Assembly (NCBI GenBank): GCA_036924285.1
Contig: JAYKYS010000009.1
Coordinates: 13,516,001 to 13,580,000 of the forward strand
Reading direction: 5' to 3'
Origin: Asterella californica
Taxonomy: Eukaryota > Streptophyta > Marchantiopsida > Marchantiales > Aytoniaceae
DNA: 64,000 nt
Below, one piece after another: positions 1 to 64,000 of the stretch (position 1 is its first letter; every line of letters begins with the position of its first letter). The translations under genes and the position numbers were made by a program. The notes under the pieces were generated by a model, which saw only the letters and a program-made list of their open reading frames with translations, ran no database searches and was not told the origin of the DNA.

Positions 1-1906
1 GATGCTAGGAAGACAGAGTTGTTCTTAGGGGCTCTGGATGAGTTCACAACAGATAGGCTTTGTTTCATGTTGGTTGATCGAGGGGCTGAAGGGGGAAGGG
101 GGAGTTACATCTGATTGGAGGAGAGTAGAAGAAGCAGTATCCACCCTTGCTAGACAACGTCGTGGTAGGATGGTACTGCAGCCAGAGACCTTGCCAGAGC
201 AGAGAGTAGCTCCTCATGTTCATGTAGCTCCTCCTGCAATACCTCAAGCACCTATTGTGATTCCTCAAGCACCTATAGTGGTTCCCCAAGTGGTTCCTCA
301 AGCGCCTGCAGTACCTATCCCAGCATAGAGAGGACCTAGACAGCAGCAGCGACCTGTTGAGAACCGAAATCAACATAACTTGATAGAAGAACTTACTCAA
401 TAGTTGAGAGATTTGAGGGTTGAGATGGCAGACTTGAGGAGAGATCAACGACCTGTTGCACCAGGTGCCCGACTTGTAGGAGGAACCTTTACCAGGAGAT
501 GTATTTGGTGCAATAGTCCAGATCATCTCAGAGGAGACTGTCAAGACTTGGCGGTTGCCTTGCGAGAGGGCGTAGTCAACTATCAAAACAACAGATTGTA
601 TCTAACCGCCACTGGGCAGCCTCTGAATACATATTTTGGAAGAGGAGGAATGAGGAGTTCTCTTCCAGCACTTACTGGTGTGAATACCACAGCAATGACT
701 GCGGGTTCTGCGGAGGCTGATGTATATACTAGGAGAGTTGAGGTGCGCTCTAATCCAACTATGGTTGAGCAGGCTGTTGAGGTTCTGGTTGAAATGATGA
801 AGAGAGGTGCTGAAAGCATTAGGAGAGCTACTGGATGGAGAGACCCAGTAGATGCAACTTCTATTCGAGCGTTTTTAGAGACGAGTGGTGAACAAGATGC
901 CATGATCGAAGACAAAAGAAGACGGGACGCTTCTGATTTAGATGCAAGAGTACCAGAGGACAGTGACCGTCGGAGGGTTACAAGGAGGAGAGCAGCGGAA
1001 CCATCACCATCTGTACCAGCTGGAAGATTTCCTGCTGCAGAGGATATACCTTCTACCTCTACAGCTCCACCACCTGCAGTAGATCCTATGGAAGGTGTGC
1101 AAGATTTGCCACAGGAGACTACTGCTACAGATAGAGTACGGGGGAAGAGGTTTACAGCGCAGGAGAAGGAGAAAGCTCCAGCTTACAAGTTAGCGGCAGA
1201 CATCGAAACAACAACAGACTTGCGTGCTGTTCTAGAGCAACGCATTTTGGATGCTAGAGTTGAGTTTACTCTTCGTGAAGTGCTTGGTATCGCAAAGAGA
1301 GAGTTTCATGAGTTGATAATAGACATCATGAAGAGAAAGAGACAGATATTGACTGAACAAGTAAGTAGTCAGATGGTTGGAGCAGTAGATGCTATTGGTA
1401 TTGATCAGTTCGGAGATGATAAGTATGAGGCATGGGTTGCTGGTCCAGTTGTTATTGAGAATGAAGATGAAGAGTTTGAAGAGGATAGGTCAGGCGCAGA
1501 CAGCGATTTCAAGGAAAAGCACTGGGCAAGAGCGACAACAGAGACGCAGGTTCGGCTTGGAGGACTTTCTGAACCAGTACTTGCACTTGTGGATCACGAG
1601 TCGGAGATCAACATCATTTCCAAGGAGGTGTATGAAAAGGGACAGTGACCAATCGAAAGGAATCATGGTTGGGTGCTTCGAGCTGCAAATAACCAAAAGG
1701 GTGAGTTATACGGAGCTTGTCCCAATATGCGTGTAAGGATTGGAGATGTAGAGGTTGATCAGCATTTCTTTGTACAGTCATCTGCCTCCTATCCTGTCAT
1801 ACTGGGTCAACCATACATCACCGCTGTTCGGATGGAGACAAAGGTGATGAACGATGGGTCTCATTATGCTAGAGTTCGGAGTCCTGATGACAAGTACTCA
1901 GTATAG
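1..1906 (+). pseudogene. gag: Gypsy A gag-protease, decayed
   Basis: Gag forms the particle and the aspartic protease processes it. Reading begins in frame 1 (about 1-100) and shifts to frame 2 near position 100. Frame 2 is then broken by TAG at 326-328, TAG at 401-403 and TGA at 1646-1648, with recognisable Gypsy sequence on both sides of each stop. From the ATG at 404, a CCHC zinc knuckle sits at residues 33-46 (Cys33, Cys36, His41, Cys46). The protease active-site region reads ALVDHESEINIIS, just before the TGA at 1646. The related families I know have Gly where this copy has Glu, which is a likely damaging change. The protease continues in the same frame to 1906. Confidence 0.85.
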
Positions 1907-2186
1907 TTTTTGACGGTTTGTTCAAGACATGAGCGGAACAGATAAACCCTTAGAGATTCTCAGACGAAGAGATGTAAAGTTTTTCGCAATCCACTCCTGT
2001 AGGGCGGGAAGACAGGGGTGTAGAACCTACTGTTGAGGTCCCGTCAGAGTTGGAAGCGAGACATGTACAAAGGTCTGGATACATGTGTGGTGTACAGAGT
2101 TGGCAGTCTGGATTGCTGATGTTTGAGGCAGATGGGTGGAGCCGATTTACAAGAGTTGAAGATATGAAGGAAAATACAAAAGATGG
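1907..2186 (+). other. Protease-RT linker of Gypsy A, frameshifted
   Basis: This is the spacer between protease and the open pol frame. From about 2113 to 2170 the peptide LMFEADGWSRFTRVEDM is readable in frame 1. It matches a similar peptide on the - strand at 11154-11400. The pol frame itself has a stop at 2157, so one frameshift lies between about 2165 and 2184. The true pol polyprotein probably began upstream. Confidence 0.6.
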
Positions 2187-5100
2187 ATGGTGAAACAGAT
2201 ATCAGTGTTGTGGCGTGTAGGAGTTCTATCTGAAGACGAAGTGGTTTCTGGTTTGTTTGAAGAGTTTATGTCTGTACAGTCAGTTGTTGGTTGGTTAGAC
2301 AATGTGAGTAGATTGATGGAGAGGAAAAATAGTGTGGCGGTGATCCCTATCCACTCTCGATGCATATATGAGGAGATTGCTACATATCTGCAGTTCTTTC
2401 CTCATCCGATGCAGAATAATGAAGGGAGAGGAGCAAGTTGTTGGTGTGCACTCCCTCAGGAAGCAGACGTCCATGCAAAGTACAAATCTGTACTGAGAAA
2501 GGTAAGACCGGTAGCAGCTCAACTACCTGCTAACTCTCAGCAGCAAGTACAGTTAGTGGGGACTGAGCCTATATTGCGTGATCATAGACGAGTAGGGCAC
2601 CAGTTTATTGAAGAGACATTGAAGGAGCTCCAGATAGGAGGGGGTGATTTCTTGACTGAGGTCGAGAAGACAGTGTTTGAACATATGATAGTGAAGCATG
2701 GTAAAGCATTCTCTTTTTCAGCAGAGGAGATAGGTTGTGTGGACCCAAAGGTTATAGCGCCTATGGTTATATTCACAATCCCTCATGTGCCTTGGGACCT
2801 GAAACCGATCCCAGTTCCTCGTGCTTTGTTGCCTAAACTCATCGAGTTGTTGAAGGAGAAGGTACAGATGGGGATACTTGAGCCGTCCATGGGGCCATAT
2901 TCTAGCAGATGGTTCACTGTACCCAAGAAGTCAGGAGCTTTGCGTTTTATTCAAGACCTACAGCCTGCGAATAACGTAACCATTTGTAACGTTGGGACGG
3001 GTCCTGTGATTGAAGAGGTAGCAGAGGCATTTGCAGAGAGAGCTATCTATTCAATAGGAGATCTATATTCTGGTTATGATCAGTTCCAGCTGGCTATGGA
3101 GAGTAAAGATTTAACTACTATGCGTACGCCCTTGGGATTGATGCGGATGTGTACTCTTCCACAAGGAGCGACGAACTCGGTGGCTCATATGCAGAATGCG
3201 ATGCATAAAGTACTAAGGGAGTTTGTACCTGATGTTACCATTCCATTTCTAGATGATATTCCTATAAAGGGTTGCGCGGTTGAAGACAAGGATGAAGCAG
3301 TACTTGCGAACGGATGTAGAAGGTTTGTTGCGGATCATATTAGGGATGTAGAACGTATCTTGACTCGTCTGGAGGAGGTACATCTCACCCTGTCAAGAGC
3401 TAAGTCCAAGTTTGGTGTGTCTGAGATTTTAGTGGTTGGACATCTGTGTGGCGCTTTTGGAAGGCGACCAAACCCCGAGAAGGTTGAAGCCATTGCAAGG
3501 ATGGCAGACTGTAGGAATATCACAGAGGTTCGACGCTTTCTAGGTGCTTGTGTATTTTATCGTTTATCCATTCCTCATTATGCTCATGTTGCTGAGCCTT
3601 TGTATGCATTATTGAGGAAGGGTAAGAGGTTTATATGGACCTTAGTCCATCGAGAAGCTATGAATAGGTTGAAGGAGGCTCTACAGTCTCCGCCTGTTTT
3701 GAGAAGAGTAGACTACGGATGTGAGAGACCTGTCATTGTCACAGTATATACTAGCCCAAAGGCAATTGGTTGGGCGATAGGTCAAGATGATGCAGATGGA
3801 TTGCGGCTTACCTCTAGGTTTGGAGCTAGGATCTTGACAGACAGGCAACGAGATTATCCTCAGGTGAAGCGTGAGTTGTGGGGAGCGGTGACAGCAATGA
3901 AGACAGATCGTGAGTTTCTGATTGGTGCTCATGTAGTCCTGGAAACGGATTGTCTACCTCTACTAGACATGATATCCAACTGTACCACGCCAGACATAGC
4001 AATGTTACGTTGGATTGCCTACATTAGAAGCTTGAATCCAGAGCTGAAGCATATAAAAGGAAAGGAGAATATAGTTGCAGATATGTTGTCGAGGGCTCGA
4101 TTTGTAGATGAGGATGTCATGATTTTAGAAGCTGAGGAAGAAGAGAGAAAGGATGCTCAGTGTCAGGTTAATCGACGAGCTACGAACTTGGGGCCTTTGA
4201 TGTTTAGAGAAGAGCTTTACACAGGTAGACTTCGTGACATAGGATATTATCTGAGCTTGTTGGAGAGGCAAGAGAGGTGGAGCAAGGTTGAGTTCAGAGA
4301 GATAAGGAAACAAGCTTACAACTATCTTCTGCATGATGGGTATCTTTGGAGACGACCACAGAGGAGAGATGGGATGTTCATACGAGTAGTGGACGATCAA
4401 GAGACTAAGCAGCAACTAATGAAGGAGTTCCATGATACCTTATGGGCCGGACATCGAGGGATTTGGGCTACCTACACCAAGTTGAAGGAGAGGTATTGGT
4501 GGAAAGGTCTGTATCAGGATGGGGTGAACTACGTCGGCTCCTGCTTGCATTGCCAATTCTATTCAAAGATGCGGTATAGGGATGGTCTCGTGCCAACTTA
4601 TCCGCCTTGCATTCACTTTCAGTGGGTTCTCGACTTAGTGGTGATGCCTCTGGGGTTATGGGGCATGCGATATTTGGTTCTGGCTCGTGAGGATCTCTCC
4701 AACTTCGTAGAAGGGCGAGCTTTGAGGACGAAGACCACAGAGGGGATATGTAAGTTTGTTCTTGAAGATATTATCTGCAGGTATGGGTCTGTAGGAAGGC
4801 TACGGGCAGATAGGGGAGAACTACGGGGTACAGAAGTGAAAGAGTTTTTTGCTCGATATGGTGTGAAGCTCAAGCTTACTACTGCGATGAATCTAGAGAG
4901 GATTGGCAAGAGCGAGCGAGGACATCCATCGATAGTTCAGGCTTTGGTGAAGGCGTGTGATGGTAAGCATAGAGAGTGGCCCAGGTTACTCCCTTTTGCT
5001 TTATGGGCGGATAGAACAACACATTGTTCTACTACAGGGTACATGCCTGTTGAGTTAATGTTAGGACAGAAACCAATGATGCCAGCAGAAGAAGACTTTC

Positions 5101-5600
5101 CTACCTGGGCTACCTTGCCATGGGAGGACAATATGGACCATGTGCAGCTTCTCTCACTACGAACCAGACAGCTAGAATGTAGAGAGGAGGATCTCGCTGA
5201 AGCACAGCGACGGCTGAAGGCGGCTCGACTAGGGAACAAGGAGAGGTTTGATAAGACTCATAGACTTCGACCAAAACTGATACAAGTTGGGGACTGGGTG
5301 TTGGTATACGATAGCACGTTGGAGAACCAACACTCTACAGTTCGAAAGTTTTCGAGAAGGTGGTTCGGTCCGTACCTTGTCTCTGATGTACATCAGAATG
5401 CTACTTATTCCTTGCAAGAGCTAGATGGCACGCCCTTAAGACTTCCAGTTGCTGAGAAACGAGTGAAGTTATTCAAGAAGAGAGGGGAGACTGTGGAGCT
5501 AGCTGAGTTCTTAGGTTCAGAGCAGACAAGAGCAAATGAAGACGTTTCTGAGGCGGTCGAGGAGAGCGAAGATGATTTGGAGGACCACGAGGGTCAATGA
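2187..5600 (+). CDS. pol: Gypsy A pol: reverse transcriptase, RNase H, integrase
   Basis: An open frame of 1137 residues copies element RNA into DNA and integrates it. RT occupies roughly residues 230-400, with the first catalytic Asp in GDLYSGYDQ (Asp292) and the FLDD box at 354-357. RNase H (about 515-640) has Tyr521 where the related copy at 54484 has Asp, so the first catalytic acid is lost. The integrase zinc region ends in SCLHC, and the catalytic triad is Asp816, Asp875 and Glu910 (34 residues between the last two). A GPY/F-type end domain (RRWFGPYLV) follows. The ATG at 2187 is only the first in this frame, and homology continues upstream in another frame. The frame has no internal stop, unlike gag. 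Confidence 0.93.
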   Translation: MVKQISVLWRVGVLSEDEVVSGLFEEFMSVQSVVGWLDNVSRLMERKNSVAVIPIHSRCIYEEIATYLQFFPHPMQNNEGRGASCWCALPQEADVHAKYKSVLRKVRPVAAQLPANSQQQVQLVGTEPILRDHRRVGHQFIEETLKELQIGGGDFLTEVEKTVFEHMIVKHGKAFSFSAEEIGCVDPKVIAPMVIFTIPHVPWDLKPIPVPRALLPKLIELLKEKVQMGILEPSMGPYSSRWFTVPKKSGALRFIQDLQPANNVTICNVGTGPVIEEVAEAFAERAIYSIGDLYSGYDQFQLAMESKDLTTMRTPLGLMRMCTLPQGATNSVAHMQNAMHKVLREFVPDVTIPFLDDIPIKGCAVEDKDEAVLANGCRRFVADHIRDVERILTRLEEVHLTLSRAKSKFGVSEILVVGHLCGAFGRRPNPEKVEAIARMADCRNITEVRRFLGACVFYRLSIPHYAHVAEPLYALLRKGKRFIWTLVHREAMNRLKEALQSPPVLRRVDYGCERPVIVTVYTSPKAIGWAIGQDDADGLRLTSRFGARILTDRQRDYPQVKRELWGAVTAMKTDREFLIGAHVVLETDCLPLLDMISNCTTPDIAMLRWIAYIRSLNPELKHIKGKENIVADMLSRARFVDEDVMILEAEEEERKDAQCQVNRRATNLGPLMFREELYTGRLRDIGYYLSLLERQERWSKVEFREIRKQAYNYLLHDGYLWRRPQRRDGMFIRVVDDQETKQQLMKEFHDTLWAGHRGIWATYTKLKERYWWKGLYQDGVNYVGSCLHCQFYSKMRYRDGLVPTYPPCIHFQWVLDLVVMPLGLWGMRYLVLAREDLSNFVEGRALRTKTTEGICKFVLEDIICRYGSVGRLRADRGELRGTEVKEFFARYGVKLKLTTAMNLERIGKSERGHPSIVQALVKACDGKHREWPRLLPFALWADRTTHCSTTGYMPVELMLGQKPMMPAEEDFPTWATLPWEDNMDHVQLLSLRTRQLECREEDLAEAQRRLKAARLGNKERFDKTHRLRPKLIQVGDWVLVYDSTLENQHSTVRKFSRRWFGPYLVSDVHQNATYSLQELDGTPLRLPVAEKRVKLFKKRGETVELAEFLGSEQTRANEDVSEAVEESEDDLEDHEGQ

Positions 5601-5630
5601 CGGATTGGCACATACTAGAGGATGTGCAGG

Positions 5631-5645
5631 TTTGGAGGGGGTGAA
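5631..5645 (+). promoter_or_regulatory. Polypurine tract of Gypsy A
   Basis: The purine run TGGAGGGGGTGAA lies immediately before the LTR start TGTCG at 5646 and about 30 bp after the pol stop. This is the expected place for the plus-strand primer. Gypsy B has an equivalent run before its LTR at 58266. Confidence 0.75.
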
Positions 5646-6133
5646 TGTCGTATTGTACATAGGTCTGTACAGTGAAAAGTAATGCAAAGAGATTTTTTTC
5701 TATATTGTGTACAGGAAGCTGCCCTGCAGCTTAACAAGCTAGGCAGGAGCTAAGCTGGGGCCATGCTTGACAAGCTGCCCCCTAGCTTGGGTTGGAATAT
5801 CACCCCTGAGGGAGTCGAAAGACATCAGAATGTAAAGCTCGACGAGGAGAGCAACCTCATGCTTCTAGTTTTGATAGAAAGTGTTTTAAGCAATAGTTAG
5901 TACGAGTTTTAGGCTGTGAAATATATGAAAGAGGGAAATCTGTTGATTCTGGCTCGAGACTCGAACTCAGAATCTGATAGCGTGGGTGTGTAGGTGTTCA
6001 TGAATACTATAGTTTTGACTCTTTATTCATTAAAACAGAGTTGTATAGAGAAGTTAGCACAGAAAAGGCTAGTAAAGACTTTACAGGAAGATTTCCTTAG
6101 TAAAGCATATGTACAGATTGTAAAACCTTTTTG

Positions 6134-6220
6134 AACGGAACCAAAGGCCATCCCAGTGATAGGGCGCCTGCCTAGGAGGGAAGTGGTCTCAAGATCAATC
6201 CCTCCTGGCCTCTGGTTCCT
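6134..6220 (+). repeat. tRNA-like (SINE head-like) sequence inside LTR A
   Basis: About 80 nt look like a tRNA gene: an A-box-like AGTGATAGGGCGCCTG at 6155-6170 and a B-box-like TCTCAAGATCAATCCC at 6187-6202. The flanks GAACCAAAGGCC and GGCCTCTGGTTC can pair as an acceptor-like stem. The same block is present in reverse at about 57063-57146 in the solo LTR, so it was part of the LTR before these copies diverged. I read it as a tRNA-derived SINE captured by the LTR. No poly-A tail or target duplication was identified. Confidence 0.5.
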
Positions 6221-6342
6221 ATTCTGGCATGTTGGCCTCCCGGATGGGAGTCTATGTTGGGTATGCAGCCATGTCCTGTATACCTAGGGGCGGGAGACCG
6301 GTATCTTCCTTAATCGTGGGCTTCCTGGCCTAAGCCTCCGCA

Positions 6343-6471
6343 TGCCATCTTGAATATACTATGGGAGATACCTGGTGCGCATATGGGGGGGCTGTAAGCC
6401 CTGTGGGGCAGCCTCATAAGTGTTAGGGCTTCGGCCTACATTGGATGGCTTGTAGTATATTCAAGATGGCA
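6343..6471. repeat. 19-bp inverted repeat within LTR A
   Basis: TGCCATCTTGAATATACTA at 6343-6361 is repeated as an exact reverse complement at 6453-6471. The second arm lies in a 40 bp segment (6444-6483) that is absent from the solo LTR A, where the flanks are contiguous near 56832. It looks like a template-switch insertion. Confidence 0.7.
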
Positions 6472-6840
6472 TCAAGAGCACATGAAACTTTTGCTAATTA
6501 GTTAAATAAGCATCGAGTAGGCTTGCGATGGAGAATGAGGTTATGTGAACCTTTATTAGTGTAGGGGTAGAGTTTGTGGAGACAACTGTGAAACTTGTAT
6601 TAAAAAGGGGTCAACTTTGTAAATAATGCTATGTACGCATAAGGACAGCAGAGGGGCAGCTTAAGCTAGGGCCCTGCTTGTGATAAGTGACTGCACTTAT
6701 AAGAACAGCAGGGGGGCAGCTTAAGCTGGGGCCTTAACTTTTAGGTTTAATACCTGCGGCGGCTGGAGATCGGGGGACACTTTTTCAAGGGATTTTTCTG
6801 AGAGAACTGAGGCGGAAGGAGGAAAAAGGAGCAGAATTAG

Positions 6841-7050
6841 GGATTGAGGAGAGGAGACGCTGAGAAGCTTGGAGGCTGAGTGGGGATCGATTTTTCTGAC
6901 AGAATTGAGTGGATTGAGGAGAGGAGACGCTGAGAAGCTTGGAGGCTGAGTTGGGATCGATTTTTCTGACAGAATTGAGTGGATTGAGGAGAGGAGACGC
7001 TGAGAAGCTTGGAGGCTGAGTGGGGATCGATTTTTCTGACAGAATTGAGT
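6841..7050 (+). repeat. Three tandem 70-bp repeats in LTR A
   Basis: GGATTGAGGAGAGGAGACGC begins near-identical units at 6841, 6911 and 6981, each 70 bp; one G/T difference between units is visible. The solo LTR at 55655-57631 holds a single, more diverged unit. The expansion is therefore local and recent. Confidence 0.93.
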
Positions 7051-7473
7051 GGAGTGAGCAGGGGAGATCGTGAGAGAGGCAGGAGAGTGTTTTGGAGACA
7101 AGAACCTCATATGTTACACAGTTTTAAGGTTTGGAAGGAGTAGAATTGAACGGACAGAGGTGGTTTATTGGAAGGAGATCGTTTTTGACAAGGCTTTGGT
7201 TGTCGTGAGACCAAATTCCTTGGAATTTTCAGCTGAGAAGGACTCAGGAGAGGAGGAGAGAGATATTTTCTTAAACAGTGAAGCAGTTGACACTGAAATA
7301 AAGCTATTTCTACTCCGGAGAGATCTATTTGTGTATCTGAGTGCGTGATTGAGTGTTTGTTTTGCAATTGGTGGGCACAAGAGGCTGTGTTTTGAGATGT
7401 CATCGTCTGCAGCAACCTGTTTTCCGTCTTGGTCATTTTCTTTCTTCGATCACAGTCAGGAGGTCCGTCCTCC

Positions 7474-8585
7474 TCAAGAAAGACTCTCGCCACGACACCG
7501 CTCAGATCTGCGAGAGGTAATCGATGCACTAGTCACCTCCCCTTGCAACTGATCTGACATAGACGCCAAGGTCTGGGACAAAGTATCTAGTGGATGTGGA
7601 AGATCCACATATCTGGATGAGTCAAACATACGCTGCAATAGCACACGCTCATCATGTGTAGAAACTACAATAGTTCCACTAGGCTGTGTTACGTGGACTC
7701 CAGCGTTAACAACAGCTCTATGTGCAACAGACTCTGATCTGGAATCAGTGACTTCTCCAGATCCTCCACTCAACGTACTACTCTGAGGTACTACAATGGA
7801 CTAACTCCTTGGTTCTACAGTAGGTACAAGGATGGCTACGACAGGTGCAAGTGCAAACCAAGACTGTAGCTCATCAAACACGACATCTCTACTGATATAG
7901 AACTGCTTGGACGAAGGATTGTAGCACCTATATCCTTTCGTATCAGAAGCATAACCAAGGAAGATACATCTATCTGCTTTCGTATCTAGTTTCTTACGTC
8001 TTTCATCAGGTATGTGCACATAACAGATACATCCGAAAACTTTAAAGAAAGAGTAATCAGGCTTACTGCCTGTGAAGACCTCCATCGGTGTCTTGCTGTG
8101 GACTGCCGCTGTAGACGTCCGGTTCATCAGGTACACCGCACATGAAACAGCTTCTACCCAGTAAGGTCTAGGCATGGTCTTCTCATTCAACATCGCACGA
8201 GCAGCTTCTGCTATGTGTCTATTCTTGCGCTCTGCAACCCCGTTCTGCTGCGGATTGTAACTGCAGGTCTTTTGGCGTCGAATGCCATGCTCACCAGATA
8301 TGCATCGAACTCTCCAGAAAGAAACTCGCCTCCTCCATCAGATCTCAGACAGAGGATAGATGCTCCAGACTATTTCTCCACCAACTTGCGGAAAGTCTGA
8401 AATGCTGACAATACTTCGGCAGAGGACTTGTTTCTCAACAAATAGATCCAAGTATAACGCGAATGATCATCAATGAACGACACGAAGTACTGGAAACCGG
8501 TCATACTTGGCTGAGAAGCAGTCCATACATCAGTGTGAACAAGCTCCAGAAGCTTGTTCGCTCTACTACCTGATCCCTTAAAGGG
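7474..8585 (-). pseudogene. Copia integrase and downstream linker, broken
   Basis: The - strand reading continues from the protease ORF past an in-frame TAG at 8586-8588. It shows integrase core motifs LVHTDVW (first Asp) and LRSDGGGEF (second Asp). A frameshift near 8280 leads into the frame of 7801-8193, with PYWVEAVSCAVYLMNRT and FKVFGCICYVHIP, both typical of the Copia integrase C-terminal half. A further frame change leads into 7474-7773, a Ser-rich linker that normally precedes RT. No RT follows, so the element is cut off here. The product is not functional. Confidence 0.85.
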
Positions 8586-9220
8586 CTATCTAGCTTGCTT
8601 GCCGAATTGACATGCTGCACAGACTCCAGTGGGCTCACTGGATTTGAATTTGGGCAGACCTGTAACCAGGTCAGAACTCGGAAGGCTTTTCAGCCTCTGA
8701 AAGTTCATGTGTCCAATTCGCTTGTGCCAGATGTCAATGTCAGACACTACTGGACCACTCTGTCCATACATGGCAGCCTGTAACTTAGGCGCAGATGCAT
8801 CTAGTTTAAACAGCCTACCACTCTTGATACCTCGAGCTATGACAGTGCCACTCGAATCTTCAATAAAGCATCCATCTTTATTGAAGCGCACTTGTAGACC
8901 CTGCTCTATCAACTGTCCTACAGATAGCAGGTTTCTAGTCAATGTGGATACATGTAAGACATTCCGTATACCAGTAAACGTTGAAGCAGGAATGTCAAGT
9001 GGAATGTTACCTTTGTGCTGGATCTTGTGCTTGGTGTCATCTCTTGTCACCATAAACTGTGGAGTCTCCACAGGCTCGAGTGAACTAAACCACTCCCGAT
9101 GGGAAGTCATGTGACTGGTGACGCCGGAGTCGATCACCCAGTCAGTCTGTGGCTCGAAAGCCGCATAACTCTGATGCGTAGTAATCAGCAACTGCTCCGA
9201 ATAGACATGCTCAGTGACTA
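8586..9220 (-). pseudogene. Copia protease and GAG-pre-integrase domain
   Basis: The open frame from 9191 to 8586 starts just after the inversion breakpoint. WVIDSGVTSHMTS is the Copia aspartic protease site (Asp-Ser-Gly at residues 21-23 from the ATG at 9191). The pre-integrase zinc region follows as IWHKRIGHMNF and CAACQFGKQAR, an H-x4-H and C-x2-C pair. The frame also reads upstream of the ATG to about 9220, so that ATG is not the natural start. The reading ends at a TAG that interrupts the integrase. Confidence 0.88.
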
Positions 9221-9823
9221 TTGCTGCAGCAGTTCAACACCGTGAAGAAGGGGTCGATGTGCATCAACGACTATGTGAACCATGTCAAGCAGCTTGCGGA
9301 TCAGCTATCTTTTGTCAAAGTCGAGATTGATCCCACTGTCTTGATCGGAGCCACATTGCAGGGACTGCCTGCAGAGTACAAACAGTTCATAACATCGATT
9401 TCGACCAGAGAACCTCTTCCGCGGTTTGATGAGCTTGTTCTTATGATGTTAGGAGAGGAGGTGCGCCTACTGGGGAGTTCTACTTCGACGGGTCAGCAAG
9501 AATCTGTCTATTTTGTAGGTTCTGGAGGATCTCGAGGTAGAGGTCGTGGCAAAGGTGCTGGACATGGACGGGGTCGCGGACAGCAACAGCAATCGCAGCA
9601 GCAGCAAAATCCGCAGAACCAGCAGAACCAGCAACAGTCTGGTTCTAACAACAATCAGAGAAGAGCGCCTGGTTCCTGCAACTACTGCAAGAAGCAAGGC
9701 CACAATGCGAATCAGTGCTACAAGAAGCAGAACGATCAGAGACAACAACACGACAACAACCCCCAACAAGGTAACAGCAATCAGCAAGGCTATGCCAGCT
9801 TCCGTAGCTCTGTTCCGGATTGA
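9221..9823 (+). pseudogene. gag: Copia gag C-terminal half, inverted
   Basis: Two hundred residues read on the + strand, opposite to the rest of the element. They begin MLQQFNTVKKGSM, the gag core, then have a Gly/Arg-rich stretch, a long Gln-rich stretch, and a CCHC knuckle (CNYCKKQGHNANQC). The missing gag N-terminal part is on the - strand immediately to the right (9824-10140), and protease is on the - strand immediately to the left. The segment is therefore a block of about 600 bp that flipped in place. It is open over its whole length, so the flip is recent relative to decay. Confidence 0.88.
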
Positions 9824-10140
9824 AACAGACGCGCGAGTGCATCCCAAGCTTTCTTGGGCATATCGCAATCCTGAATGTGACCGATCATCGATGCTGAGAC
9901 TGTCAGCGCGATGTAGTGAATAGCCTGGTATGAACGCTTCTTCCACTCCTTGAATTTCGGGTCAGAAATTGACACTTCAGGCGCTTTCTCCTCCTCAGTG
10001 ATAAGATTTCATAGATCTTGTCCCTGTAGGAAAGTCTTCATCCGGAACTTCCACACTTGGTAGTTGTTCTTGTCGAGCTTCTCTCCAGTAATCAAAGACA
10101 CGGACTCCGCCATAGCTGCAACGTCGAAATTGCGCTGTTC
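9824..10140 (-). pseudogene. gag: Copia gag N-terminal part
   Basis: The - strand reading includes AESVSLITGEKLDKNNYQVW (start near 10110, in a frame different from the long ORF there) and KAWDALARLFQ ending at about 9824. These are the N-terminal parts of Copia gag. A stop near 10013 and frame changes break it. At 9823 the sequence passes into the inverted half of the same gene. Confidence 0.7.
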
Positions 10141-10772
10141 TGTACGCGGAAAACGTCACAGATCCTTCACGAAACTCGTCTCTCCACACCGCGCGATCAA
10201 GAGTTATCACAAGTCACAAGAAGTCGACTCCACGAACTCCTCCTGCAGCGAGAATGAAGAAAGAAACTGTCCGCGAACTAGAGGTGTACAAAACACGACG
10301 GAAACGTCGATAGAACACACCAAGAAAGGTGGAAACTAGACCAAATGAGGTCGAAAATGGGCGTGCGACCCCTTGAAATTTTCAGAAATTTTCAAATAGC
10401 TAGGGGTGAGAACCCCTAGCTATTTGAAACAGTATTTGTTTTAGACTCAAGTCCTAAAACTTTCGTTTTGGTCGAAAAAGATCCGATTGAAAAACTGTCG
10501 TTGGAAACCTCCAAATCGACTGAAACTTGGCCCAGTACACAATTCGCACCTTCTGAACAAGACAGCCTTAGAAGGACTGATCGACAGATTTCAACGAGAA
10601 AAAATCGTCTAGGCTTCCGAAATCGCGTTCAAAGTTTCTGGTGACGAAAGAAACGGTTTCAACTCACCCGAACGCATCAGCAGGATAGTGCTCGACATCA
10701 GGCACAACTCCGGCTGCTCTCTCCTGTATTCCAATCTCCATCTTGCTCATCAGCAAGGGACACACGCTCTCA

Positions 10773-10787
10773 CCAGCTCTGATACCA
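10773..10787 (-). promoter_or_regulatory. Primer-binding site for initiator tRNA-Met (Copia)
   Basis: The - strand reads TGGTATCAGAGCTGG, the usual plant Copia PBS complementary to the 3' end of initiator tRNA-Met. It abuts the LTR end ...TTTCTACA at 10788. This fixes the orientation of the element as minus. Confidence 0.95.
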
Positions 10788-11058
10788 TGTAGAAAGATCG
10801 ATACTTCGAGGACACTCCAAGAAGAGAGAGAGCGAGTAGACAAGGAAGTAAAATAGGAATGAGATGAGAGAGGCTTTGCCTCTCTCTATATATATAGTGG
10901 AGGTGAGTACAAGGGAAACCCTAATGGTGGGTTAGCCCTCTAACTAACTCTAACAACCCTAACCACTCCGGCTAATGGTAGCCGTCGATCTACTAGAGCT
11001 TGGGACTATATCAACAACTCATAGCGTCAATTTACTAGAGCTTGGGACTATATCAACA
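10788..11058 (-). repeat. 5' LTR of the Copia element
   Basis: The + strand begins TGTAGAAAG and ends TATATCAACA, giving TG...CA ends about 271 bp apart and next to the PBS. A TATATATATA stretch near 10888-10898 is a plausible TATA box. The outer end is partly duplicated: TACTAGAGCTTGGGACTATA starts at 10991 and again at 11033, so the LTR could instead end at 11016. Confidence 0.85.
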
Positions 11059-11153
11059 GGAAAGAACCACAAATACATAACGATCTCCTTATAATATTTG
11101 TAGAGAGTGGATAAAGATCACCATCATATCATCTTTCTCCTCTATCAATCTAC

Positions 11154-11618
11154 TTACACCGTCCAAACCACTAGCAACTGACTGTATAGACATGTACCAA
11201 ACATGCCAGAAACTACATCATCCTCATGTAGAATCCCTGCACGCCACAGCTCTGATATATGTTTCACCACCCATACTTTTATATTTTTCTCCATATCTTC
11301 AACTCTCGTAAACTGATTCAACCCATCGCTTTCGAACATCAACAATCTAGACTGCAAACTATGCACACTGTATACATCTTCAAACTCATGTACATGTTTC
11401 TCATCTGACTCTTCCACTTTGTGTATCAACTTTGACAAGATCTCAACGAGACTCCAAACAAGTTGTTTGGAGTCCCCCTCACGAAACCAAACAAGAAATT
11501 TGGTCAAAAGAAGCAAAAACTGACGTAAATCAATTCCATACGGCTCAAACTCGCTCATCACATCCAAACCATCAAGTTTCCCCATTGTCAGAAGTGAAAG
11601 ACCCATCACAACATCCAA
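11154..11618 (-). pseudogene. Chimeric Gypsy relic (pol linker joined to LTR-D-like sequence)
   Basis: The - strand frame of 154 residues is open but is not a normal gene. Its C-terminal part (RLLMFESDGLNQFTRVEDM and onward) matches the protease-RT linker of Gypsy A at 2113-2300. Its N-terminal part lies over DNA at about 11437-11590 that closely matches LTR D at 41025-41160 and 60420-60540. A piece of LTR and a piece of internal pol are thus joined head to tail. Confidence 0.7.
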
Positions 11619-11639
11619 GTCTTCATTTCATGAAATGGG

Positions 11640-13540
11640 GTAGGTGTTGCATATTTATCTAATCACTCCATGATATCTTGCACTTTGATGTATGTTTCGT
11701 GTAGGTCCGGGGCATCTCGGAGTTTTTTCTATAGAGCTTTATGCTCGACCTTTTTTTTTGGGTGGGATACCACTTCTTATGTGCCTCTTAACTGATTGAG
11801 TCCCGTGAAAAGCATCGATCCTCTCTTTCTCCACGCATTGTAACTCATTCTAGAAGACTTGACGGACAACATTCTATCCTGCTTGGTCATTATAGTTCAT
11901 GAAGCCTATAATCTCGAGACCATGCACATCATTATCTCTCTTAACATATAACATAAACCTCCAAGCTGTAGCTTGATTTATGTGCTAGGCAATAAGTTCG
12001 GAAGCCACACTATGATATTCACTTCACAACTAATTATATTAAATATACAATGAGAGTTTGGGTGGTTTCTTTGGAACAAAACAATGGGTGGTCTCTCCTC
12101 ACTTCTAACCCAAAGTGAGGAGAGAAAAAGGGATATTCTTTTCTTTGCTTTTGTATCTGCACCTCGGATTTAACTCTAATTATGCCATTACTATGGTATG
12201 TTCATAATCATGAGAAAATGAAAATATGGTTCGAGAATTTTAATAATCATTATCAGATCTCATGTTCGTGTTCATACACGACAAATTGGAAGCAAATATC
12301 AGTCTGAAGCATCATTGTGAAAGAACCATAACTTATGAATAAGCATAATGGATATGCATGTCACCTCAGGCGGAGACGAATAAACGGCATTCTCGGGAGA
12401 AAATTCATGGGGTTCATTGGCTCATAGAGGCAGATAGAAACAGTGTCTAGACCTTCAGCATCGAGCGTAAATATGCATGGATGTTAGATAAACGGGTTAT
12501 CGAGATAGTCGTAAGAGTTATGTAGATAGTTTATATTAAAAGTGTTAAGAAAATTAAATTTATTTATAATTATTAAATGCTAACGCACCAGAGTTGCGAG
12601 ACGGTCCAGACATAACCCATAAAGCGAAGGTAACCCATAAAGTGAAGGATATTTAATTTTTTTTATAATTGTTAAGTGCTAACGCACCAGAGTTGCGAGA
12701 CGGTCCAGATATAACCCATAAAGCGAGGATGATAGACACGCTTCCTAAAGTACAATTGAAGAAGTTAAAAAATACAAATACAAGAGGATGAATAATATGC
12801 ATACCTCCCAGAAAGTGAATATAATTACAGCCGAGAAAAAGAAATGAGAAAGGAGACCTCTCTTTCACTTAGCACTCTAAACCACATTCGATTAGTACAC
12901 TGCATGCATATTCAGAATGATATTTCCATGGAGAAGGTAAATATACAGGGTTTTAATTTATTGCCTAATCCTTTTGGCAGGAAGGGATAGGTATAATTAA
13001 AGTCAGAGTAAATTAATATATAAATAACTACTGGTTCCAGACTTGTACCTTCATAAGCACGGCAGCCTATTCATACCTTATGGTTTATGTCCGTGTTTTT
13101 CCGTGCTTCCAGTTTTGGATTAACATTTAACATTTATAAATATTTTAACTTTTCTCATCAACTTGATATATGATCTTTGCTTAACACACTCTAACAGCAA
13201 GCGAGCAAAAGTTCCCAGAAGTTAAACTTGCATGCATACTTAGTATGCGAGACACAAAGAAGAATGAATGTTTCAACGGAGTGAATTACATGTCTTTCTT
13301 CCATTAAGTTTTTGTTACAACGAAATTTTATTAGTCACCTCATTTTATGAGAGTTGCTAAATCACCACACTAGCGATATGATATGAGATCTTGACATTTG
13401 AGGTTTCACTAGTGTACTTTTCGGTGGAACTTTTCGGCCTTATAATACGTGGGTCATGCTTGGGAGAAACCTTGAGGTCACATGCATGATGCATCACGTC
13501 CGAACCACTGACTGCTCCTAGTTCATTCACGCGCCATCTC
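11640..13540. other. Intergenic, AT-rich, with a two-copy tandem repeat
   Basis: No convincing gene. At about 12552-12728 a unit of about 99 bp is present twice (TAACGCACCAGAGTTGCGAG at 12581 and 12680). It contains a shorter nested repeat, TAACCCATAAAG. The ORFs here are short and without recognisable domains. Confidence 0.6.
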
Positions 13541-14371
13541 CAGTGCAAACGGCGGCCTTCCGAGAGGTACGTCTCCCGTCTCTGTTATCACGTACTACGG
13601 GGCGAATCTCCGTACGGGAAGTTTGTGTCAGCTTTGACGCAAACAGAGAGCCGGAAGAAAGGCAAAAACAGCCCAAAAGGCAAGTAAAATGAAAAACACA
13701 AAAGACCAGACAGTTGAAGTCTTATGATGTTCCGAGTCATCCATCACCCATGCAATGCATGATTTACAATTTGAATTATTTCGCTGTACCAAACGCCTGA
13801 CAGGTCGCCCAGCGAGCAGCTGTGAGTTCGGTGTGAAACCACCTCCTTGACCTTGACAGATGTCACAAGCTGGCGGGGCCCTTCGTGGTCGAGGAGCGCG
13901 CTAAACATTGCTGCACCTCCTCTTGTGCCACACGAGACACATCACAATCACAGCTTCTCTTCAAGCATCGCGTCAGCTCGAAGGAAAGGAGAAGCGATCG
14001 AAGGTACCTTCAGACGTAAGATCCCAGTCGTAAGGAGCCAAGCGAGTAGAAAATAAGCACAGGACATGCCCTCTGCTTTTGCCTTGTTTTCGTATACCTT
14101 GCTATAGATCTTCATCGTCAGGTTCAAGACGGTGTATTTCACTGGTAGTGTAGTTCATTATGGCCGGAGAAAAAACGGATTTTGATCATGCATGCGTATA
14201 AATCGTTGGTCGTAGTCTTAGGTACATCTTCATCCATCAATACGGAACCATAAGATCCCCACAACGTAAGTTTAGACAGTGAGAGATGCAGCGGTGTTTA
14301 TATTCATATCTCAGCTGCAGCTTCGTTTCCGGTGGCTTCTAACCGCTGAGGAGAATCGAAGGTATGATGAC

Positions 14372-14462
14372 GGGTTTGATCTGGCTTTAGATCCTTGGTT
14401 CCTTCCCCAATAATACTACAATTATCCGAAGGAACCAAGGATCTGAAAGCTGGAGTAAATCT
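14372..14462 (+). ncRNA. Candidate microRNA-like hairpin
   Basis: A 91 nt foldback. The core arm CTTTAGATCCTTGGTTCCTT (14385-14404) pairs with AAGGAACCAAGGATCT-G-AAAG (14429-14449) with a single bulged G. The stem extends outward by 13 further pairs (some G-U) with one A-G mismatch, so about 33 bp close a 24 nt loop. Size and near-perfect pairing over at least 21 nt fit plant miRNA precursors. Strand is arbitrary, and a small MITE or siRNA-producing foldback is equally possible. Confidence 0.4.
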
Positions 14463-15370
14463 CTCCACTGCATGCATCCAGTTGCAGTTCTTCTGTATCT
14501 CATCAGATTATGGTGTTAGTTCTTCAAGTTACTGGAGAAAATCGGGTGCTTGATGTGATATAAAGATTCTGGTTTCCTACCTGACGAAACCCAACAGGAT
14601 CTGAATATCAGATAGAAGCTAAAGTAACGTTCTATTCAAGAATGTGAAATGCTTCTTTCGACTAAATCTGCTGGTTTATTTAAAGGCTTCAGTTCTTACA
14701 TTTGGAGGTTTGGTCGGGAGGTTTTCAGGTTTACGACGAGGTCTTTCGCGGTGTCGTTCACGCCCTATACAAGTTTCTAAGTATGCGCTGCAGACAAGTT
14801 TAATTCCAGGGTGGTTGGTTTTGCTGGTGTTAGGCAAACTGATAGTCGTCTTCATGCATGTGATCCTTTTCTCTAATCATTCTTTTTTGGAGTTTCTGTG
14901 TGTTTTAGTGAAGCAATACAACGCTCTACGTACACTCACTTGAGTATATGACAAAGCAAGTGTATACTCCTCAACAGACCTCACTGAAAAATATCTGTTG
15001 TTATGTTAGTCGACGCCATCGTAGTTATAAATCGGATGACACTGAAAGACGCAGTCTTCAGAGGACTACCCCTAGATTTTCGGTCGTCGTACAGGGCTTT
15101 GTTTGCGATCGTTCGAACGTTTTCAGTCTCTTCAGCTCAGCCGGTATAGAACGATAATCAGAAACCATTCCTCCTCTTATATATATGATCATTTAGACGC
15201 TTATGTCACTATAGTTCTAGCTTCATTGCATTGAATGTTACAACTTTTATCGTTCATTTTGCACTTCGACACTGTACGTGCTTGGTGAAGGCTTCGTATA
15301 GCACAGAGATTATTAAGTAGAAAGCTTCAAGTAACATATTTGGTTACATTCCACTTGATATATTCCACTT

Positions 15371-15411
15371 GTTCGCCATGATCGTTTCTTACTAAAACGA
15401 TCATGGCGAAC
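15371..15411. repeat. Perfect 17-bp hairpin with 7-nt loop
   Basis: GTTCGCCATGATCGTTT (15371-15387) and its exact reverse complement (15395-15411) flank CTTACTA. After a small internal loop, three more pairs (CAC with GTG) are possible. Too short for a typical plant miRNA precursor; function unknown. Confidence 0.85.
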
Positions 15412-16936
15412 CGTGCCACCAAGTTAGGACCATTAAGTTGGTGTTCTGGAGACTACATGAGATATAGAGGTGTATCTCATGAGGTTTTGCGTGGAGTGAG
15501 GTTATGGAATGGTAGTGCTGTTGAGCAATCTCTAAGCTTGAAGTTTGAAGCTTGTAAGATCTAGCCGATCAAGGGGGCGGAATGGCATCACTGTATGCAT
15601 GTAGATGTCGGCGGTGGAGAGATGCTTTCTATCCTCAGTGGAGAGGTGGTCTGGAAGTCTGAACACTGAAGTTGCTCGTAGAAGTCTTTAGTCTGATCGT
15701 GGTAGATCCATCCCTGAAAAGGGATAACGATATTTCCTCTTACCATCGTTAGCGAGATCGTTGTATTTAAATAGCGTTATTCTTCTATACAACGTGTATT
15801 CCAAGCGCAGTTTCCTGAGTGTTTTCTTCATTTTGACCATCTAGATTGTCTGATTCGAACTTTTGCCGAGGATAATTCAGTGGTCCTTCGCGGACTCATA
15901 CGAGCCTTCCTTTCCGCTCACAGTTTTCTACGTTTACCTTAAATATGTATGAAACAGCACTGAGTCGTATACACTAAATAGTCTCATACGGAGTGAAGTC
16001 AAGTGTTCACAGGAGTGGCTCTCATAGCAGGCATGTGGATTTTATGAGGATAACCTTGGTGTGGTACGATATCTAACAAAATCGCCGTAAATGTTGAAAT
16101 TTGACACAGAAATTTCACCATGAAGAATAAAGATGCGAGTAGTGTTGCATTGCGAACGTAGGATGAATCACACATTCTGTTCCATTCATTCAATAGTGTG
16201 TAGTGAGTGATCCCGTGGACCTCAAAAGCCGAATTACACTAGACCTCCGAAGGTGGGGCACCAAATGAGATACAACTGTATTAGTCGGAAGCTGGGACTT
16301 CTAAGGCAGCATGAGAGAAGTTAGTGAAACAAAGAAGCTACCTTAGATCACCACACCACCACGCGCGGTAGTTCTTCAGAACCGCTCCCCAGAGGACAGA
16401 TACAAACTGATGAGAATCCTAATCTGCTTCTACTCAAACGGTGCAAGATTTGGATTCAAAGCATATCCTTTCTAGGGAAAACGCCCTAGGGTAACCTGGA
16501 GCCTTATCTCCTTGACGTGGAGGGCCACTCGGACGTTGGAACGAAGTAACGTGAAGGCCTTCTTCACCAAACCACGTTACGACGTTGTCAGACGTTCAAT
16601 ACCAGATGATAAGTGCTCACTACCGTAGTCTATATCCTGATCGAGTGCGACATGAGGACTGAGAAATCTGAACTCCTAACTGTGTGACGCAGGATCCACT
16701 GGAATACGTGACTCACTGTATGGCACTTAGATCGGACCTCGCGGGAGTTTGGAAATAGGTCAAAAAGTTGGTAGAAGAAGGGCGTCTGGTGCTACTCATA
16801 CAAAGTGGAAAATTATAAGCATTGACTGAGCACTGCGAGCCGATAAATCATATCAGCAGATTCGAAGGATACGAACACTCTGTCTTTCAAACAGTGGACA
16901 ATCTTCTGACTGACAGACTGACTGGAGAAGCTCTCG

Positions 16937-17971
16937 ATGGCGCAGCAGCGACGGGGTAGTAGCTGGGCGGAGCTGGACAGGAGGAGATTATACTCGGAGA
17001 AGAAGAAATCATTGGTACGAAAAGTATCATGGACTGAACGCAAGTTGTTATGGGAATCAATGGTCGACGATGCGACTGGCACCGAGCAAACGTTAGTGAT
17101 GCTTGTAGACGAATTAGAAGACCGAGTAAGCAAAAACGGTTCCGGAATTCTCTCCGCACTCTTCGATTGCCTCAAGTGTGCCATGAGATCACAATCTTCC
17201 GCGGAGAAGCCAAATATTGTGATCAGTCGCTTCTACCAATGTCTTCTACCACATCTCATCGGATTCGTGTACATGAACGAGCCGTTTTGCCATTGGGACG
17301 AGCCCCAGGAGCTTCTGAACAGCGACGAAGTAGTGCTGAAAATCTTGATAATGGTACAGGACCTATTGAGCGCAGAACTGAAGTTTCTAATCGAACCTCT
17401 TGTCGAGGACCGCTTCACGAACGCAGTGGCACTTCTGCGCGTTGCGACAATGGGCTCTGACGAGACAACGTACTTTCATCGAACGCATAAACATCGACCA
17501 ATTCCAAAGAGGGAATTCATGCCTTACGGAGTCCACCACTTCACCCAATGCATCGCAGGCGAGGATGGAACAGACAAATGTATCACTTGTGGCAAACCTG
17601 GAGCGCGAACAAAGTACCGATGGCTCGCAGTTCTGGTCGAGAACTTCGGCCAAGTGAACTGGACGAACTTCGAGTTTCTGTCTCAGATTCTCGAGAACCC
17701 TCGAAACTTGCGAAAGTTACCGCTCGATGCAACGGAGGCTATACTATGTTATGTTTCGAAGATAATCCAATTTCTGGATCCGGACTTGGCGAAGATTTTC
17801 CTTCCCGGAGCGTTGGCAGTCATGGAGCTACTGGTTCGCAAAGACGAACCAGTGCATCCAGAGAGGGGAGTCCGGCCGAGTGACCGTTTCATATCCGTGG
17901 CATTAATGATCGACAAGCATTTGGACATAATCTTCGGATACGTTCTGACACCCGAAGCCAAGATTGGTTGA
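16937..17971 (+). CDS. Uncharacterised 344-residue protein
   Basis: An intact single-exon frame from ATG at 16937 to TGA at 17969, the only long ORF in the window that does not look transposon-derived. I do not recognise the family. The first 45 residues are basic and charged. Most of the rest looks alpha-helical and hydrophobic in a repeat-like way (for example 94-115, 130-172, 228-300). A central His/Cys-rich stretch (His181, 184, 186, 200, 201; Cys205, 215, 218) includes CITCGK and could bind zinc. No signal peptide or membrane segment is evident. There is no co-oriented neighbour. Long frames on the other strand and in other frames here are shadows, as expected from GC-rich coding DNA. 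Introns before or after cannot be excluded. Confidence 0.7.
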   Translation: MAQQRRGSSWAELDRRRLYSEKKKSLVRKVSWTERKLLWESMVDDATGTEQTLVMLVDELEDRVSKNGSGILSALFDCLKCAMRSQSSAEKPNIVISRFYQCLLPHLIGFVYMNEPFCHWDEPQELLNSDEVVLKILIMVQDLLSAELKFLIEPLVEDRFTNAVALLRVATMGSDETTYFHRTHKHRPIPKREFMPYGVHHFTQCIAGEDGTDKCITCGKPGARTKYRWLAVLVENFGQVNWTNFEFLSQILENPRNLRKLPLDATEAILCYVSKIIQFLDPDLAKIFLPGALAVMELLVRKDEPVHPERGVRPSDRFISVALMIDKHLDIIFGYVLTPEAKIG

Positions 17972-20239
17972 TGAAGTACGCTCGGAGCTGTAAGTATCGC
18001 GACCTCTGTGGATACAAGCCTCTGAAATTGTGGTGAGTTCCACGGTTCCACCTCTTCGTGGCTGAATACTGACTACCAAGCTGACGAAATCAGAAGCTCG
18101 GACGGTTGACGTCCGCCTTGTCGACTGTGCCCTTCCCGACATCCGAATATCTCGTGATCGACTGCTCTCAGACCAAACCGCTCGTGCAAAGTGACAAACT
18201 GTAGATTTGTTTCTGAATCAGTAAGTTCGCGAAATTGATGATCATGGAGGCCGGAACGTATAAAGTTCACCTGCCAGAGTGAACACGGCGTCTCTGAGTG
18301 TCGAAACTTCACGCTCGTTTTCTCGCTTTGCTAGCTTGTACAACTTGTACTCTTAATCTGCTCACGGAAACAGACCACTACGAACAGTAGAGGGAAAACG
18401 GAAGCAAGAACTTCTCTGGACTCCATATCGCATATAGGAAAATATTATGAGAGTGACATTAAGCAACACACTGCGTGGGAGAGGAGAGTGTGTGTGCGTT
18501 GGGTAATTGTACTAACACAGATGTTCAAAATCGACTTAAACCCCAGGTGACCCTAGAAATAGTCCTGGTAACCAGGAGGAATTAATTCTGCGCGTGGGCT
18601 GTCCACATGTGGGTTATATCCAAAATACTTTTGCTGATAGAATTTGACTATAGGAGTGGAATCTGTTAAGTAGGGATATAAATCAAAACTCTCATAGACC
18701 TTTACCCTGAGTGATTCACTTCAGAGCTGATTATTATTGAGTTTCGACTGAAAAATACTGAAACGAAGTTTTGGTGATTTCTTGGAACGGTTACAAGACA
18801 GTATCTTCTCTCTAACCTGAAGTACACGAGGAGAAATGAAGTATATTCTTTTACCTTTATACCCGTATCTGGGGTAATGAGAGAAGGCGCTGAATGTCTT
18901 GTTAATTGGGTGTTTATCCGAAAAGCAATGAAATCGATAATACTGACTAGTCCGTATGCGGTAGCGAAATCTATCAGTTTGAAATCTAGCGGTGGGGTCA
19001 GTTACAAGCAAGAAGCTACAGTCAATAAATAGTTAACGCAAGTGTATCTAGAGTACCTTCAGTGTTGATTCGAATTTCTTTCTGAGAATCTCCATCGGAG
19101 AGACACTAAGGCTATTATAGCGTTAAGATATATGGAGGTGCCCCACCGGAGACGTTCACTGAATCTTATTTTAGCACCAGGAAGTGGAATACACGTGGAG
19201 AAGATGTCCATTTTGTCGTTGTATGGTGTGTTTGTCCCCAATGGACCTTTGCAAACGTTGATTTCTGGTTTGAAATTACAGTATGTTGTTTTTGTCTAGT
19301 TTAAAATCATTGATGACTAAAAAATAAAAATATGTCTTCTATCGTGGTGGGGAAGCTTGAAGGAATAAAGATACATCTTCTATTGCGGTGGAGAAGTTTG
19401 ATGGACACCAGGGTATTTTTCTTTTATTAGAGCAGTGGAGAAGTCTAAGGGTGTCTTTACAAGAAAACGGACTGAAAGCCATCTTTCTGCATCAGTCTGA
19501 GTCGTCCATATGATGATTTTGAGGAGTTTTGTTTTACAAAGTTCAACGGACCATTTCATTGAAGATATTATCGATCCTAGATGGTAGAAATACGAGTCTA
19601 GTTGACACTTATGTGTACGGTCCTAGAGACATCAGAAAATACAACCTCTTGACATAGTATTTGGATGACCTCCACTGACATCAGTAATCTTAGTTTGTGA
19701 CAAACTAGTAAAGAGATCTTTTAAACGTCATGGACCCACAAGTCTCATCGAGAAACACTGGATTCTACTGCTCAAAAATGTACGAAATCAACTTTTGGTG
19801 CTCCTGCCGAAAGGAATCCATTTTCAGTCTCCCGCTCAGAAGTATAATTCTATCACTAAAAACTGCTTGGAAACCACTAGTCTTTATAGTATTTCTGAGA
19901 GAGCTTTGAAGCGATAAAGAGAAAAAAGTATTTGTCTGTAGAATCGAAGGTAGTATAGAGCACTTTGAGATATGGAAACAAAGGCATAGTTTACAGTTTG
20001 CTATTAGTCATGATCCGCCGGTAGAACATCGAGATCGTGTTTTTGATTCACATTACTACATGTCTACATCAGACGCAGAGTTTGACTTATCCTTGGTCCT
20101 CTAACAGTTCAGTCCTCTTCCTATGGAGCATCGTATTGTTCGCTGACATTACAAAGTTCTTTGAAACCAGTCGATTATATCATGTTGTCTCGTTCTCCAT
20201 TGCTACAATATTTTATACAACCTAGAGATAGAGGAACTG
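17972..20239. other. Intergenic region without recognisable genes
   Basis: Only short frames without domains. At about 19330-19460 there is a degenerate repeat of GTGGGGAAG/GCGGTGGAGAAG blocks about 50 bp apart. I see no promoter or terminator that can be assigned. Confidence 0.5.
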
Positions 20240-20930
20240 GAGTTCCAGAATTACGAGAGGCATCATTGTTCATGCCACCAGATGGATCATCAATTCCTGG
20301 ATCTACACAGCCGTTCTTTCTCGATGAGAAGAAACGATCGAGAACGAGGAAAGTGGACCAGCGAAGAAACAGAAATCCTCAGCAAAGAAATGTCAGGCGG
20401 TCACCGACAGACAGCGATGAGGAGGACGAGATCAATGTAAAGATCGATTGAGTGAATTGCAAGTGTCTGACTCATATCACTTCGTGCTGAGATGGACGAG
20501 GAATTCGAAAAACAAGCGGGAAAACAAAATGTGAACACTTGGTTGAAGCTTCATTGAAGGATGGTGGTCTCCTGTAGAGGTTTCAGCAAGAGTCACGAAG
20601 CATGTAAGAAGAAGTGGGGAGCTGAGTACAGCAAGTATAAACAAGAGAAGAGACATCTTCAGGTAAGTGGCAATGACAGAGTCATCAAATACAATTTTTT
20701 AAACAGATAGATGAGGCATTTCAGAATCGTACAAATGTGAAAAAATGATCGTTGTGATGCACGAAATAGTGAGAATCCATGTCTTCCTGAAGTGAATGAG
20801 AACTCGCCTTCTCCATCTCATGTCAGTATGGGTCCAACTAGCACCGGAGCAAATGAACAAGCCATTCTGTCATTTCGAAGAGAGAGAAAAGAAGCTTTGT
20901 TCCTTGTTACATGGAATGGTTGATCTACTA
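20240..20930 (+). pseudogene. Harbinger-associated Myb/trihelix-like protein, decayed
   Basis: A Pro/Arg/Ser-rich stretch (20240-20451) ends in an acidic segment (TDSDEEDEIN). After frame changes it is followed by FSKSHEACKKKWGAEYSKYK near 20578-20640, the Lys/Trp-containing last helix of a Myb/SANT-like domain. The segment VSGNDRVIKYNF follows. This layout is that of the accessory DNA-binding protein that partners PIF/Harbinger transposases. Several stops make it non-functional. Confidence 0.6.
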
Positions 20931-21339
20931 AGATTTCAAATGAGATAGAAAGAACTCACAATTCTTCTAAAAATTTGATGTATATGTGGAGAATCTTCTA
21001 AAAAAAATATAAAAGAGTGTCTTCTCCATCAGACATTCCATCAGTGTTATATGCCTCTTAAAAAAAAACCTCTGATAATGTAGTCTGATTTGCTAGATGT
21101 TTTGTGTACACACTTTTGGACAATAAGTCGTGCATAACAGTACCATCTGATAATAACTATTTATCCTCAACGCCCAACATACTAGTGTTTGGAAAATGAT
21201 CCAGATTTTCTTCCTATGTGATCTTCTGCATAATACCATCAACGTCTACATTTTGTCGTCCGAGTTCAATATGTTCGTAACCGATTATCGTTTGCACAAG
21301 GGCACACCTCAACTTTCCAAACTGATCAACTCTACTATT

Positions 21340-22200
21340 TTCGAGATATAACAAGCATCCTGTGCCATATCTTTGTCAATCCATTCATGTTGCATCACAC
21401 ACAAATTATGAAGTCAAATGGTAATAGCTACAACATTCTCAATATGTTCAAGTGGCATCTCTATATGTCTTAGTAATATCTTCCACCGAGCTTTTAATAT
21501 ACCAATTGCTCTCTCGACACACATTCTCGTTGACGATTGCACAAAGTTCTAATGAGCTTTGACGGGAGGACTTCTTCTTTTGAACCTTTGTACGATTAGT
21601 GCATGAATGGTCCAACCGGATATGCAGTCTCTCATATCAACTTATAAGAAAATTATCGTCCTTCTGCAATTCTTCTGTCTTCTCTGGAGCTTTGACATAC
21701 TATATAGTCATGCAATCCTCCAGCAACCAGCCAAAATCCCAATCCCATAAGACTGTTCCAGTGCCAAAATACCTTGTAGAAGACATGAATGGAAGTATTT
21801 AGGACTATAAAAGCTCACCATGTCGTGCATTGGAGTAATGAGTGCTATATGACTGCAATCTATGGCTCCCATGATCATAGGAATGCCGTGTAGTGCTTGA
21901 AACTTCATAGACAATTGAGAAATATTAATTGGTGGTCAATTTAGAACTACTAATTGATGCATCATCTTTACCACAACGTCACAAAACTCTCGAACCACAG
22001 TAGAAGCTAACCCTTTGCTCATTTCGTATAAATCTGCACACATCATTTCTTGTGCTTAAACAATTCAAAGAGAGAGCCACTCGGTTATGTAGTGGAGTGC
22101 TACCATCTCTCTTGGATCTTTGCATTAGAGGAGCAACTTGAGAACATATAAAGTTGAATGCAAGGCTTAACATGCAATCTTCAAACAAAATTCTTTTCAA
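21340..22200 (-). pseudogene. PIF/Harbinger transposase, decayed
   Basis: On the - strand, an N-terminal helical region (RVALSLNCLSTRNDVCRFI, about 22000-22100) is followed by HGIPMIMGAIDCSHIALITP at about 21850-21895, with the first catalytic Asp. The end segment RMCVERAIGILKARWKIL at about 21480-21535 has the catalytic Glu, followed by LHNLCVMQHEW. These three blocks are characteristic of the DDE_Tnp_4 domain. At least two in-frame stops and several frameshifts interrupt it, and the second Asp region is degraded. Confidence 0.85.
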
Positions 22201-23408
22201 ACCTTGATGCTAGCAACATCTAGTATGTGAAGGTATCTTCAGTCACGAATGTCCCTCCGTACCATTCTCGTCCTTCCGCACCTTCATGAGACCTGATGCT
22301 GTTATGATGGTTTGTAAAACTGAAATTAAATGTATTAAAATGACTACAAATTCTCCTCTGCTTCATTTCTACGTAACAAGACGGCCCGAAAAGCCATAGT
22401 CAGATGATAAAGAGCAAAATATTCTTCATATGTTTGTCCATGTTTGTCCATGTTTGCTCCACTCTTTTTCGCAGTTTGACTGAACACATAAGTACAAAGA
22501 GGAGAAATATATAGATTGCGTCTTGACGTGAGATCCATATATAGTGCAACTTAGTTATGTGAGAACCAGATATAGTCTAGGGACTGTTCTGTCACTTTAT
22601 AAAACCATAGCTACAGTCCTCTTCGTTGTGAATAACTTTTGTTCCGGATTGCTATTTAAACATGAGATGAAGAGGAAGATGCTCTAAAGCTGTTTATTCA
22701 TATGACTGCTTATTTCACTTCAAGCAAGTTCGGATTGTTTTCGTTCACAAGATACGTTTTATTTTCTTCCCATGTACGGTTTGCTGACATGGCGGTGTTC
22801 GCTTTTTTTTTTGGGCTTTATTTCTCCTTCGTTTTTGTGCACCTTCCATTTCGCCCCGCGATAAAAGGTTTGTTCACTGGCCCGAACTTTTCGGTGGTTT
22901 TATTTAACCCGAGTTGCCGCCGTTGTTTCTTTTTTGCCTCCTCTTACGTTTCACGCATTTCTTTGCTTCGCCTGTTTCCATACTGGATATTATCACATGG
23001 TATGGCATTTTTTTGTCCCACCTTTGCGCATAAAATGGCCACGGTCGGCCTCGATAACTTTATTCATATAAGGAAAATCAGTACACTGAAAACATAGTGC
23101 TTATCTGTACGCTCAGGCTCCTACACAGAAAATCTTTACGGCGTTGACGGTACTCGAAAAGCTAGCCAATACACTGCACATCTGCGTTCTACTGCTGCTA
23201 CGCAGAAACACCCTGCTATTTACTACCTGCGTTGCTGCTGGGTATCCATCTACACTGGTAATCCTCGCTTGCTATCCATCTATATTGCTCGTGGACGGTC
23301 CATCGTTGCTGCCATCTGCTGCCATCAAGCGCAGAAAACATATCAGAAGACAGCAATGGCCGACAGCAAGTAATGAGTACACTGCGATAAGCAATAGCAA
23401 AATACAAG
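22201..23408. other. Spacer between PIF relic and Rep ORF; start of GC-richer island
   Basis: 22201-22700 is AT-rich and probably belongs to the PIF element 5' side, with a short leftover frame at 22344-22538 on -. From about 22840 the GC content rises and stays higher to about 25930. The stretch 23100-23400 has CTGCTGCTA and CTATCCATCTA-type short repeats. It may carry a last exon or 3' UTR of the Rep gene (see donor site at 23429). Confidence 0.45.
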
Positions 23409-24368
23409 TTACAGAAAAATCGAGTTACCTTCTTCTGCACGTCTGGCCGTCATGTCCCGAAGCATCGCACTGCACAACGGCATATACTCAGGAAATGCAC
23501 GAACAGACTCAAACAGTGGGCATGCTGCATCCATTACGGGGGATGGAAGACTTAACAAGCGCTCCTCCTCCTCTGGACTGACTGCTTCGAAGTAGCGCCT
23601 GCGAGGTTGCTGGTTGGAAAAAAAGATGGCATCTATGTCCCTCATCGTTATTGTTTCCGGATGCACTATAGACTTCCATAACGCGTCACTTCTTGCCCGC
23701 TGTATCCCGTTCCTCATCAGCCACCTGCAGGAAGGAGAATACTTTCCTGACCGGACCATCGATCGCAGCGAAGACCTTAACGTGCTTCCGAGGGGATGCC
23801 TGCATTTATATTTGTTAAACTGTAGGGCTCTCTGCAGAACATTGTTACAATTCAACTCCACTCGATTTTTAGTATCTGCCGCACCCAGGAGAGTGAACAG
23901 CTCTTCGCCATCTGCGACCATGGAGTCAGTAACGTTTTTCATGCAGGACTGATGATGGACCTCAGACTTATCCTTCATACAGTACCCGAGCATACCGACG
24001 AAGGTGTGGAGGCCACGGTTCGTAAGTCTCTTCACACAAACCTCACCGCCCAAAGGCCTACTAGCACCCTTCCAACCTAGAACGCCGATCAATCTCTTCT
24101 TCACCTCTACAGGGCTAGAAGCTCGTAGAGATAAAACTCCCTGGACATGTATGTGCAACAGAGCCCCACCCCTCTCGACAGATATTAAACCAGCCTCGCA
24201 TTCGCTATGAAGAAAGTTGCACAAAGGGACCCAACAAGACAGATCGAGGTCACCCCCTGTCTGACCTACAGTGACAGAAACCTCAAGATTTTTGCTTGCC
24301 GTCTCCCTCCGTGGAACACTCGGACGGTTCGCTGCTCGCTTCGCGCGAGCTGCTTGCCGCATTTGCAT
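23409..24368 (-). CDS. HUH-type rolling-circle replication endonuclease (Rep-like)
   Basis: A frame of 319 residues. A beta-strand-like EVSVTVGQ at 29-36 stands where HUH motif 1 is expected. LLHIHVQGVLSL has the metal-binding His72-x-His74, and MLGYCMKDK has the nucleophile candidate Tyr129 with Lys132 (YxxK). Spacing of the three motifs fits a single-Tyr HUH nuclease, which nicks single-stranded DNA and stays covalently bound through Tyr. About 190 residues follow, helical and Arg-rich, with no Walker A/B helicase motifs. The ATG at 24368 is probably not the true start, because homology-like sequence continues in ORF 24283-25008 in another frame. Near the end, AG|GTAACT at 23429 is a good splice donor, so the natural C-terminus may lie on a further exon. 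Replitron and plasmid Rep are the nearest families I can name. Confidence 0.65.
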   Translation of the reverse strand: MQMRQAARAKRAANRPSVPRRETASKNLEVSVTVGQTGGDLDLSCWVPLCNFLHSECEAGLISVERGGALLHIHVQGVLSLRASSPVEVKKRLIGVLGWKGASRPLGGEVCVKRLTNRGLHTFVGMLGYCMKDKSEVHHQSCMKNVTDSMVADGEELFTLLGAADTKNRVELNCNNVLQRALQFNKYKCRHPLGSTLRSSLRSMVRSGKYSPSCRWLMRNGIQRARSDALWKSIVHPETITMRDIDAIFFSNQQPRRRYFEAVSPEEEERLLSLPSPVMDAACPLFESVRAFPEYMPLCSAMLRDMTARRAEEGNSIFL

Positions 24369-25008
24369 CGGAAGGGTACTGACAGTGCCTGCAACCTATC
24401 CTGTATATCCGAGGGTTGACACTGCGGCAGACGCACGGCAAGTACTTGCTTCGATACACAGAAATAACGACAGGCTTCAAATAATCAGTGTCATCCTGAC
24501 GAATGTACTTGGGATAAGAAAAAACAGTTCCCTTTCTATCCCTGAGAACCAGCCAGAAATCTGTGGACTCCACGTAAAAGAAGGGACCGATTATACACTG
24601 TAGACACTCGATAGCTCCCGAAAAAGCATAAGAGATTTTAACGTAATCAGAAGCAGGCAGAAGAAACTCGGGTGGCTTCAAGCAGAAACGGAAATCTATG
24701 TAAACGTAATTCCGCGTTAGGTACAGGTCCTGCTCCGAAAAAGAAAGAAAACACGCACACAACAAGGGAAAAGGAGCAGGAGTAGATGGAACGGCAAACT
24801 GATCGAGTTCGCACTTGTAACCTTCTGTACCATGGTTACAATAAACTTGTATACTATCCAAGATAGAAGTTTGCTGAGGAGACGCAGAAGGCGAGAGGTC
24901 GGACGATGGTGAAGGTGTCGAGGGAACTAACAAAGGGCTAGACGGGCTGGATGAGAGGTCAGGCAGAGTGTCATCATCGGTCCCATCCAGTACAGATTCG
25001 GTGGCCAT
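24283..25008 (-). CDS. ORF preceding Rep: probable N-terminal part of the same protein
   Basis: From the ATG at 25008 (good context, G at +4) 241 residues run to TGA at 24283. Residues 1-50 are Ser/Pro/Asp-rich and probably disordered. The middle looks beta-rich and aromatic. The end has CVC and CRHC (C-x-C then C-x2-C, about 14 residues apart), a possible zinc-binding unit. The ORF stops at TCT-TGA. A +1 step there reads straight into EVSVTV, the first strand of the HUH domain in the 23409-24368 frame. Possible explanations are a real +1 frameshift signal, an indel in a dead copy, or an unrecognised small intron. The frame is open further upstream to 25383, but that part looks low-complexity and non-coding. 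Confidence 0.5.
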   Translation of the reverse strand: MATESVLDGTDDDTLPDLSSSPSSPLLVPSTPSPSSDLSPSASPQQTSILDSIQVYCNHGTEGYKCELDQFAVPSTPAPFPLLCACFLSFSEQDLYLTRNYVYIDFRFCLKPPEFLLPASDYVKISYAFSGAIECLQCIIGPFFYVESTDFWLVLRDRKGTVFSYPKYIRQDDTDYLKPVVISVYRSKYLPCVCRSVNPRIYRIGCRHCQYPSDANAASSSREASSEPSECSTEGDGKQKS

Positions 25009-25569
25009 CGACGAAAAACAAAGAGAAGTGGCAAGACAAGTACCAGGAGCTGTACAAACATGAACAGCACGGACGTGCAAGCGGACAGTCGACGATTCGC
25101 CATCCTGGAGCAAGTAATGCGAATGTCGGCAGGTACATACCGTGCGCACAACCGCGAGGCAAAGAAGACGTGCAACCAACCGAAGAAATGAAGAAACACT
25201 CGTTCCATCATGCTGCCCCTGAAAACGCCAAACCTCAAGCACGATTCGTCGATTGCTCGGTTTTCCTCCTGAAGGAGAACCGAGCAAACGACCAAATGTA
25301 GTCAGTGAAAAACAAAAGAAGTCAAGTTCCGAGCACCAATCCCCCAAGAATCGACAAAGAACATCCGCGAACGACGACTGCAATCCACGAACGAGAGACG
25401 ACGAGAAGAAAAATGTGACCAGCGACGACGAGAAACAAGCTTTCCACGAGATCCTGAAGGAAAGAAGGAGCCCGATGCCATGCCAAGCAAAACAGCGGAA
25501 AATGCCACCGCCAGCAATAGAGCGTGGAGCGTGGAGCGAGAATCCGCGGCCACGCCGTCCTTCGTAAAA

Positions 25570-25779
25570 CCGCGGCGCACGCGTCGTCCGCGTCTCTGCA
25601 TGCCACGTTAAATCGGCTATCGCTCCGCGGCCCCCAATGTTAATACATCGGCTATCTCTCGGCCGCGGACCCGAACGTTAAAACCGCACTGCACGCGTCG
25701 TCCACGTTTCTGCATGCCCGAAATGAAGTTAACAACGTGAATACATCGACTATCGCTCGTCCGCGACCCCCAACGTTTA
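25570..25779 (+). repeat. Iteron-like direct repeats upstream of Rep
   Basis: Three copies of a unit of about 31-35 bp starting ATCGGCTATCGCTC or a close variant and ending CCCAACGTTA-like occur at 25612-25642, 25647-25680 and 25745-25779. A second motif, GCACGCGTCGTCCGCGT followed by CTGCATGCC, occurs twice (25576-25603 and 25690-25717). They lie within 1 kb 5' of the Rep reading frame, where binding sites for Rep or subterminal transposon repeats would be expected. Confidence 0.6.
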
Positions 25780-25930
25780 CGCGAGAAACAAGGCGTTTTC
25801 TTCCCGCCGATAAACAAGCCGGGTAAGTGGAGGAGATTAATAAACCGCCAAGAGCCTCCCGGCAGCCAACCGCCTTTCAAGAAAACACCGTAACGTCCCT
25901 CGTTCGTCTTTATCACGCCTTTATCACTTG

Positions 25931-27802
25931 GGGATGCTTATTCATATGTTCTAATCTTTCCGGCGAGAAAGGTTAGAACCTATCCGTAAAATGAAATAAT
26001 CTGAGAATTAAGATCTCAGTCTTATTTTCCCAGTAACGCATCAGTCCTAACTCCACTTATGAGTTATATTTTGCTGAGTTTGTTACTCCGAGACGGGTTA
26101 ACATATATCACTTAAAAATTTATTTAATTTTTTCATAATATTTTATTATAATATATCTTTATAATATTTACATATTTTCTGATAAGAAAAAACAAAATTC
26201 ACTGTACAAGGCCGTTGGGGATGTTTATTTATTTAACTACGGTAGCATTAATGATATTTAGTCCCTAGCTTTGTAAAGACACCCTAAGTTTCAAAACTCT
26301 ATTGCATAGAATGCACACTAAGTTTGTCGTTAACTCTTCAGTTATCGGATGTGTAGTGGGGATGCCCTAAGACTAGGTCTGTATGTGTCATCATCCTTGT
26401 GCGATTGGATGAGATAATTTCTTATTCGAATGTCTCATACAAGTTGTATTGGCACATTGACCCTCCAAACACATGCTCAATTGTTTCATGATCGTTTTCC
26501 ACGCTTGTTAAAGCCCTTATGTCCAAACACTCTGTCAAATTCTAGTGTTTCGACATGAACTCTCTAGTCGCAATCCACATTGTTTAGTCCTAAGAATCAC
26601 ACAATTTTACGTTGAGAACATTGTACTTCAAGATTGAGATTGTCCATAAAATATAACATTGTTTTTTTCATTGGAGTGGCTATCAGGTAAGATCATTCAT
26701 ATTGTTTCTTCTTATCACGAATGTGTACATACAAATTTTGGTTACAAAATCTCTAAGTTCTCATCTGTTCATAGAGAGATTGATATTTTATATAATCTAT
26801 GAGATAACAGAAACCACCATAGGTTCATAACAATCATTTCAAGCATGACGGATGTTGAATCTCGAACTAAATATACATTTTTCTGAATATCATAAACTAT
26901 GAAGAAGTTCATAAAGCAATAGGTTAACGTTTAAATTCACTCAAACCATTATAGAAAAAATTAACGTTACAATAATCTCTAGGCTTATAGTTTCAAGCAC
27001 TTTGATACATGTTAAAGAAAATTTTTGCTTCAAGATTTTGTAGTTATACTTGATATTATTTTAATGAGAATTCATATAAACCGAGTCGAAGTACAAGGAA
27101 AAAGCCACTAGATAGAGTGTTAGAAAGGATTTCACGCAAGCAAAAGCAAAGTAAAGAGTAGGTTTTGTGAGGTAAGGGATCTCTTTCGATCACAACCTCA
27201 GTTATATCAAATTTTCCCTCTCTCTTTGGATCCAAAAGACGGAGCAGATGAAATACTTCACTGTGAAGAATTATAGTCATCACCCTTGTAGATGAAATAT
27301 ACATGCAACAAGAACTTATGTTCGAGGGAAAGAAAAGACAAGTGTGAAGAGAAAAGCAAAATCTAATAACATAATTGGACCAGACAATGCAATGAGGTCT
27401 TATCAAAGTTTTGGATCTATTAATCAATGTCAGATTAATAACTATTTATGAGTTATTAATATAATAATTATATAGATATATAATAATCTCAAAATTAAAT
27501 TTTCAAAAAACAAATATCATAAGTTCAATGTATACCAGAACTTCCAAAGAAAACCTATAACCTGTGCGGGTTGAAACGCCCTCCAAGAACACATAAAACT
27601 TACTTCTTGTTCTATCAAAAAGCAAATGTTATTATCGTTAAATTTATTATATAAACTTTTCCACCAAACCGCTTAGGTGATAAATTAAACAGCTTTACAT
27701 TATTCTTCTCTTCCTAAGATGGAAGAGGTGAATATACATCTAAAATGCACTTATAGACAAACGTTTAAATAAATCATAAAATAATCATGGATAATTGAGG
27801 AT
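25931..27802. other. AT-rich intergenic region
   Basis: No gene recognised. TTGGGGATGCTTATT at about 25927 and TTGGGGATGTTTATT at about 26214 are near-identical direct repeats, and GTGGGGATGCCCTAAG occurs near 26355. They may be ends of small DNA elements, but no matching inverted ends were found. Confidence 0.4.
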
Positions 27803-28089
27803 CATCCTACTTCAGTCATTCTTTTGAGTGTCAAAACTTCGTCGTCTGATGTCTATTCTCAGCAAATAAGGTATCTTTGGAAAGTTCTTTGTCTATAGAA
27901 TGCAACCAGACTATCATATCAAAGATATGCACTTCGTAGTTACTGTAGTTCTACTTAGCATCATGCTTCGGTGAAAAAACTCTATACTACAACTAAAACT
28001 ATTATATCTTGTCATCTATGCTAACTAATATACTTCTTGATTAACAAAAATAAAAATTTATGAACAAAACGAAAATCCAAGGCTTCACA
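27803..28089 (-). repeat. Inverted first ~290 bp of the 5' LTR of element C
   Basis: This stretch is the reverse complement of the start of LTR C at 44260-44550, for example TTAACAAAAATAAAAATTTA and CAAAGATATGCACTTCGTAG. The LTR begins at 28089 on the - strand (TGTGAAGCCTTGG). The next bases, 28090-28094, read ACGAT on the - strand, matching the ACGAC right after the 3' LTR at 47504-47508. The rest of the same LTR continues in + orientation only from about 30335. Confidence 0.8.
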
Positions 28090-30335
28090 ATCGTATCCCG
28101 TAAAATGCTTTTTAACTTGGTCCTACCCACAACATTGAGCTCACTTGGTCACATCCCATGGTCGTCTATCCGTCATCGTTCTGAAGTGAAGTCTTCCGTG
28201 ACAATACGTTTTTTAATTTTAATCATATGTAACTAAAATGACGATGAAGCATCATTCTTATTATCGTCATACCGCGTCGAATGACTATTTATACAAATCT
28301 TGAAACATATGATGTGGAAGAAGAGTTATCCCTCTCGGATTTGATGAAATCTGATAAGAATGTAGATGTCTCAGACTTGTCACCAAAATAAATTGACAGC
28401 GCTCCAAACAAACTATGAGAAGACATTGGAGAAAACTTAATTTAATCTACAGCACCTGTTGATGCATATCACACTGCGAGGATATCAATAAAAGTTAATA
28501 TGTGAGTCTCAACTCACGCAAGTGCAACACAACAAATGTCGAATCATTACAGCAGAAGCTTTCACAAGGTTTCAATTTACAGTGACAAGTATCAACTCCT
28601 TGAAGCACAATATATAAAAAAATAACCATTACATCGAGTAGAACGTTTGCTTAAATGTTGTGAGACAGCCTCAATTCTCAGAATCTCATGATGCAAAGAG
28701 AGTGGAAACTGCCACTCTTCTTCATCCCTCCAACCACCACGTGGCAGACCATGAACTTCAGTGAGACCTTCACATCTATTTCGTGGAATATAGTAAACTT
28801 ATATGATTGATATTTTGATTTATATTGAATGATGCTATTGCATCATTCAATATATGATAAATTATGCTATATCACCATTATGGTACAATAAATTAACACA
28901 ATACGAAGATAATAAAAATGATGCTTCAACATCATTTTAAATACAGAGAAGTTAAATAGATACGAAGAAACTAGCATGCTGCTATAGTATTATTTATATA
29001 TGATTATATTTATATTAGCATTATTTATATATTTCATGTGATATGATGATAATAAAATAATATTTTAATTATTATTAATTAAATTAAATAGTATATTTTT
29101 CACGAAAGATGCCACATCGGAACGACGACAGGAAGACGACCATATGGTGTTACCAAATGATGCACAAAATGCCTTATACGGGGTGTGACGAAGTAAATTT
29201 CCCGGATGCTTTCACTCAGTTCTCTTTTCAAATTCAGGAGCCCAATCGCCTACCTCCTTTGGCTCTAGGAATTCTCTACACGTGTATGCTTCTGTTCTCT
29301 TATGATCTACGCGTACAACTCTGTTACGATTTTAGAAAGCTTTTTGTGATCGTTTTAGTGCATTTTCTTGGAGAAAACAGAGTATATACTATATATATAT
29401 ATATATCATTAATTTCAAGAGAACTTTTGTCCGCTTGTTGTTATAAGAAAAAGTATATAATATTACAAAGAAATTGATATTAATTTATCAAGTAAACCAA
29501 ATTTATCTTTATATGGTAAATATTAAGAGGACATGGAGATGGAAAAGATCTTGATATGATGTACATACAGGGGAGACGTAGATTCATGTGCTTCAAATAC
29601 TACAAATATGACGATCTGCTGATAAAAATTACGTTTAGTGAAGAAATGATGTATTATTTAACTTTACTAATAAAAACGAAATAATTAAGAAATACTTACA
29701 TATTCGTCTCCTCCATCTTCTGATGGAGGAGGTGAATTATATACATCCACGTGTTCCAGACAAAAGTGTGGATTCCAAATGCTTCTCTTACCATACTCTT
29801 AAGAACTGTGTTGGTCTTATCGTTTCGCAATACCAACATCTTCAATTTACAATACAAAACTTTATAAAATCCTACCGAGCTCCACGCCGCGAGAAACTCT
29901 GGGGATTGTCGCTATCGAAGAAATGCGTACTCTCCTCTGCTCACGCTCGTTGGGAGACGTCCTCGTAGCGGCTTTCTCCATAACCTTCTTCTACACTTCT
30001 TACGGAGCATCATATATGAGAGACTTCTTTGCATTATTATCAACTCTTTTAAAAATTTAAGAATTAATTTTTCTCTTAGAAAGATTAGATTATAAATTAA
30101 ATTTATAATTTATAATCTAATATATACTTTTAATTTTATTTAAAATTAAAAGTATTTTTACTCGTATGAGGCATAAATCTATACCAACAAATATTCTTTT
30201 TGAGTGAGTTACTTATGAGTTTTGTGTAAGTAAAGTGACCATGTGTAATCAAGTTTATTAAATGAATTTTTATTTTAGTGATTTAAATTTAATAAAATTA
30301 ATTTAGAAAACTTTATCATAATTACGAAGTCAATC
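28090..30335. other. Original left flank of element C, now inverted; no genes
   Basis: AT-rich DNA between the two separated parts of the 5' LTR C. Contains a short TA microsatellite near 29390-29405. ORFs at 29109-29477 and 29723-29968 show no domains and look spurious. By the inversion model this stretch was the sequence upstream of element C. Confidence 0.5.
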
Positions 30336-33300
30336 GAGCACTAGCATGACTTCGATGACGAGTGACCGCAGAAACTTCGCACGTTAGAGGTTACCAAGTG
30401 AGGATATAAGAAGTGAATGAACAATTCACTTTTTATCTTTTCCATTTGCAGATTTACTAGGAGCGCTCTGAGCTGATCTGACGAAGTTGGACTTCGCCGA
30501 AGAGCACTGTTTTGTAAGACGCAGCTAGAAGAGTTTCCCAATGAAGAACTTCGCACTTTTTCATACTTCGTTGCACTTCAGACTTCGCCTGTTGGTCAGA
30601 TGCTCGAGATGTAGACGTCGAAGAAGACGCAAGGAAGACTGAAGTCTTTCGTGATGAAGTGGGCGGATCTTCCATAGTATGCGAGGCGACTGGAGGACTT
30701 AGGTTTATCCTTCTTGTTGCAGAATTAGGGCGTGGTGTCCGTTGTCTTGATGGAAGCATTTCACATTGTAAATAATTCATCTCTCTGTCAAGCATTAGTC
30801 TCTCTCAGTGAAGTTAGGACGTCAGAGAAGTCGACACTGGATGATGTTATATATTTTGAGTCTTAGTAGGTTGATTATCATGTTGATAGAGTTTAAGCCC
30901 ATGGGTTGCACTTACATGTCGTCCATGCATGCTTCCTAGCGTGGTTAAGTTATCTTTCGGGATTACGTGTCATTTTACATGTCTTTGCATGTAGTTTAGC
31001 GGTTACGTTGGCACTTTAGGGGCTTGACGTGCTAGCTTATGTATGAAATTAAGTCACCACGTGGTTTGGGACACAAAAGGACAGGAGAGTGAAGCTATGA
31101 ACTCCCATTGGTCCAATTTTGTCTTTGTATATTGCTAAACTTAGTAGTAGGGGTCTTAAGAGGAGTTCGAGCATTTTGGTGAGGAAACTGCGAAATCTGA
31201 CAACACAAGAGGATAGGGCTCGTCGTGCCAGTCGCTTTCAATGAAATTTTTGATTGATTTGGAGCAATAAAGAAGGAGTTATGGCTGATTGAAGTTCGAA
31301 TTGTGTTAGAATTGCATCACTTTTGTTGATTTTCGGATTTTTGGTGTCAATCGCAGCAGGTTTGAGAAAATCGCTTCAATCCTTCGTGGTCACGTTCACT
31401 GTCAGCAGGGCTACGACTGTCCTCAAATTTTCATGTCAATTGAATGAGTGAGTAATTCAGAGCGACCGCTGAAGCAGAGGGGGTCCGAAAAGCTCTCAAT
31501 CTAGAATAGCAACTTCAGAGAGCGAGATCTGGAGTTCTGTGTACAATCAGGAGGCCCAACTTCACAAGAGTGTTCAGCAAGCTGTGAACTGCAAATCTTG
31601 TAAGAATCTTTGGAAGTGATCGCGCCAATTCTCTGTTCTAGGTCGAAATAGCTGTCTGGGTATCGGAAATTATTGTAATTTCTCTGCTCAGAACGTTTCT
31701 ATCCATATCTCGGTGCTCTAAATTGATCTCAAGCTGAAACTTCATATGTATGGTCAGTAGGGCCTCATTTACATGTAGGAGAAGTTCTGAAGTCTAAACC
31801 ATCGTATGTTTCTGATTCTAGACTGTTAAAGTTCGCTGTCTGATCTTATTACTACTAGTCTGATCTGATTTTCGCTTCCTGAACATACTGGAGGGTCCAT
31901 TCGACCTGAGTGAGTGTTCATAGTGTTCTCTTTTGATCTGAAGCCTACCTCTGTAGTAAACAACCATAACCTGAAGTCCAACGCTTCCCTGAGTAGACCG
32001 AACACAGCCTTCAAGGTCATATCACAGCCAGAAGGTTCCGTCCTTACCAGGAAAACTCTCAACTCGACACCGTAGAACTCGTCAACGAGATCTTTATCTG
32101 CCGAGGACATCCTTCATCATAACCAAGAGGAAGACTGCCGAATTGGTCGTTACGAAATTGAGACTTTGTACTCAACATCGACGAAGCAAGTCAAGAAGGC
32201 GATCTAATATATGACAACATGATTCGGTCAACTTCGAACAAAGTGACGAAGTACACTGAGTTGTTCACGTAGATGCCGGTGGGGACAAATGAATTCAAAG
32301 TATCTTGCTACATGGATCCATTCAGGAAGACAAGAACGAGGCGCTGAATACAATCTTCAAGCCTCATATGACTTCATACTTGACGAACTGGCAGGTACAC
32401 TTCATCGAGCAGATATTTTCTAGGAAGAAGGCGCATTGAGCGAAGATCTTTCATCTGCACGTACAGAAGTTATACATAACATTCGACGAAGACGAAGCGA
32501 TCTACTTCACAACTTTTGATGCAGTGTTCTACAGGGGAATGCACCTCTTGACATTGACCGAAGACGTTGGAGGAGGAAGAGATAGACTTGGGACAGACGC
32601 CACGAAGAGAAGACATGGAGACACCCGCAGCTTCTGCAAGACCAAGTATACGAACAAAGAGAAGAAGAACCGAAGATGAGATGTCAGGATGAGCTACTTC
32701 GCGAAAGAAGAAGCAGACAAAGAAATTAACGATGGAGACTTCGGAGGAACCACAAGTACCTCTGAAATCTTCGTCGGTGGAGATTGTTGATGAGGTGAGA
32801 ACACAACAACGCCGAGGTCAAGCTAGAGGTGCGGAGCAGGAGGACTTCGTCTCAGGAGAGTTAATTTGGGAGCCACAAAAGTCCAAGGAGAGAGCCAAGG
32901 GAAGAACTTCGTATCGAAGAAGTTAAGACTTCTCAGCGCGAAGAGGTGACAATTCGTCTCAGCGGGCACGAAGCATCGGCAAGGAGCTGTTGATGTTTGA
33001 ACATACTCTGGAGTTTTTGAGTGGAGTTGCTTTGTCGATACTCGCGTAGTAGTTTTTGAAGTTTACAGAGCCATTGTGTATTTGTCTTCTTCGGAGTTTT
33101 ACCTACGAAGTTTCATAGTTTATTGTGATAGGAGTGAGACTGGGTGACAAATTTCTTTGTCAGTGACATCTGAAATCAAAGTAAGAAGTTAGAGGCAAAG
33201 TTTGTTTTGATACGAAGATAATTTTGGAGCGAAGTTTGTTTGGACGAAGTGATTATTTCTGAAGTTTCTTTTGTTGGATAAGTTCTTCTCAGTACGGAGC

Positions 33301-33737
33301 TTCATACTTCGTACTTGGTACTTCATGTTGGGTGAGAGCTTCGTATGAAGTATTTCTAAGAGTAATAGTAGTAGAGCAACTTAGTGTGAAAATACTTAGC
33401 GTTTATGATGATAGAAACTACTTATTCGCACTTCAGTAGTACTTCTCTGTTGAGACTTGTTATCCCTGGCTCAGTATTCTTGTTGTTATTTTTTCTTGAG
33501 GTCCCTGACCTATTTAGTATCTGGTATGTTATTTGTCAAAATTATCAACTCTGTCATGTTGGATCGACTTGAGTTTGATCTCTACCGGTACCGATTTCTA
33601 TTAGTGAGAATAAAAGACAACCATAAATCACATTTGTCATTTGTTTACTACATTTGGATGATATTTACTTGCATCTCTGTGAGTTCGATCTTTATATTAT
33701 TACTTTCGAGCATCTTTTGGTTTTCTTGTGTGTTACA
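30335..33737 (+). repeat. 5' LTR of element C (rest of it), with nested solo LTR B
   Basis: Collinear with 44560-47503 once the 1327 bp insertion (30743-32069) is removed. It ends ...GTGTTACA at 33737, like the 3' LTR. Compared with the 3' LTR it lacks about 750 bp (equivalent of roughly 45990-46760). It contains the same relict coding stretch (32100-32930). Confidence 0.8.
30743..32069 (+). mobile_element. Solo LTR of Gypsy family B inside LTR C
   Basis: 1327 bp starting TGTCTTGATG and ending ACTCGACA, flanked by CCGT at 30739-30742 and 32070-32073. The uninterrupted site is seen at about 44955 in the other LTR C. The first 600 bp match the 3' LTR of Gypsy B at 58266-58875 (shared TGTTATATATTTTGAGTC and ACATGTCG.CCATGCATGC). 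LTR-LTR recombination after a full insertion is the usual origin. Confidence 0.9.
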
Positions 33738-33757
33738 TATAGAAAGCTGAATAAATT

Positions 33758-33776
33758 TTGACACCGCTGCCGAGGA
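33758..33776 (+). promoter_or_regulatory. Probable primer-binding site of element C
   Basis: TTGACACCGCTGCCGAGGA, 20 bp after the 5' LTR end, resembles the TGGCGCCGTTGCCGGGGA primer site found in many plant Ty3/Gypsy elements of the Tat/Athila type. Several mismatches indicate decay. Confidence 0.6.
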
Positions 33777-33803
33777 TGCGAATGCTGAAATTATCCAACA
33801 TCA

Positions 33804-34880
33804 TTGAACAAAAGTCCAAAGACATGTATGTCGACGAACAAGCATGATCCTCTTGGAGACGTGCAATCTGAAAAAGACAAGAGACGTGAACGACGAGCAG
33901 AATATCGAGAACATATTATGGAAGAAGCTCGTCGGTTAAAAGAAGAGCATAAGAAGAGAGAACGTGGATGGAGAACACCAAGGAATGAAAGAGGAAGGAA
34001 CCAAACCTTGGTGAATTAAGTTCATCCCGGACACCAAAATCACTTCTTCCAACCCCTCTCGAATCTACTCAGAGATATCTTGACTTCGAGGAAGTCACCA
34101 CTCGACTAAGCTATGAGACTAAACACTAAGAAAGAGAAGTAGAGTGAAAATCCTTCCCCGAAATTAATATTATTTTGTACCCATAGTTGTTTACACCTGA
34201 CCTTGAGGTAGGAAGTACTTCTGCAGAACAAGATAAGCTTACTTCTTCAAGCGAATTAGTAGCAACTAAGGTAGTAGAAGCTATTACTACCTTAGTAGAA
34301 CTTGTACAGGCGTAGAATTGATTCCTCAAGCATTGGTACGAGAGCTTCTTTCGTTAACTCTAGTTGCTCAGAAGGACAGTGATGTTCACTGTTTACAGCC
34401 AATAGCAGGACCATCAATGTTCAAGAAGAGACAAGCTAAAGCAGCAGCTGCTGCAAGAATTGTCTTTGCTGTCTATGTACAAGCTGTAGTACCAGCCGAT
34501 TCCAGCACCTGCCAAGATAGCTAATCAAGCTCCAAGAGCTACAAGAGTTTGAAGTATGACAGCCCAACCCATCACAAAAGATGATTATCCGAAGTTCAGA
34601 GAAGGATCTTCATATGATGATGAAGATGAAGATGCATACATTAAACTACTTGAATTTGTGTCATGACTAACAAGGAAGATGCTGAACCAGATCGTGTACA
34701 GATCTTTCCAAGTCTTCTCAAGAAGAGAACGTGCAATTGATACAACCATGTTAACAGAGTACCAAGAGACATCGATACATGAGACAAGCTGAAGACGAAG
34801 TTCTTAGAGTCGTTCCGAGAGATCGAGTACAATCACCAAGTGTTGAGAAAGCTTACATGTAGTGTCTCAGGATTTCTCCT
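33804..34880 (+). pseudogene. gag: Element C gag, decayed
   Basis: An Arg/Lys/Glu-rich start (33804-34019) leads, after frame changes, to DYPKFREGSSYDDEDEDAY near 34580 and then NKEDAEPDRVQIFPSLLKK and LESFREIEYNHQ up to about 34860. This is the Ty3 gag core. Multiple stops and shifts are present. The sequence then changes abruptly into a - strand block. Confidence 0.65.
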
Positions 34881-37800
34881 TTAGCCCATTGTAGCATAAA
34901 ATATTTTGTTTCCCAACAAGATTTACACTAGTTACGCTGTTCTAAGTTATACGATCTGTTCAAACTCACAAACACCCGGATTTTGTCCAGAAGTCTCTTC
35001 TAACTCACGACCACTACTTAAAATACAACACAAATATACACTGTGGAGACAGAGAAGACGATTACTACTTCCGAATCACGACTTCCAATCTTGTCACGTC
35101 GGCTTCCAGACGTGCGGGTTCAACTCGGCTTTTGACACCTTCAGAATATTGTCTCTGTCCCGTAGATGCCACTTACTACTCTATATCACAAATTACCCTT
35201 ATGATATTCACTGATTATATCATTCACAAAGTGTATGCCGCTTGTAGTCTTCCCATGCTTCTGTCTGCTGAAATGGTCTTCTGACGCTCACATTCACTAA
35301 TACTCACACGAAGCTTCTAAATCCAAATGGAGATAGAAGAAACATGGGAAGATGAGAGAAGGAAGGAAGAAGAGCAAATCAAAACAAGAGGAAATAAAAA
35401 AAAGAGATAAATTAATATTCTGACAGGCTTCTAGTCCGGATCCTGACTAACAAGCCATCTCTGCTTGTAATAAATTGGGGAAGAAGACCAAATATCTACT
35501 TACAGTCCCACTGTCTTCTGGTTGAAGATGACGTCTTCTGCTAGATAAGAGATAGTCCGTCAGCTTCTGTGAACTCTATGTCTTTCTCTCGAGACAATCT
35601 TGGAGTTAATTATCACCCACTGTTCCTTTGACCAAATGAGCTTTTATTCGGCTTCTTGCTTTGTACTCAGTCAACTTCTACAGATTACGGCTTCTAGCTT
35701 CTTATGCCCTTGCTTCGACTACTCTGACTGAGGGGACCAATCTCCCATGGACAGTCTGTGTGTGGATATGAAGTGCTCCACTAGATGAGACAAGCGTGGA
35801 CATTGCACAAATCTATCAATCACCGCCACTCAACAAGAAGACTTCCCATGCAGAATTTGTATGAATTCGATGAAACTCAATCCTCAAAAGACATAGACAA
35901 AGCTTCTGTAAACAAAATCTGCAATCCAATCCATGAGAAGAAGTTACATTGGCTTTGGGAAGCTACTCCTTCAGCTTCATGTTACTACCCCTCGACACAC
36001 CAGCCTAAACAGGACTGCACGAGGATGCTGTTCTTTGTCTGTGATGTCTACTCCTGTTTACACTCCCACTGCCTCTTGGGTGCAGAGGTGCAGACCTACT
36101 CTACTCTATGCTCGAAATGTACTCTGTGTGTAGCCTTGTGCGTATGAAAACTAAACATTAACCTCGACTTTATACCACCGCCTCGAATCATAAGAAGCGA
36201 TCCCTTCGAATCGCAACCACAGTCCAGAGAATAAATGAGACGTTGTCAGAGGACCACTTCCTCATGGACTTCGGTTCCTCTCAGTTTTAAAAAGTCTTTC
36301 CTACTCCTATGGTAACTAATCTTGCCACATGGACAATGTCTTAAAAATATATAAGAGAGTTGCCAAGCTTAAAATAGTTAACTCTGATTTCCTAAAAAGA
36401 GTGAGGTATAAGCAGTTAACTAAGTCTCTTACATATTCTTGGCCACCAGGTGTGACATCCATGGGATCCACACCTGCCTGACTATCTAACTCGTCCTCTA
36501 GTATCATGTGCGACTCTATTGACACCTCTGACTGAGGTGACATCCGTCTCAGTGGCAGCCATGTGCTCTTTTGTAATTGGCTCGGAAGCTAGAACATGTC
36601 CTTGGAAAGCCATACCCCTCTACGCTTCCGAACTCTTCTGCAATATCTGCTCGCTGCTGGGAGCTGGGACGATCTCTTGGAGGTCAGAGGCAGTCATTAC
36701 CTCCACTATGAACACATGAGAAGTCACCTCCTCTTCTTGTCTCCGAGAAGACGTCTTGTCTTCTAGAGCTTCTACGCATGTCTTCTCTGATTCCAATGTT
36801 GTTACCACCAGGTGGACAGCTAGGTCGAACCCCCTCTTGTCTAGATGTTCTACAAAGGCTGGTCCTGGGACACCAGAAGACGTGGTTGTGGGGTTGAGAA
36901 CCAAAGGAAGACCTTAGAGAGTCTTCATATCCTCGACTGCCGATCCAAGTAGCGGAGCATGCTATTCTTGCATTTCATCAACATGTCCTTGGAGGTATCT
37001 ACCCAAGTTCATGCCAAGGTCAGAAGCTTCCTCTTTGCGGTGAAGTTGAACTTTTTTCTGAGCGCTTCTCTCATCTACGACATGATCTCTTTGCTTCAGG
37101 CTTCTACTTCCACCCATTGCTGCTTCTCCTCTGCAGCCTTGGCTTCTACAATTTCTCGCTGTGCATCCCAAGTCTTCTTCTCGCCCACCAGATCAGTTAG
37201 TTTATCCCTAATCCGTAAGACTTCCTACTCCCTCTACTGAAGTCGCACTTGCAACTCCTGGTGGGTCTTCCGCAGTTGGACCAATTCCTTAACAGAAGCG
37301 AAAGCTTCCGTTGTGTACTTGGTGGCGATCTTCTCTATTGTGCGGAGGTTGGCTTCAAGAGCTTCCATCCTCTGCTTCTACGCTTCCTCCTGCTGAATCA
37401 AAGTCCGAAGACCAAAATCCAAACTGAAGAGGCTTCTCCTAGACCTTAGCCTGCTTCTCCACCATCTCCATGGTTGGCTGGATCTCGGCGCTGAACTCTT
37501 CTAGTCTTCTTCTCGCAGAAGTCAGATTCATGCCGACATATCGATCGGTGACAGCTTCCTTGTCTTCTTGAGGTACTTGGACCTCTTCCACCATTGTGAC
37601 TTTCTCCTTCCACACTCTGGAACACGCTACTCTCAATGTCTTCTTGGGTGAGAGATCTCTTCTCACAGTAGAGATAGACTTCTTCTCTATGCAGTCATCA
37701 ATCGCAGTCGGAACATCGATCCAGGTTCTATCTTTTGGAGTCCTCAGAAGACTCCATGGGGTCGTAGGAACCGTCTTTCTGGTGGTCTTAGTGTTGGAGG

Positions 37801-38828
37801 TGTCTTCATGAGAATCCGACTCAGATCCGGAGTGGATGGTAGAGTAAGACGTACTCTTCATAAGAACGCTCTTAGGTCCCATCCTCCTCGATGACGATGC
37901 ATCTTCCGTGCCGCTGGAATCATCCATATGACTGGTGATCTTCTTCTGATTCGTGCTTGGTCCTTCCTTAGACATTGGAATGGGAGGAAAAGACACGGTA
38001 CTTGCCCGGTCTTCTTTCTCTGAAGTCTCTTACTTGACTTCTTCTTGTCTCCTAGCCCATACTTGGTCAATTGAGTTTTCTTCATATCCCCCTTGGACAC
38101 ATACAAGTAGCAGAAGAAAGGGGTGAGATGTCCTCCTACTACGGTGCCCAAATAAGCTAACTTGGCATGGAAGAAAGCGCACCAATTACGATCTCTCTTG
38201 CCTAGATAGCTTCCAAGAACTCCACATCTTGGTCTCTTAGGTATCAGATCTTTTGAGCTTTTCTCTTGGGAAAAAGGTGAAGATAAAGCTTCTCCAGAAG
38301 ATGCTTCTACGGCTCCTGGTAGACTTCCATCTTCCAACCATTCCTTCCTTGCCGATCTTCCAGGAAGAGACATGTAGTACTCCTAAGTACATGCCATTTC
38401 GCTGAAATGATCGTAGGAATCTTCCTCTTCTCCAGCTCGTAACCACGGTTCTCAAATTCAGATCGGTGGAAAGCTCTTCGTCACCATTCCATCGTCCACA
38501 AGGCTGGTCTTCATCTGACGACCCCTGCCTTAACAAGTTCATGGTTTCGAGGAGGTAGAGCTACCCAGACCTCTTCCAGCGGACCTTGGTCGACAAGATT
38601 CCAATCCCACTTGTAGAAATCGAGGCCTACCTCCTTGATGAAAGGTTTGGCCGCGCTCAGCTCAGCTCATGGTAACACAAGACCTCGAGGATGCATCCTC
38701 ATTCCGAAGCTTCTGTTACACTATACTACACATGCTTGTTGTGAGCTTAAGGCTCAATCCTTATCAAACCCTCACAGTCCATCTTCCACTCTCAGAAGAC
38801 GAGTTCAGTCTTCCAAAAAATAGCTATT
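34880..38828 (-). other. Inserted block with - strand coding relics (coiled-coil protein)
   Basis: Replaces protease, RT and RNase H of element C. On the - strand, several open stretches in changing frames form one decayed protein about 600-700 codons long: 38237-38640, 37858-38373, 37439-37996 and 36620-37449. Readable parts include NLVDQGPLEEVWVALPPRNH near 38560-38620, a Ser/Lys/Asp-rich middle, and a charged helical stretch (LVGEKKTWDAQREIVEAKAA near 37140-37200) that would form a coiled coil. I do not recognise a known family. 34880-36600 has no readable protein. Ends and target duplication were not resolved. Confidence 0.45.
37439..37996 (-). pseudogene. Fragment of unknown transposon-borne protein
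   Basis: The longest open part of the - strand relic: 185 residues, Ser/Lys/Asp-rich, then an amphipathic segment (VTDRYVGMNLTSARRRLEEF). Continues in other frames to left (coiled coil) and right. It lies between LTR-type repeats, and a protein of similar style is encoded by the LTRs of element C (45360-46210). No catalytic motif is visible. Confidence 0.4.
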
Positions 38829-39352
38829 TTGACTTCCAAAATTCTAAGAGTACTTCTTAATTGCATCACGTCTTCCGATCTATATTTACGCAATTCTGCA
38901 AAACAACGAACAGTCTTCATACATCAAGCAAGACCGTACGAGTTGAAGAGTGGGATATTATTCAAAAAAGGACCTGATGAGGAACTTTGGAGACGTCTAG
39001 AAGCAAATACCACAAGTGGTAAGTGCACTACACTCAGAACTTAAAGATGACACTATGCGCTGAAGAATATTATGAAGAAGATTCTCTCAGTGAGATAGTA
39101 GTGGTCAACAATGTACAAAGATGTTCATGAGATCATCAAGAAGTGTGATAACTATTAGCGAGTGGGTAAGCTTACGTCAACTACTCAATGATCATTATAC
39201 CCGATACTTCTATTAGCACCATTCGAGAAGTGAGATATTGATTTTGTAGGACTTATACAACTTGCAACACGTTGCACTAGGAGAAGATACATTTTGATAA
39301 CTACTGATTATGCAACGAAGATGGTTGAAGCAGCCACTATCAAGAAAAATGA
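38829..39352 (+). pseudogene. Element C integrase, N-terminal part
   Basis: HQARPYELKSGILFKKGPDE (about 38920-38980) is the RNase H-integrase junction typical of Ty3/Gypsy. It is followed by a degraded zinc region (YKDVHEIIKKCDNY near 39115-39160) and the start of the core (DFVGLIQLATRCTRRRYILI, TTDYATKMVEA near 39240-39330), including the first catalytic Asp. Stops interrupt it. The reading ends at 39352, where - strand sequence begins. The core resumes at 43484. Confidence 0.75.
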
Positions 39353-39720
39353 TTCATTTTTTCTAGAAACTGCAACGTCTGCAAGTATCTGTACAGATCG
39401 TAGTACTTCATAGCAGGTGCTACTGTCAGCTGAAACAATTCTTCATCTGAAAAATCATCTACCACTATATCCACTTGATCTCCCGTCCTCAATCGAGACA
39501 AGTAGTCAGCATTCTCATGGTGACTATCTTGTCTAGTCTGAACTATGAGGTTGAATATAACAACATCCATCTTGCTATCTTTCTTGACAAGTCTAACTTC
39601 TGCATCAGACGCTTCATTGCATAATGATCCACATGGAAAACAAACTCATAGCCAAGAAGATAATGTCTGAACTTCTTTACTGAATACATGTGGTGCCCAC
39701 AATTTGCAAGATTGGAGGTT
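39352..39720 (-). pseudogene. Gypsy RNase H fragment in reverse orientation
   Basis: The - strand reads SVKKFRHYLLGYEFVFHVDH (about 39625-39685), then a shifted frame with HENADYLSRLRTGDQ, and ends YYDLYRYLQTLQF at about 39360. This is the end of a Ty3 RNase H and its linker to integrase. It lies between the two halves of the element C integrase but points the other way, so it is either part of a nested - strand element or a rearranged piece of C itself. Confidence 0.75.
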
Positions 39721-39928
39721 TTCTCAAAAAATTTAAGTTTAAGACATGTCTATATCATTGATATAACTTTATTACTTAAATTTACAGCCTGTTAAGCTGG
39801 AAGATGCACTTAAGACGAATTCTTGGGAAGAAGCCAACTTCTTCCGAAGCAGGAAGTCAACTTCTTCTGAAGCATTTGGAAGACAGGGTGTGCTTCTCAG
39901 GAAGACGGTGACTACAACCGCCGGACCG

Positions 39929-42060
39929 TGTCGGATTTTGCGTGGAGGATGTCAAGGAAAACACGAGGTTCCTGGTTGTGGAGATGTAGTGTGCTGAATA
40001 GAGACAAGAAAGAGAAACACAATCACGAAAACAAATGTCGCAATATATACCAACTCTCAACGTATATACACTGCCGGTTCTTTCTCCATAAGAACACAAA
40101 ACTGAGAAGCAAACCATAGCGGTCTGTAATCAACTGTAAAACCTCTTAAACGAGTCCATGAATCTCAACCCAGACCCAAAGCTATGGAAGCGTAGCTCAA
40201 AGCAAGAGAAACATCTTTTTGCTAACAAAAAGAGCTGTCTCAGTATCACACGATTCAAACCCAAGTCTAAACAACGTTCATGTACAAGCTCTTAGCTAAA
40301 GCTAGCTACCACAAGCTGTACATAACCAACTAAAACTCTAACGAACTCAAAAAGATGAAAATCACAACGAAGGAATAAAAAAAGACCTATATGAGAACTT
40401 TTTCTTTTCGTCAAACGATCTTAAGATGTCGATAGGGTCTTCTTCCTTGACTCCGTTGACCCAGAAAACCTTCAGATCCGACTCCCAACAGCCGAGGTAT
40501 CTTCTATTTTTTATCGCAAGTGACCGAACCTTCCAAAACTCCTTCCTATGGCTTAAAATCACACACACCACTCAAACGGATCGTCTGATCTGATATCCGT
40601 CTTCTCTGATAGGTAGATCTAGCTACGATTCAAACCCAAGTGTAAACAACGTTCATGTACAAGCTCTTAGCTAAAGCTAGCTACCACAAGCTAGCTACCA
40701 CAAGCTGTACATAACCAACTAGAACTCCAACGAGCTCAAAAAATGAAAATCGTAGCAAAGGAACTGAAAAAGACTTATATGAGAACTTTCTCTTTTCTCC
40801 AAATGGTCTTAAGATGTCGATAGGATCTTCTTCCGTGACTCCGTTAGTCCAGAAAACCTTCAGATCCGACTCCCAACAGCCGAGGTATCTCCGATATTCG
40901 GTCATAGGTGACCGAACCTTCCAAAACTCCTTCTTGTGGCTTAAAATCGCATACACCGTCCAAACGGATCGTCTGATCTGATATCCGTCTTCTCTGGTAG
41001 GTAGATCTAGCTACCTGAACCTAGTGAGACTCCAAACAAGCCGTTTGGAGTTCCCCTCACAAAACCACACAAGAAAATTGATCACATGATGTAAAAAACT
41101 GACGTAAATCTACTCCATGCGGCTCAAACTTGCTTACCACACCCAATCCAACAATCCAATTCACACACGGTCTTCTCCTGTGCGTAGGTGAAGACTACCT
41201 GACCGCATAAGCACCAAGAATGAAGAGCTTGGTTCACCAATCTCAAGTCGCAGACGGCGAAAAACTAACATAAGCGCTTCCCTGCGAGTCAATTTCACCT
41301 AGAACTCTCAAATCGTGCGATGAAACTTCGTATCGTCTTCAATTTCTCGAAGAACTCGGCGTTTTGATCCCGATGGATCCAAGGACAACAAGTTTGGATT
41401 CCGCAACAACCTGAACGGTCCATGTCTCTTTCACAGATCACTGAAGGCTCTCAAAACCTCTCATGCGTCTCAATTTCCTCAAGAACACATTCCTCGATCC
41501 GTCTCTTCACGAACCGTTTTAACCAACGCGTAGCCTGCACAGATCTGAACTCAATGACACCTTGCGCGCATGCATTGGACCTCTAAATTCTCCAAACCGT
41601 CCACCAACAGGTCACAAAAACAAGCTAACCCCTTAAGCTACTCCCTTACGTCAGACACGGTACGTACAAGAATTCACAGATAATCAAGAAGCTGACCTCT
41701 CGCGTCCTTAGTATAGCGCCTGGAGCTGCAAATACCCAATCAGCAAAAGTAAACTGGGGCATAGCTTGATTTTCCCATCTTGTGAGTCTCGGAACTTCTC
41801 CACTAGGCGTCCAAATGAAGTAGACAAAGTGCCTATGAAAAGTTGACAATGAGCTCTACCTATTGATGCGCTGAAAGTGAAGATCCGAAGTTGTGCCAAA
41901 AGCCCGTAAGCTGGAGTCTAGCTTGTTTTATCCATTTTTTTAGTCTCGTAACTTCTCCACTATGCATCCAAATGAAGTAGACAAAGTGCCTATGGAAGCT
42001 GACAACGAGCTCTACTCATTGATGCGATGAAAATGAAGATCTGAGGTTGTGATGAGGTTA
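39929..42060 (-). repeat. LTR of Gypsy family D, - orientation
   Basis: Begins (its 3' end) with TGTCGGATTTTGCGTGGAGG, matching the LTR at 59722. Similarity to 59722-60770 is clear for the first 1.4 kb. The rest (41650-42060) matches, in reverse complement, the repeat array at 63413-63880. The outer (5') end near 42060 is approximate. Confidence 0.7.
40251..41014 (-). repeat. Tandem duplication of ~380 bp inside LTR D
   Basis: CGATTCAAACCCAAG starts similar units at 40251 and 40626. The LTR at 59722 carries the stretch once (about 60040-60416). The second unit also has a 13-14 bp local duplication (TAGCTACCACAAGC twice). Confidence 0.88.
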
Positions 42061-43483
42061 GGTATACCTAAAGGACAGTCACTACCACAGTAGATAGGGC
42101 TAGGGTCGGTCGAGCAATTACCTAAAATGAGAAGGAGAAGATAGAGAAGCCAGAGACGCAACAACACCATAGCTTTCTTTTTTCTTCTCTACTCGATTGG
42201 AAATTGAGGAACATTGAAAGCGGGTACAGAAGCAAATTGTAGTGAGAGAGAAGACTTCTTCCAGCAGGAAGTGCACTCAAGGTAGAAGGATAGAGAATCC
42301 ACACAACAATCGAAGATTGGAAATTGGGAATCAAAGGAGGAAATCGAGAGTTGGAAGCTTCAGATCGCAGTAGCTCGAAGTCGATTGCAGAAGTAGGATC
42401 GTGGCAAGGCTAAGACATTGATAGTAGAATCGAATCACTGAGACGCGTAGAAGACCGAAGAAGCAAGCATAAGCATAGCGCATTGGAAGTGCAGTATTGA
42501 GGTTCTTCTCGCTTCTTTCTCCTTTCTCCTCGCTTTCACCTTTATGTTCTTGTGTTTTCACGCTTTCACGATTGTTTGCAGGAAGTCTATCGATCCCTTC
42601 CCTTCCATGACATTTCTTCTCATGGAATTGGACGCGAAAGCGTTTGTCTAATTTTTGACAGTCCTCTTCCCAATCTCTTCTCGAAGAATTGAGCTTCTTC
42701 TTCCACTTGTTCTAAATTCTTTGTTTTCTCTATCAATTTCTCTACCCCACTGTGCTTCTGTCTTAAAATCAGTGGATAGAAAACTTTGGACGTTTTCATA
42801 AGCCGAATGTTTGAAATTCACATCAAGTAGTTGGATAGGATTGGAATTTGAGATGTGAGAAGCTTGATGTGAATCCAGAGTGAAATTGAGAGTTGATATT
42901 TGTTTCGCTAAGCAGGAACTTGGAATCGAGCCAGTGCCTCCCAAGCCTCCTGGCTTCTCGAATCCACATCTTCCTAGAGAGCTATAAGATTAGAAAGGCT
43001 GGCAGAATGCACAAGAAGATGTGAGGGTCCTCCACGGGTCTCTTCTGTTTGATCCATAGCAGCATATTCCTTCTTCTTCCTGAACTTAGATGAGAATTGT
43101 GAGAAGTTTTGCTGGCATAATCTGGAGAGAAATGTCAAGGGTCATGTCTTCTTATTACGCAGCAAACTTCTTCTGAGAGTGTATGCAAGACGAGGAGTCG
43201 GAAGACAGAATACGAATGTTTAGTGTCTGTTGTAAGGATAGATTGCGTGTAGGAAGTCGAAGACAAATGAGATCAGTGATGGGAAGCCTAGCTGCGGGAA
43301 GTCTTCTGAAGATGTCAGTTAACCAGAAGCTGTCTCGAGAGTCTTCATGGAGACCATTGTCATCATAGGAGCCCTCATTCTTCTTTTGATCAATTCTCAT
43401 ACTTCGCTTCTCACGTATCTCTTCATCTTCTGTTAGGAAGTAGGATGAATTGCAAGGTGGATTGTCTTCTTAGGAATCCATGA
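42061..43483. other. Unassigned repeat-like sequence within integrase of element C
   Basis: No protein recognised. CTTCTTCC/GGAAGAAG-rich, with several short direct repeats (GATTGGAAATTG at about 42196 and 42317). Probably leader or LTR of an element not represented elsewhere in the window. Confidence 0.35.
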
Positions 43484-44240
43484 GATACCTTGCTTGTGGT
43501 TGAGTTTTTGTACACCCAAATCATTTCTCGATATGGATGCTCATTGGAGTTGGTGAGTGACCGAGGTACTCATTTCTTGAACAAGATGATAGAAGAACTA
43601 ACAGACTATTTTGATATAAAACACCATAAGACAACGCCGTATAATCCAAAAGCTTATGGATTAATGGAGAAGTCTAATGGAGTGTTGTGCAAGATTCTGA
43701 ATAAGGTGACAATGAATCATACGTACGATTGGGATACAAAGTTATCGGCTGTCATGTGTGGCATTTCGGTATGCATAAAGATAACGATACGCTAGACATT
43801 TTTTTCTAACGTATGGCATACCACCGATTATGCGAGTTGAATTTGATGTACCTACTTACATAATTTTATCTTAAGATAGATTGTCATTGGAGAAGAGCCA
43901 ACTGTTACAACTCAAGAGTTTGATGATCCTTGAGGAAGATCGAGAGGAATCCAAGAGATTAACGGAAGCTATCCAAATGAAGCGGATCCACTTTATGTAT
44001 CTTTCATAAGATACGTAAAGTGGATATTAAAGATGGAGATTTAGTGCTACAGTATGACAATAGATATACTAAGTTTCCAGGGAAGTTACACTAACGTTGG
44101 ATAGATCCCTGTAAGTAACGCGTCGTTATAGTAATGGTTTTGTTCAGTTGGAAGAACTTGATGAAACATTGTTAGCCACTTCAGTCAATGGGTGGAGAAT
44201 CAAGAGATACTACTCTTGGGTGTTCGTGGGATCGCTTCAC
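43484..44240 (+). pseudogene. Element C integrase, core end and C-terminal domain
   Basis: LLVVEFLYTQIISRYGCSLE, then VSDRGTHFLNK (second catalytic Asp), and KAYGLMEKSNGVL (catalytic Glu) are open in 43490-43795. After frameshifts, a C-terminal domain is seen near 44040-44215 (FVQLEELDET and SVNGWRIKRYYSWVF). Continues the N-terminal part that stops at 39352. Broken by stops downstream of the core. Confidence 0.85.
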
Positions 44241-44245
44241 ACTTG

Positions 44246-44257
44246 AGAGGGGGAGTA
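44246..44257 (+). promoter_or_regulatory. Polypurine tract of element C
   Basis: TGAGAGGGGGAG sits two bases before the LTR start at 44260, which defines the 3' LTR boundary. Confidence 0.75.
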
Positions 44258-44259
44258 TA

Positions 44260-47200
44260 TGAAACCTTGGATTTTCATATTGTTCGTAAATTTTTGTTTT
44301 TGTTAATAAAGAAGTAGAATAGTTAGCATAGATGACAAAATAGAATAGTTTTAGTTGTAGTATAGAGTTTCTTCGCTGAACCATGATGTTAAGTAGAAAT
44401 TCAGGAACTACGAAGTGCATATCTTTGGCATGATAGTCAGGTTGCATTCTACAAACGAAGACCTTTCCAAGGATACCCTATTTGTTGAGAATGTACATTA
44501 GACGACGAAGTTATGATCCTTAGAAGAATGACTGAAGTAAGGTGGTGGTTAGTGCAACTTCGCCGACGAGCGACCGGAGAAACTTCGCACGTGAGAGGTT
44601 ACCAAATGGGGATATAAGAAGTGAATAAACAGTTCACATTTTATCATTTTCATTTACGGATTTACTAGGAGCGCTCTCAGCTGAGAGTTAGATCTGACGA
44701 AGTTGGACTTCGTTGAAGAGCACTATTTTATGAGACGCATCTAGAAAAGTTTCTGAACGAAGAACTTCATACTTTTCATACTTTGTTGCACTCATACTTT
44801 ACCTATTGGTCAGATGCGCGGGATGTAGACGTCGAAGAAGACGCAAGAAAGACTGAAGTCTTTCGAGATGAAGTGGCCAGATCTTCGGTAATATGCGAGA
44901 CGATTGGAGGACTTAGGTTTATCCTTCTTGTTGTAGAACTATGACGTGGTATCCGCTGAACTCGTCAACGAGATCCTTATCTGTCGAGGACATTTTTCGT
45001 TATAACCAAGAGGAAGACCGCAGAATTGGTCGTTGCAGAATTGGAGCTTTATACACAACAGTGACGAAGTAGGTCAGGAAGGCAACCTTATGTACGACAA
45101 CACGACTCGGTCAACTTCAGACGAAGTGACAAAGTACACTAAGTGTTCATGTAGATGTTGGTGGAGACGAATGGATTCAAAGTACTTTGCTACATGGATC
45201 AACTCAAGAAGGTGATCGCGGGGCGCTGAATACAACCTTCAAGACCCACAAGACTTTGTACCAAACTATGGCAGGTACACTTCATCGAGTAGATATTGTC
45301 CGTAAATAAGGCGCATTGGACGAAGATCTTTCATCTGCATGTACAAAAGTTATATAGTATATTCGACGTTGGCGAGCGATGTACTTCGCAGCTTTTGCTG
45401 CAGTGTTCTACATGAGGATGCACATCTTGACACTGTCCGAAGAAGAACTATATGGGCCGAAGACGTTGGAGGACAAAGAGATGGACTTGGAACTGACGTC
45501 ATGAAGAGAAGACATGGATTCACTTGCAGCTTCTGCAAGACCAAGTACGCAGGCGAAGAGAAGAAGAACTGAAGATGGGAAGTCGAGAGGAGGTACTTCA
45601 CGAAGGAAGAAGAAGGCAAAGAAGTTAGCGATGGAGACTTCAGATGAAAAAGTTGAAGAACCGAAGGAACCAAAGGAATCATAGATACCTCTAAAGTCTT
45701 CGTCAGTGAAGATTGTTGATGAGGTGAGACCGCAACAACGTCGAGGTCAAGCAGGAGGTGCGGAGCAAGAAGACTTCGTACTCAAGAGAGTTAATTTGGG
45801 AGCGACAGAAGTCCAAGAGAGCGACAAAGAGCCAAGACGAAGAACTTTGTACCGAAGAAGTTAAGACTTCTCAGCGCGACGAGACGACAACTCGACTCAG
45901 GGAGCACGAAGTATCGACAATGAGTTGTTGATGTTTGAACATACTATAGGACTTTATGAGTGGAGTTGCGTTGCTGATACTCATGCAGTTGGATATGCAG
46001 CGGCAGACATTCGAAGATGAAGTCAAGGTACCGCTGACCTTATTAGAGTTGATGCATTCTGTGTACTTCGGACGTAAGGGTTGGTTAGAAGAGAAGCACC
46101 AGATGATGACGAAGTTGGATGAGACTTCGCAAGAATTGAAGCGGATGATTTCGGAGAAGGGGGCTCTCTACCAACCGAATTCTGAAGAACAGATGAAGTC
46201 TTCGTAGCAGATTCAAGAGTTTGGAGATGAAATTAAACCTGATGACTTCCAAGTTTCACGATATGAGGTCAAAAAGAGACGAGTTGCGTTGCAAGGCAGT
46301 CGAGTTGGAAGATCAAGCCACGAAGATCGAAGAGGTGAAGACTTCGGTAGTGCAAGAGAGCAAAGAACTTCACGGCAGAGTTGACGAGGTATAGACTTCG
46401 TACTTCGTCGTCGAGGTCGATACTTCAAAGAAGGAGTTGCTGACACGCCTATGTACATAGATGACAAGAGCACCTGACCCTTCAGTGAAGATTAGGATAG
46501 TTAGAGTAGTTGAGAGGATAGTTAGGAAGATGAAGAAGATTATGGAGACCATTAAACTAACATTATGTAGTATAGCTAAGGAATTACGGTTAGCTAGTGT
46601 AGGTACTTCTGTTCCACAGTCAAGGGGACGTGATCGTGCGACAAATATGTTATTTCGTCTTCTTAGGAAGTGAGATCTCCCATCTTCGAGCGAAGTTGTA
46701 TTTAATCGTTGTGTTGTTCGTTCTCAAGACTTCTATGTGTTTGTTACTTTGGATTTCTATTTCTTTTGAAGTTTACGGAGCCATTGTGTACTTGTCTTCT
46801 TCGGAATTTTACTTATGAAGTTTCATAGTTTATTGTGGTATGAGTGAGACTGGGTGACAAATTTCTTTGTCAATGACATCTGAAATCAAAGTAAGAAGTT
46901 AGAGGCGAAGTCTGAAAATAGACCAGCAACTACGAAGTTTGTTTTGCTATGAAGATAATTTTGGAGCGAAATCTGTTTGGACGAAGTGGTTATTTCTAAA
47001 GTTTCTTTGTTTGATAAAATTTTCTTAGTATGGAGCTTCATACTTCGTACTTCATACTTCATGTTGGGTGAGAACTTCCTATGAATTATTTCTAAGAATA
47101 ATAGTAGTAAAGCAACTTAGTGTGAAGATACTTAGCGTTTATGATGATAGAAGCTACTTAGCAGCACTTCAGCAGTACTTCTCTGTTGAAACTTGTTATC

Positions 47201-47503
47201 CGTGGCTCCGTACTCTTGTTGTTTATCTTTTTCTTGAGATCCCTGACCTGTTTAGTATCTGTTACGTTATTTGTCAGGATTATCAACTTTGTCTTGTTGG
47301 ATAGATCTGAGTTTGATCTCTACCGAGATAAATTTCTGCCCATGGGAATAAAACATAAAGAGTCATCTTTGTCACTTGTTAATTACATTTGGATGATATT
47401 TACTTACATCTCTGTGGGTTTGATCCTTATATTACTACTTTCAAACATCACCGGACATTTTCCATGTCCAGTTTGATATCTTTTGCTTTTCTTATGTGTT
47501 ACA
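44260..47503 (+). repeat. 3' LTR of element C, ~3.2 kb
   Basis: Starts TATGAAACC (TGTGAAGCC in the 5' copy, so the first G mutated) after the polypurine tract and ends GTGTTACA at 47503, followed by ACGAC. It is collinear with the 5' LTR pieces. It is unusually long and contains a relict coding region (about 45300-46450). Repeated ACTTCGTACTTCG-type blocks lie near 47030-47060. Confidence 0.82.
45360..46210 (+). pseudogene. Relict coding stretch inside LTR C (unknown protein, coiled coil)
   Basis: Readable + strand peptide across changing frames: MYFAAFAAVFYMRMHILTLS near 45380-45440, SLAASARPSTQAKRRRTEDG near 45515-45575, an acidic/Lys-rich linker, then 45956-46207, an 83-residue charged helical frame (EEKHQMMTKLDETSQELKRM) that suggests a coiled coil. 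The 5' LTR carries the first two thirds (32500-32930) but has lost the coiled-coil part. I do not know this family. It recalls the protein on the - strand at 36600-38600 in its layout of a globular start, a Lys-rich middle and a coiled coil. Confidence 0.45.
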
Positions 47504-48321
47504 ACGACAAAGTAAATTTCACCAAAGCATCCAATTCTTCCTAAATAAAACCTGGGTGATGAAGCTCTTGTTCTACGTCAGAGGATGAGACATACGGTCA
47601 ACGATCGAAACAGTAAGAGAGCCAATTTAGCTTCGTTCTTCTAGTAAGTAATCGCTATATCGACCAAAGTAGGACTATTATGGAACTACAACTTCGTTCT
47701 TTGTGCATGCTATGCTTTCGGCTCTCGAGGAACATGCTCTCATAGCGTTTGAGGGAGAGAAGATTCTATAACTTTCAGAAGTGAAATAGCTGTAGTTTAT
47801 TGAATGATATTTTTATGTAGAATCATGAATCACTTATCATTATATCCATGAATTGATATGAAAATATTTATTTATAAATTTAAAATAATTAGAAACAGTT
47901 CTATTGCAAACAGTTACAACTCAATTTAAAACCAGCGATAAAGAATGCCAGTGGTGTTTTTCTACGGATGCTACAGAAAATGTCCAGAAAATATCCTCGA
48001 ACTCTTTGTCATGGTCGTAACAATCGTCGGAGGGTGAAGAATATTGGCTTGAGATTCTAGCATTCTAGCTTTGACACTCACTGTTAGACGGTGTCAAAGT
48101 TAAAATCTTCTCAAAAAAATCTTGATCCACGAGAGAGAGTTACAACTTCGACCAAGGCTTTGTGGACGTCTTCTACGGATACCTCTGAGGTACTCTTAGA
48201 AAGATTCTAAGGATATCTTCTATTAAGTTCTCACTCGCTCCTGTTTGTTTTGGAAGTAGAGAAATATATTCATCATAGTAATGATTTCAAGTGACAGATA
48301 AAAAAATCAATGAAGACGTTA

Positions 48322-48735
48322 AGGGGTGTCAAAGTTATAAAAAAGATTCTCACACGTCGGATTGAAAATTAGCCATGAAAATATTAAGATCCGCCGTACT
48401 GTAACTAACGGCGAACTTTGTTGGTCACTGTTTTCCCTAGTCGTACTTCTTCTCAAGAGAGAAACTACAAAGAAGCCTTGAAAAGAAAAAGTGCCGCAGC
48501 TTCACTTGCGGCTGCCTCAAGAGACAACCTTCTGATTTCTCCACATCGCCGTTCAAGCATTCACGCCTTCAAGATCATTTGATTATAATCTAATATTGAA
48601 ACCTCCTAGTGTACTCTCAGTCAAGAAAGACCACCCAAAATGAACCGTGGTTCAGTAAAAAAAAGCTAACCGTTTAAAAATTTCGGTCTTCTACTTTTCA
48701 GCCATCTTCCCAGCCGATATAACTTTGACACCCCT
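48322..48735. mobile_element. MITE with perfect TIRs and TA target site (Tc1/mariner-like)
   Basis: The 18-bp ends AGGGGTGTCAAAGTTATA (48322-48339) and their exact reverse complement (48718-48735) bound 414 bp, flanked by TA on both sides. No coding capacity. A second, degenerate end pair lies just left (CTTTGACAC at 48069 and GTGTCAAAGTT at 48091, facing each other), so at least one more copy of the family abuts or surrounds it. Confidence 0.75.
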
Positions 48736-49071
48736 TATTATGCAAACTCCTCCAGATTTGTGAGTCCAGTTTAGTTCAAGTTCCCTTCTTAGCTCTCAGA
48801 TATGAAACAAACATAACGTTCATATCGAAGTTCTCACAACAACAATAGTCATACCCAAGTTCTCACACCACAAAAGTGTGTAAGGAAGGCGGACTCATTC
48901 TCAACCAGCATGCTGCTCGCGAGAGCCTCTAGGGTTTCCAATTCGCACGAACCGAGTCTTGAGTGTTTGACTGAAAATGAGTAACTTGTGTGCTCGGGTG
49001 GAATTGTCATTTTAGTGTAAATTTAACTTCAAAATAAGGAAGATTCTTCTCTTAAACGAATGAGGTGGTGT

Positions 49072-49173
49072 GAAACAACTACAATATTTTCAATAGGAAC
49101 TGTTGTAGCTCTTTGGTTAGGGATTGGAGCTGCTTTACCTATTAATATATCTTTGACTTTAGGATTGTTTTAA
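49072..49173 (+). pseudogene. petD: Plastid petD 3' end in nuclear DNA (NUPT)
   Basis: Thirty-three codons read [20 protein letters not shown] and LGLF then TAA, the last transmembrane helix and C-terminus of cytochrome b6f subunit IV. Codon use is AT-rich as in plastids. Nothing upstream of about 49072 continues petD, and the surroundings are repeats, so this is a transferred fragment rather than a gene. Confidence 0.75.
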
Positions 49174-52100
49174 ACTATATTTTTTTTGTCTAACTACAAA
49201 GTATATCTAAAACTTCTGACTAACTTTTGATTAGTTTGACAAACATTTTCCAATCCAATTACCTAAAAATATATATTAGAATGAAAAATATATAGTTAAT
49301 TATATAATTACTATTTTTGATTTTTATAATATTTCATAATACATTTCATAAATATATTTAGTATTTTTAAGTGATTATCAGTTATAAAAGATAATTTTAT
49401 TTTTTTATAATTGATATACATCATACAAAATATGTTTACATTTTGTCTCATGAATAATATTTTCATTCTCAAAAAGCCAACCTTTCAACGTTAGCGGAAG
49501 TGATTGATATTTATCAAGTAGTGAGAGCTCTTTTTTTTACACATTCTCCTATATTATATCCCCTATGGTTAGGAAATACCATTGTTATCTTCACATGTAC
49601 CTTTGTTAGCCAAAAGAAAGGAAGAAGACAAGCGTGGAAGGTAAATACTGGTACCAACTATGTCAATTTTCTTCGCTCCAACTGAATGAAACTCACAATA
49701 TATTATTGAAATATACAGCTGAAATTTTGTTTTGAAGATATATCTTACCATGATGAAGTAGTCCAGAATGAGTATATGTAAGTTTTACTATAATCGGTAA
49801 ATTCATTTCTTTTAGTTAGAAACTTAATGAATCTCTTACTTATTAGACTTGACTAAAATTTTACTTTTAGCCTCAGCAGATTAACATAATTTAAATTGAT
49901 ACTACAAGAATACAGTTCATTACAGGACAAGGTATACACCCAGGTACGATTTAAAGAGGTATGTGAGCGATTCTTGCATGGTAAGCATAGACCAACATAT
50001 ATGTATATAATAATTTGCTCTCGGTCATCTAATCTATTCCAACTTGCTTTCCACTCATTGTCGTATTAAGCAGGTTTTACTTGGGACTTTTCCCCATGTC
50101 TACCAAGGTTGTTTGCCCCAAGTAGAGAATATATATGAAGCCTATCAGTTATCAAGATACCAGAAAAAATCTCCTGATGTCACTATAAATCATAAATTGA
50201 ATATCGGCCTTGATAGCTATATTTATAGAGCTCGATTTGTATACACTTATATCAACTGAAAAGTACATGATGGTTGATATCATTATCTGATAACTGATAT
50301 GAGAAATAGCTTTCAAGCAGAGGATGAACGAATGAATCGTGTGTATCTGCTCATAGTTATAAGAGCCGAAGGAAAGAAGAACAATAAAAAGCAAGGTTGT
50401 CCATACTGGAAAAACTACGTAAAGAGTTACTGTGGCATAGCAAGTTCAATGAAGTTGCTATCGTAAGGCAGAAATCGCACACGCTTTTCGTTATGGCAGA
50501 TTCCATTAGTGGGTGTCAAAGTTCAAATGTGTCTAGAAGAATTCTTAGGCCGCAATGGTACGCACTGCCAAAATCCTGAAGGTCATCTCCTCCTGAGAAA
50601 GCTACAGCTTCGCTCGTGGTTGTTTTCTATTTCGGTCGTGAATTATGATCCTATTTTTCTAGAAGAACAACGTTCGAAGAAAAATGTTATAAAGAAAATT
50701 CACTGTTAGTTAAGGCATGATGTCGTGGTTTTCTTACTGCTGATGATCGGTGCATTGAGGAATCTTCTTTCTTAACTTTAACACCTCTAATCAATATCTG
50801 AAGACAATTCAACTAGAGGACTGATATATTATTGAGACGTTTACTGCTGGTAAGACGTAGGATCAACCCGTCGTTAAAACCTACTATATAGTATAAGAAA
50901 AATATATTATCCACACCGTGGCAACGCTAAAAGCAAATCATATTATTGAGATATTACTCACCTCCGAATTGCATTCATATCCATTTTCGCTATGCATTTG
51001 CATAGCTAACCGTCAATTCCACTTAAGTCATAAGAAGACAAAAGATGAAGACGAAGGTGTGATTCTTTTGTCGTGTGTAGGCACATGATTTCCATTTAAA
51101 AACCCATCTCCTCTGTATATACATGAGGGTTTCATCTTACGGAAGGGCTGTGTGATTTTGTTTTTTTTGTCTAGCACATGACTTTCGTTTTAAATTCCAT
51201 CTCCTCTCTATATACATGAGGATTTCATTTTGCGGATGAGTTGTCTGAGGACCGAGAAATTGAACATTTGTCTCAAAACATTTGTTGATAATTTGTTTTT
51301 GCAAGAACAGATTCTATTAAGTTATGATTTAAGTCAAAGCTCTCCCATAGCTTAACACTATGTGATTAATCTCAATAATTCTAACATCTATTGAAAACAT
51401 ATTAAATAAGTGTTTGCTGATTTTTGGAACAAAATTGTAGTTTTATCTGAACCAGAAGTAAACAAGAAAATAATATTTTTATTTTATTTGTGTGTCCGCA
51501 CCTAGGATTAATGTAGCCTAGTTTTTCATTAACTATAGTATTAACTACAGTAACTATAGTTTTTCATTAACCTATTCATCTAGTATAGCTTGTTGTACAT
51601 CTAAATTAGTTTTAATTTACCTTGGAGAGATTATATATAGCTATCATTCCATAGTGAATAATTTATTTTATCTGAGTATATTTATCTTATAAGATGAACC
51701 TTGTTATTTCAGGTACGTTTGTTTTGCGTTCGTGTTTCCACAAAGACATGATAGATGTTGGTAAAACTCTAGGTCGTTGAGGTAGTGGTGAAAATATCCT
51801 ACTGGCGTTTTCAATCTTCACTTGTTATGGAAAGTGAGCAATGAAAAATTCAAAATGGTGACGTGCACGCCAAAAGCATTTGTAGAAGAATGCTAAATTT
51901 GCAATGCAAAAATGTGTGATGTGAACACGACTTTAGATTCCAAGGCACATGCTTAAGTATGTTGCGGCCTTACGTACAACTTGAAATTGAGATCCGTCTA
52001 AATTCGCATACGGTCATTAGTTTGATTACGTACAACTACGATTTTTGTGACAAATACTACATAGATTTATAGTTGTGCTCACATGGTTGCTTTCTAACCA

Positions 52101-54483
52101 GTTTTCTTCTCAAGTTATGCAAAATATGCATGCAAACTACACTTTGGGCAGACGGAAAGAAGAGGACAAGCGTATAAAACGAGAAGCAAATATTGGATAA
52201 TAATGGGTTATGATAAGATTTAGCATTAAAATAGACAAATATATTCATTTATCTAACATTATTTAGATGTGTAGAGAGAAAATATAAAAAATATACAATA
52301 TTTTTACTATTTTAAATCATGACAGTGTCAATCTATAAATATGATATGTTTTTACTCAAGAAGGAGACGGTATGTACTACATTGTAGAGACATCACGTGC
52401 TACATTGTCGCAAGGACAAAAGCTTGGGTTTGGAGAAGGTTAGATTTCGATTCGAATCCGAACCGCTCGTCGTGACAAGAAGGTAAAAATAATCCTCTAG
52501 CTTAGAATAGCTTAGAAATATCTGATAATCATTCATCAGGAAAAGTAAGAACTCATTTTCAAATGATTTAGAGGGGTCTGTTTAATATCTAACTTTCAAT
52601 AGAGCAATCCAAAACGACAACTGATAGGTTTAGACTATAAAATAAAATACATATATAACTATGACAGCTAAATACATGAACTGAAGCGAGCTCAGTTGAT
52701 CATGTATGCCACAGGATAACAATTATTTATTGAGGTAAGCGCTAACATTTTCGGTTTAGTGACACATGGTTGCTCTTCATGATATGATTACCTTGTTTCT
52801 AACTAATCTTGCTTGATCTGTAGAAAGAGCTACTGGTTTACCTTTACATAGAACTAAATTAGCTAAAGGAGTACATATATGACAAATACCTTTTTGCGCA
52901 CTTTAGGTTTTCTTACCTTCTACTTTTGCTTATTCACTATACGTTATATTATTGATTTTTTCTTGCTGTTGAGATTATATTTATATTATTTTCTTGGAAT
53001 AATTTGACTTACAACCGAACAATTTATCATTACTACTAGGTTGGAAAAGACCACAAAATTTGGCTGAAGATTATATAATCTTTCTCTTCTTTTTCGTTCA
53101 AGGTTTCCCTTAATTTCAACATAGTTATTTAATTAAAAACGATAGTGCGTTAACCTCTTACAAATTATGTGAAAACATAGAAGCCCAATCACGTAACATT
53201 TGCCCGCAATTCACTTACAGGGTTCTTTATAATAAGAAAATCAATTCTTGAAAAACCTGTTAAGTGCTAAAAAAGGAGATATAACATCCATATTCGAAGA
53301 TGTGTATTCTCCAACATCCTAACAAAGTTGAGGGGTGTGAAAATTATTAACATGATAAGGTTAGAAGTCTCTTGTTGGAATCTTCTGAATAGAAAAAACT
53401 GTTTTTTACAAAGTATTGCAAGAAGCTTAGAAACTTTTGCAAGACAATGAAAAAATATGCATCCAAAGTGCAATTTTGGCCTGAGAGAAGAATAAGACAG
53501 ACGCTCATAGCGAGAGTCTTTATTTTGAGAAACGGTGTACCTTCTAGTTGTGGTTAACGATTGATGCACACTGAAACGACTAGTATCTTATAATTCCTCT
53601 TGAACTTCTCGTCAATCTAAGCACTTTCTTTTTCTCAGTAAAGAGTCAAGATAACCACACGTAAACATTGAAAAATCGTGAGTACGACAAACGAAATAGA
53701 TAATGACACAATCTCTCGGTAGCATTCGTCTTTGAAGTTCCTCACTATTAGGACCAGGTACATGGCTATGGGTCGACAAATGTGTCTTATCTTGCACTCA
53801 GTGTTAAAGTTAAATCTATCTCTGGTTAAATGAGGATAAAAAGCAATAAGATCTCATTATTGGTCATAAGTGACAATACGTAAGATCACATGACACGTGA
53901 GAGCATGACTTGCGCGGTAAAGTTATGCCCAAAGAATGCTATCAGAAACTATTATAAATGAACTTGTTCAAGATGCATCAGTTTGATCTGAAAAGGATTT
54001 CAGAATGGAAACCTTAACGATAGATAGAGCCCTTCTTCCATCTCTCACTACATCTTTATCAGTCTACATGACAAGGAGATCTATAAAGTATCAATACTAA
54101 AATAGACTCATACGATCACCACGACGTATATCTACAAGTAATCACATAAATCCCTCAAGGTTGAATGCCCTCACACGTCACTCTCTTTTGATTTAAAGCC
54201 TCAAAACAGAAAATAATGATAGGTGCAAGTTCATCAACCGCTCATCCAAAGACATACAGATCGATGAGGCGGCACACATACACATCATATGTTTGAAGTC
54301 TGCCTTACTCATCCACGTGTAGATTGCTTAGGTGGACGATTATAGCGCATGCACCATAATACATCTTATAACTAATCACTAGGCTATACAGTGTAGTCAT
54401 CTTTAATAGTCAAGAATCGTACTTTGCCATGTTGAGTGTGAAAACTGACAATCAACGACGTTATCATTGTTGACACGAGTACA

Positions 54484-55654
54484 AAGACGATTGGATGGGT
54501 AGTTGGCCAAGAAGACTCAGACGGTGTGCGATTTGTTTCAAGGTTTGGAGCTCGGATCTTAACATATAGACAATGTAACTATCCTCAGGTGAAGAGTGAG
54601 TTGTGAGGAGCTGTTACTGCTATGAAGGTAGATCGAGAGTTCTTGATAGGTACCCTTGTGATAGTAGAAACAAATTGTTTGTCTTTGCTAGGTATGATAG
54701 CAAACTGTAATACTTCAGATATAGTAATGCTATGATGGATTGCTTATATCCGGAGTATGAATCTTGAGCTGAAACATATAGCAGGAAAGGATAATCCTGT
54801 TGCAGACATATTATCTAGGGCTCGTTATACAGATGAGGATGAGATGATTACAGAAGTCGAAGATGACGAGAAGAGAGACGTTTGGTGCCAAGTTGGTCAG
54901 CAGACTTCAAATTTGGAACCACTGCCGTTCAACGAAGAGTTCTACACGGAGAAGTTCCGTGACATTGGATTCTATCTGAGTTCATTATGCAGACGAGAAG
55001 GTTGGAGTGATGCAGAGTTCAAGGAGATCAGACGAAAGACATACGGTTACCTTCTACGTGAAGGTTATTTGTGAAAACGTCCAAAGAGAAGAAGTGAGAT
55101 GCTTGTTAGAGTGATGGATGATCAACCGACGAAGCTAAATTTGCTTAAGGAGTTTCATGACACCTTATGGGCTGGACACCGTGGAGTTTGGACTACGTAC
55201 ACGAAGATGAAGGAGCGATACTGATGGAAGGGTTTTTATCAAGACGTAGTGGATTTTGTTGGGTCGTGTCTGCACTGCCAGTTCTATTCTTAAGTCCGTT
55301 ACAGAGATGGACTTGTACCTACCTATCCACCTAGTATTCATTTTTCATGAGTCCTTGATCTTGTGATGATGCCGTCGAGACTATGAGAAATGCGTTACTT
55401 GGTGTTGGCTCGAGAAGATCTCTCCAACTACGTGGAGGGGCGAGCACTACGAACGAAGACTACAGAGAACATATGTAGATTCGTACTGGAAGATATCATC
55501 TATCATTATAGATATGTTGGAAGATTACGAGCAGATAAGGGCAAGTTGAGAGGTGCAGAAGCGATCGTTATGGAGTAAAGCTTCGGCTTACTACTACTAT
55601 GAATCTAGAGGGCATTGGTAAGAGTGAACGAGGACACCCTTCTATTGTTCACGC
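54484..55654 (+). pseudogene. pol: Gypsy B pol, RNase H to integrase core
   Basis: Closely follows the Gypsy A pol protein. RNase H retains its first acid (VIIVDTSTK) and reads ELKHIAGKDNPVADILSRAR. The integrase zinc region is EFHDTLWAGHRG to GSCLHCQFYS, and the core has VLDLVMM and RADKGKL. Several Trp/Arg codons have become stops (for example near 54604, 54735, 55072 and 55222), the C-to-T/G-to-A type of change expected from methylated transposon DNA. A frameshift lies near 55570. It is cut at 55654 by the inserted LTR. Confidence 0.88.
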
Positions 55655-57631
55655 TGTCGAGGAGAGTCCTTCTCAAGAAGGGCGAGCCTTCTGGCTGTGA
55701 TAATTCGTGAGGTAAGAGTAGAAATCAAATACCAAGACAAGAGCCAAGGCTGGTAGTACACAACGGCTGAAGTCACTCACATAGACTACTCTCTGACCAT
55801 AGGTCACTTGCTATTTTTCTGATCAAGTCTCAGGAGACAGATCCACCTTCAGACACAGCATATAAGAGAAACATGAACTCACGGTGCTTTATTTCTCTTC
55901 CAAACACACTCAATAGTCTTCCACATACATCAATTTACAACCTATCTCTACTCAGCGCCTTACGTTGATCACCGCAGATGCCAAACAGCCAATTCCCACT
56001 CAACTAGTCTTCTCTCCAGCAGATTTCTCTCCAAAACCCACAACCCTATGAAGATCTGAAACCCCAATGCCTTGTATCTCTTCTTACAACAGCTTCAGCA
56101 CTGAAATTTCTCAGAAGAACCTGATCTTCTCAGTCCCTATCTTCTCCTCCGCTCAGATAGATGCTCCTAGCTCACTAGATTCACCTCAAACAGCCTAGTA
56201 GGTAAATTCAAGCTCTTCCAACTCTTAATCCTCCCTCTGCGTCAATCTCCCAACTGAAACTACCAAGAATTTAACCCCACATCGATCAAAAGTCCTCTGC
56301 AGATTATCAAACGATCTCCCTCAATAAAACAACCTCCTGTCCGTTCAGAAGGTAGTTCTGCCTCCAAATTGTATAATAGATAAAGTTCCCGCTCCCAAAC
56401 ACTTGTCCACCTCAGTTTTGTCAGAAAAATTGATCTCTCCCAGCCTCCAAGCTTCTCATGCACTTCCCTGATCCTAAATCCCTAATTCCCTTCCTTCCGC
56501 TTCAGCTCTCAGCTCTCAGTCCAAAAATCGCTTGAAAAGTCTCCTCGATCTTCAGCCGCCGCAGTATTTAACCTAAAGTTTTAAGGCCTCAGCTTAAGCT
56601 GCCCCCTGCTGTCCTTATAAGCACAGTCACTTATCAGAAGCAGGGCCTTAGCTTAAGCTGCCCCCCTGCTGTCCTTATGCGTACAAAGCTTTATTTACAA
56701 GTTTGACCCCTTTTTAATACAAGTTTCACAGTTGTCTCCACAAACTCTACCTCTTCACTAATGAAGGTTCCCATAGCCTCATTCTCCATCGCAAGCCGAC
56801 TCGATGGTTATTTAACTAATTAGCAAAAGTTCCTCAATGTAGGCCGAAGCCCCAACACTTATGAGGCTGCCCCACAGGGCTTACAGCCCCCCATATCCGC
56901 ACCAGGTATCTCCCATAGTATATTCAGGATGGCATGCAGAGGCTTAGGTCAGGAAGCCCACGATTAAGAGAGATACCGGTCTCCCGCCCCTAGATATGCA
57001 GGACGTGGCTGCATACCCAACATAGACTCCCGTCCAGGAGGCCAACATGTCGGAATAGGAACCAGAGGCCAGGAGGGATTGATCCTGAGACCACTTCCCT
57101 CCTAGGCAGACGCCCTATCACTGGGATGGCCTTTGGTTCCGTTTAAGAAAGGAAAATTTTCTGTACATATGTTTTCCTGAGGAAATTTTCCTGTAAAGTC
57201 TTTACTAACCTTTTCTGCGCTAACTTCTCTATACAACTCCGTTTTTAATGAACAAGGAGTCAAAACTATAGTATTTGTGAACACCTACACACTCACGCTA
57301 TCAGATTCTGAGTTCGAGTCTCGAGCCAGAATCGACGGATTTCCCTCTTTCACATATTTCTCAGTTTAAAACCCGTACTAACTATTGCATAAAACACTTT
57401 CTGTCAATTTGGAAGCATGAGGTCGCTCTCCTCATCGAGCTCTGCATTCTGATGCCCTTCGACCTCTTTCAGGATGATATCTCAGTCTAAGCTAGGGGGC
57501 AGCTTGTCAAGCATAGCTCTAGCTTAGCTCCTGCCCAGCTTGATAACCTAGGACGCAGCTTCCCGAACAAATGCTAGTTGAGTGCCTTCTGAAGTTCCAT
57601 TTCATCATGTGGAATGTCACGCACTATGACA
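55655..57631 (-). mobile_element. Solo LTR of Gypsy family A inserted in Gypsy B pol
   Basis: 1977 bp with TG...CA ends (TGTCGAGGAG ... CTATGACA), flanked by ACGC at 55651-55654 and 57632-57635 (ACGCT if the boundary is shifted by one base). Reverse complement matches LTR A at 5646-7400, including the tRNA-like block and the 19-nt motif CATAGTATATTCAGGATGG near 56925. It carries one copy of the 70-bp unit instead of three. Confidence 0.93.
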
Positions 57632-58219
57632 ACGCTTTAGTAAAAGCATGTGATGGTAGGCCTAGAGAATGACCGAGACTACTTCCATTTGCTTTATGGG
57701 CTGATAGAACTACACATTGTACCACGACTGGCTTTATGTCAGTTGAGCTTACATTGGGACAGAAGCCAATCATGTCTGATGAGGAGGACTTTCCTACGTG
57801 GACTACGCTACCGTGGGAAGATTGTATAGATCATACTTCACTCCTGGCTTTACGAACTAGGCAGTTGGAGCGAAGGGAGGAGGATCTTGCTGAGGCGCAA
57901 GAGAAGCTGAAGGTGGCTCGAGTCAGAAACAAAGAGCGTTTCTACAAGACTCACCGACTCGCGGAGATGGTTCGGACCTTAGGTTGTGCTAGATGTTTAT
58001 GAGAATGTCACTTATAGTTTACGTGAGCTGGATGGTACTCCTTTAAAACTATCTGTGGCTGGCAAACAAGTAAATTTGTTCAAACAACGTGGAGGATCAG
58101 TAGATTTGTTCAACTTTCTGGAGTCTGAGCAAGGGATGACAAGAGACGAGGACGCTCCAACAACTGAAGAGGTTGAGACGGAGGAGAGCGACGATGATGA
58201 AGAGCAGACAGAAGAATGA
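57632..58219 (+). pseudogene. pol: Gypsy B pol, end of integrase
   Basis: Continues the gene interrupted at 55654: ALVKACDG, then LLPFALWADRTTH, SVELTLGQKPIM, and after a deletion near 57965 the end of the GPY-type domain and an acidic tail (EEVETEESDDDEEQTEE). A stop (TGA, from Trp) is at about 57669. It aligns with residues 920-1137 of Gypsy A pol, but the segment containing RKFSRRWFGPY is missing. Confidence 0.88.
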
Positions 58220-58249
58220 AGAGGTTGGCACATGTCAGAGGATGTGCAG

Positions 58250-58265
58250 GTTTAGAGGGGATGGA
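58250..58265 (+). promoter_or_regulatory. Polypurine tract of Gypsy B
   Basis: GTTTAGAGGGGATGGA directly before the LTR start TGTCGTGATG at 58266; equivalent in position to 5631-5645 in Gypsy A. Confidence 0.7.
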
Positions 58266-58875
58266 TGTCGTGATGTGAATTGTTTCACATCGTGAATAAT
58301 TCACCTCTCAGTTTGAAGTTAGTCTCTCTAAGCGAAGTTAGGACCTTAGAGAAGTCAATTTTGGAGAATGTTATATATTTTGAGTCACAGTAGGTTGTTT
58401 ACCGTGATGATAGTTCAAGCTCATGGGTTGCACTTACATGTCGCCCATGCATGCTTCCTAGCGTGGTTACGTTATCTTTCGGGATTACGCGTCGTTTTAC
58501 ATGTCTCCGCATGTAGTTTAAGGTTTACGCTAGCACTTTAGGGGCTTGACGTGGTAGCCTATGTGTGAAATGAAGCCACCACGTGGTTTGAGGCAGAAAA
58601 GGACAGGGAAGTGAAGCTATGAACTCCCATTGGTCCAATTTTGTCTTTAGTGAAATACTAAACTTAGAAGTAGAGGTCTAAAGAGGAGTTAGAGCAATTG
58701 ATAAGGACATTCTGAAATATGAGAACACAGGATGATAGGGCTCGTCGTGCCTATCGCTGTTAGTCAAATTCTTGATCGATTTGGAGCAATAAAGAAGGAG
58801 TTATGGCAGATTGAAGTTCGTATTGTGTCAGAATTGCATCACTTTTGTTGATTTGGAGTTTCCGGTGTCAATTGC
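58266..58875 (+). repeat. 3' LTR of Gypsy B, truncated
   Basis: Matches the first half of the 1327-bp solo LTR at 30743-32069, and diverges after TGTCAATTGC at 58875. The remaining 700 bp are missing. A TATATATTTTGAG block near 58372 could be the TATA region. Confidence 0.85.
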
Positions 58876-59650
58876 TATATGTCTCCAACAAGAAGCTCAA
58901 CCGCTTCATGTAAAAACTCCCAATTCCTTGTCAAGCCTTCTTCTTCCTCTCCATACTCCAGGAGTAGCTCCAACCGCTCTTGTCATGGTTCATCAGCAGC
59001 TTGGAGAAACAACTTTGTCTTGTAAGTCTCCAAGGTTAGCTGGTCCACCCGAGATAGTTGAGAGAATTGTATCTCGAACTCCTCTAACAGCTCTGTAGGC
59101 TGTAAACTCTTGCTAGGTAGGTTGACCCATCCCAAAAATGATTTCTTGGTTGCTCGATCTGAGGTTTCCAAGAAATATTCCTCCATCAACACATGTGAAA
59201 ATATATCCCAGTTCCTTCTAGAATGCTTTGTTAGACCTTCACATGCTCCCTTATCTCAGGCACCGCAGCGAGTTCGAATGTCTCGATCATCTCCTTCTCC
59301 GATACCTGATCCAAATCCATCTCTGTCTTGTAACATCTCAAGTACTTTGAGATGTCTCCCCCATCAAATAGATCAAGCTTGTCGATCATCCTTCGAAGTG
59401 CCTTCGTCCCCAAAGTCTCCTTTTGTTGGTTCTCTTGCTCTTGTCGCATAAACAAAGTGAAGGCTTGAAACAATCGTGCAGTTGCTGCATCCCTGGTATA
59501 CCTTCTGATCCGTCCATCCTGTTCATAGTCATGGCTCGTCGCGTCCTCCCATCCTCCCATGATCTCGAAGCATCTATATATCCATTATCCCAGGTCCGCA
59601 GCATCCTCCAAAACAACCGTATCCATCTTCATCCTCGTTCATGATTGTTG
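58876..59650 (-). pseudogene. gag: Gypsy D gag N-terminal part, decayed
   Basis: - strand frames at 59231-59560 and 58983-59192 together form Ty3 gag: KALRRMIDKLDLFDGGDISK, then YLRCYKTEMD and FELAAVPEIREHV, and after a frame change FEIQFSQLSRVDQLTLETYK and LFLQAADEP. The last part corresponds to the peptide at the very left edge of the window (Gypsy A gag). The reading is truncated at about 58876 by the junction with LTR B. Confidence 0.75.
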
Positions 59651-59721
59651 ATCTCTTCTTCCAAGTTCAAATACAGAAATCTCTACCACGGACCTTCACG
59701 TCGAGTTCACCACCGATATCG

Positions 59722-60780
59722 TGTCGGATTTTGCGTGAAGGATTTCCAGGAAAACGTGAGGTTCATGGCTGTGGAGATGTACTGTGTGGAACAGAAACAA
59801 GACAGAGAAAAACAACCACGAAAACGAATGCTGCAATATATACCAACTCCAAATGTATGTACACTGCCGGTTCTTTCTCCTAATAGCACAGAACTGAGAA
59901 ACAGACCAGAGCGGTCTGTAACCTGCTTCAAAACCCCTAAAACAAACCCATGAATCACAACCCTGACCCAAAACCACCGAAGCGTAACTCAAAGCAAGAG
60001 AAACTTCCCTTTGCTAAGAAACAGAGCTGCACCTGTATCACACGATTGAAACTCAAGTCCAAACCACATCCATGTATAAGCTCTTAGCTAAAACTAGCTA
60101 CCACAAGCCGTACACAACCAACTAAGTCCCTAACGAACTCAAAAGGACGAAATCCGTAACGAATGAACCGAAACAAGCCTATCTGAGAACTTCCTCCTTT
60201 CGCTGCGGTCTTCAGATGTCGATAAGGTCTCCTTCCTTGACTCTGTTGGTCCAAGAAACCTTCAGATCCGACTCCCAACAGCCGAGATATCAACGATTTT
60301 CGGTCGCAGATGACCGAACCTTCAAAAACTCCTCCATGCGGCTTAAAACCACACACACCGCACAAACGAATCGTCTGAACTGATATTCGTCTTCCCTGGC
60401 AGGTAGATCTAGCTACCCTGAACCCAACGAGACACGTTTGGAGTTCTCTTTGCAAAACCACGCAAGAAATTTGATCGTAGGTTGCAAAAAACTGACATAA
60501 ATCAGCTCCCTGCGACTCAAACTTGCTCACCATACACAAACCAACAATCCAATCCACACATGGTCTTCTCCTATGCGTAGATAAAGACTCCTTGATCGCG
60601 TAGGCACCAAGAACGAAGAGCTTGGCTCACCGATCGTGAAGAACAATCCTATCAGGTCGCATGCGATGAAGCACCTGACGCAAGCATTTCCTTGCGAGCC
60701 AATTTCACTCAGAACTTCCAAACCGCTCGATGAAACTTTGTTTCGTCTTCAATTTCCTAAAGAACTCATCCGTGATCCAC
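59722..60780 (-). repeat. LTR of Gypsy family D, outer part missing
   Basis: Starts TGTCGGATTTTGCGTGAAGG (its 3' end) next to the leader and gag of Gypsy D on the left, so it is a 5' LTR in - orientation. Matches 39929-41370 with one instead of two copies of the 380-bp unit. Similarity is lost near 60770-60790, before an AT-rich stretch. Confidence 0.75.
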
Positions 60781-60789
60781 AACTGAAAC

Positions 60790-61157
60790 ATTACATGAAA
60801 ATAAATCTCCCATCCTAAACTATATATATATAGGCATATCATATAATTATGAGTGAAACTTCTGGATGAACTGATAATCTGATGTGATACAAGTGACAGA
60901 AATGTTGGATCCCGATATCTCTAACTCTTGACCATCTATGATCTCTTCTCATAATTAGAGATCAACTACTGAATTGGATGAAGTGTTGTTACTATGTTTG
61001 TAACTTTGTATTCTAAAATTTTCATTTGACGACTGGTTTGTAATGAAAGTCAAAATAGAGACCTAAGTGGGATAAATATTTTCCATAAACTATTGCTGAC
61101 TTGTAACAGTCAGCAATATGATCCCAAACAGTCCACGATCCATTCATTGCGTTACTA
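60790..61157. other. AT-rich spacer
   Basis: No gene. Contains a short TA microsatellite near 60821-60833. Confidence 0.5.
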
Positions 61158-61526
61158 GAGGTATCAAAGTCAGGAACCTTTCAAACAGATTTTGCACCCG
61201 CCTGAAGGAGTTACGACTTTAGCCAAACCTTGGGAGGTGTTTCGTACGGGCACCTCCGGAGGTACTCACATGAAAATGCCCGCGAGTATTTTCTTAACGA
61301 CCATTCATTCATTTTGTCTGTTTATTTTTGCAATGAAACATCTACTACACGAGTAATTATTCTTAGTATCAAAATGAAAAAACAACGATTGACAAAATTG
61401 TGATGTCTGAGTCACAAGCGCAACCTAGACTCAATCGCGCTTCCATACAAAATTAACTCATGAGAAATTATAGCTCTTTCTCTGTTCGTCGTTGAAGAAT
61501 CTTTACCTCTCAACTTTGACATCCCC
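61158..61526. mobile_element. MITE related to 48.1-48.7 kb
   Basis: Ends GAGGTATCAAAGT (61158) and ACTTTGACATCCCC (to 61526), flanked by TA at 61156-61157 and 61527-61528. Internal blocks GAGTTAC.ACTT and CCTC.GGAGGTACTC are shared with 48130-48200. More diverged ends than the 48322 copy. No coding capacity. Confidence 0.65.
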
Positions 61527-61528
61527 TA

Positions 61529-63412
61529 TTATCACCTCCTTTCGGAAGAGTGGATAACGACAAGTGGTTAAATTTATCACTTAACTTTTTCTATGACAAG
61601 GATTACATGATAAATTAAAGTTCATGTTACATGCATATGAGTTATGTTTAATTTTTTAAATCCCATGTAGGTTCCAAAGCAAAAATTGTAATATTTTTAT
61701 TTTCTTCTCGTGTACTTTGAGGTAGAGAGAATCAGTTTTGCTCCAACCTATCACAAAAACATCATCTGAACATTTCTCATTCGATGTTGAACAATTTGTT
61801 ATGAAATGATTAGAAATGATAAAGCTCTTAGATAGCTCTGATTTAAATATTTATTTGACAAATTTCATTATTGGAGTAAAATCTTATTAGATAAAAAATT
61901 GAATTTAATAATTAATTAATGCCAGCATTTCATTATCGTAAGAAAATTTTATCAACAAAAATATGGTAGGTTTAACGAGTAAATTTCTTGTAGATTGTGA
62001 ACCGCAAAATGAATTTCTGCTGGTTACCATGACTATTTTCGTGGACACCGAGAGTTTTAGAGGAAAACCAAAATGTATCCTACTTCTTTCTAGAAATTAG
62101 TATTTTCTAAGTATTTCTTAGAAAAGTCTAATTTTTCTGCTCTTTCACTTCCGATCATCTCTATTTACAATGAAATTAAATTAAATCAAAAGTAAATAAA
62201 AGATGATAAAAATACAAAAATGATAATATGTGGACACCACATTCACTACTGTAATTATGATGATGTATATAACGTTCAAGATGAGCACACATCATGGAAT
62301 AGCTTGATCTAGAAGAAAATCTAACACAATAAAGACAAAGCTCTCGACAAGAGGTTATCAATGCAACAAAATTCACTAAAAATAGACACCCACATCAATC
62401 GCTACTATATCACATCAGTTTGGACACCTCGGCTAGGTAAGTTGAGCGCGGAGTGACGAATCTCGGTAAGGTCGTTAGTGTCGTTAGGGCGAGTTAGTGG
62501 GAGAGCCCACTAGGGGTATACTTCGCATGTGAGGCTTGGAGGTCTTAGTTCTTCAAGTTGAACCTTCAAGCTCCTAGCTATGGTGGATAGTCTTTGTGAG
62601 TGCAATCTGGAGTCTTTGCGAGCACAGAGTGGATTTGGTTCGACTTTAGTGATTGTTTAGTGCCTGTTGGTATGGTGGAATGAGTACATACCGTTTATCA
62701 CTTGAAGAACTCAGATTGCGAGGTCTGATTGAGAGGTTTCAGATCGCAGATTTCAGCCGGTGGTACCTTCGGAGTGGGAAGATCGTTGACATCTTTGATT
62801 TGCGAGTGTGCGCTTGTGCGGAGTGGTTCTTTTTTATTGCGTGATCGACCGCTGTGTGGATTACTGTCGTTTGAATCTGTTCTTGGCTGATTTGGTGGTG
62901 AGGTAGTGAGGAAGCGCTGCTGGAATTTCTTGTGACGGGTTTTTGTGATCAATTTAAGGTCAATTTGAGGTCGGCAAAAGTGCATCGGCGGACGTTGAGT
63001 TGACATGGGTCGGCAATTTGTGGTGCTGAAGAGTGCAGTAGGTGTGTGCTAGGACAATGATTCCAACGCACCAAAAATCGTTTGATTTGGTGAAGGATCG
63101 AAGAAGTTACAAGACGAAGAAAGTCGTAGGTGGTTCAAAATCTGACATAAACCCGCATGCGAGTGTCAACTTGTCAGATTTCGACCTTTTGGAGTGCAAT
63201 TTTGATCTCTGACCTCTGAGTGAGCGGGAGTGTCGAGGTGTGGAGTGCATGTAAGGAGGCGTTTGGAGACTTCGAGGAGCAGAGTTGCGTGAGTGCGAAG
63301 AAATGAGAGCGGAGTGCGGAGACGGAACGGAGTCCGATGTCGTGTCGTGGACCGGCTCCTACTTGAAATTCAGACTTCGATGCTTGTCGTTCCAAAGACA
63401 CTCATGAGAAAG
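61529..63412. other. Intergenic, then LTR-like sequence
   Basis: 61529-62400 is AT-rich without genes. From about 62400 to 63400 the base composition becomes TG/AG-rich and resembles the transcribed part of plant LTRs, but it does not match the LTRs identified elsewhere in the window. Short ORFs have no domains. Confidence 0.4.
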
Positions 63413-64000
63413 CAAGCTAGGCCTCAGCTTACGAACTTTTGGCACAATTTAGAATCTTCACTTTCATCGCATCAGAAACAAACTAGACCTCAGCTTACGG
63501 ACTTTTGGCACAATTTCGGATCTCCACTTTCATCGCATCAGTGGATAGAGCTCTTTGTCAGCACTCCATATGCACTTTGTCTACTTCGTTTGGACGCCTA
63601 GTGGAGAAGTTATGAGACTCGAAAGATGGATAAAACAAGCTAGGCCCTAGCTTACGAGCTTTTGGCACGACTTCGGATCTTCACTTTCATTACATCGATG
63701 GGTAGAGCTCCTTGTCAGCTTCTCATGGGCACTTTGTCTACTTCATTTGGACGTCTAGTGGAGAAGTTACGGGACTCGAAAGATGAGAAAAAATCAAGTT
63801 GGGCCATAGTTTACTTGCTGACTAGGTATTTGCAGCTCCATGCGCTATACTAAGGACGCAAGGGGCCTACTTCCTGATTATTGGAAGAAAACTTATACGT
63901 ACAGAGACTGATGTAAGGGGGCTGCTTAAGGAGCTAGCTTGCACTTACAACCTGTAACTGGACGGTCATGAGATTTGGAGTTCCAATGCAAGCGTGCAAG
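63413..64000 (+). repeat. Part of a D-type LTR with ~158-bp tandem repeats, runs off the window
   Basis: Units starting CAAGCTAGGCC or close variants begin at 63413 (short), 63479, 63636 and 63795 (partial), so the full units are 157-159 bp. The stretch to about 63880 is the reverse complement of 41690-42050 in LTR D, there with two units. It runs in + orientation, opposite to the LTR D copies at 39929 and 59722. Confidence 0.75.

What the first reader, a model, noticed from the sequence alone, without database searches (positions are those of the whole stretch)
22840..25930. HUH Rep-encoding element in a plant-like nuclear genome
The - strand ORF at 23409-24368 carries HIH (His72, His74) and YCMK (Tyr129, Lys132), in the order and spacing of single-tyrosine HUH nucleases. 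There is no helicase domain, so it is neither a Helitron (Rep plus large Pif1-like helicase) nor a usual CRESS/geminivirus Rep. It sits in a GC-richer island of about 3 kb next to a PIF relic and comes with an upstream ORF and iteron-like repeats. Replitrons, recently described mainly from algae, are the closest concept; a land-plant member would extend that group.
Basis: partly seen in the sequence, partly recalled or inferred. Interest (0 to 1): 0.82.

Follow-up and report, generated by a model that had tools for sequence, protein, structure and literature searches.

The report
A replitron transposon with intact Rep
This is a roughly 3 kb jumping gene of the recently described replitron group, carrying an intact DNA-nicking enzyme; replitrons are already reported from several non-seed land plants, so it is a good new example rather than a new kind of thing.

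Summary
The 319-aa minus-strand ORF (23409-24368) is a replitron transposase: Pfam Replitron_HUH matches at E=5.3e-14, 53.1 bits, cut-off 28.5. Eleven relatives were found, 11 of 11 with that domain. Two corrections. (1) The conserved metal motif is not His72/His74: position 72 is Arg in 10 of 11 sequences, while Gln76 (11 of 11), Glu65 (10 of 11) and His74 (9 of 11) are conserved, as in the His-U-Gln motif of circovirus Reps. Tyr129 is present in 12 of 12. (2) A land-plant replitron is not an extension: a review lists liverworts, mosses, lycophytes and ferns. The likely element is 22694-25948, between the only two copies of an 11-bp direct repeat in the window, near compositional borders; the ends are not proven. 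It also holds a probably coding 241-aa ORF with no relative found, the main feature that might be a new variant. Copy number, target-site duplication and host were not established: the whole-genome search did not complete.

The parts
23409..24368 (-). Replitron transposase ORF (319 aa): HUH/HUQ nuclease domain (aa 41-154 matched) plus C-terminal replitron domain (aa 201-250 matched)
   Evidence: PF21859 E=5.3e-14, 53.1 bits (cut-off 28.5); PF21860 E=1.6e-4, 22.4 bits (cut-off 27, below it); 11 relatives
24141..24176 (-). Codons 65-76: putative metal site Glu65 and His74-Val75-Gln76
   Evidence: E65 10 of 11, H74 9 of 11, Q76 11 of 11, H72 only 1 of 11; compare His52/Gln54/Glu44 of duck circovirus Rep (PMC9973303 passages)
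23973..23984 (-). Codons 129-132 YCMK: putative catalytic tyrosine Tyr129 and Lys132
   Evidence: Y129 12 of 12, K132 11 of 12
24283..25008 (-). ORF1, 241 aa, upstream of and overlapping the transposase ORF by 86 nt; probably coding, no known relative
   Evidence: Three-base periodicity chi 20.8 (part not overlapping Rep) against mean 7.3, maximum 20.4 in 56 background segments; no homologue with E<=1, no Pfam, no PHROG
22694..22704 (+). Left copy of the direct repeat TTATTCATATG, candidate 3' end of the element (relative to its genes)
   Evidence: only two copies in 64 kb
25938..25948 (+). Right copy of the direct repeat TTATTCATATG, candidate 5' end of the element
25906..25927 (-). Tandem 11-bp repeat GTGATAAAGGC GTGATAAAGAC just inside the right end; candidate Rep-binding iterons
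   Evidence: 10/11 tandem in 3 of 5,000 simulations of that 101-bp stretch, 4.2% of 2,000 for any period 8-14, and in 5 of 640 real 100-bp stretches of the window; the exact 9-mer GTGATAAAG occurs nowhere else in the window
25565..25777 (.). Two divergent ~100-bp tandem units near the gene-upstream end
   Evidence: blocks 78-88% alike (D1, D2, D4); 69.6% over the whole self-match
25245..25295 (.). Strong internal stem-loop upstream of ORF1
   Evidence: 23-nt arms, 87% complementary; -18.7 kcal/mol as DNA; third strongest of 57 clusters in a plus-strand 46-nt scan of the window
23059..23064 (-). First AATAAA downstream of the transposase stop codon, candidate polyadenylation signal (five in the 809 bp searched)

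Best explanation
A structurally complete replitron of about 3.25 kb (22694-25948), genes on the minus strand. Shown: a replitron-family Rep ORF without a premature stop, with the family's Glu, His-U-Gln and Tyr-x-x-Lys residues; a second ORF upstream; direct repeats of the same 11 bp at both presumed ends; small tandem repeats just inside one end. Inferred mechanism: Rep docks on the small tandem repeats, a metal held by Glu65, His74 and Gln76 activates the DNA, Tyr129 nicks within one 11-bp repeat and stays bound to the 5' end, host polymerase extends from the free 3' end and peels off the element strand, and the same sequence at the other end is cut to release a single-stranded copy that Rep joins to a new site (copy-and-paste). 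With no helicase found, unwinding would come from the host. ORF1 would be an accessory, perhaps DNA-binding, protein; that is a guess. The replitron identity of the protein alone I hold at about 0.95; the confidence below is for the whole statement, ends and mobility included.
For: PF21859 at 5.3e-14 and PF21860 at 1.6e-4 in the expected order; 41% identity over 256 aa to P0002; 11 relatives, 11 of 11 bearing PF21859 in the database annotation, and 10 of 10 scanned here above its cut-off; E65/H74/Q76/Y129/K132 conservation; predicted beta-alpha-beta-beta-alpha-beta-alpha order with residues 73-82 on a strand and Tyr129 on a helix, the element order described for a smacovirus Rep; the three best Foldseek matches among solved structures are duck circovirus Reps, E 2.0e-3 to 5.1e-3; viral matches include CRESS Reps and a microvirus initiator; the 11-bp repeat pair is unique in the window and lies near both compositional borders.
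Confidence: 0.6

Rival explanations
1. A replitron-derived host gene or immobile relic: the Rep ORF persists but the element no longer moves, and the 11-bp repeat is coincidence.
For: Single copy in the window; no target-site duplication seen; the repeat is not decisive statistically.
Against: Catalytic set complete and long ORF intact; an upstream ORF and end-like repeats kept with it; CpG high at both ends of the segment.
Confidence: 0.2
2. A replitron whose true ends lie elsewhere nearby, for example including the hairpin at 25948-25979, or with the left border near 22769, so that the 11-bp repeats are near but not at the ends or are chance.
For: A 13-bp stem starts at the right repeat (z -2.56 for the 150-nt stretch); the left likelihood optimum is 75 bp inside the repeat.
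Against: The hairpin is one of 57 clusters in the window that fold at least as well, so it is not exceptional; the repeat pair is unique in the window.
Confidence: 0.17
3. An integrated CRESS virus or plasmid-like sequence rather than a transposon.
For: Fold and motif resemble CRESS Reps.
Against: No superfamily 3 helicase or capsid domain in Pfam or PHROGs scans of the Rep and ORF1; the Pfam scans place the protein and 10 of 10 relatives scanned in the replitron family; no relative among pattern-matched IMG/VR stretches with either query.
Confidence: 0.02
4. A Helitron fragment.
For: Also a eukaryotic HUH transposon.
Against: One tyrosine with a lysine three residues later, no helicase found, replitron Pfam match and no Helitron match.
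Confidence: 0.01

Closest known systems
Replitrons (Craig 2023 PNAS; Pfam PF21859 Replitron_HUH and PF21860 Replitron_C)
   Same: HUH domain, weaker match to the C-terminal domain, one catalytic tyrosine, no helicase found, likely size within 0.9-4 kb, short direct repeats at the presumed ends, no terminal inverted repeats.
   Different: His at position 72 where the 10 relatives with that region have Arg; only 37-46% identical to the 11 relatives over aa 28-155; carries an extra ORF of unknown kind. Whether other replitrons carry such an ORF could not be checked: the primary paper is not held.
CRESS-virus Rep nuclease domain (circovirus)
   Same: His-U-Gln metal motif with an upstream Glu; similar fold order; a tyrosine, with a lysine three residues on, on the last helix of the predicted domain (that circovirus Reps share the lysine is recalled).
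   Different: No helicase domain found; no sequence match to a solved Rep by phmmer or profile.
Helitrons
   Same: Eukaryotic HUH transposons without inverted repeats; many plant Helitrons also carry an additional gene for a single-strand binding protein (PMC4683698, search listing only).
   Different: Helitrons have a large helicase; none was found here, and ORF1 has no Pfam match.

Membership tests
Replitron | Replitron HUH endonuclease domain | tested here: met
   PF21859, 53.1 bits against cut-off 28.5
Replitron | Replitron C-terminal domain | tested here: inconclusive
   PF21860, E=1.6e-4 but 22.4 bits, cut-off 27
Replitron | Single catalytic tyrosine with conserved metal residues | tested here: met
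   Y129 12 of 12; Q76 11 of 11; E65 10 of 11; H74 9 of 11
Replitron | No helicase | tested here: met
   No helicase match in Pfam scans of the Rep, ORF1 and four other open stretches inside the element
Replitron | No terminal inverted repeats | tested here: met
   Longest exact inverted match between the flanks is 10 bp and not at the ends
Replitron | Short direct terminal repeats, 5-11 bp | tested here: inconclusive
   11-bp pair at 22694 and 25938, unique in the window, but ends not proven
Replitron | Target-site duplication, 2-8 bp | tested here: inconclusive
   Flanks read...AAAGCTGT before the left repeat and TTCTAATC after the right one; only 1 bp shared. If the repeats are the exact ends this feature is not met; the ends are not proven
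Replitron | Length 0.9-4 kb | tested here: inconclusive
   3,255 bp if the repeats are the ends
Replitron | Dispersed copies in the genome | not tested
   The genome search 'own' did not answer in 12 tries; one copy in the window
Helitron | Rep with two tyrosines plus large helicase | tested here: not met
   Y129-C-M-K132, one tyrosine; no helicase found
CRESS DNA virus | Rep with superfamily 3 helicase and a capsid gene | tested here: not met
   No such domain in Pfam or PHROGs scans of the Rep and ORF1

The most novel reading that the evidence does not exclude
A two-gene replitron: a transposase of the His-U-Gln type working with a second, overlapping element-encoded protein of an undescribed family, a layout that would parallel Helitrons carrying their own single-strand binding protein. 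If the host also proved to be a seed plant, it would extend the known range.
Probability: 0.3. Interest if true: 0.5.

Novelty: new member of a known kind. Interest (0 to 1): 0.36.

Why it matters
Replitrons are recent and little covered: only 3 papers of the held library mention them. A copy with all putative catalytic residues, a candidate nick sequence repeated at both presumed ends and candidate docking repeats gives a concrete substrate for a biochemical test of how these elements move. The conservation pattern points to His-U-Gln with an upstream Glu as the metal site, shared with circovirus Reps, which bears on where replitrons came from. The extra ORF raises the question of whether some replitrons carry helper proteins.

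Tried and rejected
Relatives with DNA context: IMG/VR scans with the protein and with the 12-row alignment, and one GTDB scan, matched 22, 41 and 24 stretches by pattern but none encoded a relative by tblastn. So no second element could be aligned to fix the ends.

ORF1: no protein relative among 382 candidates at E<=1, no Pfam or PHROG; a single-sequence model had pLDDT 46.6 and its Foldseek matches are noise (best E 0.093).

A PIF-like terminus (TTA then GGGCATCCCC, minus strand, ending at 26367) suggested that the replitron sits inside a PIF element; the only other matches to its 16 bp in the window were four with 4 mismatches, none between 17 and 22.7 kb, so this was dropped.

The hairpin at the right end looked attractive (z -2.56) but it is one of 57 clusters in the window that fold at least as well.

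Sequence comparison with solved structures found nothing relevant, either with the protein (no hit at E<=10) or the profile (3 hits, none a Rep). VIA-align rows do not separate Reps from ferredoxin-like folds.

Host identification: Rfam and tRNA scans gave nothing and I used no collection that names plants; host left open. Papers: 'replitron' is in 3 held papers, of which matching passages were seen (in the third only the reference list); the primary paper is not held. What I recall of it is marked as recall in the report.

The rivals' odds were rescaled with it.
Full report
The observation. The minus-strand ORF 23409-24368 is real, 319 codons from ATG. In 2,000 order-2 Markov simulations of the element's own composition the longest ATG ORF on either strand reached that length in 0.45%. 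The GC-rich island is real: 44-54% over 22750-25999, against 35-48% in the windows to the left and 29-38% to the right. CpG observed/expected steps up at about 22.7 kb (0.61 in 22501-22700, 1.36 in 22701-22900), runs at 0.4-1.1 through the coding part, is 1.2-1.9 over about 25.0-26.1 kb and falls beyond. A likelihood segmentation puts the optimum borders at 22769 and 25920; the repeat-based ends 22694 and 25948 score 6.6 and 3.7 log units lower. Other 2-kb windows also reach CpG ratios of 1.02-1.04, so a recent insertion is only weakly suggested.

What the protein is. Pfam PF21859 (Replitron_HUH) matches residues 41-154 at E=5.3e-14 (53.1 bits, cut-off 28.5) and PF21860 (Replitron_C) matches residues 201-250 at E=1.6e-4 (22.4 bits, below its cut-off of 27). 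A single-sequence search of 5.8 billion proteins gave one relative among 1,899 candidates, P0002, 41% identical over 256 aa. A profile of the two gave 11 relatives (P0002 again and ten more) among 7,994 candidates scored, a capped set; 11 of 11 carry PF21859 in the database's own annotation. I scanned 10 of the 11 (P0002-P0011; P0012 was not included): 10 of 10 matched PF21859 above its cut-off, and 3 of 10 (P0002, P0004, P0007) matched PF21860 above its cut-off, with P0003 below it.

The active site. In the 12-row alignment the counts are: Tyr129 12 of 12, Asp133 12 of 12, Lys132 11 of 12, Gln76 11 of 11, Glu65 10 of 11, His74 9 of 11, His72 1 of 11, where the other 10 have Arg (P0004 lacks that region and is left out of the counts of 11). 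So the family motif is His74-U-Gln76, not His72-U-His74. A duck circovirus Rep holds its manganese with His52, Gln54 and Glu44 (PMC9973303, passages); here Glu65, His74 and Gln76 have nearly the same spacing (9 residues from Glu to His, against 8). P0002, the best relative, has Gly and Arg for Glu65 and His74 but keeps the tyrosine, so it is probably a dead copy.

The element. The longest direct repeat shared by the two flanks is TTATTCATATG at 22694-22704 and 25938-25948, which with neighbours matches at 13 of 14 positions and occurs nowhere else in the 64 kb on either strand. A direct match that long is found in 18.8% of 500 simulated pairs of the whole ~850 x 900 bp flanks and 1.45% of 2,000 for 200 x 200 bp about the site; the smaller region was chosen after the repeat had been seen. 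No inverted repeat longer than 10 bp joins the flanks. The flanking bases share only 1 bp, so no target-site duplication is visible (read). The span, 3,255 bp, and the repeat length fit what the review gives for replitrons, 0.9-4 kb and direct terminal repeats of 5-11 bp; the review's target duplications of 2-8 bp are not seen (PMC10741241, passages). Just inside the gene-upstream end lies a tandem pair, GTGATAAAGGC GTGATAAAGAC (25906-25927, minus strand); 11-bp tandems this good arose in 0.06% of 5,000 simulations of that stretch and in 4.2% of 2,000 if any period of 8-14 is allowed, while 5 of 640 real 100-bp stretches of the window hold one. A strong internal stem-loop lies at 25245-25295. 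The profile found no second copy in the window.

ORF1. The upstream ORF (24283-25008) encodes 241 aa and overlaps the Rep ORF by 86 nt. The three-base periodicity of its non-overlapping part (20.8) just exceeds all 56 background segments (maximum 20.4, mean 7.3; the Rep ORF itself gives 15.0), while the open stretch upstream of its ATG does not (5.1). In simulations 3.8% of elements had a longest ORF of at least 241 codons. A nucleotide model trained on the Rep ORF scored ORF1's own frame best of the three forward frames but below two of the three reverse frames, which counts against it. No relative was found. I take it as probably coding (about 0.6), function unknown beyond a guess at DNA binding.

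How it probably works. HUH enzymes cut single-stranded DNA with a tyrosine and stay linked to the 5' phosphate (PMC13231165, passage), and Reps cleave and rejoin single strands in rolling-circle replication (PMC9973303, abstract in the listing). Host-driven strand displacement and joining to a new site are inferred here from general knowledge of the superfamily. Having the same sequence at both ends would let one enzyme start and stop at one kind of site. Craig 2023 reports copy-and-paste insertions of a replitron in Chlamydomonas and high copy numbers in non-seed plants; that is recalled from its abstract, not seen here, as the paper is not held.

Novelty. The review lists liverworts, mosses, lycophytes and ferns as hosts, so a land-plant replitron is expected. 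This copy is divergent (37-46% identity over residues 28-155 to the 11 relatives) and has the extra ORF. I rate it a new member of a known kind. A new-variant claim would need ORF1 to be shown in other copies.

Limits. The host was not identified. The whole-genome search did not complete 12 times, so copy number, true ends and empty sites remain open.

Noticed in passing
404-5597 (+): Ty3/Gypsy retrotransposon with a 1,137-aa pol ORF and an upstream 414-aa ORF carrying DUF4100.
   Followed up: partly
7804-9820: Copia pieces on opposite strands: gag on plus (9221-9820), pol pieces on minus (7804-9191), so the element looks rearranged by an inversion.
   Followed up: no
16937-17968 (+): Intact 344-aa ORF with no Pfam match above cut-off (best PHD_pln, E 0.065); identity unknown.
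   Followed up: no
26331-26370: Lone PIF-like terminus, minus strand TTA then GGGCATCCCCACTAC, with no close partner in the window.
   Followed up: partly
   Followed up: partly
5708-6913 and 56406-57569: Inverted pair, 85% identical over 1.2 kb; several further pairs join distant parts of the window.
   Followed up: no
P0002 (database protein): Closest relative keeps the tyrosine but has Gly for Glu65 and Arg for His74, so it is probably catalytically dead although its frame is open.
   Followed up: partly
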